Below, piece after piece: positions 1 through 64,000 of a stretch of 64,000 nucleotides of DNA (its first letter is position 1; every line of letters starts with the position of its first letter). The stretch is from positions 806,001 through 870,000 of the forward strand of contig JAGTXO010000005.1 in the NCBI GenBank assembly GCA_019448385.1, read 5' to 3'. The translations under genes were made by a program, and so were the position numbers. Origin of the DNA: Diacronema lutheri (taxonomy: Eukaryota; Haptophyta; Pavlovophyceae; Pavlovales; Pavlovaceae). Below the pieces are notes generated by a model. The model was given only the letters and a program-made list of their open reading frames with translations, was not told where the DNA came from and did no database searches.

Positions 1-84
1 AAGGACGTCCTTCCGAACGGCCCGCGCTGCACTCGGGGCGCGATCGTGCCCCTGATCGGATTTGGCTTGACCATCTATACGTGG

Positions 85-88
85 TCAT

Positions 89-124
<36 letters not shown>

Positions 125-2112
125 AACACCTCAAATGCGTCCGGCAGCTCGCCGCCGGCGGCGGCATCAGCGCGCGCCTCGCGCAGCTGTTGCCAGGCGA
201 CGAGCGTCTCGAGCATGCCCGCGTCAGCGCTCGCCGCGACGCCGCGGCGGTCTTGCTCGCTGTCGGCGTCGTCGTCGTTGTCGTCGCCGCGATCATCACC
301 GTCGTCGTCTGCGCCCACGCCAACCTCTTCGCAGTCCTCATCGTCCGCCTCGAGCTCCTCGCCCTCCTCCTCCTCCTCCACGCTGTCCTCGGCCATGGCA
401 TCGTCTTCGCCCTCAAGCTCGCCGCCATGCGCGCCGACGCGGCCGCGCGCCGAACCGTGCGGCCCGCGTGCCGAATTGGAGAGCGAACGGCTGCCGGCGC
501 CAGCAGCGCCCACTGCAGCCGCCGTAGCCGCCGAGCTATCGTGCGTGTCTCGCGCCAGCGGCGCTGGCCGAGCGGGCTCGCAAAGCACCGCGTCGACCAC
601 CGCGATGCCGCCCGCATCGCCCATCGGGTAGGCGAGCACGTGCCCAGGGCCTTGCGCGCTCCCGGCGCGCGCACTGCGCTCGTCGCTCGGCGCGCGCTGC
701 TCGCCCGGCGGCGCGCGGGGGCGCGCCGAGAGCGCGGTACCGCTCGTCACGCCCGCGCGCCCGTCATCCGCGTGCGCGCCTGCCTGCTGCGCGAGGAGCT
801 GCTCTTTCACAATGGCGCGGAGCGCCGCGAGCGTGTCCGCAGAAAACCAGCCATGCTTTGGGTCATACACGCGGCTGCGCGTCTCGTACGCCTGGTCGAG
901 CACGGCCTTTTGGCGCTCGTCGCAGACGCGTGGCATGTCGCACAGCTGGTAGTTGAGCTGCCGCTGCTGCGGCGCCAGCTCGGCCGCGCCGTCGGCCGCA
1001 CTGTCGTCGCCGTCGTCTCCAATCGCGTGCGCGCGGCCACGGCTGGCGTGCAGCGCGTGCTGCCGGATGCGCGAAGGAAGCGCGCGCTGGACAACGCCGG
1101 TCTTGCGCGGCACGAGCTCGGCGAGCAGTGCCTGCTCAGCCACCCTGCCCGCGCGCCGCGCCGCGCGCCTCCTCCTGGCGGGCTCGGCCGAGTGAAAGAG
1201 GCGCACATCGAGCGCCTGGTATTCGTAGGACAGAGGCTCGACGCGCGGGTCATACCCAAGGCGGACGTAGCAGCGGCTCCACGGGCCGGTGATGCAGTAG
1301 TAGGCGACGAGCGGCAGCGCCTCCTTCACCGCCCATTTTCGCGACGTCGGCTCAGCGTTCGGCCCGCCGAGCGCCTTATCGAGCGCCAGGCGCGTCCAGA
1401 TGGGTCGGCGCGCAAAGAGCGCGGTCAGACGATCATACGCACGGTGCGCGCTGTCGGTCAGCTTTGGCGGCGGCTTGGCGGTGGGTACGGGTGCCTGCAG
1501 CGTGAGGTCCACCCGGCTGAGCGGCTGAGGCCGGTCGGGCACCGGCTTGTACCGCTTCTTGTCGCGCAGCGCGGTCGTGAGCAGCCGCTTGCCGCCCCAC
1601 GTCAACGCATACTCTTGCACCACGTCGACGGGCGAGAAGAGAGTGGGCGGAATCTCGAGGTCAAGATCCGCGCCAGGCGGCGTCAACGACGCGGCCGCGT
1701 CGAGCTCGGCGCACACGGAGCGCTGCCCGCGCACGATGTACTGGAAGTCAGCCATGCCACCGAACCGCACCGCGTGCTGCACGCGCGCGACGACCGTCGC
1801 GCTCGCGCTCTGGCGCGGCGACGGCAGCGTGCCGAGCGCGGTCGAATCTGCCGCGCCCGGCCTGCGCACGCGCAGCAGCAGCGCGGCCATCGGGACCTTC
1901 TGCCCAAAGATCGGGTGCGAGTACGGGTCGTTTGGTCGCAGCCGCAGGTGAAGCAGCGAGTCGCTCGCGCGCTCCGTGGCACGGCTGACGGTCGAGATCG
2001 CGCCGAGCCCACCAAGCGTCTCAATCGCGCGCCCCGCGTCGGCCACATACCCCGGGTAATCGACTAGCAGCACGCCCTTGTTTGGCAGCTCACCCGCCGC
2101 GTCGAGCGACAT
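85..2112 (-). CDS. TFIIIC subunit 5-like (Tau95/GTF3C5), RNA polymerase III transcription factor
   Basis: One uninterrupted 675-residue frame from ATG at 2112. The N-terminus carries the 'VDYPGYVADAG' and 'LGGLGAI' segments, followed by 'LRLRPNDPYSHPIFG' and 'LLLRVRR'. This order is typical of the Tau95/GTF3C5 subunit of TFIIIC, which binds box A of tRNA genes and helps recruit TFIIIB and Pol III in the nucleus. A central block ('RPIWTRLALDKAL') fits the conserved DNA-binding half. The rest is low-complexity and ends in a run of about eleven Asp before the stop, matching the acidic tail of the family. The start overlaps the start of the plus-strand F-box gene, so the two must share a promoter. 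Family assignment is by motif recognition only. Confidence 0.8.
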
Positions 2113-3652
2113 GCCGACACCGGCTGTGTTCCTCCTCCGCTACGACCAAAGCGGAGGAGGGATGTCGCTCGACTTGCCGCTCGAGGTGCTCGTGCACGTT
2201 TTCGAGTTCTCGGATGGCGCGCGCGTGCTCTGCACGTTTGCGCTCGTGTGCCGCGCGTGGCGCGTCGCCTCGGTGGAGGTCGAGCTCTGGCGGCGCCTTG
2301 TCGCCCGACGTTGGGCGGAGCTGCACAGCCTCGCGGTCGGCGACGTGAGCGCCGACGCGCTCCTCGAGCCGTGCTCGAGCGGGTGCGGGTACGACATCCA
2401 GGACGTCTACTTTCGGCTCGTGCGCCTCCCCACGTGCCTGCATCGCACGTCGCCCAGCCTCGCGCTGGCGCCGCAGCCCGGCTGCCGCGCGGCGTGGCCG
2501 ACGGTGGCGACATTTGTCGGCGAAGGGCTTGGCGGCAACCAGACCGCGCGCGCCGACGTCCCCTGGGCCGCGAGCATCGCGCGCGGCGTGCACGCGGCGC
2601 ACGCAGCCGACACGTTCGCCTCGCCTCCGATTGGCATGCTTCGCGCCGTCTCGCCCGCCGAGGCCATGCCGCCGGCAGCTACCCACCGGCATGCGGGCGG
2701 CGCGCCCTCGCACCGCCTGCGTGCCGAGCTCCAGCTCGTGCATTACTTCGAGGTGACGATCCTGCACGCGCCGGCTGAGCTGCGGCGCGGCGCGGCGGGC
2801 ACGGGCGCGGCTCCCGCGTACGCGTACGAGCGCCCTTGCGTTGCGGTTGGAGTCTGCACCTCGCGCTTCCCGCTCGAGCGCAAGATGCCCGGCTGGGACC
2901 GACACTCTCTCGCGTTTCATGGCGACGACGGCTGCAAGTTCCACAACTCGAACCTCGGTGAGCCTTATGGCCCGTCGTTTGGCGAAGGCGACTGCGTCGG
3001 TTGCGGCGTGCGCATCCGCCCGACCTGCACAGAGCAGCCCGCCGAGGCGCAGGCGCAGGACACGCACACCATCTTCTTCACGTTGAATGGTCAGCTCCTC
3101 TCAGACCCAGCGCTGCCGCTCGGCGCGCTCAGCGGCGCGCAGCTGTACGCGTGCGTCGGCATCGACACGTTCTCGCCTGTGCGCGTCAATTTTGGGCACG
3201 AGCCGTTTCGCTTCGACCTGCGCGCAATGCACCCGCTCGCCGCGCCCGCGGCGCTCGGCCTGCCCAACCCGCCCGACCGCGCCGACTGTGCGTCCGCGCT
3301 CAAAGCGCACCTGCGCGAGACGCTGCGGATGGCGGCGGCGGGGCAACCGGTTGATGACGCGAGCGGGCACGAATCGCAACACAACCACCTGCCGCCGATC
3401 CCACTGCAGCTCGCGCAGATGATGGGACTGCCCGTCGGCGCAGGGGCAGCAGCGGTTGCCGGCTGGCCGCACGTCGACGTGCAGCAGCTGCAGCAGCTCG
3501 CCGTCTTCATGGCGGGCAACCCAGCTTACTTTGTCGACGAGCAGTTGACCGACGAGAGCGATGCCAGCGAAGAGGAGGAGGACGGGGAGGGGGAGGGGAA
3601 TGGGGAGTGGGAGGAAGGCGTAGGGCTCGGAGAGGCCAGCGCAGACAGCTGA
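2111..3652 (+). CDS. F-box and SPRY domain protein
   Basis: Frame of 513 residues if the ATG at 2111 is used; a second ATG at 2162 ('MSLDLPLEVLVHVF') sits exactly at the F-box and may be the real start. Residues about 18-65 form an F-box ('LPLEVLVHVFEFSD', 'LVCRAWR', 'ELWRRL'), which would bind Skp1 in an SCF ubiquitin ligase. Residues about 210-375 form a SPRY domain ('GWDRHSLAFHGDDG', 'FGEGDCVGCGVRI', 'FFTLNGQLL', 'ACVGIDTFSPVRVNFG'), the likely substrate-binding part. The C-terminus is acidic (Glu/Asp-rich). This resembles FBXO45-type architecture, but the substrate cannot be inferred. The stop lies 10 bases from the stop of the convergent PP2A B'' gene. Confidence 0.82.
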   Translation: MPTPAVFLLRYDQSGGGMSLDLPLEVLVHVFEFSDGARVLCTFALVCRAWRVASVEVELWRRLVARRWAELHSLAVGDVSADALLEPCSSGCGYDIQDVYFRLVRLPTCLHRTSPSLALAPQPGCRAAWPTVATFVGEGLGGNQTARADVPWAASIARGVHAAHAADTFASPPIGMLRAVSPAEAMPPAATHRHAGGAPSHRLRAELQLVHYFEVTILHAPAELRRGAAGTGAAPAYAYERPCVAVGVCTSRFPLERKMPGWDRHSLAFHGDDGCKFHNSNLGEPYGPSFGEGDCVGCGVRIRPTCTEQPAEAQAQDTHTIFFTLNGQLLSDPALPLGALSGAQLYACVGIDTFSPVRVNFGHEPFRFDLRAMHPLAAPAALGLPNPPDRADCASALKAHLRETLRMAAAGQPVDDASGHESQHNHLPPIPLQLAQMMGLPVGAGAAAVAGWPHVDVQQLQQLAVFMAGNPAYFVDEQLTDESDASEEEEDGEGEGNGEWEEGVGLGEASADS

Positions 3653-3662
3653 CCCCTCCCTT

Positions 3663-6600
3663 TCAAACGGTAAGGTCCTCCATCCCTTGGACTTCGTCGA
3701 CGAACCCGCCGTCTCGTTCCTCGCCTGCGCTTCCGCCTGCGCCCTCGTCTGGCTCCACGTCATCCTCCGCGTCGACGAGGCGAGTGTAGTTCCGTTCGAC
3801 GAATAGGTCCCACTCGCGGGTCTCGCGCAGGTGGGTCGGCCTGCCGGCTGCTTTTTGACTGGCGAGTGCCTCCCACGCGACGAGCTTGCGAATGTTGACG
3901 AGCGCATCGATCAGCTGCACGCCCAGGCCGCTCCTCTCCAGCTCACGCAGGGTGAAACGGCCGTCGGATCGCGCGCCAACCATGTCGTGCATCTCGTTGA
4001 ACATGTCGTCGAAGCCGATCGGCTCCTCGCCCAGCTCGATCAACCTGCGCACGCGGCGCGCGCGTCAACGGCACGCGCAACGGGGCCGCTTGGGATCGTG
4101 AGGCCCCGTAAAAGTATCGCGCGTGCACGGCGCATGCCCACCGTTCGAGCTGCTCCTCGTAGAAGAATCGCGCGTCCTCGCGCCCGAGCACGCCGTCGCC
4201 GTCGACGTCGAGCGCGGTGAACCAGAAGCGTAGCGAGGCGGGGCTCGCCTTATCCTGCGCGCGTGGCGTGGCGGCGCGCGGCGCGCATCTCAGCCGTGGC
4301 GCGCTGAGCGCGTGAAACTCGCACCCCGCTGCACGCCGCACGCATGCGCACCTCCTCAGCAAGGATGAAACGGACAAAATCGGCGTACACCATCGTGCTC
4401 CGCAGGCACGGGCCGTCCGGCTGCGCCTCGCCGCCGCGCGCGTCGCCCTCGCCCGCCGACGTGGCCTCACTCGCCTTGCCCTGTCGGTGCGCGCGCGAGG
4501 ATAGGGCGAGGACGCGCGAGACGGCGCGGTGCGAGAGCGAGTACTGGTTGTAGCGAAGCAGGTCGTCCGCACCAAGGCGCGAGTCCTCGTCCTCGTCAAG
4601 CTCGGAGAAGAGGCACCACACGACGTAGAAGTCGTTGTACGAGAAGAAGTCCGCGCTCTTGTTGATGTCTGACTGGTCGTGCAGCGCGAACAGACACTCA
4701 GTCAGCTCACTGGCGCGCCAGCGCGACCACGGGATCGAGTTGCGGCCCGCGCCGGCGACGGCAAAAAGGATGCGTGTCGTGACGGTCTCCACGTATGCCT
4801 CGCGGAACTCGTCGTGCCCCTTGAGAAGTTGCAGGCCAGGGTGAAGCCCGAGCACGCCGCGCACGACCAGCTCGAGCCGCTTGGCGCTCACCTCGCGCGA
4901 GGCCGGCGTGGGCGCGGAGGCGTCGTCGGCAGCGTCGCCGGCGAGGCGCGCGCGCGCGCCCTCCGCATACACGGTGCGGCTGAGCGTCTCGCCCGGCAGC
5001 GCGCGCTGCGGCCCGAGCAGCGCGTGGAAGACGCGCCGCGTCTCGTCAGCTTCGGCGCGTAGCGTGCCGAAGAATGCCTCGCACGCACGCAGCGAGACGG
5101 CGTGGTGCACGGTGAGCGTCGTGATCTCGTCGAAGACGGCGTGCGCGACGTACTGCGGCAGCTCGAGCACCTCGCGGCACATGCGCAAGAAGTCGTGATA
5201 TTCGAGCGATGCCGCGCCCTCCGCGCCCGGCGGCGGCGCTTGCACGGCGCCATTGCGCGTCGCGAACGCCGCGCGCACGCGCTGGGCGAGCAGCTCGTCC
5301 GACGAGCCGCTTGCCATGACGGATGATCGGCGCCGTATCCGTGCCGCGTCCAGCAGCTGGGGCACTCCGAGCGACGGCGTGCCGGCCGCCAGCGACTCGT
5401 CGACGCCGCGCGGTTGCTCGGGCGCGTCACGGGCTGCACCAGCAGGCTGCGCGTCACGGGCTGCACCAGCAGGCTGCGCCCGGGCTGCACTGCGCGCGAG
5501 CACCTCGTCGATTGAGACCATCTCACCGGACGGTAACTCGGCCGTCGCATGCGGCGCTTTGCTCACCTCGCCGCCAGACTCTTCCGCACCGCCAGGCCGC
5601 GCAGCCGCCGTGCGCGCGGCGCGCACGGGCGTCTCGAGCGGCAGCCAGAAGGTCGCGAAGTCAGCCTCGTCGTTGTGCGGGGCGCGGCTGCCCGCGGCGA
5701 AGCGGCGGCGGAGCTCGCGCGCGGAGGAGACGAGCTCAGACTTGAGCGCAGAGAAGCCGCGCGCCTCGCCGCGCTCGTGTGAGCGCAGTCGGCCGCCGGT
5801 CTCCGGAGTCCAGCCGTCGCCTGGCCCGCGCTCGAGCCGGCCGCGCGCGGTCGCGGGCGTGTAGGCGAGTGGCTGCGAGTCGCGCGGCGAGCGGAGCGCG
5901 TCGTGGCGCGAGTGGCCAAATACGCCCTCAGTCTCATCGGACATGTGCCACGTCTGCCTCTTCGAGCGCCCGCGCAGCCGCAGCGAGTGCGGCGAGCCGA
6001 GCGCGAGCTGCGCACCGCTCACACTCCACCGCTTGGGCAGGTGGCGATGCGGCGAGCGCGGCAACCTCGGCTTTGCAAACGGCGAGATGGACGCGTTGGC
6101 ACGCAGCCCGACCGCCACGTTCTGCAACGCAAGCGACGCGAATGTTTGCGTCGACTCAAGCGCGAAGAACTCGGCGAGCAACTCGACCAGCTTGGCGTCC
6201 AAGCCCGCGCGCGCTTGGAGCGGTTCGGAAGTCGGGTGCGCAGGGCCCAGCGAATCGCTGAAGAGGAGTGGCTCGCTGCCGACTATCGCGTGCAGCCGAA
6301 CGCCCGCGAGCGGCCCATCGTCGCCCGGCTGGACGAAGGGCGAGCTGCCGATCGTCCGCGCGGTCGTGCCCTCGTCGTCATCCGGGTCGGTCAGCGTGCA
6401 CACCAGCAGCCCACGCGCGCCCACGCTGATGTTCAGGTCGAGCTGGCCATCCACCGGCAACTCCAATGCCACCTCGGCCAAGACCCTCCGCCCGCCCCCG
6501 CGCCTCGAGCCGGCCAGCCGCACGCACGCCGCACCGCCAGCGTGGTCAGCTTCGACCTCGAGAACTCCCCATGCTGCGCGGCCGCGCACGGGCGCGACAG

Positions 6601-6799
6601 GCTCAGAGCGCTGCGATACAGTGCCGAGCTCGAGCTCGAGCCAGGCCTGGTCGATCTCCACCGGGAGCGAGACGGCGACACCTCCACTCAGACGCAAACC
6701 CCGTCGCGGTCGCCGCGACCGCGACCCCGACGCCATCGTGACTGCAACGTCTGAGCAAACGACACTGAGACTGAGAGTGGCCGCCGCACTCCCTCGCAT
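3663..6799 (-). CDS. PP2A regulatory subunit B'' (PPP2R3-like) with long N-terminal extension
   Basis: Three exons: 6799-4352, 4254-4142 and 4044-3663, giving 980 codons in consistent phase; introns are GT-AG. The last third matches PP2A B'' subunits: 'FFSYNDFYVVWCLFSELD', 'DDLLRYNQYSLSHRAV', 'VYADFVRFILAEE', then across the first intron 'DKASPASLRFWF', the EF-hand 'DVDGDGVLGREDARFFYEEQ', and across the second intron 'LIELGEEPIGFDDMFNEM'. B'' subunits direct the PP2A A/C core to substrates and respond to Ca2+ through EF hands. About 480 N-terminal residues are not in usual B'' proteins; roughly the first 150 alternate like a C2-type beta domain and the rest is disordered, with two 24-base direct repeats near 5430-5480. 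A later ATG at 6736 is also possible. Confidence 0.85.
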
Positions 6800-6825
6800 T
6801 CACGCGGCACGCCGCAAACCCGCAC

Positions 6826-7635
6826 TCAGCTCCAGCGGAAGCCGTAGACGAGGCCCACCGTAAAGCCAGACGTGGAGGGCAACTTGTACACGAGCACGTT
6901 GAGCAGGCCGCGCACATGCTTGAGCACGTCCTTGCGCGTGAGCTCGCCGTCGCCGTCGGTGTCGACCAGGTAGAGCACGTCCTCGCGGATGCGCTTCCAT
7001 TTGATGTCAATGTAGCCCTTGTGCGCGAGCACCTGCGCGCGCGCAAGCCCGTCCACCCACCTCGCCGTGAGGCATGCGGCAGCGCGCGCACACAGTTGCT
7101 CGAGCGCACAGGGCACAGCGCGCGCGGCTCGCCTGCAAGAAGACAAAAGCGATGCCGACGGTGTATGCCGCCTCTGTGCTCGCGCGCTTGAGCGCAACGC
7201 CGGCGCAGAAGCCAAACATGCCGGCGCTTCCCAGCTTCATCATCGCCGCCGTGATCATGCTCGCGACGCGCTCGGAAAACGGATCAAGGTCGTCGGCGCC
7301 CTGCGCGCGCGGTGAGGGCTCGCGCGTGAGATCACGAGAAGGCCAAAGCAGCGTCTCATGCGCATGCCGCGCGGAAGAGCGCGTGCCTTGGCCGGAGCGC
7401 CGCTCGACGGCGCGGCAGGGTCAGATGGCTCCCGCCAAGCCGGCTCGCGGCAGTGCACGGCGCCCAAGCGCATCGCCTGTGCGAGGGCCGCCACCCCAGC
7501 GCCGACGGGCACGCCGGCGCACCCACAGGCACGTGCGGAAGCCACCCGGCGCGCGCGCGGCATGCAAGCCATCGACGGGCTGCCGCGGAGCGCACGTCGC
7601 GTGAGTGAGGTCGTGAACCGGTGGAGGGCGGACAT
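6826..7635 (-). CDS. FUN14 domain (FUNDC1-like) organelle membrane protein
   Basis: The secure part is two exons, 7300-7133 and 7032-6826, joined by a GC-AG intron. They encode 'MMKLGSAGMFGFCAGVALK', 'AYTVGIAFVFLQ', 'VLAHKGYIDIKWKRIREDV' and 'GFTVGLVYGFRW', the order seen in FUN14 proteins (glycine-rich helix, second helix, 'GY..IDWKR' signature, final helix). FUNDC1 is a mitochondrial outer-membrane mitophagy receptor; other FUN14 proteins are in plastids or archaea. Between the last two blocks lies an EF-hand-like loop 'DTDGDGELTRKD', where animal FUNDC1 has a plain charged linker. A first exon from ATG 7635 (Arg/Ala-rich, presequence-like) fits in phase only with a 35-base intron (7335-7301), so the 5' end is uncertain. 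The stop is 26 bases upstream of the next minus-strand gene's ATG. Confidence 0.7.
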
Positions 7636-8750
7636 TTTCTCCGACGGGTCGTGCTACACCAGAAAAAAATGATGGCGATGGTGCGCGGGAACCGATTGGT
7701 CGGATGCGTAGAAGGGCGGCGGGCGGTGTTGCGAGCGTCACGGACAGCGCACCACGTGGTCTTCGTCCGGCCAAGTGGTGTCCTTGGCGACGTGCTCGCA
7801 GGTCTTTTTTCGGCGTTCTGGCTCGCACTCCTGCACGGGTTGGTTGCTGCATGTGCTTCGACCCGAGGCGAGCGAGTGGGGCGGGAGCGTGGCGCCAATC
7901 GCGAGCACAGATGCGTCGCCGGAGACTCGACGCGCTGCTTTTCGACAGGTGTATTGCGGTCTCCCTCGCGCGCCTCAAGACGGGCACGTGCGACTTCGGC
8001 GGGCGGGGCTCTTGCTCGTCGAGTAGATACAGCACGGCGAGCACCGCGTCGCTCGGGGCTGACGAGCGGTCGGCGGGAGGTGCTCAGTGGTCCACGCGGA
8101 GCTGCGAGCTAGCTCGTCGCGCGCGAGCCTTGGGCCTCGCGCATGCCGCCCACCGCGCGCAGGGGAGGAAGGATGTGAGCGCTGCACTGGCTGCTACAGC
8201 CAAGCGCGGCCCTGCATTGGATGGTGCGCGGGCCGTTTGTGCCAAAAGGCGGCGGCCTGCGCGCGCGAGCGGACGTGTGCTTGCAAATGCGTACGAGCGT
8301 CCTGCTCCAGCAGGCGCACCTCGCCGCGCACGGCGCGCGGACGCCAGCGTGCCGGCGCGTTCGCTGGCTCAAGTGCGTCGACGACTCGAGCAACGGCGCG
8401 GCGGCCGTCGAGCTTGTGAGTGCACGCGGCGTGGTGCCGAAGCTGGCCGCCTTTTGCGGCCTTTTTCGGACTGGGGGCGCCAGGCTGAGCGAGCGCGCGC
8501 GGCGCGTGCACGGCGGCGCTCAGCGCTTGTTCACGACGACCGACTCGATCTCGCTCCGCGCCGATGCGCAGCGCGGCTTGGGTCCTGCTGTGAGCGTCGT
8601 TGACTTCGACAGCACCGAGCCAGCGCCCCTCGTCTTTGCGATCAGGCCGGCATTCTGGCTGTGACGTGGTGACGTACAGTGAAGGCCCATGATCAGTTCC
8701 GTCACTCGCTCGAGTTCCACGGGGCGGCCTCCTTCCACACGCTTCTGGCG
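7636..8750. other. 1.1-kb stretch without an assignable gene
   Basis: Several overlapping open frames cross this stretch on both strands, none with recognisable motifs. Minus-strand fragments near 8044-7900 ('VLYLLDEQEPRPPKSHVP') and 8660-8520 have balanced composition and might be exons of an unrecognised minus-strand gene. No splice pattern joining them could be defended. The last 100 bases should hold the promoter of the SHMT gene. Confidence 0.4.
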
Positions 8751-10289
8751 ATGCGCGACAGGTCGCGGAAGGCAGGTGGCACGGCCGTGCTGTGCTCGCT
8801 GCTCAGCGTGCTCGCGTCGGGCCGCACGGCACTGCGCGCTTCCATTTGCTCGCGCGCGCGCGCCGGCTCCGGTGCGCGCGCGGCCGCGCGGCTGACGGCC
8901 GTCGGCCCGACGCGCGTGCGCGCATCGCTGCACGACGCGGACCCCGAGGTCTGGCGGATCATCGCGAGCGAGGCCCGACGGCAGCGCAGCGGGATTGAGC
9001 TGATCGCTTCGGAGAACTTCGTCTCGGGCCCTGTGCTCCAGGCCCTCGGCTCGTGCATGACGAACAAGTACTCGGAGGGCCTGCCGGGCGCGCGATACTA
9101 CGGCGGCAACGAGCACATTGACCGCATGGAGCGGCTCTGCCAACAGCGCGCGCTCGACCTGTTCGGCCTTGACGCGGAGCTATGGGGCGTCAACGTGCAG
9201 CCATACTCGGGCAGCCCCGCCAACTTTGCCGCATTCACTGCGTTGCTCGAGCCGGGCGCTCGCGTGATGGGCCTAGACCTCCCGTCGGGCGGCCACCTCA
9301 CGCACGGCTACTACACGCCGACGCGCAAAGTGAGCGCGACGTCCATCTACTTCGAGTCGCTACCCTACGGCGTCAATCCGGCGACGGGCCTGGTCGACTA
9401 CGACGAGCTGCGCGCGCGCGCGCTCCTCTTCCGGCCGAAGCTGATTATCGCCGGTGCGAGTGCCTACCCACGCGAGTGGGACTACGAGCGGATGCGCGCG
9501 GTGGTCGACGAGGTGGGCGGCGGATGTCGGCTGCTGACCGACATGGCGCACATCAGCGGGCTCGTCGCCGCGCGCGAGTGCGCCAGCCCCTTCGAGCACG
9601 CCGATGTGGTGACGTCGACGACGCACAAGAGCCTGCGCGGCCCGCGGTCAGGTATCATCTTCTTCCGGAAGGATCTCGAGGCGCGGGTGAACGCGGCGGT
9701 GTTCCCGGCGTTGCAGGGTGGGCCGCACAACCACCAGATCGCCGCACTCGCCGTCGCGCTACGCGAGGCCGCCACGCCCGAGTTCCGCGAGTACATACGA
9801 TGCGTGAAGCGCAACGCGGCCGTGCTCGCCGAACGCGTGCACGCGCTCGGCCTGCCCGTCGTGACGGGCGGCACGGACAACCACCTTGTGCTGTGCAACG
9901 TGAAGGCGGCGTTTGGCGTGACGGGCAGCAAGATGGAGCGGCTGTGCGAGGCCGTCGGCATCTCGCTCAACAAGAATGCGGTCGTGGGCGACACGAGCGC
10001 TCTCAGCCCGAGCGGTGTGCGGCTGGGCACGCCTGCGATGACAACACGCGGCGCAGGCGAGGCGCACTTTCGGCGGATAGCCGAGCTCGTCGTCGAGGCG
10101 GCTGCCTGCGCGCAGGCGCTGCAGCAACGCGCGGCGAGCACCAAGCTCGCCGACTTTGAGCGCGCGCTCAATGCGGCGCGTGCGGACGGCGACCCGCGTC
10201 TCGGCACGCTCGCGGCAAGCGTCGAGGCGGTCGCGGCCGAGCTCGAGCCGCCGGCGGAAGGCGCGGGCTTCGAGGAGGCCTGTCGCTGA
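8751..10289 (+). CDS. SHMT: Serine hydroxymethyltransferase, organelle-targeted
   Basis: Intronless frame of 512 residues from the first in-frame ATG at 8751. SHMT is a PLP enzyme interconverting serine plus tetrahydrofolate with glycine plus 5,10-methylene-THF. Family signatures in order: '[13 protein letters not shown]', '[15 protein letters not shown]', '[13 protein letters not shown]', 'GGHLTHGY', '[10 protein letters not shown]', and the PLP-lysine block '[12 protein letters not shown]' near residue 292. The C-terminal domain ends with '[19 protein letters not shown]'. About 60 N-terminal residues precede the catalytic domain and are rich in Arg, Ala and Ser with a hydrophobic stretch, so a mitochondrial or plastid presequence is likely; which one is not clear. 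Confidence 0.95.
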
Positions 10290-10382
10290 CTGAGCGCGAG
10301 GGACTGAGAGGCGGCGCGGTCGCGCCCGCCCACGCTGGGCGGCCTGGCCTTTCTCGGAGAGCGTCAATTATGGAACCGCAGC

Positions 10383-11231
10383 ATGGCGGTCGCGAGACCG
10401 ATCGCAGCGGTCACCCTAGTACTCGTGCTGGTGATGCGCGTGCGCTGGGCCGCGCCTGCGGCGGTGAGCGCGCACTTGCCCGCGGTATACGCGCATAGGG
10501 GCGCGTGCGGCGGCTGCGGTTTTCCGCCGGGCTCTCTCGGCGCGCTCGACGCGCTCGCCAGTACTGGCGCGTGCGGGTTCGACGTCGACATCTTCCGCAC
10601 GGCCGATCGTCACTTGGTCGTCGGGCATCCCGATGAGCTGCAAGCGCGGCTCAAGCTGGCGCGCTCGCCCGAGCTGCTCGGCCTTCAGCGCCTTCGCCAG
10701 CTCGATGGCGGCTCGACGGCCACCGTGCAGCGATATCTTGAGCGCGCGCACGCGCGCTGCGCGCGTGCTGGCAGCGACCGCCGGGTGCCCGTGCTGCTAC
10801 TCGAGCCCAAGGGAGCGGCAGCGCGGCACGTGCTCGAGACCATTGTGCAGGTACGGCGCATTGCCGAGCGTGCGAGCACGCCGCGATTCGTCGGGCTGTG
10901 GTTGGAGGCGACGGCCGCCGCCGCGGCCGCCGGCCCGTGGCTCGTCACGCTCTACGCGCTCAAGGTGAAGCACGTCGCGCCGGTCGGGCGGCCGCTCGGC
11001 GCGGCAGACGTGCGCGTGCAGCGCGCGTGGAACGGCGTTGGCCCGTTCTGGCGGATGCTCACTCCCGTCTTTGCACGCGAGGCGAGGCGTGCCGGCCAGC
11101 TCCTCTTCACGTGGGTCGTCGACAGCGATGAGGCTGCGCGTGTCGCGCTGGGCGCGGGCGCGGACGTCGTCATCTCGGATGACGCCGTCGGAATGCGCGC
11201 GCGCCTTCTCGCGCTAAGCGGCAGTAGATGA
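10383..11231 (+). CDS. Glycerophosphodiester phosphodiesterase-like protein, secreted or membrane-anchored
   Basis: Intronless 282-residue frame starting with a hydrophobic N-terminus ('PIAAVTLVLVLVMRV') that should act as a signal peptide or anchor. The 'YAHRGACG' block supplies the first GDPD histidine, followed by 'GFDVDIFRTADRHLVVGHP', where family members have a Glu-x-Asp pair and the second histidine. 'VLLLEPKG' matches the internal beta-strand acid motif, and the C-terminus has 'FTWVVDSDEAARVALGAGAD', the usual final strand and helix. GDPD enzymes hydrolyse glycerophosphodiesters to glycerol-3-phosphate and an alcohol. The first acidic ligand is Asp-Val-Asp instead of Glu-x-Asp, so activity is plausible but not certain. 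It lies 93 bases behind SHMT on the same strand. Confidence 0.72.
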   Translation: MAVARPIAAVTLVLVLVMRVRWAAPAAVSAHLPAVYAHRGACGGCGFPPGSLGALDALASTGACGFDVDIFRTADRHLVVGHPDELQARLKLARSPELLGLQRLRQLDGGSTATVQRYLERAHARCARAGSDRRVPVLLLEPKGAAARHVLETIVQVRRIAERASTPRFVGLWLEATAAAAAAGPWLVTLYALKVKHVAPVGRPLGAADVRVQRAWNGVGPFWRMLTPVFAREARRAGQLLFTWVVDSDEAARVALGAGADVVISDDAVGMRARLLALSGSR

Positions 11232-11351
11232 CGGCCGCTTTCTGGCCCCCGGGCCGACGAAATGCAGCTCTGGTTCGCCCCCGGGGCGGCAAAGTGCAGC
11301 GCGTGCCGCCCGCCGTCACGTAACGCCATCGTGGGCGTCCGCGTGGCCGCG

Positions 11352-14300
11352 ATGGCGGGCGGCAAGGGGAAGCGCGTGCCGCAACGACTGACGGAGCTGA
11401 TGGCGCCACACGTCCAGTCGTTCGACTACTTTGTCGAGCAGGGCCTGCGCGCTGCGGTCGACAGCCTGCCTCCCGCTTTCCTCTACCTGCAAGATGTGCG
11501 CGCGCCGCGCGCGCGCGCCGCGATCGCGCGCTCGTCGCGCCGCGCTCACCGGGCCTTGCGGCGCCACGCGTACGGGCGGCGCAGGGCGGGATGATCAAGT
11601 GGTGGTTCAAAGAGGTGTACGTTGGCTTCCCGACCAAGAACGAGGACTGCTCTGACGGCCGCATGTTCCCCTCAGAGGCGAGGCGCGCGCGCGTGCGCCG
11701 CGACAGCAGCTCGCGCACGTGCGCCGCGCGCTCGCTCACTCGCGGTCGTCGCGCCGCACGCTGCGCGTTGGCGCGCGCTCGGCCGCGGACGGCGCGCAGG
11801 CGCGCCAACGCGGCCTTTCGTACCGCGCGCCACTAATGGGCAAGGTGTGCGTGCGCACGGACGGCGGCGCGGTCGTCGAGCTCGAGCGCAAGCTGGGCGC
11901 GTTACCTGTGATGGTCCGCTCGGTGCGGTGCCACCTGCGCGGGCTGACGCAGAAGCAGCTGGTCGAGCGGCACGAGGAGGCGCACGAAGCTGGCGGATAC
12001 TTCATCTGCAACGGCAACGAGCGCGCCATCCGCCTGCTCATCGTGCCGCGCAGGCAGCACATGCTCGCACTTGTGCGGCCAACGTTTGTCAACCGCGGCG
12101 CCGACTTCACCGACCGCGCGGTGCAGATGCGCTGCGTGCGCGACGACCAGTCGAGCGTGACGGTCGCGCTGCACTACTTGACGACGGGCAACTGCATGCT
12201 CCGCCTGACGCTGCGCAAGTCGGAGTACTTTGTGCCAGTCGCCCTTGTGCTCAAGGCGCTGCGGCCGTGCACCGACCGCGACATCTACGCGCGCGCGTGC
12301 GGCGGCGACTACGACGACGCCTTTGTGTGCGACCGAGTCGAGGCGGCGCTGCGCGCGCTGCGCGGGCTGAGCGAGCCGGTGGGCACGCAGGCGCAGTGCC
12401 TCGCCTACCTCGGCCGCCGCTTCCGCTCACAGCTCGGCGTGTCCGACGCGGCGGGCGTCTCTGACGACGCGTGCGGCCGGCTGCTGATCGAACGTCAGCT
12501 GCTCGTGCACCTGCGCTGCTTTGGCGCGAAGTGGGAGGTGCTGCTCACGATGCTGCACAAGCTGTACGCGCTTGCCGCCGGCCGCATCGCCGAGGACAAC
12601 GCCGACTCGCTCGTCAACCAGGAGGTGCTCCTGCCAGGCCACCTCTTGACGATGCTCGTCAAGGAGCGGCTCGGCGAGCTCCTGCAGGCGGCGGCCGCCG
12701 CCGCGCGGCGCGAACTCGAGCCGTTGGCGGCGGGCGGCGCGGCGACGGCGGCTGCGGGCGGCGGCGCGGCGAGCGCCCGCCGTCGCGGCGCCGCGCCGAG
12801 CGCGCACGACCCCGACCTGCTCAAGCGCTCGGTCGAGCGCGCGGCGCAGCAGGTGGACGTCGGCAAGAAGGTGGACTACTTCATGGCGACTGGCAACCTC
12901 GTCTCGCAGTCGGGGCTCGACTTGCAGCAGACGAGCGGGTACACGATTGTCGCGGAGCGCCTCAACTACTGGCGGTTCATCTCGCACTTCCGCTCTGTCC
13001 ATCGCGGCTCGTTCTTCGCGCAGATGCGCACGACGACGGTGCGCAAGCTGCTGCCCGACTCGTGGGGCTTCCTCTGCCCCGTGCACACGCCCGACGGCTC
13101 GCCGTGTGGCCTGCTCAACCACCTCGCCGCGCGGTGCGAGCTGCGCGCATCCGACGGCCTCTCTCCCGCGCAGCTCGGTGCGCTGCGCGGACTGCTCGGC
13201 GCGCGCGGCATGGTGCCCGCCGCGGCGGGCGGCGCGGCGATCGGCGCGCCGCCGCCGATCGGCGCGCTCGCCGTCGTCATCGACGGCGAGCTCGCGGGCT
13301 ACGCGCCGCCCGCGCGCGCGGCGGCGATCGCCAAGGCGCTTCGCACGCTCAAGGTGCTGCGTGCGCCCATCAGCCCGAGCGGCGAGGTGGTGCCGAGCGC
13401 ATCCACCGACCCAACCGGCGTCGCCCTGCCGGACTCCCTCGAGATCGTGCACGTGCCGCCGGGCGCCTCGCTGCAATGGCCGGTGCTCGCGCTCTTCTCC
13501 GGACCCGCGCGGCCGCTCCGACCAGTGAAGCACCTTGCCACCGGCCGCGTCGAGCTGCTCGCGCCGTGGGAGCAGATCTTCCTCGGCGTCGCGCTCGCGG
13601 ACGACGAGGCGCGCGCCGACGGCGACGGCGACGCCGGCTCGGCCGCGCCCGGCGTGGACGCGGCGCACACGCACGCCGAGCTGTCGGCGGTGAACATGCT
13701 GTCCGTCGTCGCGTCGCTCACCCCGTTCTGCGACCACAATCAGTCGCCGCGTAACATGTACCAGTGCCAGATGGGCAAGCAGACGATGGGCACGCCCTTC
13801 CACGCGCTGCCGTACCGGACCGACAACAAGGCGTACCGGCTGCAGACGCCGCAGACGCCGCTCGTCTCGAACGAGGCGTACGCCGAGTGCTCGCTTGACG
13901 AATACCCGTCCGGCTGCAACGCGGTCGTCGCGGTGCTCGCGTACACGGGCTACGACATGGAGGACGCGATGGTGCTGAACAAGGCGTCGTACGAGCGCGG
14001 CTTTGGGCACGCGTCCGTGTACGCGACCAAGCTGATCGACCTCAACGAGAAGGGCGCGCAGCGCGGCGCGGCGGGCTCGCGCCACTTCTGCAACATCAAG
14101 GCGCAGGACGAGACGCCTGCGGACTCGGGCGACGTCGAGCGGATCCACAAGTCGCTCGGCGAGGACGGGCTGCCCGAGATCGGCCAGACGCTCCGGCAGG
14201 GCGAGCCGTTCTACTGCGTGTACGACACGATCTCGCGCACGCACTCGCTGCACGTGCACAAGAACGCAGAGCCCGCCGTCGTCGAGGAGGTGCGGCTGCT

Positions 14301-15260
14301 TGGCGCGGAGGGTGGCGCCGCGCAGTGCACGCGCGCGTGCATCAAGCTGAGGTACAACCGCAATCCGATCCCGGGCGACAAGTTCAGCTCGCGCCACGGG
14401 CAGAAGGGCGTGCTCTCGCGGCTGTGGCCCGCGGAGGACATGCCCTTCACCGAGTCGGGCCTCGTGCCCGACGTGCTGATCAACCCGCACGCCTTCCCCT
14501 CGCGCATGACCGTCGGCATGCTCATCGAGAGCCTCGCCGCAAAGTCGGGCGCGCTGCACGGCGCAAAGCAGGACGGCACGCCCTTCCGCTTCGGCGAGCG
14601 CCAGCCCGCGGCCGAGCACTTTGGCCAGCAGCTGCTCAAGGCCGGCTACTCGCACGCCGGCTCGGAGCCCATGTACTCGGGCATCTATGGCGGCGAGATG
14701 CAGATGGATATCTACATCGGCGTCGTCTACTACCAGCGCCTCAGGTGCGCGGCTAGGGCAACGCGCGACCGCGCGCGGACGCGCGCAGCGCGCGCCCACG
14801 CGCGCGCGGCGTGCGTGCGCGCGCGGCGTGCGGCAGGCACATGGTGTCGGACAAGTATCAGGTGCGCGCCAAGGGCCCAGTCAACGCGCAGACGCGCCAG
14901 CCGATCAAGGGGCGCAAGATGCACGGCGGCATCCGGCTCGGCGAGATGGAGCGCGATTCGCTCCTTGCGCACGGCGCCGCCTATCTGCTGCACGACCGCC
15001 TCTTCAACTGCTCGGACGAGCACCGCGCGCTGGCGTGCGCGCGCTGCCAGAGCATTCTCGCGCCGCACATGCTCCGAGCGTCGCACGTGCGCGGGCGCGG
15101 CGACAGCGACGGCACGGCCGCGAAGGGCGCCGTGTGCAACTCTGCTGAGTGCCGTGGCAAGCCGTGCCGCGTGTGCGTCGTGCGCGTGCCCTACGTGCTC
15201 ACCTACCTGGCCAACGAGCTCGCCGCCATGAACGTGCGCATGCACTTGCAAATCAAGTAG
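11352..15260 (+). CDS. POLR1B: DNA-directed RNA polymerase I second-largest subunit (RPA2/RPA135)
   Basis: Four exons: 11352-11495, 11585-11677, 11800-14744 and 14837-15260, totalling 1202 codons in phase. Introns 1 and 3 are GT-AG, intron 2 (11678-11799) is GC-AG. The protein opens with 'LTELMAPHVQSFDYFVEQGL'. It carries 'GGYFICNGNERAIRLLI', 'ATGNLVSQSGLDLQQTSGY', 'LNYWRFISHFRSVHRG', 'TVRKLLPDSWGFLCPVHTPDG', 'GYDMEDAMVLNK', 'KFSSRHGQKGVLSRLWP' and 'MVSDKYQVRAKGPV'. The 'ATGNL' and 'SHFRSVHRG' wording and the C-terminal zinc region ('CARCQSIL' then 'ECRGKPCRVC') fit Pol I rather than Pol II or III. It would form the active-centre wall of the enzyme making rRNA in the nucleolus. An upstream ATG at 11262 is in frame but less likely. 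Confidence 0.93.
11678..11799 (+). other. GC-AG intron in the Pol I subunit gene
   Basis: The coding frame before this stretch ends in 'MFPSE' and resumes after it with 'ARQRGLSYRAPL', matching the continuous Pol I motif seen in other eukaryotes. The donor is GAG|GCGAGG and the acceptor GCGCAG|GCG. No alternative GT donor keeps phase, which makes this one of the best supported GC donors in the window. Confidence 0.8.
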
Positions 15261-15339
15261 CTCGATAGCGCCATAGCGGGCGCGTCTCAGCTGAGTGAAC
15301 CTTTCAGTCTGTCACTTGCGACACTCGAGGCTCGTGCGC

Positions 15340-18032
15340 ATGGCCGTCGGCGCGCAGCGAGCGCTCGCATGGGCAGCGCTGCTGGCCTGGGGGGCGCGCG
15401 GAATGGGGTGTGCGCACAGGCCGTCCGCCTTCGTCGGCCGGGCCGGCGTCGCGCGGCCGAGCGCCGTGCCCTCGGCGCGCGCGATGCGCGGCCGCCCGCA
15501 CGGCGTGGACGCGCTCGGCTCGAAAAAGAAGCCAAAGCGCAAGTTCCGCGGGGGGATGGACTGGGATGACGCGCGGCTGTACGACGAGTGGATCAAGGCG
15601 GGCGCGCCCGACGAGTTCGACTTCTCCGATGCCGAGGAGGTCGACCTCGACTCGCCGCCCGACACAACGCTGTCGCTCGACGACGAGGAGCTCGAGGAGG
15701 AGCTCGCCGAGCAGCTCCTCGCGCGTGCGGCGGGCGCGCGGCAGCGCGAGCCGACGGCGACGGCTGGCGCGCGCGCGCCGCGCGCGGCGGTGCCGTCCGA
15801 ATGGGCGCCGCAAGACGCGCCCGACACGCGCAGGCGGCGCGTCTCCGAGCGCGCGAGGCAGACGGAGGATGACGCGATCGCCGCGGCGCTTGGGGCGACG
15901 TTGCCGCGCGCGCCGCCCAATTGGCCACCCGACGTGGACGAGGAGCAGCACGGCGAAGTGAGCGTCTCGGAGCGTTCGAGCGCGCGCGGCGGCCAGCCCT
16001 CCGCGCAGGCCGCTTCGCGCCCACCCCCGACGCCGGCCGCCGCGCTTGACCTGATGAGCGCGGCTGCCGACGCGGAGGCGGCCGAGCAGCGGTACGACGG
16101 CACGAAGCGATACGAGCCAGGGCACGAGACGTCGGCTATCAGCATGCCCGGCTGGGTGCGCGTGGGCCACGCGTGGACGCGAGACCCAGACAGCCCGCCA
16201 CCTGCGCCATCGGCCCCGCCCAAGCATTCCGTCGCGTGTCCGCCATCGATGCGCGCGCACATTCTCGCTCGGCAGGCGGGCGAGGTTGCACCGCCGCGCC
16301 TCTGGCCGGACACGCACTGGAAAGCGGCGTGGGCCACGGCGCTGGACGAGAAGCAGCACCGCGCGTTGCGCGCCACGTGGGCCAACTTCAACGTGAAGGT
16401 GGCGCTCAACTTCCCCGACGTGCCCACGCTCAGCACCGACACGTACGGAGCGGGCGACGAGGTCGAGGCCTCGACGCTTTCGATCGCAGACGAGGCGATC
16501 ATGAAGGCGGAGATGGCCTTCTTCGCGAGCGGGCTGCCTTCCATCGCCGATGCCACGTCCCTCGAGCTGCTCGCAAACCCAAACTCGCGTAACGACAAGC
16601 GTTACGTCTTCCGCGGCAAGGTGTGCAAAGCCATGCGCGCGCACCGAAAGCGCGCACGCGGCGTTGCGGGCGAAAGGGCGGCAGCGTGGCACGGTGGCTC
16701 CGCGCGTTGCCGTCCGCGCCTCTTGCCGCCTCCGTGCGCGCGTGCACCGCCGTGCGGCGCGCCACGCGCCACGCGCGGACGCCCGTCGGCTGTGCGCGCG
16801 CGTGATCGGGTCGCGGCGCGCGTCACCGCGCCGCACGCGCGCGCGCAGCTCACCGAGCGCGTGGACGACTTGATGTTCAAGTTGCGACCTCTTTCCGCGC
16901 CGAACCGCGTCGCGCTGTTCCACACGGCCGTCGCCTTTGTGAACGGCACGCACCGCATCATTGGCGACGGCATGTGTGCGGCAGCGCTGCAGATCGCAAA
17001 CGCCTCGATGTCGGTCATCTCGCGGTCTGCGGCATACGACGATCTGCTCGAGAGGTTGGCGCGTACCTTCTCGCTCTCGTTCACGGGGCCCAACGTCGAG
17101 GCGGGCGGCCGAGCGCAGATCGTGCTGCCGAGCGAGCAGCGGTACGCGGGCAAGGAAATGGCCGGGGCGCGCATGCTGCGCGAGCGCGTGCTGCGTGACG
17201 GCAAGGTCCTTGATTCAGGCATTCTCAAGGTCTCCGCCTTCATCAACCACCAGGCGCGCGCGCGCAGCGCCGGGCGAGCGTGACTCGCGCGCAGCTCGCA
17301 TCGCAACGCGGCGCGCGCCACACGCCCCCGCCCTCCTCCCCGCCCTCCTCCGCCCCCCCCCCCCCCCCCCGAGCCCCACTCGAGTGCTCACCTTTTGTCC
17401 CCCCCTGGCCGCCCCGCCCCCCCCCCCCCCCCGAGCCCCACTCGAGTGCTCACCATTTGTCCCCCCCCCATGCCATACGCGCGCAGGTCGACGTTGGCCT
17501 GATCGAGGCGTGCGGCGAGGAGCTGGCGGTGCGGCTCGAGCGCACAATGCCCAACAAGATCTTGACCGTCGAAGCGACCGGTCTGATCCCTGCCATCTTT
17601 GTGGCGCGCTATCTCAACGTGCCCGTCGTCTTCGCGCGCAAGCAGCGCCCGCTCACCATCTCCGACGCGTTCACCGTCTCGTACCGCTCGCAGACCAAGG
17701 GCACGCTCGCCGAGCTGATCGTCTCGGAGGAGTATTTGTGTGCGGGCGATCGCGTGCTCATCATCGACGACTTCCTCGCGGGCGGCTCGACCGCAGAGGC
17801 GCTCTTCAAGCTGATCAAGATGGCCAACGCAAAGGTCGTTGGCGTCGGCGTGCTGATCGAGAAGCTCGAGGGATCGGGCCGCGCGTTCCTCTCGGGGTAC
17901 GAGGTGCCGGTGCAATCACTCGTCAAGGTGCGCGGACTTGAGAGCGGACGGATCGACATTGTTGACGAACCGCCCTTCATTGTGCCGGACTCGCGCGGCG
18001 ATCTGGCAGACGCAGCGGCTAGGGCTGCGTAG
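15340..18032 (+). CDS. Xanthine phosphoribosyltransferase fused to a large N-terminal region, plastid-type presequence
   Basis: Three exons, 15340-16620, 16849-17253 and 17487-18032, give 744 codons in phase; intron 1 is GT-AG and intron 2 GC-AG. The last 190 residues match bacterial Xpt: 'LRERVLRDGKVLDSGILKV', 'FINHQ', 'TVEATGLIPAIF', 'VPVVFARKQRPLT' and the PRPP loop 'VLIIDDFLAGGSTAEAL' near residue 653. Xpt converts xanthine plus PRPP to XMP. The first 60 residues look like a signal peptide followed by a transit peptide with 'RPSAFVGR', so import into a complex plastid is likely. The 500 residues between are acidic, partly disordered and contain an unrecognised alpha-helical region ('AFVNGTHRIIGDGMCAAALQ'). 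The frame is continuous across the junction, so the fusion is real unless a start near 17140 is used separately. Confidence 0.82.
17254..17486 (+). other. GC-AG intron with duplicated poly-C cassette
   Basis: Donor CAG|GCGCGC and acceptor GCGCAG|GTCGAC join 'FINHQ' to 'VDVGLIEACGEE', restoring the Xpt motif. Inside, a 30-base block beginning GAGCCCCACTCGAG occurs at 17371-17400 and again at 17433-17462 with one difference. Each copy follows a C homopolymer of 16-18 bases (17353-17370, 17417-17432), so the repeat unit is about 62 bases. Confidence 0.8.
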
Positions 18033-18045
18033 CGACTCAAAGGGA

Positions 18046-18069
18046 GGGGGGGGGGGGGGGGGGGGGGGG
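18046..18069. repeat. G homopolymer (24) between convergent genes
   Basis: An uninterrupted run of about 24 G followed by A and five more G. It fills the gap between the stop of the XPRT gene (18032) and the stop of the minus-strand LRR gene (18108). Confidence 0.9.
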
Positions 18070-18107
18070 AGGGGGAGTCCGGGCCTAGCGCCGGACCAAG
18101 GCGAGGG

Positions 18108-20528
18108 TCAGCCACGCTTAAGTCTCGCGCCGACGCTCTCAAAGATGCCCTTCATCACGCCTCCGCTCTCGCGCCCACCGCCGACGGCGAGCGCGCCGTC
18201 CGCCGGCGTCTGCACCGAACGGAGCATGGACGTGGAGACGTGCTCGTTGTCGAGCACGTTGAGCTCGGTCAGCACGTTGTTGAAGCGCGCCGCGCGGAGC
18301 AGCGCGTCGGCCCCGGCGCTCGTGCACGCGTTCCTCGAGAGGTCGAGCAGCGCGAGCGACATGTTGTGCTCAAGCGCGTCGGCCATTGAGCGCGCGCCCA
18401 CATCGGAGAGCTGACACGCGCGCAGCACAAGTCGCTGCAGCGCGGATTCGTTTCGTCCAAGCACCGCCGCCAAGAAGAGGCTGCCTCGATCGGCGAGTGG
18501 GTTCTCAGCCAAGTCCAGCTCTCGCAGCGTGCGGTTGCTCGAGAGCGCCGTCGCGAGCTCGCGCGAGCCCGTGTGCGAGATGCCATGCTTCGCGAGGCGC
18601 AGCACACGCAGCGTCCGATTCTGCGTGAGCATGTGCGCCGCGCGGCGCGCGCCAACGTCGCCGAGCTTCCAGCCCGTGAGGTCGAGCGAGAGGAGTTGAT
18701 CGTTGCCGCCGAGCGCGTCCCACAGCTCCGCGAGCCCGTCGCGCGACGTGCCGGCCGCGGTCGTCGAGACGCAGAGCACCTGCAACGGGCAGCACGGCAG
18801 GCGCAGGGCGTCTGCGAGTGCGATGAGCGCCTCTTCGCGGAACACGTTAGCCGCAAGGTCGAGCTCGCGCAGGGCGCAGCGCTGCGCGTCGTCGGAGAGC
18901 GCGCGAGCGAGTGCACTAACGCCCTCGTCGCCGATGCGGTTGCCCGCGAGGCAGAGCGCGTGCAGGCGCGTGTTGCCGGGCAGGCTGGCGGCCATCGCTG
19001 CGACTTGGGTGTTGTGCAGCCTGCAGTGCGTGAGGTGCACCTCGCGCAGCGCCGACTCGTCGCCGGCGAGCAGCAGCTGCGCGAGCTGCAGCGCCATGTC
19101 GATGGGCAGGTGGCTTGCGATGATCGACGCGAGGCACGGCGGGAGCAACATCTCGACGTGCGCAAACTGCGCGTGGTGAAACAAACTCGGGTCGCACAGA
19201 ATCCGGACGCGCTCGAGCGAGCTCGCGCCGAGCGTGCGGAGCGACGTCGCCAGCATCTCCTCGGTGCTGCCGCGCCGCGTGCGCGCGCCGCCCTCCGGGG
19301 CGAAGCGGTCGACGCGAGCGACAGGCGTGGTGGGCAGCGTGGTGAGCGCGGAGTCGGTCGCTTTCAGGCCGAGACTTCGCCGCAATGCGCTCCGCGCCAC
19401 GGGCGTCTCGCTCACGGCTGCGCTCGGCGTGCCCGACGACGTGGTGACGCGCGTCTTGCCGGGCTTCCCGCCCGGTCTGCACTCGGCGAGCAGGTGCGGC
19501 AAGCGCAGGAGGGCCATCCGTGCGCCCACCGTCGCATTGAGCCTCTCTGCCTGCGCGCCGTCGCCGACCAGCGCGAGCAGCTCAGCGTGCTCTTCGCTCG
19601 AGCTGCCGGTCGCAAAGCGCAGGTCGAACGCCAAGGCGCGCTGTAGGTGCGCGCTCGGGTAGTCGCGCTCACGCGCCATCTTGTCCGCGATCCGGCCCGC
19701 GTCGACGGCAGCAAGCCCGTCTGTCATGCCGAGCGCCATCAGCCCGCCGCTCTCGTCGCTGCGCTCGTCGCTCGCGCAGTAGGCCTCGAAGAGGCGGGTG
19801 CTGCCGCCCGGCGCGGTGGCGCTCAGCGCGATCTCCCAGCCCACCGAAGCGCGCGTGAGCGCCTCGCCCCGCATGTCGAGCACGGCGAGCGCGCCCGCCG
19901 CCTTTGCCATCACAGCAGGCATCGCGTTGGCCAGCAGCTCGCGCGTCGACGGCTCGACGTCCGCGTGCGCGCAGAGCGCGTACGTGCTCATCCAGTAGCG
20001 CGTATCCTCGCCAAGCGCATGGTCACGAGCGTGCTGCGACAGGCACGCGATCGTCGCTTCGAGCGTCTGCCCGCACCAGTGGATCGCATACCACTGCGCG
20101 GGCTGCGGAGCTATGGCGAGCAGCTCGACGAACGAGCATCGTCGTTGCTCGGTCGAGGGGGCGACGAGGTGCTGCAGGACGTCCGCATGCGTCAGCGTAG
20201 CCGGTGTCAGCTTCCGTGTCCAGCGCACGCTCGCGCCGGGGTCGGCTGCGACCCAGCCCTCCTCGGCGCACCGGTGGCTCGCGAGCGCGAAGAGCTTGCG
20301 CAGCTGCGTGATTGTGATCGCGCGCTCGTTGAGCGCGCGGATCGCACAGCCTTCGGGCAGCCCCGTGCCCGACCTCGAGCCGAGCGCAGACGCGAGCAGC
20401 GCGACCAAGGACGATCGGCGCGTCGGCGGCCGGTCGTCCTCCTCCGGGCTGACGGCGGCCTGCTGCTGGCGTGTGCAAAACATCCTGTGAAACGTTGGTT
20501 TGCGACCTTCTTGCATAATCATCTGCAT
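18108..20528 (-). CDS. Leucine-rich repeat protein with degenerate protist 'SHWWGE-type' N-terminal domain
   Basis: About 806 residues from ATG 20528; ATGs at 20633, 20516 and 20483 are alternatives. Residues about 80-290 follow the plan of a domain I recognise from many protist proteins: 'RKLTPATLTHADVLQHLV', 'RCSFVELLA', a tryptophan-rich strand, 'YWMSTYALCAHADV' and 'LDMRGEALTRASVGWEI'. Where relatives usually read SHWWGE and RIWC..E, this protein has 'AIHWCGQ' and 'SVGWEIAL', so the site is altered. The C-terminal 350 residues are ribonuclease-inhibitor-type LRRs with about ten 28-residue units ('LRELDLAENPLADRGSLFLA', 'LALLDLSRNACTSAGADAL'). A cytosolic interaction protein is likely; substrate and partner are unknown. 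Confidence 0.7.
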   Translation of the reverse strand: MQMIMQEGRKPTFHRMFCTRQQQAAVSPEEDDRPPTRRSSLVALLASALGSRSGTGLPEGCAIRALNERAITITQLRKLFALASHRCAEEGWVAADPGASVRWTRKLTPATLTHADVLQHLVAPSTEQRRCSFVELLAIAPQPAQWYAIHWCGQTLEATIACLSQHARDHALGEDTRYWMSTYALCAHADVEPSTRELLANAMPAVMAKAAGALAVLDMRGEALTRASVGWEIALSATAPGGSTRLFEAYCASDERSDESGGLMALGMTDGLAAVDAGRIADKMARERDYPSAHLQRALAFDLRFATGSSSEEHAELLALVGDGAQAERLNATVGARMALLRLPHLLAECRPGGKPGKTRVTTSSGTPSAAVSETPVARSALRRSLGLKATDSALTTLPTTPVARVDRFAPEGGARTRRGSTEEMLATSLRTLGASSLERVRILCDPSLFHHAQFAHVEMLLPPCLASIIASHLPIDMALQLAQLLLAGDESALREVHLTHCRLHNTQVAAMAASLPGNTRLHALCLAGNRIGDEGVSALARALSDDAQRCALRELDLAANVFREEALIALADALRLPCCPLQVLCVSTTAAGTSRDGLAELWDALGGNDQLLSLDLTGWKLGDVGARRAAHMLTQNRTLRVLRLAKHGISHTGSRELATALSSNRTLRELDLAENPLADRGSLFLAAVLGRNESALQRLVLRACQLSDVGARSMADALEHNMSLALLDLSRNACTSAGADALLRAARFNNVLTELNVLDNEHVSTSMLRSVQTPADGALAVGGGRESGGVMKGIFESVGARLKRG

Positions 20529-21257
20529 GGGGAGGCTTCGGCCAGTATTCGTCCACGATAACCGCCAAAAGTGGTAGGTACGCCAACATGGCTGACGCCC
20601 GTCCGGCTGGGCGTGAGCTCGCGCTTTCGGCATCGGCTTGGGCACATTTGTCTCGCCGAATTTGCCGCTGGCGACCTCGACCACCGAGCTGACCTCGCGC
20701 CGCGACAACGCGCTGAAGGTGGCCCAAAAATCTCCTCAGGACGAACACTAACCGAGCGCGCGCGTGGCGCGCGCTCAGTGAGCGCTCCTCTTCCTAGCTT
20801 CTAACAACGCGCTCAAGGGCCGCAACTTGACCACCAATGAACCACTCGGAGGCCATGCAAGATGCGCCTGCCACGCGCTGGGTGCCCGTGCACCGTCGTG
20901 GTGGTGGTCGAGCGCGGACACTGCCACGCGGCGCACGCTGCTTGCCAATGAATCGCTAGCATGTCGCTTGCAACATGCGCTTGCCACGCACAGCCACCCA
21001 TGCACAGCCGGCCGGCACTCGGCGGCAGTCGGCTGGCGGCAGGCGCCCGACCGGCACACGTCGTTCTCGGACGCAGAGTCATCGCCGCTGAGGGCCGCTC
21101 CGCACTCGCACCAGATTTCGCCATTCTCGTCGGGCGCAGGCAGAACCGCGACGAGCATGATGTCGCACGACGGGCAGCGCGCGGAGCTGCCGAGACCGGC
21201 CTCGAGCGCGGGCATCATGGTCGTGCCGCTCGCTCGCAGCGCCACCTCCGCCTCGGC
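20529..21257. other. Gap with a possible zinc-ribbon exon on the minus strand
   Basis: No confident gene. On the minus strand an open frame at 21245-20775 encodes two Cys pairs, 'CPSC' and 'CECGAAL', spaced like a zinc ribbon, directly after the transposon-relic stop at 21258. It could be a last exon of that relic. It has no in-frame ATG of its own near the start. The plus strand shows nothing recognisable. Confidence 0.35.
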
Positions 21258-21997
21258 TCACAACGCGCCCGCCTTGACCTTGGCCCTTGAGATGCGCCCG
21301 GTGCGCGAGGTGACGAGCGCCTTGAGCGAGGCGTTGGTCAGCTTCATCAAGTCGCCGCCGACTGCCTCGAGATCGGCCTCCGCCGCCAAAACGGCCTCGC
21401 GGTGCTTAGCCCAGAACTTGGCCGCGGTGGCCGCCTTCTTGGCGGTGTTGCTGATCGCAGCGCCCGCCACCGTCGCCCTCGCGGCCGTGAACTCGTCGGA
21501 GCCGACGACGCAGCCGCACTTGTTGTTGGCGCGCACGGCCTTGGTGCGGACGATGGCCTCCGTCGGCCGCGGCACCGCTGGCTGCTGCACGTCGTTGAGC
21601 ACGCGGTTGAGCGCGAAGATCTTGTCCACGTGGCGCCTGGCCTCTTCGATGGCAAGCTGGGTTGCAGCTGGGTCGTCACCATCAGCTTCTTCACAACGGC
21701 CTCGCCGAGCACCGTGCCGCCGCCAGACTTGGGCAGCGTCGTCTTCCGCTGCACGTCGCGCCTCACGAGCCATTTTGCCGCACGGGTGGGCCCGTACGGC
21801 TTGAGGTTGTCCACGAGCGTATTGCGCGGCACCTTGTAGTCCTCCGGGTGCTTCCTGATCTCCGCGAGAGTGAGCGGGTCATGCTCGTCGGTGATGCGCG
21901 CGCACAGCTCGCAGATGTCCGCAAAGGTGTACCCGCTGCGGTACGTTGCCTTGGGTTTGACGACCAGCAGCTCGCCGCGCGAGACCGATGCGAGCAT
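21258..21997 (-). pseudogene. Frameshifted helix-turn-helix transposon relic
   Basis: Starting at ATG 21997, one frame reads 'YTFADICELCARITDEHD', 'YKVPRNTLVDNLKPYG', 'RKTTLPKSGGGTVLGEAVV', like the HTH N-terminus of pogo/CENPB-type or algal transposase genes. Near 21660 the sense continues in another frame ('LAIEEARRHVDKIFALNRVL') to a C-terminal 'LTNASLKALVTSRTGRISRA', which resembles a SAP motif. No intron of acceptable length explains the shift, so a one-base indel is likely. No DDE catalytic core was seen. It lies just downstream of the kinase gene and of a C14 run at 22077-22090. Identity as a mobile-element fragment is an inference. Confidence 0.45.
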
Positions 21998-22098
21998 CAA
22001 GCGCGCCTGCTTGCTGCGGCCGACGACGCTCGGCACCGCCGACTCGACGCGCGCGCCTTGAACCGCTGCTGCAGCACCCCCCCCCCCCCCAGCTGCGG

Positions 22099-24150
22099 CT
22101 ACAGCGCCGCGTCCGGCTCGGTGTACGCCTGCGCATTCGCAAAGGCGAGCGTGTGCATCGGCATGTGCAGAGGGGTCACCGTCGTCTCGAACCGCGGCTG
22201 CAGCACGGTCGACGCGCTCCCCAGCACCGCACGCCTGTGCCACGGTGGCGAGAGGCCAAATCGTACGCCCATCCCGACGTCGACGTCGGCATCTGCGACA
22301 GTTGGGCACAGCTCGCCGTCTCCCTTGTCCGCTCCGATGCGCGCGGCGAGCACGCCGTCGGGCGCGCGCAGCCGCGCCGGCCGACGGAACAAGATGCGGC
22401 GCTCGGTGAACTGCGGCGTGTGCAATGCCGTTGGACCACGCTGCACGCGCGCGGTGCGCCCAAGCGCACCAAAGGGAAGTTTGCGGCCGAAGAAGCGCGA
22501 GTGCATGGGCGACGTCGCCAGCCCGTCCGGCTTCGACGTTGATGCGAGCGGTTGCTGCGAGAGCTGCAGGGGCTTCGCAACGGCCAGGTCCCAGTCTGCA
22601 AATCGACGCGCGGCGGGCGCAGGCGGCTCGCCATCGATCTCACCCATCGCAGCGGCCGCCGAGGCGTCGACCGCATCACGCGGGAGCAGGTTCGGGTCGA
22701 CGGGCGTCGGCACGAACGGCGCCGGCTGCTCGCGCAGCACGTCCCAGCCAACGAGGAGAAACCAAGGCTCGGCCTGCACGTCGGACAGGCGGCTGAGCCG
22801 CTCGTCGCGGCCGCAGAGCAGCCGTCGGATGAGCTGCACGGCCGCCAGTGAGAGCGGCAATGCGGGGGGCACATGGAGCGTGCGCCACCACATGACGATC
22901 CGGTCGCAGGTCTCGTGGGGCGTGGGCCCCGAGAAGGGTGGATAGCCGCAGAGCATTTCGAAGAGGACGACCCCCACCGACCACCAGTCGCACTCGTACC
23001 CGTACCCCAAGCCGAGCAGCAGCTCTGCGCGACGGACGGCGAGGTGCGGGCGCCAGATGGTCCGCGTGCGGGCGCGGGCGGCACGGCGTCAGGGCGCGCC
23101 GCGTCGCCACCGCGCAAGTCGCGCGCGTGCGCGCCGGCGAGCGCGGATGGCGAAGGGACCAGAGGCGGACGGACACGTGGCACGCCCAAAGGCGCGCGTG
23201 CAGGCAGCGAAGCGAGGGGAGCCATGGGCGCACCGGGCGCAACGTAGTCTGGCGTGCCCACGCATGAGTAGACGAGCCTGTGCGCGGAGGGTAGCATCGC
23301 CGCGGGCAGAGTGCTTAGGGTCGGAGCGAACGCGGCCTCGAAGGCCGGCTTGGAGTATCCGCCCGGCTTAAGCGCTTGCGCGCTGCCGCGGAAGAGCGGT
23401 CGCCCGAACATGCCCTTGGCAGCAGGCGTTCGCGCGAAACGTAGTCTGCTCGCCTTGGCGGACGCGCGCTCGGTAGACGTTAGCAACTTCGCGCCGCGCC
23501 CATCGTGTGGCAAGACGCGCGCAGCTGCGCCGATCGCCTGGAGGCTCGGCACGACGCCCGCGCGCGCCTCGGCGCGAACCAGCCGCGCGAGGCCAAAATC
23601 TGCGAGCTTCAGATGTCCGGCCGCATCGATGAGCAGGTTGTCCGGCTTGATGTCGCGGTGGAGGAAGCCGAGCGCGTGCACGACGCCCACCGCAACGACA
23701 AGCTCGCTCACGTAAAAGAAGGCCTCTGCCTCGGCCAGCACGCCCCTGCGCTGCAGCAGCGTGAGCACGTCGCCGCCGGGTACGTACTCCTGCACGAGCC
23801 ACAGGTGGCTCGCGTCTTGGAAGCACTCGTGCAGCCGCGGGACCCATTGCGCGCAATCGCGTATCGCGGCAATCTCGGCGAGCGCCTGCCGCTCGGCGTA
23901 CGCGCGCGCCACCTGCGCGCGCATGCCGCGCGGGCCGGCACGGCGGGCTCAGGCGCGCACGCGCGCATAAACTCGGGCCGCGCGCGTGTCGAGCCGCGCG
24001 GGCGCGCACCTCGTCCGCTGCGCGCAGCCGGGATTTGAGCAAGCACTTGACCGCAAAGAGCTCGCCCGTCGCTCGGTGCTGGCAGAGCCGCACCTCACCG
24101 TTCACTCCGCGCCCGAGCGAGCCCTTGAGCACGTAGTCGTCCAACGCCAT
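22099..24150 (-). CDS. NDR/LATS-type AGC protein kinase
   Basis: Three exons, 24150-24010, 23912-23234 and 23024-22099 (582 codons, GT-AG introns). Kinase landmarks: glycine loop 'LKGSLGRGVNGEVRL', 'FAVKCLLK', 'EYVPGGDVLTLL', catalytic loop 'HRDIKPDNLL', 'DFGLARL', activation segment 'YSCVGTPDYVAPE' (the Glu is split by the second intron), then 'YECDWWSVGVVLFEMLCGYP' and 'TPHETCDRIVMWWRTLHVPP', wording typical of NDR/Dbf2 kinases. An 85-residue basic insert sits between DFG and the activation segment, as in NDR kinases. The N-terminal Mob-binding region is not visible; it may lie in an unfound upstream exon. NDR kinases act with Mob proteins in cell division, polarity and flagella. Confidence 0.87.
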
Positions 24151-24523
24151 CCCGTCGCGCTCGGCGATCGCGCCGAGGCTGCGCGGCGGCAAACAGGGCG
24201 CACGGCGGTGGCGCGTCTCGACGCGCGCGCGTGCGAGGGCGTCAGGCGCGCGCGCGAGATGACGCTAGGAGCGCGCGCGCGAGGGCGACGCGCGCATGGG
24301 TGCGCAGGCGCTCGTCACCGCGCTCGTCGAGGCTTCCTCCGAACGCCGAACGACTTCCCGCGGGCGGAGAAAATCGAAAAGAGCATTCCGTCTTGCGGCT
24401 ATCTTGCGTCGTATCATTGGATCAGACGCTTCATCAAAGTTTATGAACAGCCAAAATTTGACCAAGCTCAGAATCGGCCAAAACTGCTATTCCTCCAAGA
24501 AAAACATATTCCAAAGAGCCCCC
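24151..24523. other. Intergenic gap, partly AT-richer
   Basis: Between two minus-strand genes. Bases 24370-24520 are clearly less GC-rich than the surroundings and may hold the 3' UTR and polyadenylation region of the M20 gene, or the promoter of the kinase. No open frame with family motifs was found. Confidence 0.4.
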
Positions 24524-24525
24524 CC

Positions 24526-24526
<1 letters not shown>

Positions 24527-24574
<48 letters not shown>

Positions 24575-24577
24575 ACA
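24527..24577. repeat. C34 homopolymer followed by (CA)n microsatellite
   Basis: A run of 34 C (24527-24560) passes directly into about nine CA units that end at the stop codon of the minus-strand amidohydrolase gene (24578). The simple repeat therefore forms the beginning of that gene's 3' UTR. Confidence 0.9.
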
Positions 24578-26161
24578 CTACGACTTGCGCGCCTTCTTGT
24601 GCTGCACGTCGCCGCGAGCGCCCGTGGCGCGGACCGGCCCGGAGCCATCGGCGCCCGCGCCGCCGGGCTGCGGCGGCTCCGCGCCGTACCCCATCGGGAG
24701 CTCTTCCTCCGTGTAGAGCCGCAGCGCGAGCCGCTCCTCGAGCAGTCGGACCCAGAAGCAGACGGCGAACGGGATGATGTTGTCGTTGAAATCAAACGCC
24801 GTGTTGTGGCACATGCAGTTGCTCCGCTCGGCCGCCTGGCCGTTGCCATACGCCGCGAGGCCCTGCACGGCGGCCTCCTTGCCGCCAAGCAGGAAGAAGG
24901 CGCCGGGTGCCTCGTGCAGAAAGTACGAGAAGTCCTCCGCGCCGAGGATCGGAAGGTCGCCCTTGCTCACGCGCTCCTCGCCGAGCAGCCGCGCGCCGAG
25001 CGCGCGCACCGCCGCGGCCTGCTCTGCGTGATTTTCGACGACCGCGTAGCTCGGCCGGATGGAAAACTCGGCGCTTGCACCAAAGGCCTCACAGATGGAC
25101 GCGACGATCGTGCGCATTCGTGCCTCGATGACGGCGTACACCTCCGCGTTCAAGTCGCGCGTCGTGCCGGTGAGCGTCAACTCGTCGGGAATCACGTTCG
25201 CCACTTCGCCGCCGTGGACCGTTGTGACGCTCACGACGGCCTGCGGGCGCGCAGTGGTGCGCGTGCGCGCGCGCACCGCGGCGCTGCGTCACGCCGCACG
25301 CTCGGCAACGCATGCACGCGCGCGCGCAGCCGAGACGCATGCGCGCACCTGCTCGCGCGGGTGCACCGAGCGCGAGACGATGGACTGGAGCGCGATGATC
25401 ACGTGCGCGGAGACAAGCACCGGATCGACGGCCACCTGCGGCTGCGAGCCGTGCCCGCCGCGCCCCTTGATTTTAATCGTGAACTCGGCCGGGTGGCCCA
25501 TCATCGGCCCCTCGGTCACCCACATGTGCCCGAGCGGCACGGACGGCCAGTTGTGGTAGCCGTACACCTCGTCGACGCCTGCCATGCAGCCTTCGGCGAT
25601 CATTGGCAGCGCGCCGCCCGGGCCCTCCTCCGCGGGCTGGAAGAGGAGGCGCACGACGACGTCGCTCGGAAGCTGCGCCGCGCGGCGCTGCACGAGCACG
25701 GCGAGGCCAATCAGGCTCGCCATGTGTCCGTCATGCCCGCACAGGTGTGCGACACCTTGGTGCGTCGAGCGGTACGGGAGCGCCAGGTTCTTCTCCGTCA
25801 TCCGCAGCGCGTCCATGTCGGCACGGATCGCGACGGTGCGCACCTTGTGCGCGTCGCCGCGCGGCTCGGCCGCGCCCGTGATGTCGACCACGAGCCCCGT
25901 CTTCGCGACGGTGCGGATTGCCGCGTCGGGAACATGCGCGAACGAGGTGAGCAGCCGACGCAGCGTCGCGTGCGTGCGCGCCTCCTCAAAGCCCGGCTCC
26001 GGGTGCGCGTGGATGTCGCGCCGGATGGATGTGAGGACCGAAAAGAGGTCGTGCAGCTCGGGAAGCGACAGCGCGCGCGCATCCGCCACGCGCGCCGCGA
26101 CCGATGCGAACAGCTCGCTGTCTTTATCGAGCGGGAACTCGGGGACGCGGTGACAGAACAT
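24578..26161 (-). CDS. M20D-family amidohydrolase (IAA-amino-acid hydrolase/hippurate hydrolase-like)
   Basis: Two exons, 26161-25349 and 25240-24578, 492 codons with a GT-AG intron. M20 metal-site motifs: 'RRDIHAHPEPGFEE', 'VAIRADMDALRMTE' (metal Asp), 'HLCGHDGHMASLIG' (metal His and Asp), 'LLFQPAEEGPGGA' (catalytic Glu and bridging Glu), 'GYHNWPSVPLG', 'GRGGHGSQPQ', and near the end 'LPILGAEDFSYFLHEAPGAF'. These define the M20D group, which removes acyl or amino-acid groups from amide-linked conjugates. It is not the allantoate amidohydrolase subgroup. Substrate is unknown. The C-terminus is a charged tail ending in '-KARKS'. The ATG is 179 bases from the divergent nucleoside hydrolase start. 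Confidence 0.88.
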
Positions 26162-26340
26162 GAGGCCTTGGGCGCGGGTGATAGCAACGAGGGGCAGAGC
26201 GCGTCCCTCTGCGTGTGGCAAGAAGAGTGGTGCCCTGCTCCCTAAACTTCACCTTTTTGGCGGTTTTTGCCTTTTTCCGAGCTTTTAGCTCTTTGGCCTT
26301 TGGTACCCGGGATGTCCTTTGCCTCTTTTCCGCCCGAGCG

Positions 26341-27330
26341 ATGCGCAAAACGTTCGTGGACACTGACTGCGCCATCGACGACGGGATCGCCCTCGCGCTT
26401 CTCCCCCCACCAGCGCTCGTCACGACGGTGGGTGGCATCCTTACAGCGCAGCGCGCGGCCGTGAGCGCGCACCGGCTTTTCGGCGGGCTTAGCGCGAAGG
26501 CCGCCGGGCTCGACCCGCCAAACGAGTTTTCGCCGATCGCGGCGTGGGCGGCTGGGTACCGCGCGCGGTGCGAGCGCATGCTGGACGACATTGCGGTGCC
26601 CGCGCGCGAGGCCGAAGATGCGCCGCGTGCACGCGAATGCGCTGAGCATGGCGCCGCGTTCGGCATTGCGGGCCACGCAGACGCCGCGAGCGCGCTCATC
26701 GCGGCGGTAGCGCTGCAGCCGGGCGCGACGCTCGTGTGCCTCGGTCCGCTGAGCAACGTGGCCGAGGCACTCCGCCGCGAGCCGCGTGTGCTGCACGGGC
26801 TCAGTGAGCTGATCATTCTTGGCGGCGCCGTTCGCCGGCCGGGCAGCGCGCCGCACGGCGCCGAGTGGAACATGTGGTTCGACCCGGCTGCGGCCGCGCG
26901 TGTGTTTGCCGCGGCTGCGGCGGCCGGCACGCGCCTCGTGCTGCTCTCCAACGACGTGGCTAACGACGACGCCATCAATGTGCATGCGCCGCTCGTCCGC
27001 GCGCTGTGCGAGCCCGTCGAGTGCAAGCTCCCCGCCGCCCCGCTCGCGCCGGCGGGTGAGGATCGCGCGGCGGCGCGCGCTTACCGCCAGTGCGTTGCTC
27101 GCCGCCTCGTCGCGCTGCAGCCCGAAGCGCTCACGATGGACCCGCTCGCGGCCGCGCTCGTGCTGCGCCCGTCCATCTTTGAGCTGCAGCTCGCGCACGT
27201 CTGCGTGGATGAACGCACGGGCGTGACCGCCGAGTGCGCCGCTGGACGCGGGACGGCCGTGCAGCTCGCCGTTCGCATCGACTGCGGCGAGTACGAGAGG
27301 CTGCTGCGCGACGAGTTGCTGTGCAGCTGA
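26341..27330 (+). CDS. Inosine-uridine-type nucleoside hydrolase, altered active-site histidine
   Basis: Intronless, 329 residues from ATG 26341. 'VDTDCAIDDGIALAL' gives the Asp cluster that binds Ca2+ and ribose; 'VCLGPLSNVAEALR', 'IILGGAVRRPGS', 'GAEWNMWFDPAAAARVF' and 'NDVANDDAINVHAPLV' follow in the order of the IUNH fold. Family enzymes cleave the N-glycosidic bond of nucleosides to free base and ribose. Near the C-terminus the usual HDPLAVA-type motif reads 'TMDPLAAALVLRP'. The metal-binding Asp is kept but the histidine that protonates the leaving base is Met. Some IUNH members lack this His and use other groups, so activity may be retained. The nearby allantoin synthase suggests purine breakdown. 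Confidence 0.82.
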   Translation: MRKTFVDTDCAIDDGIALALLPPPALVTTVGGILTAQRAAVSAHRLFGGLSAKAAGLDPPNEFSPIAAWAAGYRARCERMLDDIAVPAREAEDAPRARECAEHGAAFGIAGHADAASALIAAVALQPGATLVCLGPLSNVAEALRREPRVLHGLSELIILGGAVRRPGSAPHGAEWNMWFDPAAAARVFAAAAAAGTRLVLLSNDVANDDAINVHAPLVRALCEPVECKLPAAPLAPAGEDRAAARAYRQCVARRLVALQPEALTMDPLAAALVLRPSIFELQLAHVCVDERTGVTAECAAGRGTAVQLAVRIDCGEYERLLRDELLCS

Positions 27331-27344
27331 CCACCCTAGCTGCC

Positions 27345-28313
27345 TTACACACTATATATGCGCTCCGCGTTGCCGCAGAATAGAGCGCACAGCTGCTCGT
27401 GCGACATGCCCGCTTCGGCCGCGATCTCAAAGTAGGTCCGCCAACGGTCGGCGGGCGTGCCGAGCGGCCAGTCGACAATGTCCACGGGCAGGTTGGAGGA
27501 GAACATGCAACGCTCCGCACCAAACAGCTCGAGGCACGCGAGGACGTGCGGCCGCGCCTCGTCTTTGGCAAAGCCGTCGTCGTACGCGCCGAGGCCGCCA
27601 ACCTTGCACGCCACGTTGGGGTTGGCGGCGAGCTTTGCGAGGCCGGCGCGCCAGCCGTCAAACTCGCCGCGCAGCGGGAAGCCCGCGTGGTTGAGCACAA
27701 CCTGCAGCGTCGGAAAGCGCGCGACAAAAGCCGCAGCCTCCGCGAGCTGGACGGCGCACACCTGCAGCTCAAATAGGTGGCCGCGCGCCTCCACCTCGCG
27801 CACGCCGCGCTCAAAGGCGCCATCCGACATGTAGCGGCCATGCGCGCTTTGACACAAATCGGCGCGCGTCGGGTGGAAGTCGAGCATGAAGCGCACGCCG
27901 CGGAAGTTGGGGAACGTGCCATGCTGATCGAGCACGCGCGCGGCCTCGTCCGGCGCATCGAGTGGCGCCCACGCGATGATGCCGTGCGGGTGGCCTGTCG
28001 CGTCTGCGAGGCCCTGCATGTAAGCGGTCTCGGCGACGGCGACGCCCGTGGTGGCGTGCATGTTCGCCTGGATGTAAACCGATTTTGCGAGCGGCGCAAA
28101 GCCGGCGAGGTGTGCCGCGTGCATAGCCGGCGTGTATGCTCCGGCGACGGGCGCGAACCGGCCGTACGGCGTATCGTGCGCATCGCCGCCGGGGATAACG
28201 GCCTTGAGCCACGCGTGCGTGCTCGGTCTCCAGTAGTGCACGTGCGGGTCAACCACCGCTGGCACCAGCTGGCGAGCGGCGGCGCCGCCCAGCGCTCTCG
28301 CGCCGTGCATTAT
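27345..28313 (-). CDS. Amidohydrolase-2 family (COG3618-like) TIM-barrel hydrolase
   Basis: Intronless, 322 residues from ATG 28313. The N-terminal 'VVDPHVHYWRPSTHAWL' carries the HxH metal motif of the amidohydrolase superfamily. Later blocks are 'SVYIQANMHATTG', 'GIIAWAPLDAP', 'FRGVRFMLDFHP', 'LQVVLNHAGFPLR', 'VACKVGGLGAYDDGF' and 'CMFSSNLPVDIVDWP', the usual COG3618 plan (lactonase and 2-pyrone-4,6-dicarboxylate hydrolase relatives). The enzyme should hydrolyse a lactone or cyclic amide; the substrate is unknown. Its start is 60 bases from the start of the divergent allantoin synthase gene, so shared regulation with ureide metabolism is likely (inference). Confidence 0.8.
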   Translation of the reverse strand: MMHGARALGGAAARQLVPAVVDPHVHYWRPSTHAWLKAVIPGGDAHDTPYGRFAPVAGAYTPAMHAAHLAGFAPLAKSVYIQANMHATTGVAVAETAYMQGLADATGHPHGIIAWAPLDAPDEAARVLDQHGTFPNFRGVRFMLDFHPTRADLCQSAHGRYMSDGAFERGVREVEARGHLFELQVCAVQLAEAAAFVARFPTLQVVLNHAGFPLRGEFDGWRAGLAKLAANPNVACKVGGLGAYDDGFAKDEARPHVLACLELFGAERCMFSSNLPVDIVDWPLGTPADRWRTYFEIAAEAGMSHEQLCALFCGNAERIYSV

Positions 28314-28373
28314 TTTCTGGTGTGGTGGTCGGAGCGACCCGTCGCCGAGCGCTCTTCCGTCGCTTGAAGAAGA

Positions 28374-29270
28374 ATGACGTACAAGTATCCCTCGGCCGCC
28401 GAGCTCGGCGCGCTTGCTGCCAGCGACTTCGTCGCGGCGGTCGGGCCCGTGTACGAGAAATCGCCGTGGATCGCCGAGCGCGCGCACGCCAAGGCCGCAC
28501 CTTTCGACTCGCTCACGGCCATCGACGACGCGCTCTGGTCGGTCGTGTCGACGGCGAGCGAGGACGAGCAGCTCGCGCTCCTGCGCGAGCACCCTGATTT
28601 GGCGGGCAAGGCCGCATTGGCGGGTGACCTGACGGCCGAGTCCACAGACGAGCAGCAGCGCGCGGGCCTCAGCGCGCTCTCGCCTACAGAGATGGCCGAG
28701 TTCACCGCGCTCAACGGCGCGTACACGACCAAGTTTGGCTTCCCGTTCATCCTCGCCGTGCGCAACGCGTCCAAGCGGATCATCCTCGGCTCGTTCCGGC
28801 GGCGCGTGGGCAACGCGCGCGGCGTCGAGATGGCCGAGTGCCTTGCGCAGGTGCGCAAGATTGCGTGGATGCGCCTCCGCCTCCTCGCGCCCCCCGCGCC
28901 CACAGGCAAGCTCACGTGCCACGTGCTCGACACTGCGCATGGCTGCCCGGCGGCCGGCCTGCCGATCACGCTGCGCTACCTGGGGGGCACGGCGAGCGCA
29001 AGCGCGGAGCCGGTGCTCATTGGCCATTTCATGACCAACAGCGACGGCCGCCTCGACGGCCCCGCGCTGAGCGGCAGCGCGTTTGAGGAGGGCGTGTACG
29101 AGTGGGTGTTCGCCGTCGGCGAGTACTTTGCGGTCAGGGGCACGACCGCGTCCGGCACGCCGTTCCTCGACCAGGTGCCGCTTCGCTTCGGCATCGACAA
29201 CGCCGAAAAGCACTACCACGTGCCCCTCCTGTGCAGCCCCTGGGCTTACTCGACGTATCGCGGCTCGTGA
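28374..29270 (+). CDS. Allantoin synthase: OHCU decarboxylase fused to HIU hydrolase (transthyretin-like)
   Basis: Intronless, 298 residues. Residues 1-165 match OHCU decarboxylase: 'FVAAVGPVYEKSPWIAERA', 'LREHPDLAGKA', 'TALNGAYTTKFGFPFILAVR'. Residues about 180-298 match HIU hydrolase: 'LTCHVLDTAHGCPAAGLPI', 'TNSDGRLDGP', 'YEWVFAVGEYFA', and C-terminal 'HYHVPLLCSPWAYSTYRGS', the diagnostic YRGS tail. The fusion order is that of plant TTL/allantoin synthase, which turns the urate oxidase product 5-hydroxyisourate into S-allantoin in two steps, usually in peroxisomes. The internal PTS2 nonapeptide of plant TTL was not obvious here. This is the clearest purine-catabolism gene in the window. Confidence 0.93.
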   Translation: MTYKYPSAAELGALAASDFVAAVGPVYEKSPWIAERAHAKAAPFDSLTAIDDALWSVVSTASEDEQLALLREHPDLAGKAALAGDLTAESTDEQQRAGLSALSPTEMAEFTALNGAYTTKFGFPFILAVRNASKRIILGSFRRRVGNARGVEMAECLAQVRKIAWMRLRLLAPPAPTGKLTCHVLDTAHGCPAAGLPITLRYLGGTASASAEPVLIGHFMTNSDGRLDGPALSGSAFEEGVYEWVFAVGEYFAVRGTTASGTPFLDQVPLRFGIDNAEKHYHVPLLCSPWAYSTYRGS

Positions 29271-29673
29271 GCGCCGAGCGACGCGCTCACGACCAGCGCT
29301 GCACTGCGCCGTGGCCCGGGGGCGGGGCGGGCGCGCCCGATCGCAGGTCGAGCGGAGCGGCCGGTCCGACGACGGTGCGATGCGCGGTCCGACGAAGAAA
29401 GGCCAGGTCCCGGTCAGAATTCACTCGAAGTCAAGGCTTGCGATTTGGCCGCCGCAGCGGCGCGCGCGCGCGCGCGCTGACGCGGGCGAGGGTGGCGCGG
29501 ACGAGGGTGCTGCGCCTCGACGCTCGCAACAGCTTTGGCCCGTCGTGTCGACCGTGGCCCATCGTGCATCGACGCTGTCGACAGACTGTCGTCAGTGTCG
29601 TGCCCCCTCGCCGGCCGCCGGGCTAACAAGTTCGGCGGCAGTCTTCGGAAGGCGGACGGGAGACAGCCAAAAG

Positions 29674-30753
29674 ATGATCGCCAACCTGGCCCAGGCAACG
29701 GCGAGCACGCTCGCCGCCAAGGCGGCGGTCGAAGCGACTGGCGCAGCATCTTCCGCGCCGGCGATCGCGCTTGCGCTCGCCGCGCTCTCACGCACGCCGG
29801 CGCCGCCCGTAGCGGCGCGCTGCGTCGCAAACGACGCCCAGCCCGTCCGGCCGAGCACCTTTGAGGCCGTGCGCCAGGCGGCGCTCGGGCGCTACCTCGG
29901 CCGCACGCCATCGGCGTGCCGCGCGATAAGTTTGCTGCACGGCCGCGGCTGCGAGCTCCACAACGATCACGTTGCGCTCCGTTCGTTTGCAGACGAGTCG
30001 TGCGGCTCGGGGCTCGCGTTCCTCGAGTCGCTCTTTTTGCCGTTTGGCTACGCCGCGCGGAGCAGCATTGACATCCCGGGCCTACCTGTCAACGCGCGCT
30101 GGTACGAGCCACCCTCGGCGACGAGCTGGCCCAAGGTTTTCATCTCCGAGCTCCGCGTGGCCGAGCTGCCCACCGAAATTGCGCGTCTCGTGCGCGAGCG
30201 GGTGGGCAACTACTACCTGCCGGCGGGTGCCGGGCCAACGTGCGCGCGCGAGGCGCTCGCCGCAGGTGACGCGCTCGCCATTGCCGGCCTGATGGAGGCG
30301 CCGCCGTGGGCGTCCGAGTTCACGGCGGCCGACGAGGCGCTCTTGCGCTCGCTCGCAAGCATGGACGGCGAACGCGCCTCTGCGCTCGAGTACTGCGCGT
30401 GGACGCTCACGCACGCGCACCGCTGGAACCACCTCACGCTTCTCGTGAACACGCTTGGCGCCGGCTCGCCCGCGCACTCCCTCGCCGAGCTCAACGCGCT
30501 GCTGCTCTCCGAGGGATTTGCGCTCAACCGCGCGGGCGGTACGGACGGGTACACGCAGGGCAGCGCCGCCCAGCGACTCGAGCAGTCGTCGACCGTTGCC
30601 GACAGTGCGGTGCACACCTTCGGCTGTGGCACGCAGCGGCGCGTGCCCACGGCCTTCCTCGAGCTGATCGAGCGGCATGACGGCTTTGGCGCCTTCCTCG
30701 GCGCCAACGCGCGCGGCATCTTCGACTCGACGAGCACGCTTCGGCGCGAGTGA
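29674..30753 (+). CDS. DUF1338 protein, HglS-like 2-oxoadipate dioxygenase/decarboxylase (FLO7 homologue)
   Basis: A 359-residue frame from ATG 29674; the frame is open further upstream with another ATG near 29380, so the N-terminus is uncertain. Blocks typical of DUF1338: 'CELHNDHVALRSFADES', with the first metal His, 'FLESLFLPFGYA', 'WPKVFISELRVAELP', 'HRWNHLTLLVN', with the second His, and 'QSSTVADSAVHTFGCG'. HglS converts 2-oxoadipate to D-2-hydroxyglutarate in lysine catabolism, using Fe(II); plant relatives are plastid proteins needed for starch development. The first 60 residues are Ala-rich and may form a transit peptide. Confidence 0.83.
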   Translation: MIANLAQATASTLAAKAAVEATGAASSAPAIALALAALSRTPAPPVAARCVANDAQPVRPSTFEAVRQAALGRYLGRTPSACRAISLLHGRGCELHNDHVALRSFADESCGSGLAFLESLFLPFGYAARSSIDIPGLPVNARWYEPPSATSWPKVFISELRVAELPTEIARLVRERVGNYYLPAGAGPTCAREALAAGDALAIAGLMEAPPWASEFTAADEALLRSLASMDGERASALEYCAWTLTHAHRWNHLTLLVNTLGAGSPAHSLAELNALLLSEGFALNRAGGTDGYTQGSAAQRLEQSSTVADSAVHTFGCGTQRRVPTAFLELIERHDGFGAFLGANARGIFDSTSTLRRE

Positions 30754-30980
30754 ACGCACGCCCACACTCCTCGGTGCACCCGGTCGCTGCCGGCCGGACT
30801 CCGCGGCCGGGTGCTCCCACCTGTCACCACCCGCGCCACCGGCAAGACCCGTGCGCACGTGGTGATGAGCCGAACTGCAAGGGAGAGCGGTCAAGTTGGG
30901 GGTAAAAATAATCTTTTGGCCGCATCGCTGACCTCCGCATCGCTGACCTCCGCCGGCGGTACGGAGCGGGCCGCAACGCG

Positions 30981-31914
30981 ATGGACGGGCTGAACGCGCA
31001 CCGCCCGCGCTCGCTCTCAGTCAGCGCCGCGTCGCACAAGCAAGTGATACTCATACGACATGGCCAGTCCGTGGCGAACGCCGCCGGCGCAGCCGCCGAG
31101 ATGGACCACCAGTCGTCGACGTGGCGCGATGCCCCGATCACGCCGCTCGGCCAGCGGCAGGCGAACAGCTGGGCGGGCGTCGCGGCGACATGGGGTGTGG
31201 AGGAGGTGTGGTGCTCGCCGCTCTCGCGCGCGCTGGAGACCGCGTGCCGCATCTTCGCGCACTGCGACGTTCCGATCCACGTCACGCCGTACGCGCGCGA
31301 GGGCTGGTGGCACTGCTCGGAGAACCGCGGCCGGCTCGCGGAGGCAATCGTGGCGGGCACCGACGGGCAGAGCGACGAGCAGCGCTGGCCCAAGCTGTCC
31401 GAGCTGCCCGGTGCGCACAAGCTGCGCGGGCTCGAGGCCATCGCGGGGCCCATTCCGCGCCACTGGGACCCGTCCAGCGAGGCCGCGCAGCACGAGGATG
31501 AGGACGCGCTCTTCCAGCTCTGGAGGGAGTCGATCGAGGAGCTCAAGAAGCAGCTGAGCGCCTCCAAGGCGCATCGCATCGCCGTGGTGTGCCACTGGGG
31601 CGTGATTGAGGCGCTGACGGGCGTGGACTGCGAGAACTGCACGCTCGTGCCGACGATTGCACGTGTGGCCGACTTTGGCCCTGGGCTCAGCTGCTCCGTG
31701 TGCCCGCCGATCGTTGCCCACCCACCGCTCGGTGCGCGCAGCGCTCGACTTGTGCTTGCTGCGCGCGCGCGCAAGCCCCCCCCCCCCCCCCCCCCGCGCG
31801 CCCCCGCACCCACCCTCCGCTCGCGTGCGACGTTTGTTTTTGGGGGGTGGGGTGGGGGCGTGGGGCTGGATGGGGGGCTCGGCTGGGACCGATCCTCCAC
31901 CAAATCGAACCTTA

Positions 31915-31960
<46 letters not shown>

Positions 31961-32174
31961 TTTTCGCCCGCTGCTTAGGTATTCGCGGGTATACAAACTA
32001 CGTCGAAACTTCGCGCATCAGCTCGCAAACGCCGTCGCCAGTGCTCGCGGACGCCGGAGCACACGCGGCGCTTGCAACCAGCCTGCCACTGGGCACGGCG
32101 CCTACAGCCGCGCACAACGGCAGCACCTCTGCCGACGGCCTCATCTCAACTCAGGCCCTGTGAGTTTGGTTTGA
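30981..32174 (+). CDS. Histidine phosphatase (phosphoglycerate mutase-like); 3' end uncertain
   Basis: From ATG 30981 the first 240 residues are secure: 'VILIRHGQSVANAAG' (catalytic His and Arg), 'TPLGQRQANSWAG', 'VWCSPLSRALETACRIF', 'EGWWHCSENRGR', and 'AVVCHWGVIEALTG' (second His). This is the RHG phosphatase fold with the split 'GWWxCSENxGR' form seen in algal and plant members. After about 31700 the frame stays open but runs through C20 and C45 tracts, giving poly-proline. This is probably an intron or UTR. A second frame ending at 32163 ('LADAGAHAALATSLPLG') may be the true last exon. Substrate unknown. Confidence 0.78.
31916..31960. repeat. C45 homopolymer
   Basis: The longest single-base run in the window, 45 C, preceded by another C20 run at 31776-31795. 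Both lie in the 3' part of the histidine phosphatase locus and are unlikely to be coding. Confidence 0.9.
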
Positions 32175-33223
32175 ACCTTTCGCGTGTCGCGATGGCGGCC
32201 AGGCGAGGGCCCCAGCCTCGGGCGGCACGCCTGCGGTTCCGCGCGCGCTGGGCTCGAGGCGCCATGGCGGACCCTCAGGGAGCTGCTTCGGCGCCGCAGC
32301 AAGGAGGCCGTCGATCAAGCGGTACACGCCGGCGCGCTCAAAGAGGCGGTGCGGCGCCAGGCGCATGGCGAACGCGGCACGGAGTGCGACGGCGTTGGCC
32401 TCGCGCTGGGCGAGCGGCAGCGCGGCGAGGCGCATGAACTGGCGCGCCATCTTCTCGACGGGCAAAAAACGACTAGCCCCGCGAACGCGGCTTCGTCAAG
32501 CGCGTGCGAGCGCTCGCTGAGCATCACTCGCCCCGCGCCGAGCAGCTGCGACGCGCGAAAGGATTCGAACGGCTCTTGCGCGGAGAAGTTGCACCGCTTG
32601 TGCACGGACAGCCACACGGACGACGTGCCGAGCGCGCGGTCGAGCGCGGCGTCGGACCATGCGCGGTTGAGCAACCTCACGCGGCCCAGCGGGCCCTGCG
32701 GGAGCAACCGCTCGACGACAGCGAAGCACGCGCGGCGCAGATTGCCCACCTGCAGCATCGGCGTACGCAGCGGCGCCATCCGAAGGGGGTGCGACACCGG
32801 TCGGTTGGGCATTGCGCCGGGCGGGACGAAGCGCTGCCGTCCCGCAAAGAGCGCGTAGCCGAGATTGTCGTGTGTATACTCCCAAAGCTCGCGGAAGCCG
32901 GCGAGGTACGGCGTCTTGCAGTACTCGCGCGGCTCAGAGCGGTAAAAGACCGTGTACACACCGCGCCAGTGCAGCGGTACCGCGGGCGGCCGCCCGCGCC
33001 GAAAGTCGCCAACTCACACGAAGAGATCGCCGCGGCGCAGACGCTCGGTGGCGTTGTCCAACTACGCGCCGCCCGCGGCCGCGAACGCAACCGAGCCAAG
33101 CTGATGCCGGCGCGGGTACGCCTCAAAGCCGGCGATCAGCGTCGCCCACGCGGGCTTGTAGAGAAAGGGCGCTAAGCCGTCGTGGCCACGGACGTCGACG
33201 GGCCGGCGGCCGCGAGGAGCCAT
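32151..33223 (-). pseudogene. Glycosyltransferase-like gene broken by two stops and a frameshift
   Basis: Reading from ATG 33223 the frame stays sensible through 'ATLIAGFEAYPRRHQLG', a TAG at 33062-33064, 'LRRGDLFV', a TGA in place of an expected Trp, 'HWRGVYTVFYRSEP', 'ELWEYTHDNLGY', 'SVHKRCNFSAQEP' and 'FRASQLLGAGRVMLSERSHA'. At the T6 run complementary to 32464-32469 the sense moves to the next frame ('EKMARQFMRLAALPL', 'RLFERAGVYRLI'). The wording resembles algal and plant group-1 glycosyltransferase-like proteins ('RASQLLSAGG..LSE', 'FRRAGVYELL'). No intron with proper borders removes the stops. Decay of the gene, or several sequencing errors, are the options. It is next to the Harbinger transposon insertion. 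Confidence 0.6.
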
Positions 33224-33457
33224 GCTGGAAGGAGGCGCCGCATACAAGCTTCTCAAATTGGAAGTCAAACTATGGTCGTACTACTCATATGTTAAAGAAA
33301 CCACCCACCCCCCCAGCTCTCCGTGCTGACCTTGATCAGGCCCGTTCCCAGCGCTTTTTTTCGGCCGACAGATGTCCGAAATTGCGGACCGCATTCGGCT
33401 CACAGGACAACGGCATTCCCAGCAGCGCATGCCGGCGGGATTTTGCGCGGGAGGGGC

Positions 33458-34911
33458 ATGGCCGAGGCCGCGGCGCTCGCGCTGTTCGTGTCAATCGTCG
33501 CCATCGTCGCCGCGCGTAGCGCGCGCAACCTCGCGTGGCGCAAGAAGCTGACGGGCCGGGCTCGCCTCCGCGACCGCCTGCAAGCTATGCGCAAGCTGGA
33601 CGAGCTCCCGGAGAAGGAGTTCAAGCGGATGTTCCGCCTCGACCGCGCGACGTTCAACGCCGTCCTCAAGAAGATCTCGCCTGGGCTTGAGCGTCGCATG
33701 CCGAGCAAGGCGCATGCGCGTGGGCGCGCGCTACCGCCCAAGCTCATGCTCGCCTGCGCGCTACGCTTCCTCGCGGGCGGCTCGTACCTCGACATCTGCT
33801 TCGGCTTTGAGATGTCTCGGCGTGCGCCGCGCGCGCGCGCGGCGACGCGTGCGCGCGCGCGTGCGCAGCTCCTCGGCCCGCCTTTCCGCTCACTGGTGCT
33901 CGGGCGCGCGCGCCCACTCCTGCGCTGCGCCGCTCGCTCGCTTCGCCGCGCAGCAAGGTCGTGGACGCGATCAACGCGGAGTACAAGTTCAACTTTGATC
34001 CTAAGGAGGTCGTGGACGCGATCAACGCGATCAACGCTCGCTTCGCCGCGCAGGCCCGTTCCCAGCGCGTCCACGACCTCGTCAACGCGGAGTACAAGTT
34101 CAACTTTGATCCTAAGGACGAGGCCACGCTGCGCACGCTCTCGTTCGACTGGCAGCGCTACAAGGGAACTTACATTAAGGGCATCATTGGCGCAGTTGAC
34201 GGCATCGCAATCAAGATTCGCTGCCCGGGTGGCGAGGTCCTCAACCCGGGCGCGTACTACAACCGCAAGGGCTTTTACGCGCTCGTCGTGCGGGCGGTGT
34301 GCGACGCGCGCCGCCGATTCATCTATGTGCACGCCAACTCGGAGGGCAGCACGCCGGACTCCGTGGCGTGGGGATGCTCCTCCCTCGGCGACTACCTGAG
34401 CAGCAACGGCCTGCCGTCCGGCTTTTTCATTGCCGGCGACGCGGCTTACTCGTGCTCGGACGCCTTGCTCACGCCCTATCCGGGCAACAACCTCCCGGCC
34501 GATAAGGACGCGTTCAACTACTTCCAGTCGTACTACCGTATCGAGATCGAGTGCTCCTTCGGCATGCTCAACCGCCGCTGGGGCATCTTCTGGCGCCCGC
34601 TCGAGATGTCGGTCGGCAAGGCCACTCGCGTCATCACGTGCTGCATGAAGCTCCACAACATCTGCATCGACGCCCAGGACGAAGAGTTCGAGGTGGACGA
34701 GATTGACTTCGACGGCCTCCCGACGCCCGCCGCGCCATTCGACCCGCAGGACGAGTGCGATGACCCGGCGATGTCGCTGCCTCAGCGCACTGCCCGCCGC
34801 ACCGAAGTGTGCGCGCTGCGCGACAAGGTCTGCGCGAGGCTCAAGGACAAAGGGTTCCAGCGGCCGAAGCAGGGCTCGCGCAAGCGCCGCGCGAGCGAAA
34901 TGGCCCGTTGA
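33458..34911 (+). CDS. Harbinger-type DDE transposase (HARBI1-like)
   Basis: Two exons, 33458-33819 and 33954-34911, 440 codons in phase; the inferred donor is GC (CG|GCGTGC). The N-terminus is hydrophobic then basic, followed by an HTH-like region ('FKRMFRLDRATFNAVLKKIS', 'LACALRFLAGGSYLDICFGF'). The DDE_Tnp_4 core shows 'GIIGAVDGIAIKI' (first Asp), 'GFFIAGDAAYSCSD' (second Asp) and 'IECSFGMLNRRWGIF' (Glu), with 'YYNRKGFYALVVRAVCD' between. All three catalytic acids are present. A 37-residue internal duplication ('NAEYKFNFDPK' twice) lies between the HTH and the core. The C-terminus is basic. Confidence 0.88.
33971..34118 (+). repeat. Internal duplication in the transposase gene
   Basis: A 37-base stretch at 33971-34007 is repeated exactly at 34082-34118, 111 bases downstream, keeping the frame. 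Between them GTCGTGGACGCGATCAACGC occurs again (33958 and 34009), and CAGGCCCGTTCCCAGCGC at 34051-34068 is identical to the outer 18 bases of the element's inverted repeat. Confidence 0.85.
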
Positions 34912-35147
34912 ACATCGCGCGTCTAAAAGAACTGAGCGTTGTACTACCGCCTCACTGTCAGAGCAGGTCGGCGCGCAGCGCCCGCACACATGGCGTGCCG
35001 CAGGGCGCACTACATCCGCGCCCGCCCGCGCCGCACCTGCGCCCGCCCCCCGATCCGACCCTGGCGCGCACGCAGCACCAACCCGCGGCGCGCCGCGCTA
35101 CGCCGAGCGCCGCGCGACCCCGAGCGGCCGTGCCACCACGCCGCGGC

Positions 35148-35297
35148 CTACCAGAACAGCTCCTCGTCGTCGACGTCCGAGTCTTGGGCGTCGAGGTCGG
35201 TTCCATCGCCGTCGTAGAGCCCGTCGGCGGGGCCGTGGACGAGGCACACCTCCTGGATCAGGCCGGGCTCGGACGCCTGCTGCTCGCTGGGCTCCAT
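35148..35297 (-). CDS. Short acidic protein or last exon inside the Harbinger element
   Basis: ATG 35297 to TAG 35150-35148, 49 codons, opposite in direction to the transposase. The product has 'GLIQEVCLVHGPADGLYDG' and ends in 'DSDVDDEELFW'. PIF/Harbinger elements normally carry a second, Myb-like gene; this could be its remnant or a C-terminal exon, but no Myb motif was seen. Confidence 0.3.
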   Translation of the reverse strand: MEPSEQQASEPGLIQEVCLVHGPADGLYDGDGTDLDAQDSDVDDEELFW

Positions 35298-35472
35298 CGG
35301 CTTTTTGGCGCGCGATCACCCGCCACGGGCTTTTTTTTCGTTCGGCCGGCTTTTGAATACAAACCGACCGAATGCGGTCCGAAATTTCGGACATCTGTCG
35401 GCCGAAAAAAAGCGCTGGGAACGGGCCTGAGAGCTGCCTGGCGGCCTCGTAATTGACCGACCTATCCCCTGC

Positions 35473-36654
35473 ATGGCCGACTTTGTATTCGCCCTGCTCG
35501 CGCAGATCACCGCTGGCAGCGTGCTTCACCCGGCGCACGTTTCGCGGCGGCTGGCGTGCCTGCAGGACGTGCACGCGTTCCAAATCGACATGTTCCGCTC
35601 GCTCTTGCACGGCGCCGGCCGCATGCCGGGCGTGGCGAGCGTGCTGCTTGTCGACCCGGCATGCCACCAGAACTTTGGCGACACGATGCTCAGCGAGGGC
35701 GAGCTCTCGCTCTTCGCGAGCGTCGGATGGGACCACGGCACCGTCGTGCAGTGCAACCTTAATCAGGCGCGGTACACGCGCGGGAAGTGCGCCGACATCC
35801 TCGGTCCCCACGAGCGCAGGCCTCGCTTCGCTGTCGCGCTGCTGCACGCCGGCGGGAATTGGGGCAGCCTATACATGCAAGTGCATGCCCCGCGCATGCA
35901 GCTTTTGCGCACGCTCCTTCAGCGCAACGTCACCGTGATCGGCATGCCGCAGAGCATGTTTTACGCGGACGCCGAGGGCGCGCGCAAGGATGCGCGCGCC
36001 ATTGCATCGTACACGGCGGCATACCCACGCGCAGCCGCACGTATGACGTTGCTGTGGCGTGAGCCCGCGCACCTTTTGAGGGCGCGCGCGCTGTTCCCAA
36101 GCGTCCGCAACGAGCTCTTTGTGGACGTCGCCTTCCACTTGGGGCCCTTGCTCCCCCGCCTCGCGCAGACTGACGTGCTTTTTGCGTGCAGAACCGACCA
36201 CGAATCGACGGGGGTCTGCGCGCGCCTGATGGGCAGCGTCGCCGCGCAACGGCCCGACCTGCGCCTCCTGCAGCGTGACTGGGCGCAGCTCGAGCAACCG
36301 GACAAGGGCGCCGCCCATCACGCCGGTCGCTGCCCTGCACGCGCGCTGATGGCGTCCGCACTCGAGATGCTCACCGGAGTGCACGTGCTCGTGGCGGACA
36401 GGCTGCACATCACCGTGCTCGGCTATCTCGCGCTCGCACCGCGTGTCGTGCTGCTGGACCAAAGCTACGGCAAAGTGGCGGGCGTGCACGCCCTGCTGCG
36501 CAACGTCTCGGCCACGTGCGGCCGGCACGCGCCCGCGGCCGAGTTGGCCGCGGGCCTCGGCGTATACGACGGCGGAGGCGGCTTTGCGAGCGGCTTGTCC
36601 GCCATTCTCGCGGCAGTGCACGATGCGGGGAATCCGATCGGCACTCCACAATGA
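35473..36654 (+). CDS. Polysaccharide pyruvyl transferase family protein
   Basis: Intronless, 393 residues from ATG 35473. Blocks matching the PS_pyruv_trans fold: 'NFGDTMLSEGEL', 'VALLHAGGNWGSLY', 'VIGMPQSMFYAD', 'TDVLFACRTDHEST', and 'GVHVLVADRLHITVLGYLA', the usual late His motif. Such enzymes add pyruvate ketals to sugars of cell-surface glycans, and many eukaryotic relatives are uncharacterised. The N-terminus ('FVFALLAQITAGSVL') is mildly hydrophobic and could anchor the protein in the Golgi. The start lies about 40 bases beyond the right end of the Harbinger element, so the native promoter may have been cut by the insertion. Confidence 0.8.
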   Translation: MADFVFALLAQITAGSVLHPAHVSRRLACLQDVHAFQIDMFRSLLHGAGRMPGVASVLLVDPACHQNFGDTMLSEGELSLFASVGWDHGTVVQCNLNQARYTRGKCADILGPHERRPRFAVALLHAGGNWGSLYMQVHAPRMQLLRTLLQRNVTVIGMPQSMFYADAEGARKDARAIASYTAAYPRAAARMTLLWREPAHLLRARALFPSVRNELFVDVAFHLGPLLPRLAQTDVLFACRTDHESTGVCARLMGSVAAQRPDLRLLQRDWAQLEQPDKGAAHHAGRCPARALMASALEMLTGVHVLVADRLHITVLGYLALAPRVVLLDQSYGKVAGVHALLRNVSATCGRHAPAAELAAGLGVYDGGGGFASGLSAILAAVHDAGNPIGTPQ

Positions 36655-37017
36655 CACCTCGGGGAAGTGGGCGCCTGGGCGGACGAGCTGGCGGAGGAAG
36701 GGGCCACCGAAAGATTGCATCAGCGGCATTCGCGCATGTCCGTTCGTCACGCCTCGGCCCCGTGCATGCCCCCCCCTGCTGACCCGCGCAGCGGGGAGGG
36801 GGGGGGGGGTTACAGCGGGGTGGGGGGGGGGGGGGGGGGAGGTACTGTTCTACCGGCGTGCACAGGGTCGACGCCCTGATTTCGGCCCGATGTTGCGTGC
36901 GCCCTTTCGCTCGCTTCGTTCGTCATGCCTCGGCCCCGTGCACGCCCCCCTGCTGACCAGCCTGTAAGCGTCGTTCTAAAAGATTTGAAAGATTTAAAAG
37001 ATCTGAACGACGTCGCC
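36655..37017. repeat. Gap with direct repeats and two G homopolymers
   Basis: A block of about 45 bases beginning CGTTCGTCACGCCTCGGCCC near 36738 recurs near 36918 with small changes. Between the copies are runs of 12 G (36798-36809) and 18 G (36822-36839). The segment starting GGCGTGCACAGGGTCGACG at about 36857 is similar to one at about 52174. Directly upstream of the helicase ATG (37018) is an A/T-rich stretch with AAGATTT-like triplication, the probable core promoter or 5' UTR. Confidence 0.7.
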
Positions 37018-39102
37018 ATGCCGCCGGCCGACGAGGGCACCAAAGAGCGCAAGCGCGCCAAGGCGGAGAAGAGGGCGCTCGCGACGGAGGGCGAGGCGCG
37101 ACCGAGCAAAAAGCGCAAGGCGGACGGCGCCGATGGCGCCGACGGCCCCGCCAAGCCCGCGCCGGCCGCCGCCGGTGCCGAGGCGCGCGTGACGCGCCGC
37201 TCGTCGCACGACAAGGACAAGGAGAGGGAGCTGCGCGGCGATTTGGCGGACGACGCGCGCGGCGATCCTGCCCTCGCGCTGGAGAATTTTCGGCTGAGCG
37301 TCGACACGGTCAAGGCGCTCCGCGCGCGCGGCGTTGTCGCGCTCTTCCCGATCCAGGCCGCCACGTTTGACATGATCCTCGACGGCGCAGACTTGATCGG
37401 GCGCGCGCGCACGGGCATGGGCAAGACGCTGGCGTTTGCGCTGCCAATGGTCGAGCGAATCTACAAGGTGAAGGGTGATGACGCGAGCGCGCGCGCGCGC
37501 GGCCGCGGCCCGCTTGCGCTCGTCATGGCGCCGACGCGTGAGCTCGCTCAGCAGGTCGGGCGCGAGGTCGAGGGCATCTCGCCGACGGTCACGCTACTTT
37601 GCGTGTACGGCGGCGCACCGATGGGCCCGCAAGTGTCGGCGCTGCGCGCGGGCATCGACGTGCTAGTCGGCACGCCCGGCCGCATCAAGGACCACATGGA
37701 GCGCGAGACGCTCAAGCTCACGTCGGTGCGGTTTGCGACACTCGACGAGGCGGACCAGATGCTCGACATGGGCTTTGCGGACGACATGAGCGCGATCCTC
37801 GGCAGCTGCACGCACGCCGAACGGCAGACGTGCCTCTTCTCGGCCACGATGCCCGCGTGGGTGCGCGACGTCGCGCCCAAGTACATGCGCCCAAACCCGA
37901 AGGTGGTCGACCTGGTCGGCGACGTGGCCGTCAAGGCGTCAGAGGACGTGAGGCACGTCGCCATCCCGTCGCACTGGTCGACGCGCGCGTCGACGATCAA
38001 CGATGTGATCTCGATGTACGCGGGGCCGAGCGCGCGCGCCATCGTCTTCTGTGAGACGAAGGCCGAGTGCGACGACTTGATCACCTCGGACGCGCTCAAG
38101 TACGACGCGAAGGCGCTGCACGGCGACATCCCGCAGGCGACGCGCGAGAAGACGATGGCCGCGTTCCGCTCGGGCAAGGTGCGCGTGCTCATCGCGACGG
38201 ACGTGGCGGCGCGTGGGCTGGACGTGAAGATCGATCTGGTCGTGCAGAACAAGCCGCCCATCAAGAAGATGTCGGGCAAGCCCGAGGTCGAGACGTACGT
38301 TCACCGCTCGGGCCGAACCGGCCGGGCTGGCAAGAAGGGTGTGTGCGTCACGCTCTTCGGGCCGAGAGACCGGCCCATCCTGCAGCAGATCGAGAAGCAG
38401 ACGAAGAACACGTTCGAGTGGCTCGCAGCGCCAAACCCAAAGTCACTGCTCAAGACCGCGTCCGAGACCGCCGCAACTGACGCAGCCGCCGTCGACGCAT
38501 CAGTCGCCGCGCTCTTTGCGCGCGCCGCTCAATCGCTGCTCGACGCGAAGCACGGCGACGCGGTCGCTGCCATCTCGGCGGCGCTCGCGGTCGCGACGGG
38601 CACGAGCGAGGCGCCGCAGACGCGCTCGCTCCTCTCCAACAGCGACGGGTACGTGACGCTGCACGCGTCGATGGGGAAGGACGTGCCCAACACGAGCTAC
38701 GTGTGGGGCGCGCTGCGGCGCGTGCTGCCTGAGGGAACGACGGATGGCACAGACAACGTGCGCGGCATGCAGCTCACAGCGGACGGTCGCGGCGCGGTCT
38801 TCGACGTCAAGGAGAGCTTCCTCGAGCAGCTGCGCGCTACGCTCGACAAGCGCGACTGGCTGCACGTGTGCGACGAGGCGCTGCCCAAGCTTGTCGAGCG
38901 CGACTTTGAGCCGCGCCCGTTTGGCGGCGGCGGCGGCCGTGGCGGCGGACGCGGCGGCGGCGGGGGCCGTGGCGGCTTCGGCTCGCCCGGCGGGCGCGGC
39001 GGCGGGGGCGGGCGCGGCGGCTTCTCGCCATCGGGCGGGCGCGGTGGCGGTGGGCGTGGCGGCGGCGGGCGCGGCGGGCGTGGCAGCTTCCGCGGCCGCT
39101 AG
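37018..39102 (+). CDS. DEAD-box RNA helicase of the DDX21/DDX50 (Gu) type
   Basis: Intronless, 694 residues from ATG 37018; an ATG at 36925 is in frame but sits in repeats. After a Lys-rich nuclear or nucleolar N-terminus come Q motif 'FPIQAATFDMIL', Walker A 'ARTGMGKT', 'APTRELAQQ', 'VGTPGRIKDHM', 'LDEADQMLDMGF', 'FSATMPAW', 'IVFCETKAECDD', 'LIATDVAARGLD' and 'HRSGRTGRAGKKG'. The DEAD box reads DEAD. About residues 550-635 are a GUCT-like domain, and residues 637-694 are RGG/GGR repeats that bind RNA. Gu-type helicases work in rRNA transcription and processing. The 'PPIKKMSGKPEVETYVHRSG' segment is typical of this subgroup. Confidence 0.92.
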   Translation: MPPADEGTKERKRAKAEKRALATEGEARPSKKRKADGADGADGPAKPAPAAAGAEARVTRRSSHDKDKERELRGDLADDARGDPALALENFRLSVDTVKALRARGVVALFPIQAATFDMILDGADLIGRARTGMGKTLAFALPMVERIYKVKGDDASARARGRGPLALVMAPTRELAQQVGREVEGISPTVTLLCVYGGAPMGPQVSALRAGIDVLVGTPGRIKDHMERETLKLTSVRFATLDEADQMLDMGFADDMSAILGSCTHAERQTCLFSATMPAWVRDVAPKYMRPNPKVVDLVGDVAVKASEDVRHVAIPSHWSTRASTINDVISMYAGPSARAIVFCETKAECDDLITSDALKYDAKALHGDIPQATREKTMAAFRSGKVRVLIATDVAARGLDVKIDLVVQNKPPIKKMSGKPEVETYVHRSGRTGRAGKKGVCVTLFGPRDRPILQQIEKQTKNTFEWLAAPNPKSLLKTASETAATDAAAVDASVAALFARAAQSLLDAKHGDAVAAISAALAVATGTSEAPQTRSLLSNSDGYVTLHASMGKDVPNTSYVWGALRRVLPEGTTDGTDNVRGMQLTADGRGAVFDVKESFLEQLRATLDKRDWLHVCDEALPKLVERDFEPRPFGGGGGRGGGRGGGGGRGGFGSPGGRGGGGGRGGFSPSGGRGGGGRGGGGRGGRGSFRGR

Positions 39103-39137
39103 GGCGCTTGCGCGCCAGACTGGCAGGAGCCGTAGGC

Positions 39138-39965
39138 CTAGCACTGGCCGTGGGCCCAATCGCTGTCACTCTGCCCGCGTGTGAAGAGCTCTGAGCGGCG
39201 GCGCAGACGGACAGGCAGCCCGTGCAGAGCGTCTTGGCCGGCGGCCGTGAGCTCGGCGGTCCAATGCTCCGCAGAGCTCAGCTGCGCGGCCCGCTGTCCA
39301 AGAGCGCGGTGAGCCCACCACTCGGTCGAGCTGTCCTTTACACCTCGCGCGCACGCGCCTCCGACGCGAGGCGGCGACGACGCCGGGCGGCAGACGCCAG
39401 TGCCGCCGCCGCCGTGGGGGCGCGTTGCCGCATGCCGGCTCTGCGGCGCGCCGGGCGGCGTGACCGGCTCGCGGCCGAGCGTGGCGCGCGCTCGTGCAGG
39501 ATCGACGCCAAGCGCGGCTTCAGTTGCGGCGAGCGCCCGTCGGAGCTGCGCGTTCTCGGCCTCCGCGTTCTCAAGCCGAGCCTCGAGCCTGTGCACGCAG
39601 TGCCTCCACTCGCGGTCGGAGCGCTCGAGCTCAGCGACGAGGCGCGCGGCAGCCTGCTCCATCTCCTTGAAGCGCGACAGGCGAGTGCCCCCAGCGCCCA
39701 GAGGCTGCTGATGTGGCGCACGCGACGCCGGCTGCGCCGCGTCCGCGCCTCGAGCCGTGCCCGTCGCGTTGCGCTCCGGCGCCCCTCCGTCCGGCCGAAG
39801 GGCGAGCGTATGCGCAGAGCGCGTGGCGTAGCCGCTCGTCGGACGCGGGCGTGCCTTCGGCTCGTGCATGCCGACTAAGAGCCTCTGCCTCCGCTCGGCC
39901 AGCGCCTGGACCGATGCTCTGTGCTCGGCCGAGCGCGTGCGCACGAGCTCGACGTAGCAGGACAT
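39138..39965 (-). CDS. Hypothetical protein with central coiled coil
   Basis: 275 residues from ATG 39965. I do not recognise the family. Residues about 100-155 ('FKEMEQAAARLVAELERSDR' and 'LEARLENAEAENAQLRRAL') have a clear heptad pattern and should form a coiled coil. The flanks are Arg/Gly/Pro-rich and probably disordered. Convergent with the helicase gene, stops 35 bases apart. Codon use is like its neighbours, but the missing homology keeps confidence moderate. Confidence 0.5.
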   Translation of the reverse strand: MSCYVELVRTRSAEHRASVQALAERRQRLLVGMHEPKARPRPTSGYATRSAHTLALRPDGGAPERNATGTARGADAAQPASRAPHQQPLGAGGTRLSRFKEMEQAAARLVAELERSDREWRHCVHRLEARLENAEAENAQLRRALAATEAALGVDPARARATLGREPVTPPGAPQSRHAATRPHGGGGTGVCRPASSPPRVGGACARGVKDSSTEWWAHRALGQRAAQLSSAEHWTAELTAAGQDALHGLPVRLRRRSELFTRGQSDSDWAHGQC

Positions 39966-40535
39966 TCGCGGCAAAATCAAGGGGGCTTGTCGCACTCTGT
40001 CTGGTCTGTCAAACGTCGAACTTCTGAGGAACGCGGAGGGCCCGGCGGCGAACGTGAAGGCACAACCGGCCCCCGGGCAACGGCGCATCCGCCGAGATCA
40101 AGACCGCGCGTGACAATTAACGCAATGTAGTCCGCTGCGATTGCTGAGCCGGGATCCTGGCACGAGAGAACCGCACCCCGCGGCCTCACGCCGTCACGCG
40201 TCACGGCTCACGCGGCCGCCTGATGCAGCGACCATGCCGCGCATCTTCAGACGGTTCGGCCCTTTGGAGCGTCGAGCCATGCGCCGCCTAGAGACCCGCG
40301 CGTGGCGAAACACCAGACCGGCGACGACCCATTGCCGAGCGGCGGCGGCCGCGGCTGTGGCGACGCACAACCGTGGGTGGCCTGGGCGCCACTTCGGCGA
40401 CGTCCGGCCGGCGGGCGGCGCCCTGCCCGTCGGCATGAGCGCATCGCTCGGCGCGCCACCATCGCTCCCATGTCGGCAGGATCGAGCCGTGCTGCACGCG
40501 CGCATTTTGCATGCTGAGCCGCCGCACGTTGGCGC
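39966..40535. other. Gap of about 570 bases without recognised features
   Basis: Contains the likely promoter of the coiled-coil gene and 3' flank of the small gene beginning at 40931. Open frames on the minus strand here are Arg-rich and look like shadows of high GC. Confidence 0.4.
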
Positions 40536-40931
40536 TCAACGCTGAGCCATCACGACCGCGGCGATCGCCGGCAGGTCGAGCTCGATCACCAACTCGTCGA
40601 ATGCCGGTTCGGCGCGTGGTGTGGCCATGTTTTCTGGTTCTTGTGCCAATGGCTCGGTACCGGGCGGAGCAGCACGCGGTAGCACCGAGCGCACGCCCAG
40701 CGGCGCGTTTGACGCACGGCCGCAGATCGTCCCGCTCGTGAGGAAAGCATGAGCGCGGATGGCAGGCCCACGATGCGCGTGGCGCGGCCTGAGGGTAGCT
40801 CTGTTCGTGATGGCGTTTGTGACAAGCTGCTCCCATTCGCGCTGCTCACCGAGCGCGGCCCTCTCTGCTTCAGCACGCTTCTGCGCGATGCGCGCGCCCG
40901 TGTCCCCAGCCATAGCTCCGCTGCTTTGCAT
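40536..40931 (-). CDS. Small hypothetical protein
   Basis: 131 residues from ATG 40931 without an intron. The N-terminus is charged and helical ('ARIAQKRAEAERAALGEQRE'), the middle is Arg/Ala-rich, and the end reads 'FDELVIELDLPAIAAVV'. I do not recognise it. The start is 77 bases from the start of the divergent gene at 41009, the same arrangement as other real pairs in this window. The middle might hide an intron. Confidence 0.4.
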   Translation of the reverse strand: MQSSGAMAGDTGARIAQKRAEAERAALGEQREWEQLVTNAITNRATLRPRHAHRGPAIRAHAFLTSGTICGRASNAPLGVRSVLPRAAPPGTEPLAQEPENMATPRAEPAFDELVIELDLPAIAAVVMAQR

Positions 40932-41008
40932 CGGGTTTGCCTCCTTCGCCTTGCTCACAGCCACAAAAAAGCTCACAGATTAAAAAATTTGAGAGTCGTT
41001 TCACAATA

Positions 41009-43002
41009 ATGCCGCCGAAGGGTGCGGCGAAGGTGGAGAAGGAGGGCAAGCGCGCGCCGGGCAAGAGGGCGGACAAGGATGCGCCGCTCACGCATGCCGA
41101 GCTGCTCCGCCTTGAGGCCATGTCCGTTGTGCCCGGCTTGATCACCGACGTTTTCGACGGCGCGATCGACGCGCTCCAGCAGAAACGTCTCACCGGCGCC
41201 GTCACGACGTATACGGCCACGATGCTGCGCGAGGCGATCCTGCAGACGCTCGAGCTTTTCCACATCGGCGCGGATCCGGGCGAGACCGACTTGCTCGATT
41301 CCACGTGGACAGCCGACGAAGAGCCGCCGCACCCGTCCAATGACACCTGGTCGCGCGACATGCTCTCGCTACTCAGGCTGGAGACCAAGGTGGGCGGCAC
41401 ACGGGGCGCGCCGAGGCACATGGCGGCGTCGGCCAAGCTTGGCACGCCCGCGCCGCGCGACGCGCGCGCGTCGACAGACTCGACCTCAACGGCTACGCAC
41501 GGCTCGTTCAACTGGGCCGCGCACGCCAAGGCGTTTGACGCGCCAGCGCCGCCACGCGCGCGGGAGGACACGGCGCGCGCCAAGGTGAACATCCACAAGG
41601 TCGACGAGGATGCGATGCGCGTTCCGCCTCGGTGCGCGCGCTTCGCCTTCGCGCCGCGTGCTTTCCTCCGCGCCGCAGCCGCGCGTGCGCACTGCGCACC
41701 TAACCGCGAGCGCCGCGCCTGCCTTCGCTTGCTTGCGCGCAGGAGCGATACGGATGCAGAGCGCAACCTCGTGCCTAGCACGCGCCTGGGCCGCCAGCTC
41801 GCGCGCGAGCAGCACGAGGAGGTGAGGCGCGTGCACGCGACGCAAGAGCATTTTGGCGCGCGCGACTACCTGTACGATGGCGAAAACAGCACTGTCGTGG
41901 CCACGCCCGTCAGCCGGCCAGAGATGCTCCCCAAAATGGCTGCGCCGACCGCTGCGCAGTAAGTCGCGCGCGCCGCGGCCTCGCGACACGCGCCGCGCGC
42001 GCGTGCAATGGCCGAGCCGACGGCCAAGCGCCGTCTCGCTGCCCGTGCTCACCTTTCGCGGCATGCTCACGGTTCCCGCTCGCCCCGACCTCTCCCCCCC
42101 CCCCCCTCAGCGTGCGCGATACACTCGCGTCAGCGGCCAGCGGCGCCAACGTGGCCGGCGCGCGCCGTATGTCGGGCGCCGCGCGGCCGAGCACGTCCGG
42201 CGGCGGGCTGCGCGCGCGCGGCCGCTCGCGGGCCTCGACGCCCGGGCTGCTCGGCGCGGACCAGGCGCGCGTCGTCACGGCGCAGCCGCCTCTGCTTGCG
42301 CTGATCGCTGCGCCCAGTGCGGGCGTGCGCGTGATCGAGAGTGGGCAGGAGGTGTACGGCGGAATGCTGCCCATCGAGGGCGACGGTGCGATCCCGATGC
42401 GCGTGTACAACAAGCTCGTCGACGGGAGGCGCAGTGTGGCGGCCATCGTGGGCCAGGAGGAGGCGCAACGTGGCAAGGCGCTCGCCGCGCTCGAGACGCG
42501 CTCGTCGCCGCCGTCGCTCCCGGGCTCGTCGCAGGCCAGCCGGCTGCCGGGCGCGCTCACGGCGCTTGGCGCCGACGTGCGCGAGCAGCGCATGTCGCGG
42601 GCGAGCCCGCCGCGCGTGTCGCGCAGGCCGAGCGGCGCGTCGGGCGCGGGCGGCCTGCCCGCCGCTCGCGCCGGCGGAGCGTCGCTCGACGAGCGCGCGC
42701 AGACGGCCGGAGCGAACGCGGCTCGATACGCGCGCGCGCCCAGCCCGCAACGCAGCGCGTGGCCCGAGACGGCCGAGTTCCGCGTGCTGCGTGGCCGCGA
42801 GCGTGCGCCCGTCGCGCGGCACAACCTCGCGGCCAATGCGCGCCACGCGCACGGGCTGTTGGCTGGGGAGGCGCCCACGCGGTCGTGGAGCGCAGAGAGC
42901 AGCTCCGTAGGTTCGCTGCTCCGCTCGCGCTCGGTGGTCGATGGGATGACGATCCACAGCCCGCAGCGGCACGTGGACATCCTGCAGCTCGCCGGCAAGT
43001 GA
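41009..43002 (+). CDS. Hypothetical protein, three exons
   Basis: Exons 41009-41631, 41743-41958 and 42111-43002, 577 codons in consistent phase, introns GT-AG. The second intron has the only textbook donor (GTAAGT) and a C13 pyrimidine tract before its acceptor. The N-terminal 110 residues are the ordered part: 'TDVFDGAIDALQQKRLTGAV', 'REAILQTLELFHIG', then 'EEPPHPSNDTWSRDML'. The Glu-Glu-Pro-x-x-x-x-x-Asp-x-Trp wording recalls axonemal or ciliary proteins such as C2orf81, but this is only a resemblance. The rest is Ser/Arg/Ala-rich and low in structure, ending with 'DGMTIHSPQRHVDILQLAGK'. It converges with the 2OG gene, 23 bases apart. Confidence 0.6.
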
Positions 43003-43025
43003 AACGTGCCGGGCGGCGCTAAAGG

Positions 43026-43895
43026 TCAGACAGCCCATCTCGCCGACATGTCAGTCTTCTGGACCGGGCTCATCGCGGGCGCGAAAAAATTGAACGAGAG
43101 CGAGACGCGCACGCGCCCCCAATCCTCGCCGAGCAGCTCCTGCAGCGGCCCGCACGCGCCCGCGTCGCCCGCGCGGGCCGGCGCGTAAAAGGGCAGCACG
43201 GCGTGGTGCAGTGCCCCAGGGAACAGCGCACACCAGCGCTCACGCGCGCGCACGACACAGTACTCGATCTCGCCCCCCTTTGGCTCGCATGCCGCGAGGA
43301 ACGCGCCGCTCCACCACGGGTGTGCCCGCTGCGCGGCCTCTTCGCCGTTGGCAGCGGCCGGCGCGTGCAGCCAGCACACGCCCGAGGCGAGCGCGCCTGC
43401 ATGGTCGTGCAGACGCAAGAAATCGCCGTGGCGCAGCACGTTGAGCCAGGCCTCGCAGCGCACGGTGGGCTCCTCGCGCAACCGCACGCCCGCGTCCTCG
43501 AGCGCCGCCTCGATTGCGCGCCGCGCCTCGAGCACACTGCGCGAGGCCTCGCTCGGCTCGGCCTGCTGGGCCCATGCGAGGATATCGCGCGTATGGTAGA
43601 ACCCGCAAAACGATGCGCCACACGCGCGGCCATCGCCGTGCCCCTCCTCGGCGCGCCCATCGTCCGCATCGTCCGCGCACATCTGCTTCTCGAGCGCATC
43701 GCACTCGTGCGAGAGGGCGAGCTCGCACAAGTGGCCTATCGTGGCCTCGGAGAAGGGCACGAGTGTGAGCTGGATAGCGAGCCCGCCCAGCGTCTCGCGG
43801 CGCACGTACCGATTGGCCTGGCCGAGGATCCGGCCGAGCACGTCGTCCGCGACACTGCCATTCGCGACAACGCTCTCCGCAAGTTGCTGCGCCAT
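43026..43895 (-). CDS. Putative 2OG-Fe(II) oxygenase
   Basis: 289 residues from ATG 43895, no intron. The C-terminal half follows the TIGR02466-type oxygenase plan: 'EAWLNVLRHGDFLRLHDHAG', with the iron-binding His-x-Asp/His, 'ASGVCWLHAPAA', 'LFPGALHHAVLPFYAP', with the distal His, and 'RVRVSLSFNFF', with the Arg that binds 2-oxoglutarate. The N-terminal 120 residues are helical and unassigned. Substrate unknown; relatives hydroxylate small molecules or proteins. Only 11 bases separate its ATG from the divergent ALG11 ATG. Confidence 0.68.
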   Translation of the reverse strand: MAQQLAESVVANGSVADDVLGRILGQANRYVRRETLGGLAIQLTLVPFSEATIGHLCELALSHECDALEKQMCADDADDGRAEEGHGDGRACGASFCGFYHTRDILAWAQQAEPSEASRSVLEARRAIEAALEDAGVRLREEPTVRCEAWLNVLRHGDFLRLHDHAGALASGVCWLHAPAAANGEEAAQRAHPWWSGAFLAACEPKGGEIEYCVVRARERWCALFPGALHHAVLPFYAPARAGDAGACGPLQELLGEDWGRVRVSLSFNFFAPAMSPVQKTDMSARWAV

Positions 43896-43906
43896 CGTGC
43901 GGCGCG

Positions 43907-45461
43907 ATGGTGGGGCAGGTCGCGGACGGCGCTCGTTGGGTGGGTGCACTCCTCGCGGTGGCCGCCAGCCTGACCGCCCTGCTCGCCGCCTGTGTGCGCG
44001 CGTGGGCGGCCTTGCACCGCGACCGCCGCGTGGTCGCCTTTTTCCACCCGTACTGCAACGACGGCGGCGGAGGCGAGCGCGTGCTCTGGTGCGCGATCGC
44101 GGCGCTCCAGCGCGCGCGCCCCGACCTGCGCGTGGCTGTGTACACGGGCGACGCGCTGAGCGGCGAGCGCATACTCGCCAATGCGTTTGACCGCTTTGGC
44201 GTCACGCTGCCCCGTCGCGTGTCCTTCGTTCAGCTGCGGTTGCGCCGGCTTCTGGACGCCGCGAGCTACCCGCGCGTCACTATGCTCGGGCAGGCGATGG
44301 GAGGCGCGCTCGTCGCGGTCGAGGCGCTCTGCCGGCTCACGCCCGAGGTCTTTGTGGACACGATGGGGTGTGCGGGCTCCTACCCCGTCGCGCGCGCCCT
44401 CTTTGGCTGCCGCGTCGCGAGCTACGTGCACTACCCGACGATCTCGGTCGAGATGATCCGATCGGTCGGCAGCCGCATCGCCGCGCACAACAACGATGCG
44501 ACGATCGCCGCGAGCCGCTGGCGCACGGCGGCCAAGGTGGGCTACTACCGCGCGTTCGCAAGATTCTACGCCATGTGCGGGCGCTGCGCGCACGCCGTGC
44601 TCGTCAACTCGTCGTGGACGGCCGCGCACATCCGGTCGCTGTGGGGTGAGAGCGGCGTTGTGATCGTCTTCCCGCCGTGCGACACGGCCGCGCTCGCCGC
44701 CATCCCGCTCGCGCCGCATGCGCGCGAGCAGCTGGTCGTGTCGATTGCGCAGTTCAGGTGCGCGCCGCGACGGTTTGGACATGGCGCGCCGCGCGCGCGG
44801 CGTGCGCGCCGTTGGCGGCCGGCGCGCACCGACCGGCGCCGCCCATCGTGCGCACGCTGTGTCGCTCTCGCGCAGGCCAGAAAAGGCGCACCCGCTGCAG
44901 CTGCGCGCGTTCGCACGGCTGCGCGAGCGCTGGCCTGCCGAGCACGCGGACGCGCAGCTGGTCGTGATTGGCGCGTGTCGATGCGAGGCCGACGCGCGAC
45001 GCGTAACCGATCTGCGCGCCCTCGCCGCTCAGCTCGGCCTCGCGGACTGCGTGCAGATCTTGCCGGACGTGAGCTACGCGGAGCGGCTCGGCTGGCTGCG
45101 GCGCGCGGCGGTGGGACTGCACACGATGTGGATGGAGCACTTTGGCATTGGCGTCGTCGAGCTCATGGCCTCGGGCGTCGTGCCCGTCGCGCACGCATCC
45201 GGCGGGCCGTTGGCAGACATTGTGCTGCCCGTGGACGGCATGCCGAGCGGCCGGCTGGCGTGCAGCGCGGACGAGTATGCAGAGGCAATGCACGAGCTGC
45301 TCCAGCTCGCCAGGCAGCCGGGGCGCGAGGCGTTCGCCGATTTGCAGAGCGCCGCGCGCCGGGCGTCCGCGCGCTTCTCCGACGAGAGCTTTGAGCGCGC
45401 CTTTGTCGCCGCGCTCAACCCGCTGCTGGGGTTGACAGTTGCGCTGCCCACAGGCAGATGA
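43907..45461 (+). CDS. ALG11: ALG11 alpha-1,2-mannosyltransferase (N-glycan precursor assembly)
   Basis: Two exons, 43907-44757 and 44876-45461, 479 codons; GT-AG intron splits 'VVSIAQFR' from 'PEKAHPLQLRAFARL'. An N-terminal membrane helix ('LLAVAASLTALLAACV') is followed by 'FFHPYCNDGGGGERVLWCAI', 'VFVDTMGCAGSYPVA', 'ASYVHYPTISVEMI', 'VLVNSSWTAAHI', and in the GT-B C-terminal half 'GLHTMWMEHFGIGVVELMAS' and 'HASGGPLADIVLP'. These are diagnostic of ALG11, which adds the fourth and fifth mannose to the dolichol-linked N-glycan precursor on the cytosolic ER face. The C-terminus converges with the MMSDH gene, 50 bases apart. Confidence 0.95.
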
Positions 45462-45511
45462 ACACGCGATCAGACTTGTATTCTGCTTTCTGGTCAAGGC
45501 GAGAAACCACT

Positions 45512-47363
45512 TCACATCGCCCCACCAAAGTTGGCCGCATCTGGTGGCGCGTCTGGCGTGGTGGTCCATTTGGTCGTCACCTTGCGCACCTGCTCGCGAG
45601 CGACACGACAAGGGCGGGACGGTGAGGGCGGGCCGATAAAAGCGCGCAGGAATATAGGCATATGAGCGGGGAAAGGAGGGAGTGTGGGGGTATAGGGGAG
45701 AGGGCCCAGCGCGCGCGCGGATTCGGGCTGTGCGGCACGGCGCGGAAAGGGCGCAATTGCAGCTCGGTGCACGGCCCTCGCGCGACGAGGCACTGGCGCC
45801 GCTGCGCGCGCACGGCGTGCATGCCGCGCAGGAGCATAGACGCGCGCGCACTTTTGTGAAAAAATGCATACCGCCCTCAGCGGTGATGTCATGCTCGCCA
45901 AACTTTGAGAGCGAGCCCTCCATGCCGCCAAACGAGAAGGGCTCGCGCGGCACGGGCACGCCGATGTTGACGCCGATCATCGCCGCGCTGAAACGGCGCG
46001 CAAAGTAGTCGGCCGTCGCGCCCGACTGCGTGTAGATGCACGCCGCGTTGCCGTGCTTGTCAAGGCTTTCCCACTCGAGCGCCTGCCGCGCGTCTCTCGC
46101 GGCGAGGACGCACAGCACTGGGCCGAAGATCTCTGTGCGCACCACCTCATGCTCGCGCATCGACTCGGGCAGCTTGAGCACCGTCGGACCGACCCACCAA
46201 CCCGCGCCATCCGCCACCCACGAGCGGCCGTCGAGGAGCAGCTGCGCGCCGCCCGCGACCGCGGCGTCGATCATCGCGACGATCTTGTCGCGCGATGAGC
46301 AATCGATCACCGGCCCAACGCAGCCGCCATGCTGCCCCTTGCGCAGCTGCGCGGCCTTGGCGACCACCGCGTCGATCAGCTCGGGCTGCTCGCCGATCGT
46401 GATCAGCACCGACGCGGCCATGCATCGCTGGCCCGCGCAGCCGGCGAACGACGCGACGATGTCCGCCGAGGCCATTGGGACGTCGCGGTCGGGCGCGGCG
46501 ACCAGGTGGTTCTTCGCGCCGCCGAGCGCGAGCACCTTCTTGCCGGCGGCGCGCGCGCGGTTGTGCACGAGCTCGGCAACCCGGCTCGAGCCGACGAACG
46601 TGAGCGCCGCGATGCCCGCGTGGTCGCAGAGCGCGCCGACGACGTCGGCCTCGCCCTGCACCATCTGGAAAGCGCCGGCGGGCACGCCCGCCTCGAAGAG
46701 CAGCTCGGCGGCGCGCTGCATCGTGAGCGGGACCTTTTCGCTCGGCTTGAGGATCACGCAGTTACCAGCGACCAGCGCGATAGGGATGGTCCAGAACGGC
46801 ACCTGATTCGGCGCGGCGCGCGCGTGGCCTCGCGCAACTCAAGACGCGCGCGCGCCCACGCTCGCGCCGGGTGACCGCGCGCATGCCATGAAGGGAAAGT
46901 TGAAGGGCACCACGCTCGCAACGACGCCGACCGGGTCCCTGATCTCGTGGCACGTCACGCCCGAGCTGACGGTCAGATGCCTGCCGGCCGCAAGCTGCGG
47001 CATCGAGCACGCCCACTCGACGGTCTCGAGGCCCTTGGCCAGGTCCCCCGCGGCCTCGACGCGGTTCTTGCCGTTCTCGCAAACGATGAGCTCGATCAGC
47101 TCGTCCTTGTGGCTCTCGACGAGCGCGTGGAACTTGAGCAGGATCTGCGCGCGCCGCTTGATCGTCTGCCCGCCCCAGCGCGGGAATTCGGCCGCCGCGC
47201 ACTGCACGGCCTTGTCGACCTCCGCAGCGCTGGCCAGCTCGACGTGCGCCACCACTTCGCCCGTCGCAGGCGAGACGACGTCGCGCATGCGCGCCGCCTT
47301 GTACGCCGCGTCGCGCCAGGGCCCCACGCTCGTGACGAGCGGCAGGATTCCGCGCTTCGACAT
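45512..47363 (-). CDS. Methylmalonate-semialdehyde dehydrogenase (ALDH6 family)
   Basis: Three exons: 47363-46887, 46802-45852 and 45589-45512, 502 codons. Intron 1 has a GC donor (ATG|GCATGC), intron 2 is GT-AG. Signatures: 'SPATGEVVAHVELASAAEVD', 'VVPFNFPF' joined to 'VPFWTIPIALVAGNCVILKP', 'FVGSSRVAELVHNRA', 'GAKNHLVAAPD', the nucleophile block 'SFAGCAGQRCMAAS', 'TEIFGPVLCVL' and 'SFGGMEGSLSKFGEHD'. ALDH6 enzymes turn malonate or methylmalonate semialdehyde into acetyl- or propionyl-CoA with CoA and NAD+ in mitochondrial valine and pyrimidine breakdown. The last exon supplies 'VRKVTTKW' and an unusual Ala/Pro-rich tail. A presequence is not obvious, so an upstream exon may be missing. Confidence 0.92.
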
Positions 47364-47406
47364 ACTTGGCCTTTTTTGGGCGTTGAAGGGACGAGGAAGG
47401 AGCAAA

Positions 47407-47733
47407 ATGATGGGGGCTCGCCGCTGCGTTTGTGCGAGAGCGTTGGTCGTCCTCCTCGTGCTCGTTGTGGGGGCGGCTTCGCCGATTGGCGGAGAAGAAG
47501 ACGTGTGGGCGCCAACGTGCGAGCGCAATGGACGCGGGTGCTCCGAGCGCGAGCGCGCCTTCCTGTACCATTGGCTCGCCAAGCCGCCCACGGTAGCGCG
47601 CGCCGAGCTCGACCGGCTGGTGCAGGCGCGCGCAGGCGGTGGCGACGTGGCCGATTCCGCACAGCGGTGGACTGACCAGCGGCTGCACATCTTGGACCAG
47701 CTTGCGCGCTCCCCATCGAGCGACGAGTTGTGA
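47407..47733 (+). CDS. Small secretory protein with C-terminal SDEL ER-retention signal
   Basis: 108 residues from ATG 47407. A clear signal peptide ('RALVVLLVLVVGAASP') is followed by 'EDVWAPTCERNGRGCSERER', 'AFLYHWLAKPP' and a helical C-terminal half ending in 'SPSSDEL'. SDEL is a known variant of the KDEL/HDEL signal recognised by the ERD2 receptor. Signal peptide plus SDEL argues strongly for an ER-lumen protein. Two cysteines could form a disulphide. I do not recognise the family; it could be a co-chaperone-like factor. The start is 43 bases from the divergent MMSDH start. Confidence 0.68.
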   Translation: MMGARRCVCARALVVLLVLVVGAASPIGGEEDVWAPTCERNGRGCSERERAFLYHWLAKPPTVARAELDRLVQARAGGGDVADSAQRWTDQRLHILDQLARSPSSDEL

Positions 47734-47812
47734 CGAGCTTGGGCGGACGGCGACAGTGCCGACTGCCGAGTGCGCAACCAACGCCAGTTGGTGGCTGTGG
47801 CGCGGTGCGCAT

Positions 47813-48619
47813 CTAGTGGTTTCGTTTCATCACGGTGAACAGGTCGGCGAGGTATATGGTCATCGCGATGGGGATTGCGACGGACACCAGGTTCTTGTCG
47901 ACACCGCGCCACAGCCACCGGACGCCCTGGTCGCGCGAGAGCCGCCTGCACACCTGCGGGAGGGACTCGTCCGTCTTGAACATCTCGTTGCGAATGATGT
48001 CAAACGGATTGGTGATCGTCGCGCCCGCCACGCCCGCCGCCACCGCCTTTTTGGCGGAGCGCAACCGGCCCTCGGAGCGCGGAGCGCCAGGCGCCGGTTT
48101 GGGCAGCCACTCGTCCATCGCGTCCTTAACGAGCACGGCGACGCAGTATTTTGGGACCGTCTTCAAGATGCCCGCCGACGTGCCGTGCCACAGCGCGCCC
48201 AGCCCGCGCGTCTCACTGATCCCGTGCATCGCTGCGCTGACCGTCTGCCAGCGCGAGCCGGGATCCTGGATCGTGATCGACGCGCGGATGATCGGCTGAT
48301 TGGCCACCTGCACCAGCGTGGAGATCACCATAGGCGGGACGACCATCGAGATGGCGGGCGGCGCGCCCGCAGCCACGAGAAGCTGCTTGCCCGCGTCTGA
48401 GCCGTAAAAGATGGACGCCCGCGCCCACGTCATGCCGCCGAGCACCCAACCTACGCCGCGCCATGGCGGCTTGAAGGCCGCCGCCCACTTGCCGAGCACA
48501 CCGGCCCCAGGCACCTTGAAGCCGGACTGCGCGACGGCGGACGCGCGCCAGAGCGGATAGTTCACAAACGCCGCGACGAGCGAGGCCGCGAAGTGGCAGT
48601 CGGCTTCGGGCGCTTGCAT
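47813..48619 (-). CDS. Mitochondrial carrier-like membrane protein
   Basis: 268 residues from ATG 48619, no intron. 'AFVNYPLWRASAVAQSG' and 'TITNPFDIIRNEMFKTDE' fit the Pro-x-Asp-x-x-Arg-type signatures of the mitochondrial carrier family in the first and last repeats, and 'ANQPIIRASITIQDPGS' is the middle one in degenerate form. 'GISETRGLGALWHGTSAGIL' and 'RDQGVRWLWRGVDKNLVSVA' are the matrix-helix 'G...LW.G' motifs that follow. Six helices in three repeats are consistent with the length. The first repeat lacks the Asp, so it is a divergent member; substrate unknown. Confidence 0.72.
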   Translation of the reverse strand: MQAPEADCHFAASLVAAFVNYPLWRASAVAQSGFKVPGAGVLGKWAAAFKPPWRGVGWVLGGMTWARASIFYGSDAGKQLLVAAGAPPAISMVVPPMVISTLVQVANQPIIRASITIQDPGSRWQTVSAAMHGISETRGLGALWHGTSAGILKTVPKYCVAVLVKDAMDEWLPKPAPGAPRSEGRLRSAKKAVAAGVAGATITNPFDIIRNEMFKTDESLPQVCRRLSRDQGVRWLWRGVDKNLVSVAIPIAMTIYLADLFTVMKRNH

Positions 48620-49519
48620 CGCACGACAAAAAACGATTCCCTCTTTTTCCCCCTCTCCTCTTCTTGTTTTGCACACTCTCTCGCCCCGACACAACACGTG
48701 CGTGATTGGGGCGCGCGCAGGGACTCGACGTGTCACGCGATGGCGCATTCTTCTGCTCCCGCAGCTCAAGGTGCGCGCATTCGCGTGCTGTTTGCGCGCT
48801 GTTCACCTCGAAACCGCACGCACGCACGCGGATTGGCTCGGCTCTCGGTCTGGCGCATGCGGGTGCGGGAGGGCAGCGGGAAGGGTGGCGTGTGGGGTGC
48901 GGGAGGGGTGGCGCGCGCGGGCGCGGGAGGGGTGGCGCGCGCGCCTCCGATGAGGACCAATGATTAGCTCTAGCTGATCACTGTGATGCTACGACTGGTA
49001 AGTTTCTGAGGAGAGCACGGCGGGGTTGCGAGCGTCGGGGGGGGTTTGAGGGAGGTGCCCGGGCCGCTCGCATGCCCCCGCGCCAAGCACCTGCGCGCCT
49101 GCCCTGCGCGGCGTGTGGGATGATGACTTCACGTGCATGTATTACCTGCAGAGGGTACGCCCTCGCTGAAGCCACGTTCGATAGGCCTGACCACGCGAGG
49201 GGGGGGGGGGGGGGGGGATGGAGGGGGGCACGCACCACACAGCGCGCGCGGCGGCCGCAGCGGCGCGCGCGCGCACCACGCCGGCTCCGCTCGCAGCTGC
49301 GGTGGGAATGCCGCTGCGCGGTGCTGCACGTGTGGCGTTGCGTTCACGGCGTTCGACCCACCTTGCGCAGGCAGTGCAACGCTGGAGACGGTCCAAGCCA
49401 AAGAGGGCCATGGTGTCATCGAGCTTTGTCCCGGCACAGCAGCGCGCCAAAGCCACGGATCTGACGGACCGGCCCGCTGTCGAGCTTGGTCACTTTCGAC
49501 AGTCGACGCCGGACCCGAG
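48620..49519. other. Intergenic stretch with G/C simple repeats
   Basis: No gene recognised. It holds two near-tandem copies of GCGGGAGGGGTGGCGCGCGCG around 48900-48945, a G19 run at 49199-49217, and CG-rich low complexity at 49240-49280. The 5' part is presumably the promoter of the carrier gene. Confidence 0.5.
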
Positions 49520-50254
49520 TCATTTGAGGCCGTGTTCGGCCGCAATGCCCTTTTTAAGACCAAACTCGGCGACGCCAAAGATCTCGAGCGACTTTGGTCG
49601 CCAACCCACTTCGTGCTGCGCAGTGACGGGGTAGACGTACTTGTCGACGGGACTGTAGCCCTTGATGCGCACCGAATCTCCGATCGTATGCTCGGCGTGA
49701 GACCGCAGCGCGAGCGCGGCGTACCGCGTGGGGATGCAGTCGTACCCGCTGTTTGTCTTGGTGAGCACGCGGCCGTGCTTGTCCACGATCCCCGGGACAA
49801 TGTTCGTCCTGTGCTCAGTGCCTTGCAGCACCTGCCCCATTTTGGGCTTGAGCTTGTTGTCAATCTCGCGCGCCATGCGGCCGAGCGCGCTGTCGTCGTG
49901 CACGCGCTTGTGGCGCAGCGTCCAGCCTGCCTGCGAGGCGTGATATTTGGCAATCACGTTACGGAAGCCGTGCGTCTCTGCCTCCAGCTTCGGCCCGCAC
50001 AAGAAGCCCCAGGTGTCCGGGAACTCTCGCGCCGCGAGCTCCTCACGCTTGATCGCATCGCGCCGGATCTCGTGGGCGTGCACAAAGTTTTGCTCTGCTC
50101 GGGCCAAAAGGGGGCGGGTGCATGCAAAGCCACGGCCGTAAGCGCTACCACGCGTGCGCGCGACACGAAGCCAAGGCCATGAACGCCGCAGCACGCGCGC
50201 GCGCGCGCGCGAACGGGCACGCGGAGCCGGGCGGTTCGCACCTGGGAGGGCCAT
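49520..50254 (-). CDS. Small basic protein, possible flagellar microtubule-associated protein
   Basis: Exon 1 is only 13 bases (50254-50242, 'MALP' plus one base), exon 2 is 50094-49520; the GT-AG intron restores 'MALPEQNFVHAHEIRRDAIK', giving 195 residues. Other blocks: 'FPDTWGFLCGPKLEAETHGF', 'LKPKMGQVLQGTEHRTN', 'NSGYDCIPTRYAALALRSHA', 'YVYPVTAQHEVGWRP'. The 'YP.T..HE.GW' wording resembles small axonemal microtubule-inner proteins such as the CFAP144/FAM183 group, a weak clue only. A 13-base first exon is unusual but phase and start fit well. Its start is 42 bases from the left end of the hAT element. Confidence 0.6.
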   Translation of the reverse strand: MALPGANRPAPRARSRARARVLRRSWPWLRVARTRGSAYGRGFACTRPLLARAEQNFVHAHEIRRDAIKREELAAREFPDTWGFLCGPKLEAETHGFRNVIAKYHASQAGWTLRHKRVHDDSALGRMAREIDNKLKPKMGQVLQGTEHRTNIVPGIVDKHGRVLTKTNSGYDCIPTRYAALALRSHAEHTIGDSVRIKGYSPVDKYVYPVTAQHEVGWRPKSLEIFGVAEFGLKKGIAAEHGLK

Positions 50255-50474
50255 GAGAGATCCGCCGGTAGAACGGGAAACAGACAGACGAGGAGGAAAA
50301 TTTTCAGCGTTCTCCCTTCGCTGCGCTGGCGTCAGTGACGCGTCGCCTCGCAACGATGGCCGCGCGTGACGATGTGACGTGACGTTCGTCACCGTCGCGG
50401 CATCGCGTGACGGTGACGAGTGACGGTCGCGAAGATCGTCGCGACGATGAGCGCCGGCACACTTCCAACAGCCA

Positions 50475-50570
50475 TGTCGCCAGTAACCGCGAGCGCGCCG
50501 TAGGCGTCTTCCCGGGGAGACGCCTACGGCGACGCCCCCCCACTCGCGGCGGCTACTGGCGTCGCCCACG
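50475..50570. repeat. Long imperfect palindrome with perfect 13-base core stem
   Basis: GCCGTAGGCGTCT (50497-50509) pairs perfectly with AGACGCCTACGGC (50518-50530) around an 8-base loop. Outside it, TCGCCAGTAACCGCGAGCG on the left pairs imperfectly with CGCGGCGGCTACTGGCG on the right. It lies inside the left end of the hAT element. Confidence 0.85.
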
Positions 50571-50862
50571 ACCACGTCTCGAAGCTGCGCCATGAAGCCG
50601 CTCTTCACCTGCTCGCCTCGCTCGCTCGCAATTGCGCTGGGACGTTCGCGCGGCGCCAGGACGCGGAAATCTTTTGCTCCGTGCTCGCCGGCGTGCCGCC
50701 GGCCGGGCGCGCAGCTCTGCGGTCTCGGTGCGTGCTCACCGTCGATATTGTCGTCGTGCTCAATGGCATGGGCTCGGCGCCCCAGCTCGCGCAGACACCG
50801 TGCGAGCTTAAGTCGATCTCGTACTGCCCCACGCGCTACGGCCAGTCGGACACGCGTCGCTG

Positions 50863-52041
50863 TCAGGCCGCTGAGAGCGGCGGGCGGCGGCCGTCGGCGG
50901 GATACGGCGGCGCGAGTGCGCTCAGCTCGACGGGGTGCCCTACGAGCGTGCGCTGCAAGGTCGCCACCTGCCGCCAACCGCGCGCAACATTTGCGTCCGC
51001 GTCCAGCTCCGCCTTCGTGGGCACGTCGGCGGGCCGAGCGGCATTCGACTCGTCGGATGCACCTTCTGGCCCGAGCGCACGCGCGTCATGGCCGCGCGCG
51101 AGCGCGACGACCGCGTGCGTGATCGCGCCGCGCAGCCGCTCCGCCGCCTCGGCGTGCTCGCCGCGCTCGACGAGACGGAGCGCAAGCGCAGCTTCGCCGC
51201 CACCGCCGCCGCCGCCGCCGGCCAGGCGTTCGTGCTGCTCGTCGGCGGACGGAGCGTCGGCGGCGGCGTCGGGCGTCGCGGCCGCGCGCGCCACGTCGTC
51301 CGCCGCGCACTGGCACAGCGCCTCGCGCGCGGCGCACGCGGCGACGCTCGCGCTCACCGCGGCGCCGACCGGCGCGCCGTCCATGCCGGCATTGTCGCCA
51401 GCACCTACGAGCTGGCGCGCGTGTACCGCGAGCGCCTGCAAGCGTTGCGTGCGCTCCGCGGCGAAGAGGGAGAGGAGGAGCTGCGCGGCCGAGCGCGCTG
51501 CGGCGCCGAGCCCGCGTGCGCCATCCGCGCCGGCCGAGCCGAGCGCGCGCAGCGTGGCAGACGCGTCGCCGTCATTGGCCGCGCACGCGGCTGCGCGCAG
51601 CGCGGCGGCGGCGGGCAGCGCGGCGGCGGCTTCGGCGGCGGTCGAGATGGCCGGCGCGCCTGCGCCGTCCGCGCCGTCCGCCGCGAGCTCGGCGAGGGCT
51701 GCGAATTGCACGGCCGCGCCGTCGAGGTCGCCCGCGATAATCCGCGCGATCGCGCAGCGCGGCGCGCGGCGGCGGCGCGCTGGCCACGGAGGGGAAGCCT
51801 GCGTCGAGCGCTCCGGCGAGCGCGGCACGCGCGTCGGCGCACGTGCCAACGGGGGCGTCGGCGTCGAGCGCGCGCGCGGCGCGGCGCGCGACGTCGGCGG
51901 CGCGCGCAGCCGAGCGCGTCCGAGCGGCGCGCGGACTCTAAGCCGAGCGTCTCGGCACACGCCGTGCACACCTCGGCGATGCGCGCGAGCTCGGCGCGCA
52001 TCGCCGACGCACCGTGCGCGCCGGGCGCGTCGGCTTGACAT
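50863..52041 (-). CDS. Alanine-rich open reading frame inside the hAT element, gene model uncertain
   Basis: The 3' two thirds (to stop 50863) is a long Ala-rich helical frame: 'AVQFAALAELAADG', 'RTQRLQALAVHARQLVGAGD', 'ALRLVERGEHAEAAERL', 'KAELDADANVARGWRQ'. At the 5' end a different frame from ATG 52001 looks more protein-like ('ELARIAEVCTACAETLGLES'), and the sense seems to change frame twice between 51780 and 51910, either by short introns or by errors in GCC-rich sequence. No family recognised. It could be captured host sequence or non-coding. Confidence 0.35.
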   Translation of the reverse strand: MSSRRARRARCVGDARRARAHRRGVHGVCRDARLRVRAPLGRARLRAPPTSRAAPRARSTPTPPLARAPTRVPRSPERSTQASPPWPARRRRAPRCAIARIIAGDLDGAAVQFAALAELAADGADGAGAPAISTAAEAAAALPAAAALRAAACAANDGDASATLRALGSAGADGARGLGAAARSAAQLLLSLFAAERTQRLQALAVHARQLVGAGDNAGMDGAPVGAAVSASVAACAAREALCQCAADDVARAAATPDAAADAPSADEQHERLAGGGGGGGGEAALALRLVERGEHAEAAERLRGAITHAVVALARGHDARALGPEGASDESNAARPADVPTKAELDADANVARGWRQVATLQRTLVGHPVELSALAPPYPADGRRPPLSAA

Positions 52042-52382
52042 GGAAGCCTGCGGCGTTGTGGGCGGCGCTTGCCGCCGGCGCAGCGACGGCGGTCGGATCG
52101 CGGTGCGGGGTAGGTGCGTGGGGGTGTCCACCCCTACCGCGTCATGCCGCGTCCTTGCCGCTACAGTCGTCCCGGCGTGCACAGGGTTAGCGCTCTGCCT
52201 GCGGACGTGCGCTGCGCGCTCTCTGCCGCTCACTACGTTCGTTGCCCCGCGGCCAAGTTCCCGCCCATCGCAGAAATGAAAGTGTCCTTAGCCACACTTA
52301 CTTTGATGAGATTTGAGACGACGACGCATCCGACTGGACAGCGGGAACAGGAGCACGTGCGCAGAGCGAGGAGTCACCGAAT

Positions 52383-55063
52383 CTAACTAATGACAATGCT
52401 CGGGGGGGGGGGGGGGGGGGGGGGGTTTCCGATCTCGGGGTAGGTGCGTCGCATGTAGCACATGAAGCGCTTGTTCATGCGTAGGATGACAAGCCTTTCG
52501 AGCTCCTCGTGGCCAAGGAGCGAGTTGCCGTCCGTCAGCACGGTGTTGGCGCACGACAGCATGCGCTCGCAGAAGCTCTCAGCCATGAGCGAGCCGACCT
52601 GGCCCCACGAGCGGCTCGCCATCAGCGGAATGTAGCCAAAGGTCGGATGCTTGTCGATGGTGCCGTTGTTGAGCAGCTTGCCGCGGTAGAATCTGCCGAG
52701 CGGCAGGCCGACGAGATCGTCGACCACATCGGGGCGCTGCGGAATCTCGCAGCCGGGAAACTCGACGGCGAGGTTGATTTGCGTGCGCAGCCAGGCATCG
52801 GCCTGCGTCGTCACCCGCTCGCGCAGCGCGTGCTCGAGCGCGGCGTGGTTGGTCTGCTCGTCGGACAGCTGCGCCTGCGCGAGCGGCGTCCAACTACTCT
52901 CGAGCGCATCTGGCGCGCCGCGCGTTGGCGTGAGCGGCACGCTCGCGGCTGCTGGGAAGGCAGCAGCTGCTGGAAGGGGCGAAGCAGCGGCAGCGGCCGC
53001 TTCCGCGTTAAACCTGTCGACCTGCTTCTCGAACTTGATCATCTCATTGATGAGGAGCGCGCGCGCAGCTTTTCGCTCGCTGACGGAGAAATGACTGCAG
53101 CCCTTGGTGCGCACGTCCAGCACAGTGGCGAGCTGCTCGCGCGGCGTGATGGTGATCCGCGCGTCGGAGACTGGCTCCTCGATGTCCTTGCCGCAAAACC
53201 GGCGCTGAAATTCGACGAGTGCGCGCTTCAGGCACTCCCTGCCAAGCGGCGTCATGTCCGCGACGTCGCACATCTCGCGCGCGTGCTCAACCGAAGAACC
53301 GGCAGACACCTTGTCCCTCTTGATGATCGCAACTGCGCGACGGGCGACAAAAGCGCACGCCAGGTGGTCAAGCCAGCACGCAAACGCCCGGGGCGCAATC
53401 AGCGCGCGCGCACGCTGGTTGCTTTTCAGCGCTGCCTCGAGCTTGAGAAGCACGAGGGGGACGTACGGGCCCACACACATCTTCTCCTTCTGCGCGAGCG
53501 TGGTCAGGTGCTTGGTCTGGTTGAGGACGGCTTCGAACTCGCGAGCAGTCTGCCACTGTACGTCAGTCAGCTGCGGGCACGTGTCCTTGACCTGGTCAAA
53601 CTGGCTCATGTGCGTCGCGAGCGGGCGCTCCATCCGCACGACTGAGTTGAGGAGCATGAGGCGTGAGGCGACTCGCGTCGTGTTGAGGTCGACCGCCAGC
53701 TTGATTTCGGGCGCCTAAAGGGATAGTAAGGGGCAATTCGTCGCAAATCAATTCACGCCGCACACGTCGCGTCGCGCGCGCGGCCTTTGCTGGGAGCGCG
53801 CCGCACCTTCAGTACGCGCGCCATGTCGTGGAGGACCGAGAGGCGGCTGCTGTAGCTGAACCACACGGCGAGCATGTGAATCCGGTTGATGAGCACCTGC
53901 CCCTCCTTAAAGGGATTGACGACTCTGCCCTTCTTGGAGCGCACGAGGTCGCCGATGGCCGACTTGCCAACCTTCTCGCCGTCGTGCATCAGGCACACGT
54001 TGCTGTCGAGGACGTCGAGCTCGTTGCCAACTCCTGCAGCTGCTCGGTCGGACGTGACGACGCCAATGAGCTCGCTGAGCTCGATTCCGGCGAGCGCCTC
54101 GATGCGCGACTGCAGCGTGTCCGCGACGGTCGCGTTGGTGTTGTCCCTGTCGTGCCGGACGAACACGATCGCGACGACCATGTTGCTGTCGAAGTCGGGC
54201 GGGATGAACTGCAAGCCGGCCGCCTGATACTTGGCGTGGTTGGCGAGAGTGCCGCCGTCGTGGATGAGCTGCATGAACAAATTGCCCTTAGCCTCCGCGT
54301 GCATCTTCTTAACAAGGAAGATGAGGTACGCTTCGAAGCACGCGAACTCGGCGTTCACGTAGTCGGTGAGCTGCTTGGACGTGAGCAAGGCAGGTTTGTG
54401 CTCGTCGGTACTGAACAGCGAGAGCATCGTCTTATACTCCTCGGCGTCGAACGTGCGCTTCGAGATGAGCTGCGGCGTGTATATGTAGAATCGCGCCTGC
54501 CCCGCGAGCTGCTTGCGCGCGCGGTCCGCCGCAAAGTGCGCGTCAAGCTTTCCCTGGGAGCGCTTGCCGTGCGCGGTGAGGCTGGAGACAGCCGCGCCGT
54601 CCGCACGTGCGCCCGCGCTCCCGAGCGCCTCCATGTCCGACGTGAGCCTCGCTCTCTTGGCGTCAAAGCGCGCTGCGCCCGCCGCGCCCCCGTCCGTCGT
54701 GGCCGAGTGGAACTCACGCAGGTGCTGACCGGCGGCCGAGGTGAAGAGGCGATTGTTCTTCTTGTCAATCGAGCAACGCAAGATTGTGTTGCACCTCTTG
54801 TCGAGCCCGACGACCACGTTGCAAATGCAATTGCCCACTTTGTGCCACGACTTTGGCGCATCGTCGGCGAGCAGGTTGACGTCGTCCCACACCTTGGATT
54901 TGACGCCCGGCGGCGGCGCATGGACGTAGAGCGATGGGACGGGTACACCATTGCGCTCGGGCAGCGGCGCATCCGCCGCTGCCGCCGGCGCTGTCGCCGC
55001 CGCCGCCGTCGCCGCCGCCGCCGCTGCCGGCGCTGCGGCCCGCCCGATGAGGTGAGCGCGCAT
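52383..55063 (-). CDS. hAT transposase with BED-type zinc finger
   Basis: Two exons, 55063-53807 and 53714-52383, 863 codons with a GT-AG intron (92 bases). A BED-like finger 'CNVVVGLDKRCNTILRC' with 'HLREFH' lies at about residues 95-135 after an Ala-rich leader. 'FMQLIHDGGTLANHA' and 'HDGEKVGKSAIGDLV' are in the RNase-H-like region; the junction reads 'LHDMARVLK' plus 'APEIKLAVDLNTTRVASRL', like the hAT 'TRW.S' motif with Trp changed. The C-terminal dimerisation region is clear: 'IPLMASRSWGQVGSLMAES' and 'ANTVLTDGNSLLGHEELERL'. The frame ends by reading through a G24 tract as poly-Pro. An odd, perhaps inactive member because the usual catalytic wording is weak. Confidence 0.75.
52402..52425. 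repeat. G homopolymer (24) at the 3' end of the hAT transposase frame
   Basis: Twenty-four consecutive G on the plus strand; on the minus strand they would be read as eight prolines just before the stop of the transposase. Confidence 0.9.
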
Positions 55064-55252
55064 CGTCGCTTTCGTCGCGACTTCGTCGCGACCGTCGCGC
55101 TGCAAGTGACGAAATCGTCGTCGTCGCCACCGTCACTGTCTCACGCTGTGACGGGCAGTCGCGACCGTCACTGGACGCGAGCAGCGAAGATCGTCGCGAA
55201 GATTTTAGTGACTGGAGAACGCTGAAAATTTTTGGAGACGACGGTCTTCATC

Positions 55253-58108
55253 ATGGGAGAAAGAAAGCGCACGCGGGACAGGAGGGCTGCGGACTTCCGC
55301 ATCAAGGCGGGTACCTGCGAGCGGCGCCGCATGACGCCCGAGGAGGTGGCCGCTCGCTTTTGCGAGATTGACCGCCGGACGATGACGCTGTTTGGCACAT
55401 GCACATCCGCGCAGCTCGAGCTCGACGAGCTGCATGCTTTTCCTAGCACGCCGATCGTTGGGAGCGCGCCCCTGCCCGAGCCGACGGTGACGCTGGTCGC
55501 CTACGCGGCATGGCGCCGTCGCCACGAGGTCGTCCGCCAGCTGCTGCGCGGCGGCGCCGACCCGACCGTGCGGCACCCGGGAGGGAGCGTGCTCGGCACG
55601 GGCACGGCGGACGAGGCGAACACGCGCGCGCTGCTCGCGCAGCTCTCGCGCGTGTCAACCGCCGCGGTGGTCTTCGTGGTCGTCGAGATGGTGCGGCTGC
55701 GCTTCGTCACAGCGCGCGAGGCCACGCTGCGCGCCGGGCCGCTCCCGCCGTGCGCCGTGTGCGGCGGGTGCGCGTACGCGCTCGTGCTCGATCCATGCGG
55801 TTGCGTCTGCTGCGAACCGTGCGTCTGGCGGCGGATGAACGCTGAGATGCTGCGCGAGGGCGAGATGAGCTGCCCAGCGTGCTTCGTACACCTGCGCGCG
55901 CACGCGCTCAGCACGTGCGCCGCCACCCACGCCGCCAACGGCTCGTTGCCGCCGGCGGACGACTGGCTGTGCGACGCATGCGGCTACGAGAACCGCTTCA
56001 GGCGCGCAAACTGCCGCAACTGCGGCAACTGCCGCTCGTGCGGCGGCGTGGCGCTCGGCCGAGCGCTCACGGGGCCTGTCGCTCCACCGTGCATCGCGCC
56101 GCGCTCCGCGCTGCTCGCGCTCACGGCCGTCGCGGCGTGCGCGCCCGGCGCGGCGCGCCTCGTCGCTGTGGTGTGCGCACCTTCGGCGCGCGCGCGCTCT
56201 CGGCCGCTGCCCGCGCTGCTCGCGCTCGGCGGCACGCTTGCGCTCGCGGGCATCGTGCGCGCGCTTGCGCCCAGTTCGCGCCGCACGTCCGCTGCGCCCG
56301 TCGCGAGGCCGGCGCGGCCGGCGCCAGGTGGCGTAGGTGCCGCGCACTCGGCGTCCGAAGGGGCGCGGGACGAGGCGGAGACAGACCTTGTCCCGGCGGT
56401 GGGCGAGGTGGCGGTCAGCCTGACTGTGACGAGCGCGCGCAGGACGGGCGAGGCCATCGGCCTGATCATCGGCGACTTGTGCGCGCCGCTCGAGCTCGCG
56501 TCGCTCGAGCCGAGTGCGCGCGCCGCCGTCTGCGCATCGCTCGTCGAGCAGGGCGCGCGCGTCGCCGTGGAGGGCCTCCTGACGCTCGTCGAAGTGTCCG
56601 TCGGCACTGCGACCGAGGATGTGCCCGTATGCACGGTTGGCGAGCTCGACGGCGTAGAGGGCGCGCCTGGCCTGGCCATCGATCCGCTGACCGCAGCCGA
56701 CGAGCAGCAGGGCGAGCAGCAGGGCGAACAGCAGGGCGAGCAGCATCTCGGCGAGAGCGGCGCGCAGCTCGGCGGGGCGAGTGCGCGCGTGCAGCACGGC
56801 GTGCGCGTGATGCGGGTGTTGCGCAAGCTCGAGGCGGGCTCGCAGCTGCGCGCCGTCGGCGTGCTGAGCGTGTCCGATGGCCAGCTCGAGGTCGCCGCGC
56901 GCGTCGTGTTCCGGTACCGCGCGCGCAAGCCGCCGCCCGTCTGGCAAGGCCGGGCGCCCGGCGCCGACGGCGAGTCGCGCGCGCGGCGCCGAGGACGCTT
57001 CGAGCCAAAGCCGCCGAACGTCGCCGCCGCCGAGCGCGCCAGGCGGCTCGACGCCAGTGGCCAGCGCGACGAGCTGCGTGCGGCCGCGGCTGCCGGCGAC
57101 GCTGTGAGGATTAGCGCGCTCGCCGCCGCCGGCGTGGACGTGTGCCGGCTGCGTGACGCCTACGGCGCGCCGGCGATTGTCGTGGCCGCGCTGCACGACC
57201 GAGCCGAGCTGGTCGAGCGGCTGCTCTGCGCGTGGCGCGCGGATCCGAACGAGGCGAGCTCGTGCGGCGCCACCGCGGCAACCGTCGCCGCCGCGCGCAA
57301 CCATGGCGATGTCCTCGACGTGCTGCGCGCGCACGGCGCTGACCTCGAGCGCGCCGGCAGCGCGGGCCTTTCAGCAACGCAGCTCGTGACATATGGTGCG
57401 CCTTGGAACAAATCGCCGCCCGCCACCGAGCGCGAGGACGCTGTTGTGGTGGAGGCGCCGGTGGGCTGCTCGCCCGCCAGTGCGGAGGGCACGCCCGTCT
57501 TGACTGTGCCGATCCCGCTGAGCGGCGCGCCGCCGACCCTGCACCGGCTCGTGCCGCGCGAGAGTTCGCACGCCGGCGCGGGCAGCTGCGTGATCGACGG
57601 CGGCTTCGAGCCCGCCCTGCTCGAACAGCTCGACGCCGCGTTTCGCGCGGTGCCGCTCGAGCCGCGCTGCAAGGAGTCAGCGCACAACGACCGTGCCTAC
57701 CTGCCGGACGCGGAGGGCTGGGTCACGGCCGCGCTGCGCCGCGCCGTCGCCGCGTTTGGCGACGCCGCGCCGTGCCGCCAGGGCGCCATGGTGCAGATGC
57801 GCTTCTTGCTGTACGCCGAGGCGGGAGGCGGGCTGCCGCCGCACATTGACCTCGTACGCACCGACGAGAGCGGCCAGCGCTCGAGCCACACGTTCATCCT
57901 CTACTTGACCGGCTGCGAGGAGGGCGGTGAGACGCAGCTGCTTTCGCACGTCGGCGTAGCGCGCGAATCGCGCCCGCCGCGCGTGCTCGCGTCCGTCACG
58001 CCGGTGCGAGGCAGGCTTCTCCTCTTCCCGCACATGTGCCCGCACCTCGCGCGCCCGGTGGTCGCCGTCGGCCTGCCAAAGTTGCTGCTGCGCGGCGAAA
58101 TGTACTGA
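55253..58108 (+). CDS. Multidomain protein: ankyrin, RING-like finger, RanBP2 finger, ankyrin, C-terminal 2OG-Fe(II) oxygenase
   Basis: One frame of 951 residues from ATG 55253. Order: ankyrin-like 'RHEVVRQLLRGGADPTVR' (about 83-105); cysteine-rich RING-like block with 'CAVCGG', 'CGCVCCEPC', 'CPAC' (about 167-210); RanBP2-type finger 'WLCDACGYENRFRRANCRNC' (238-262); hydrophobic helix 'LPALLALGGTLALAGIVRAL' (317-336); an unassigned beta-rich region with a 'GEQQ' repeat; ankyrin repeats (603-702) with 'LRAAAAAGDAVRISALAAAG'; and a prolyl-4-hydroxylase-like domain (763-951) with 'PPHIDLVR' (His863, Asp865), 'GGETQLLSH', 'FPHMCPHLARPV' (distal His 927 or 931) and a basic residue near the end. 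It may be a membrane-bound, ubiquitin-linked hydroxylase. Its ATG is 20 bases from the hAT end. Confidence 0.78.
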   Translation: MGERKRTRDRRAADFRIKAGTCERRRMTPEEVAARFCEIDRRTMTLFGTCTSAQLELDELHAFPSTPIVGSAPLPEPTVTLVAYAAWRRRHEVVRQLLRGGADPTVRHPGGSVLGTGTADEANTRALLAQLSRVSTAAVVFVVVEMVRLRFVTAREATLRAGPLPPCAVCGGCAYALVLDPCGCVCCEPCVWRRMNAEMLREGEMSCPACFVHLRAHALSTCAATHAANGSLPPADDWLCDACGYENRFRRANCRNCGNCRSCGGVALGRALTGPVAPPCIAPRSALLALTAVAACAPGAARLVAVVCAPSARARSRPLPALLALGGTLALAGIVRALAPSSRRTSAAPVARPARPAPGGVGAAHSASEGARDEAETDLVPAVGEVAVSLTVTSARRTGEAIGLIIGDLCAPLELASLEPSARAAVCASLVEQGARVAVEGLLTLVEVSVGTATEDVPVCTVGELDGVEGAPGLAIDPLTAADEQQGEQQGEQQGEQHLGESGAQLGGASARVQHGVRVMRVLRKLEAGSQLRAVGVLSVSDGQLEVAARVVFRYRARKPPPVWQGRAPGADGESRARRRGRFEPKPPNVAAAERARRLDASGQRDELRAAAAAGDAVRISALAAAGVDVCRLRDAYGAPAIVVAALHDRAELVERLLCAWRADPNEASSCGATAATVAAARNHGDVLDVLRAHGADLERAGSAGLSATQLVTYGAPWNKSPPATEREDAVVVEAPVGCSPASAEGTPVLTVPIPLSGAPPTLHRLVPRESSHAGAGSCVIDGGFEPALLEQLDAAFRAVPLEPRCKESAHNDRAYLPDAEGWVTAALRRAVAAFGDAAPCRQGAMVQMRFLLYAEAGGGLPPHIDLVRTDESGQRSSHTFILYLTGCEEGGETQLLSHVGVARESRPPRVLASVTPVRGRLLLFPHMCPHLARPVVAVGLPKLLLRGEMY

Positions 58109-58147
58109 GCACAAAATTGAAAATTCTTGTCCTGCCATCGTGTGATC

Positions 58148-58997
58148 ATGAGGCCGATGCGGACGGCGATCCAGACTTGCCGTGCGCCAGCGCACGTCGT
58201 GCCGCGGCTGCGCGAGCGCGCCGGATGTGGCGCGGTCGTCATGGCCGCAGAAACGAGCCGGCGCAGCACACTCGTCTCGTTGGCTTTGGCGTCCGCCAGT
58301 GTGCTCGGCCCGCCGGGTGCAGAGCGCGCGTCGGCGTTTGGCCTGTCGTCGCTGCGGCAGCTTGACCGCTCGATTGAGCAAATCTTTCAAAAGAACACGC
58401 CGAGCGTCGTCTTCATCTCGACGTACACGCAGGCGCGATCGACATTTGACCTCAATTCCATGATCGAGGTGCCGCAAGGCACGGGCAGCGGCATCGTGTG
58501 GGACGCGGACGGCCACGTTGTCACAAACTACCACGTCATCCGTGCCGCACAGGAGGCAAAGGTGACCGTCACCAGGGAGGGCGGCATGCGGCAAGTGTAC
58601 GACGCGCGGCTCGTTGGTGCAAACCCCGACAAGGACGTCGCGGTCCTGCAGCTCCTTCCTCTCCGCGGCGAGTCTGCCGTGCGCACGACTCCTGTGCGTG
58701 TGGGCAGCTCCAACAGCTTGCACGTCGGCCAGGTCGTCTTCGCCATCGGTGCGCGTCGCGGTCGGGAGTGGCGCGGCGATGCGCGGGAAGCGATTTGCCT
58801 TGGCATGGCGTTGCGCGCACCTGCCACCGCGCGCGTGCGCCCGCTCACGGCCCGGGCCTGCGTGCCTATGTGCGGTGCGGCACTTGTCGCGCGACGCAGG
58901 CAACCCGTTTGGCCTTGACCACACGCTGACGATGGGCGTGGTTTCGGGCCTCGGGCGCGAGATGCTCTCGCCCTCGCGTCGGCCGATCACCAACGTG

Positions 58998-59029
<32 letters not shown>

Positions 59030-59346
59030 CTCTGGCGGCGTGCTCCTTGACATTGAGGGCAGGCTCATCGGAATGGCGCGCGCGCACGCGCCCGGGCAGC
59101 ACGCCCGTCCGCGCCGCCCCTCGCGCGCGCGCGCGCGCGCGGGCGCGCGTGCCGCTCTCGGCGTGCTTGCTTCCACGTGGCCCTGCCGCGTGCACGTGAC
59201 CCGGCGTGACGCGCCGCCTGACTGTGACCCGGCGTGACGCGCCGCCTGACTGTGACCCGGCGTGACGCGCCGCCTGACTGTGACCCGGCGTGACGCGCCG
59301 CCTGACTGTGATCGACGCGCGTGCCATGCGCGCGCGGGAATGCGAC

Positions 59347-59381
<35 letters not shown>

Positions 59382-59986
59382 CTCCGTCCCACCCACCCCA
59401 CCGCTGAATCCTGTGCGCGCAGAACACCGCCATCTACTCCACGTCGGGCACGTCCGCCGGCATCGGCTTCGCCATCCCCGCCGACACGCTCGGCGTGCAG
59501 GTGCGCTCCATCCTGAGCAGAGGCTTGGCGACGCGCGCCGTGCTCGGCATCGCCGTGCTCGCCGGCGCGCAGCTGCGCGCGCTGGGCATCGAGGGTGGCG
59601 TGCTCGTGCTCACCGTGCCGCCAAACTCGGAGGCGGCGCTTGGCGGGTTGCGCGGCAGCGTGCGCGATGCGTCCGGCGCGGTCGACATTGGCGACGTGAT
59701 CGTCGAGTGCGACGGCGCAGCGATCAACTCAGAGACCGACTTGTTCAGGGCGCTCGACTCGCACCAGCCAGGCGACGTCGTTAAGGTCGTCGTGCTGCGC
59801 GGTCTGCAAAACATTTTGCCGGAGTCGGCCACAGGCCTGGCCGCGCCGAGGCCGAGTGGCCCTGCCGACGCCAAGCCGCCCGCGATTGAGCGCAAGGAGC
59901 TGCGCGTCAAGCTCTCGGCGGTGGACATCCCCGTTCCGCTTGCGGGCACGGTCGGCAACCCCGCCGCCAGCCTCGGGCTCCCGTGA
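58148..59986 (+). CDS. Plastid (probably thylakoid-lumen) HtrA/Deg1-type serine protease
   Basis: Three exons, 58148-58748, 58900-59075 and 59423-59986, 447 codons; intron 1 GT-AG, intron 2 GC-AG. Catalytic triad: His in '[11 protein letters not shown]', Asp in '[11 protein letters not shown]', Ser in '[11 protein letters not shown]'. The junctions restore '[20 protein letters not shown]' and '[20 protein letters not shown]', the standard Deg1 wording. A PDZ domain follows ('[18 protein letters not shown]', '[10 protein letters not shown]'). The N-terminus has a plastid-type leader, then '[16 protein letters not shown]' and 'ASAFGLSSL', a twin-arginine thylakoid signal with cleavage before Phe. 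Deg1 removes damaged photosystem proteins in the lumen. Confidence 0.92.
59196..59307. repeat. 28-base tandem repeat, four copies, inside an intron
   Basis: The unit GTGACCCGGCGTGACGCGCC plus GCCTGACT occurs at 59196, 59224, 59252 and 59280 without variation, with a partial fifth copy after 59307. It is followed by a C31 run (59348-59378). All of it lies in the GC-AG intron of the HtrA gene. Confidence 0.92.
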
Positions 59987-59996
59987 TTTGAAGGCT

Positions 59997-60073
59997 AGCG
60001 GATGACTTCCGCGAGCTCACAAGTAGGGCGGGTGTGCGGCGGGGCGAGCGGATGACACCGCGAGTTCACAGGT
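59997..60073. repeat. Direct repeat between convergent HtrA and PpnP genes
   Basis: AGCGGATGAC followed by a CCGCGAG.TCACA-like block occurs at about 59997-60022 and again at 60049-60073. The second copy includes the PpnP stop codon, so the stop region was duplicated into the intergenic gap. Confidence 0.65.
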
Positions 60074-60365
60074 ACTCGCAGAGATACGCGCACGGAGCGG
60101 CAGCCTTGACGAAGAAGGCGCTCTTCCCCTTCACCTCGAAGTTGCTGCCCGCCGCGTAGAGCTCCCACGCGTCCGAGCCTTCCATGCGCACGTAGAGCTG
60201 GCCCGAGATGATCGCCATCCGCTCGGGCGAGTCGGTGCCGAAGCGGTACTCGCCTGGGACGATCACGCCGACGGTGGCCTTGCGGCCGTTGCGGTCGAAG
60301 CCGAGCGACTGGACTGCCCCTTCGAAGTACGACGAGTGACTGATTGCGGCCATCGGGGCGGCCAT
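60066..60365 (-). CDS. ppnP: Pyrimidine/purine nucleoside phosphorylase PpnP (DUF1255)
   Basis: 99 residues from ATG 60365 (a second ATG at 60353 is possible). The whole length follows bacterial PpnP: 'SYFEGAVQSLGFDRNGRKAT', 'VGVIVPGEYRFGTD', 'ERMAIISGQLYVR', 'WELYAAGSNFEVKGKSAFFV' and C-terminal 'CAYLCEYL'. PpnP is a small cupin that phosphorolyses many nucleosides to base and ribose-1-phosphate. It is a typical bacterial gene, so a bacterial origin is likely, although GC content now matches the host. The frame stays open far upstream of 60365, but that is the shadow of the opposite gene. Confidence 0.9.
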   Translation of the reverse strand: MAAPMAAISHSSYFEGAVQSLGFDRNGRKATVGVIVPGEYRFGTDSPERMAIISGQLYVRMEGSDAWELYAAGSNFEVKGKSAFFVKAAAPCAYLCEYL

Positions 60366-60411
60366 TGTGGGGAGCGGTGCACCTGCAACCGCGGCCATCG
60401 CTAACCGCGCC

Positions 60412-63400
60412 ATGGAGCGGGCGCGCCTCGAGACGCGGCTCGAGGCGTCGCGGCTCTTCTTCCACCCGGCAATCGGCTCGGCCGAGGCGGAGAGCACGTC
60501 GGCGGCGCCGCCGAATGGCGTCGCGTGGACCGCGCATCTCGACCGCCTCCTCGTGAATGCGGCGCGGCGCGCTGCGTTCGACTGGGAGGCGACGGCGTCG
60601 CACGTGCGCATGCATGGCGGCGTTGCCGCGTGCACGGTCGACGAGTGCCGGCTGCGCTGGGCGTCGCTCGATTTGCAGGCATGCGTCCAGGTCACCGAGC
60701 AGCACGCCCTCTTCGGCGCCGCGCACCTCGACGTTGGCGCGGCCAACGGCGAGGCGTCAGGCCCGTCGGACTTTTCAATCTTCACGCGCGACCTCGGCTC
60801 AGAGGTCCGCGCGATCCACGAGGAGGTGCGCATGCTGCTCCCGTCAATAGGCACCGACACGGATGAGGATGATTCAGAGGGCTCGGAGGGCGTCATCGTT
60901 CGTCCAATCCTACGCGGCACGCCCACGCACGGCACGGCAAGCCTGGCGAGCATCCCAGCGCTCGCGACGGCTGCTTGCGCGAGCACCGCCGCGTGCATGC
61001 CGCAGCCGCTGCGTGACGCACCCGCGTGCGTGAGCGCGATGGCGCCTGCCCGGCTGGGATGTGCAGCCGCGCCATCTGCCGCCCCGTCCGCGGGCCCGCC
61101 TGCCAACGAGCCAGAGACGCCCGCAGAAGCTGCCATGCTGCTCGGCACGTCACGTGCTCCAGCCGCCGCGCCCGACCCGGACGTGAGTGATTGCAGCGAG
61201 CTAAGCGAGGAGGCGAGCGCCGAGCAGCTGGCCGACGCGCACGTTTTCGTGGCATCGCCTTTGCCCGAACCCGCGCCAAAATCGCAGCCCATTGCAGCGC
61301 CCGCCAGCTCATCGGCGGCAGGACAACCGCCCGCGAGGCCGCGGAGCGCCGCAGCAGCGGACGGCGCCGCGCGCCAACGCGGGCGCGGCGTCGGATACGG
61401 ACGAGGGCATGGCGGTGGGCGCGGGCACGGTGCAGCGCGCGGCAGTCGTGCCATGCATTCGGCTTGCGAGGACGGAAACGCAGCGGGCGATGACAGTGAC
61501 GACGACAACAACGATGACGACAGCGGTTCGGAGGACGTGTGGCTCACGACGCGCCGCCAGCTGCGCGGATGCGCGCAGAGCGGAGCGCGCGCCGGCTCGG
61601 CCGCATCGATTGTCCGGCCGACGAGCGCACCGGCTCGTCGAGCAATGGCGCCGCGCCTTGCCGCGCGCGCCGCAGCCGAGGACGCAGGCGAGGAGTGCGC
61701 GCCGCCCGCCGTGCGCGTCGCCTGGGCCGCGCCAGCGCGCCCTCCACTCGGCGGCGACGGCGACAAGACCCGCGTTGCTGCGGGCGACGCCGCGCTCGGG
61801 GCTGCTGCTCGCACTCCGAGCGCTTCGACGCGCACGTCGCCAGCCGCAGCCACGAGCGCGCAGCTCCTCGCGGACATGCGCGCCGCCGACAGCAGCCGCG
61901 CGCACGCGGATGCTGAACGGGCGCGCGCGCAGCGCGAGGCGGCCGACGCGGCGGCGCGCGCGCGTGCGCAGGCGGAGGCGAGCGCAGCTGAGCGCGCGGC
62001 GGAGGCTGCGCGCAAGCAGGCCGACACCGAAAACGCCGCGCGCGCGCGCGCCGAGGAGCGCGCCGTACTCGCCGCGCGCGCGCGCGCTGCCGACGACGCG
62101 GCGGCCGCCGCGCGCGCGGCAGCAGCCGCGGCCGACGCGGAGGCGGCGCGCGTCGCCGCGGAGGCGGACGCGCGCGCGCGCACGGCCGAGGCGGCGCACG
62201 ATGCGCTCGTCGCCGCTGCGCGTGGCGGCGGCGCGCACGCACCGTTGGCCGACGCTGCCGCTCGAGCGCGACACGAGCCGCGGGCGGATGCTGCAGCTGT
62301 GCCGCGCGGACGCCAATTGCGCTCCTCGCTCTTCGACGAGGCCATCTCGCTTGCGCCGCCGCTCGCGGCGGTCGCGCTGCGTGCCGAGGCGGGCGCGGCG
62401 TACACCGTCGTCCTTGTGCTCGACGGTCTCACGCAGGCCCAACTCGGCAGCCTCGTCGCGCGCATCTTTGCGGCCGCGCCGGGTGCTGGCGGCGTGCTGC
62501 CATGCTCCGCCTCCGGCGAAGCGCCGCCGGCGCTGCTTGCCGCCGCGCTGACCGCATGGCCACTCGCGGCGAGTGACACACTCGCCCGCGATGCGACGAC
62601 GGCGCCCGAACCTGCGAGAGCGCGCGCGCTCGCCCTCGGGTTGGCCGAGACGAACGTTGGCGGCGTAGCCTCGTGGTTGGCCGAGACCACGCTGCGCGCG
62701 CTGCTCCCGCTCGACGAAGCGCCGGCGGCGCGCGATGCGCGCGGTGCGCACAGCGTCGGCGAGCGAGCGTTGCTGCTCGAGCGCCCGCTCAGCCAGCTGG
62801 CGGAGGTGCTTGAGCCCGTGGATGGAGCGCTTCCCGTCTTTGCGCACTCGGCCGATTTTCAAGCTGGCGCGTATCTCAGCTCGCGCGGTTTGGCGGAGGG
62901 CGCGAGCGGCGGCGATGGCGATGGCGCGACGCCAGAGCCGCACCACGCCGCGCGCGAGATGACGGTGCTGCTTGCGCCCCTCGATGCGCCCAGCGGCGCG
63001 CCGGCCGGCACAGACGCGCCGTCCGAGAGCGCAGCGCGCTGTTCGGCCCCGCTCGCGGAGCAGCTGCTGCGGCTGGCCGCGCACGCGTGGGAGGCGCGCG
63101 GGCTGTCGCTCGTTGGCGCACGGCTGCTCTTCGCGCCCGCGCTTGCGCCCGAACAAGCGCTCGGCGCGCGCGCCGGCGTCCGCTCGGGCGCGAGCGCGAG
63201 CGCGGGCGGGTTTGCGCCGCTGCTGCCGTGCAACACGGCGCTCAGCTTTGACGCGGTGCCATCAGCGCCGGCGCGCGCGTGGGCTGCGATCGCGCTGCGC
63301 GGGGTGGGCGCGGTTGGGCGCTGGCTCGAGGTCGCTGGCCCGTCCGACGGCGCGCTCGCCGTGCGGACCGACCCACAGTCTCTGCACGCCCTCCTGGCGC

Positions 63401-64000
63401 GCGCGCTCGCGCCGCACGGCGGCCCGCGGCACGCGCGCTTCTCGAGCGCGCGCTCGGTCGGCGGCGCGACGCGGCTGCTCGCTGCGCTCTTTGGCGGCCG
63501 CGTGCCTGCGGCCGCGCATGCGCCGCGCACCGACGGGGTGTGCGCGGCAGTGCGCGAGGTGACGGGCGACGCGCTGCCGAAACTCATCTGCTGGCATGGC
63601 GAGAGCGTGTGCGCCGCGCTCGTGCCCGCGACCGACGCGCACCTGCTCGGCGGCTTGCTGTGCGGCCTCGAGGCACATGGCTTCGCGCTCGTCGACCTGT
63701 ACACCGCCGATCTGCCCGCCGGCGCGCGCGCGCAGCTCGCCGCAGCGTCGGCGCCACGAGGGGAGGAGGTGGCGGGAAAAGAAAGGGACGCTTGCCGGCA
63801 CAGCATGCTCGTTCTGTCGAGGGAAGGCGCGCGCGCATCGCTCGGCACGGCGTTTGCGCTCGCGTGCGCGGAAGTTGCGAAGCGCGGCGGCCTGCTAGCG
63901 CGAGCAGCGGGCCGCGCGATCTTTGTGGGCGATGCGTCAAGCGCACGCAGCGCGGTGGAATTGGCAGCACGCGCCGCGTGCGGGGCGGCCGGCGCGGAGG
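60412..64000 (+). CDS. Very large Ala-rich coiled-coil protein, open to the window end (partial)
   Basis: Reading from ATG 60412, no stop occurs in 1196 codons to base 64000, so the gene is cut by the window edge. Residues 1-145 are ordered ('LEASRLFFHPAIG', 'WTAHLDRLLVNAARRAAFDW', 'EVRAIHEEVRMLLPSIG'). Residues 145-480 are acidic and Pro/Ala-rich with RGG-like patches. About 480-610 is a long Ala/Arg/Glu coiled coil ('AERAAEAARKQADTENAARA'). From about 660 come three modules with similar spacing ('YTVVLVLDGLTQAQLGSLV', 'MTVLLAPLDAPS', 'HSMLVLSREGARASLGTAF'), which could be degenerate nucleoside-diphosphate-kinase-like domains as in flagellar NME proteins. That identity is a guess. The start is 46 bases from the divergent PpnP ATG. 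Confidence 0.65.
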   Translation, partial: MERARLETRLEASRLFFHPAIGSAEAESTSAAPPNGVAWTAHLDRLLVNAARRAAFDWEATASHVRMHGGVAACTVDECRLRWASLDLQACVQVTEQHALFGAAHLDVGAANGEASGPSDFSIFTRDLGSEVRAIHEEVRMLLPSIGTDTDEDDSEGSEGVIVRPILRGTPTHGTASLASIPALATAACASTAACMPQPLRDAPACVSAMAPARLGCAAAPSAAPSAGPPANEPETPAEAAMLLGTSRAPAAAPDPDVSDCSELSEEASAEQLADAHVFVASPLPEPAPKSQPIAAPASSSAAGQPPARPRSAAAADGAARQRGRGVGYGRGHGGGRGHGAARGSRAMHSACEDGNAAGDDSDDDNNDDDSGSEDVWLTTRRQLRGCAQSGARAGSAASIVRPTSAPARRAMAPRLAARAAAEDAGEECAPPAVRVAWAAPARPPLGGDGDKTRVAAGDAALGAAARTPSASTRTSPAAATSAQLLADMRAADSSRAHADAERARAQREAADAAARARAQAEASAAERAAEAARKQADTENAARARAEERAVLAARARAADDAAAAARAAAAAADAEAARVAAEADARARTAEAAHDALVAAARGGGAHAPLADAAARARHEPRADAAAVPRGRQLRSSLFDEAISLAPPLAAVALRAEAGAAYTVVLVLDGLTQAQLGSLVARIFAAAPGAGGVLPCSASGEAPPALLAAALTAWPLAASDTLARDATTAPEPARARALALGLAETNVGGVASWLAETTLRALLPLDEAPAARDARGAHSVGERALLLERPLSQLAEVLEPVDGALPVFAHSADFQAGAYLSSRGLAEGASGGDGDGATPEPHHAAREMTVLLAPLDAPSGAPAGTDAPSESAARCSAPLAEQLLRLAAHAWEARGLSLVGARLLFAPALAPEQALGARAGVRSGASASAGGFAPLLPCNTALSFDAVPSAPARAWAAIALRGVGAVGRWLEVAGPSDGALAVRTDPQSLHALLARALAPHGGPRHARFSSARSVGGATRLLAALFGGRVPAAAHAPRTDGVCAAVREVTGDALPKLICWHGESVCAALVPATDAHLLGGLLCGLEAHGFALVDLYTADLPAGARAQLAAASAPRGEEVAGKERDACRHSMLVLSREGARASLGTAFALACAEVAKRGGLLARAAGRAIFVGDASSARSAVELAARAACGAAGAE

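What the first reader, a model, noticed from the sequence alone, without database searches (positions are those of the whole stretch)
55253..58108. Unusual fusion of ubiquitin-type zinc fingers, ankyrins and a 2OG oxygenase
One uninterrupted frame joins a RING-like finger, a RanBP2 finger, a membrane-like helix, ankyrin repeats and a C-terminal Fe(II) hydroxylase with His-Asp and distal His in place. I know no characterised protein with this order. It could couple substrate hydroxylation to ubiquitination in a single chain, as HIF regulation does with separate proteins.
Basis: partly seen in the sequence, partly recalled or inferred. Interest (0 to 1): 0.75.

Follow-up and report, generated by a model that had tools for sequence, protein, structure and literature searches.

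The report
RING–ankyrin–hydroxylase fusion protein in algae
An alga gene, probably haptophyte, makes one long protein joining a ubiquitin-ligase-like RING finger, parts that look built to hold RNA or single-stranded DNA, ankyrin repeats and an oxygen-dependent hydroxylase; related algal proteins share the layout, so it is real, seemingly undescribed, and testable.

Summary
Window 55253-58108 (+) is one open frame of 951 aa. Pfam finds ankyrins and a C-terminal 2OG-Fe(II) oxygenase above cut-off. It is no chance fusion: ten relatives share the order RING, ankyrins, oxygenase, among them proteins of Prymnesium parvum and Emiliania huxleyi. Corrections: (1) The RING is supported by ligand pattern and conservation, but no RING match seen reaches its Pfam cut-off; the window's fourth ligand is Cys. 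(2) The RanBP2 finger is not of the ubiquitin-binding (NZF) kind: 0 of 10 fingers have the Thr-Phe pair, 10 of 10 have an RNA-contacting Arg. (3) The 'membrane helix' is a hydrophobic stretch in 4 of 11 members. (5) An ankyrin-like block precedes the RING. The oxygenase is PHD/P4H-like, its metal and 2OG residues invariant in 46 of 46 aligned rows. Likeliest role: an O2/2OG-dependent hydroxylase that recruits clients by ankyrins and may ubiquitinate them. Ligase activity, substrate and RNA binding are inferred.

The parts
55253..58108 (+). Whole open frame, 951 aa plus stop (P0001)
   Evidence: aligned with 8 relatives (P0008 lacks about 75 N-terminal residues, P0007 lacks the middle domain)
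55334..55693 (+). N-terminal helical, ankyrin-like block (residues 28-147), with the invariant YAAWR motif at 84-88
55751..55882 (+). RING-like finger (residues 167-210), ligands C167 C170 C182 C184 C187 C190 C207 C210
   Evidence: motif; pLDDT 90-95 and strand-strand-helix order; pieces of relatives match RING models at E down to 3.9e-5, all under the Pfam cut-off
55964..56023 (+). RanBP2-type zinc finger (residues 238-257), with R250-R251, no Thr-Phe pair
   Evidence: exact signature in 10 of 11 full-length members; Pfam Zn_ribbon_RanBP E 0.0066 on the piece, under cut-off; pLDDT 61-72
56108..56266 (+). Hydrophobic stretch (residues 286-338), possible membrane hairpin, in a subgroup only
   Evidence: Kyte-Doolittle peaks in P0001-P0004 only, 4 of 11; P0002 shows one peak, the others two; disordered in the model
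56396..56932 (+). Predicted OB-fold domain (residues 382-560), interrupted by a disordered insert at about 450-520
56701..56745 (+). 12-base tandem repeat (Glu-Gln-Gln-Gly) in the disordered insert of the OB domain
57050..57397 (+). Second ankyrin block (residues 600-715)
57530..58105 (+). PHD/P4H-like 2OG-Fe(II) oxygenase domain (residues 760-951)
   Evidence: PF13640 E 1.9e-8; Foldseek PHD2 8rut E 2.6e-5, algal P4H 2jig 2.9e-5
57842..57850 (+). H864-x-D866, predicted iron ligands
   Evidence: 46 of 46 rows of A2
58043..58045 (+). H931, predicted distal iron ligand
   Evidence: 46 of 46 rows
58079..58081 (+). K943, predicted 2OG carboxylate-binding residue, 12 residues after H931
   Evidence: 46 of 46 rows Lys; spacing 12 in 11 of 11 full-length members, 9-10 in the ten ankyrin-oxygenase proteins of the tree

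Best explanation
This is one real gene for one multidomain protein, a member of a family for which I found no description and whose named members are haptophytes: ankyrin-like block, RING-like finger, RanBP2 finger, OB fold (in most members), ankyrin repeats, PHD/P4H-like oxygenase. Shown: one frame, conserved order, intact metal and 2OG residues, RING ligand pattern. Inferred: the C-terminal domain hydroxylates a residue, probably proline, in a protein client held by the adjacent ankyrin block. The RING recruits a ubiquitin-loaded E2, so that O2/2OG-dependent hydroxylation and ubiquitination happen on one scaffold. The RanBP2 finger and the OB fold place it on RNA, ssDNA or an RNA-protein particle. 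In one subgroup the hydrophobic stretch may tie it to a membrane.
For: Colinear relatives with RING Cys and oxygenase residues among the invariant columns. PHD/P4H folds at the top of the PDB list and best sequence-profile match to algal P4H 2jig, E 1.4e-5 (that alignment stops before the distal His). H864, D866, H931, K943 invariant in 46 of 46 rows. RING ligand pattern in 10 of 11, and in 11 of 11 by a relaxed pattern, the fifth ligand being displaced in P0097. Short ankyrin-oxygenase proteins without the N-terminal modules exist, and the RING-bearing group is one side of a branch, support 90/91, as expected if the N-terminal modules were added to such a core. Precedent: PHD-type enzymes act on a ubiquitin-ligase subunit, Skp1, in protists (PMC7864055, passages).
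Against: No RING match seen reaches its Pfam cut-off: 5 of 11 RING pieces scanned with scores shown, and nine whole members with best E 0.0074 and no scores shown. The residue after the last RING Cys, often Arg/Lys in active ligases (recalled), is Arg in 3 of 11; the residue at C1+2 is not conserved. The RanBP2 model is not listed for any of 9 whole members at E up to 1. The middle domain is missing from P0007 and P0010, so the OB fold is not essential to the family. OB assignment rests on models of moderate confidence and Foldseek E-values of 0.048 and above. No substrate, E2 or RNA was tested.
Confidence: 0.42

Rival explanations
1. An RNA-protein-particle hydroxylase: the RanBP2 finger and the OB fold dock it on RNA, the oxygenase hydroxylates a translation or RNP protein, and the RING is a structural zinc knuckle or dimer contact, not a ligase.
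For: RNA-contacting second Arg in 10 of 10 fingers and the stacking aromatic in 6 of 10 (criteria from PMC6384913, passages). OB matches to SSBs and tRNA synthetases. Pseudomonas P4H, which hydroxylates EF-Tu, is among the nearest folds (4iw3 and 4j25). RING models under cut-off and weak E2-contact conservation.
Against: RING ligands are among the invariant columns, like the oxygenase residues; Trp192 is kept in 11 of 11 and Cys-Pro-x-Cys in 9 of 11. The window protein lacks the stacking aromatic. P0007 and P0010 lack the middle domain.
Confidence: 0.26
2. A self-regulating ligase: the oxygenase acts on the protein's own ankyrins, or only senses O2/2OG, and so gates the RING in cis, without a shared external client.
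For: Two ankyrin blocks in the same chain. Ankyrin repeats are known substrates of another oxygenase, FIH (recalled).
Against: FIH belongs to a different structural family from the PHDs (PMC7864055, passages), and nothing here points to self-modification.
Confidence: 0.12
3. A secretory-pathway prolyl 4-hydroxylase with extra domains, acting on proline-rich cell-surface proteins.
For: Best PDB sequence-profile match is Chlamydomonas P4H, and the 2OG anchor is Lys. A subgroup has hydrophobic segments.
Against: RING, RanBP2 and ankyrin modules are cytosolic or nuclear kinds (recalled). No strongly hydrophobic 19-residue stretch in the first 60 residues of any of 11 members, best mean 1.0 in the N-terminally short P0008. 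PHD2 ranks with the algal enzyme in the fold search.
Confidence: 0.08
4. Artefact: two neighbouring genes read as one, or a chance open frame in GC-rich DNA.
For: High GC, and long antisense frames over the same DNA.
Against: Relatives from several sources align across the junctions.
Confidence: 0.02

Closest known systems
HIF prolyl hydroxylase PHD2/EGLN1
   Same: Oxygenase fold (8rut Foldseek E 2.6e-5, TMt 0.53); a zinc finger N-terminal to the oxygenase (MYND in PHD2, PMC6235002, passages); link to ubiquitin
   Different: PHD2 has no RING, OB or ankyrins and its ligase, VHL, is a separate protein (recalled); the 2OG anchor is Arg in the PHD-type DdPhyA (Arg276, PMC7864055, passages), Lys here; about 15% identity
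Skp1 prolyl hydroxylase PhyA (Dictyostelium, Toxoplasma)
   Same: Protist PHD-type enzyme acting on the ubiquitin-ligase machinery (PMC7864055, passages); structure 6t8m at rank 40 of the fold matches
   Different: PhyA hydroxylates a subunit of SCF; here a RING-like finger is in the same chain; no Skp1 link was tested
Chlamydomonas prolyl 4-hydroxylase (2jig, 3gze)
   Same: Best PDB sequence-profile match, E 1.4e-5; near the top of the fold list
   Different: Acts on Ser-Pro peptides (PMC6235002, passages); no RING, OB or ankyrin in the matched chains (224-233 residues)
Pseudomonas prolyl hydroxylase PPHD (4iw3, EF-Tu complex; 4j25)
   Same: Nearby fold, 20-22% identity in the aligned part
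   Different: No added domains in the solved chains; bacterial
Ankyrin-oxygenase proteins P0017, P0030, P0035, P0036, P0058
   Same: Ankyrin plus oxygenase core, 42-52% identity over the oxygenase query
   Different: 276-341 aa; no RING or RanBP2 motif in any of the 93 other proteins scanned, 86 of them short relatives and 7 plain ankyrin proteins; His-to-Lys spacing 10 instead of 12. Some may be incomplete at the N-terminus
ZRANB2/FUS-type RNA-binding RanBP2 fingers
   Same: Signature and the second Arg (PMC6384913, passages)
   Different: The window's finger has Arg, not an aromatic, at the stacking position

Membership tests
2OG-Fe(II) oxygenase superfamily (PF13640) | Profile match above curated cut-off | tested here: met
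   35.6 bits vs 27, residues 850-944; listed for 9 of 9 members
2OG-Fe(II) oxygenase superfamily (PF13640) | HxD...H iron triad and basic 2OG anchor | tested here: met
   H864, D866, H931, K943 in 46 of 46 rows
PHD/P4H structural group | Nearest fold and sequence to prolyl hydroxylases | tested here: met
   Foldseek top rows, E 2.6e-5; profile search best hit 2jig
PHD/P4H structural group | Hydroxylates proline in a protein | not testable with these tools
   needs an assay
HIF prolyl hydroxylases (EGLN) | Arg as 2OG anchor | tested here: not met
   Lys in 46 of 46 rows; Arg276 in the PHD-type DdPhyA (PMC7864055), Arg in EGLN itself is recalled. Called PHD/P4H-like, not EGLN
RING finger | Eight Cys/His ligands in RING spacing | tested here: met
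   Pattern in 10 of 11, relaxed pattern in 11 of 11 with the fifth ligand displaced in P0097
RING finger | Pfam RING score above cut-off | tested here: not met
   Window piece 14.4 bits vs 27; best bits among 5 pieces 24.0 vs 27.9; no RING model in the whole window protein at E up to 10. Hence RING-like
RING finger | RING fold in the model | tested here: inconclusive
RING E3 ligase | E2-contact residues and ligase activity | tested here: inconclusive
   Cys-Pro-x-Cys in 9 of 11, Trp192 in 11 of 11, Arg after the last Cys in 3 of 11 (meaning recalled); activity not testable
RanBP2-type zinc finger | W-x-C-x(2,4)-C-x3-N-x6-C-x2-C | tested here: met
   10 of 11 members; signature as in PMC12383448 (passages)
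RanBP2-type zinc finger | Pfam PF00641 score above cut-off | tested here: not met
   Window piece 16.1 bits vs 27, whole protein 7.3, best of two relatives' pieces 17.6; not listed for 9 whole members at E up to 1
NZF ubiquitin-binding finger | Thr-Phe pair after the second Cys | tested here: not met
   0 of 10 fingers
RNA-binding RanBP2 finger | Second Arg of the RNA-contacting pair, and stacking aromatic | tested here: inconclusive
   Second Arg 10 of 10; aromatic 6 of 10, not in the window protein
OB fold | Structural match to OB domains over the whole domain | tested here: met
OB fold | Sequence profile match | tested here: inconclusive
   PF01336 E 0.13 in one window piece, nothing in a longer window piece; 0.047 in P0005, nothing in P0097 and P0002 pieces; PDB profile: AspRS E 0.68 and an SSB E 1.0, the only two hits
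Ankyrin repeats | Profile above cut-off and repeat fold | tested here: met

The most novel reading that the evidence does not exclude
A single-chain, RNA- or ssDNA-tethered, oxygen- and 2OG-gated ubiquitin ligase: the OB fold and the RNA-type finger bring it to a ribosome or other RNP, the ankyrins hold a client there, the PHD-like domain hydroxylates it, and the RING ubiquitinates it. Haptophytes would then have fused hydroxylation and ubiquitination, carried by separate proteins in HIF regulation, into one O2-reading enzyme, with a membrane-anchored branch.
Probability: 0.18. Interest if true: 0.85.

Novelty: new variant of a known kind. Interest (0 to 1): 0.56.

Why it matters
In the cases I know (recalled), 2OG-dependent hydroxylation and ubiquitination are carried by separate proteins: PHD2 and VHL for HIF, PhyA and SCF for Skp1 in some protists. 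A conserved protein carrying both kinds of module, plus folds that usually bind nucleic acid, would let one test in a single chain whether the two modifications are coupled in cis. It would also be a candidate O2 or 2OG sensor in haptophytes, a major group of marine algae. The ten answered paper searches named in the report gave no description of it, within capped lists of open-licence papers.

Tried and rejected
Chance or two-gene artefact: rejected, since relatives align across the junctions. Ubiquitin-binding NZF reading of the RanBP2 finger: rejected on the Thr-Phe test. MULAN/GIDE-like reading of the middle domain: considered from memory; no such Pfam model was listed and the fold search gave OB. 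Membrane helix as a family trait: rejected, 4 of 11. Viral or bacterial origin of the oxygenase: viral contigs gave 2 relatives at 30-33% identity out of 13 stretches, in frames of 277 and 318 aa; genome contigs gave 0 of 27 stretches, scanned with one short peptide pattern, so weak. Viral fold library: mostly giant-virus and phage 2OG enzymes plus some ankyrin proteins, same folds only. Rfam and tRNA scans of the window: nothing. NCBIfam: only ankyrin-region matches far below cut-off. The third protein search, with profile A1, gave P0002 and P0097 plus 7 ankyrin proteins among 7,992 scored candidates. Alignment A5 of the middle piece was visibly wrong and not used. Papers: ten answered full-text searches; aimed at the architecture and listed 0, 2, 10 of 349, 6 and 2 papers; none of the listed titles or abstract beginnings describes it.

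No RING structure appeared among the 50 rows shown in each, and none by title apart from RNF213 at rank 32 (E 0.4, not clearly on the RING); the lists were filled by other domains, so this says nothing either way.
Full report
OBSERVATION. The frame 55253-58108 on the + strand is open from ATG to TGA and encodes 951 aa, P0001. The window is 70% GC (65-77% per 2 kb) and holds other long frames on both strands, so openness alone means little; the longest frame in 30 mononucleotide shuffles was 664 aa. Third-position GC is 0.82-0.94 in every 300-base slice of the frame, even along its length; since the antisense frame is GC-rich too, this is weak evidence. The strand is settled by homology.

RELATIVES. 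A search over the whole length (only the 7,993 candidates sharing most words were scored) returned 9 proteins. Eight (P0002-P0009) align with the window protein at 34-57% identity. Two of these are not complete matches: P0008 lacks about the first 75 residues, and P0007 lacks the middle domain (66 residues between its finger and its ankyrin motif, against 228-465 in the nine others measured; MAFFT had set its finger in the wrong place). The ninth, P0010 (Emiliania huxleyi EMIHUDRAFT_458748, 577 aa), keeps RING and oxygenase, has only half of the finger and also lacks the middle domain. P0006 is Prymnesium parvum AB1Y20_006811, which UniRef names a RanBP2-type protein. P0097 (750 aa, 37 member sequences) came and has the finger, middle domain, ankyrins and oxygenase. 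These two names are the only organism names among the full-length relatives, and both are haptophytes; the window's own genome could not be reached, so its haptophyte placing is an inference. P0006 holds two inserts (residues 361-388 and 666-700) that look like introns left in the gene model (my reading).

OXYGENASE. In the full-length model (46 rows, mean pLDDT 74; oxygenase blocks mostly 94-98, ankyrins 91-98) the top Foldseek rows are PHD2, PIUC, Chlamydomonas P4H and Pseudomonas P4H, at 15-22% identity, with Dictyostelium PhyA at rank 40. H864, D866, H931, K943 and R947 are invariant in 46 of 46 rows. In a motif census, 75 of 97 retrieved proteins carried all three of HxD, FPHxxxH and PKxxxRG as written, many of the rest being fragments or variants. 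DdPhyA has His191, Asp193, His266 and Arg276 (PMC7864055, passages), ten residues from distal His to the 2OG anchor. Of 104 retrieved proteins, 88 show the distal His and the Lys: spacing 10 in 42, 12 in 37, 9 in 9. All 11 RING-bearing proteins have 12; the ten ankyrin-oxygenase proteins used in the tree have 9-10. Spacing 12 thus marks the subfamily, and the other short proteins with spacing 12 are probably pieces of it (inference).

HISTORY. A tree of the ankyrin-oxygenase part (21 rows) puts the RING-bearing proteins on one side of a branch (90/91, not starred; 92% of 200 bootstrap trees). P0007 and P0010, without the middle domain, pair at 97/93. No RING or RanBP2 motif was found in the other 93 proteins (86 short relatives and 7 ankyrin proteins). 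The short relatives came from a search limited by length (111-352 aa found), so longer fusions elsewhere would have been missed and some may be incomplete. The simplest account is that an ankyrin-oxygenase protein gained the N-terminal modules once, and that the middle domain was lost, or never gained, on the P0007/P0010 branch.

MECHANISM. Shown: architecture, conservation, intact catalytic residues, PHD/P4H-like fold by prediction. Inferred: protein (probably prolyl) hydroxylation; client binding by ankyrins; E2 recruitment by the RING; nucleic-acid tethering by finger and OB. The case for ligase activity is mixed: Cys-Pro-x-Cys in 9 of 11 and Trp192 in 11 of 11, but Arg after the last Cys in 3 of 11 and no conserved residue at C1+2 (that these are E2 contacts is recalled). 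The rival in which the RING is structural and the protein an RNP hydroxylase is kept at 0.26.

LITERATURE. Ten answered searches listed no paper on this architecture; two of them matched hundreds or thousands of papers of which 10 were listed. Of the papers cited only passages were seen (PMC6384913, PMC12383448, PMC7864055, PMC6235002). The library holds open-licence papers only.

VERDICT. Its function is open.

Noticed in passing
window 58127-59986 (+): Deg/HtrA-like protease (Trypsin_2 E 5.3e-17 and PDZ_2 E 3.8e-8 in two separate frames), its first frame beginning within 20 bases of the fusion gene's stop; seemingly split by introns. Between the two lie 4.1 perfect copies of a 28-base repeat (59196-59311) and a C run of about 35 (59348-59382).
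   Followed up: partly
window about 60072-60338 (-), end of frame 60066-62690: Pyrimidine/purine nucleoside phosphorylase domain (Ppnp, PF06865, E 4.4e-27), a kind best known from bacteria (recalled).
   Followed up: no
window 52383-55105 (-): Two adjacent frames that look like a broken transposase-type gene (BED-like Cys/His stretch; my reading by eye); no Pfam match at E 0.01.
   Followed up: partly
L001 4533-5366 and L002 4416-5372: 2OG oxygenases on large viral contigs (30-33% identity), each followed by a similar frame (L001 5392-6051, L002 6035-6793) that looks like a nucleotidyltransferase by eye.
   Followed up: no
P0006 (Prymnesium parvum AB1Y20_006811), residues 361-388 and 666-700: Two low-complexity inserts not seen in the members aligned with it, probably introns left in the gene model.
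   Followed up: partly
P0001-P0004 versus P0005-P0009 and P0097: Members with the hydrophobic stretch are the ones whose RanBP2 finger lacks the stacking aromatic; possible split into membrane-bound and soluble, RNA-binding forms.
   Followed up: partly
P0007 and P0010: Both lack the middle (OB) domain and have low-complexity inserts around the RING; they pair in the tree at 97/93.
   Followed up: partly
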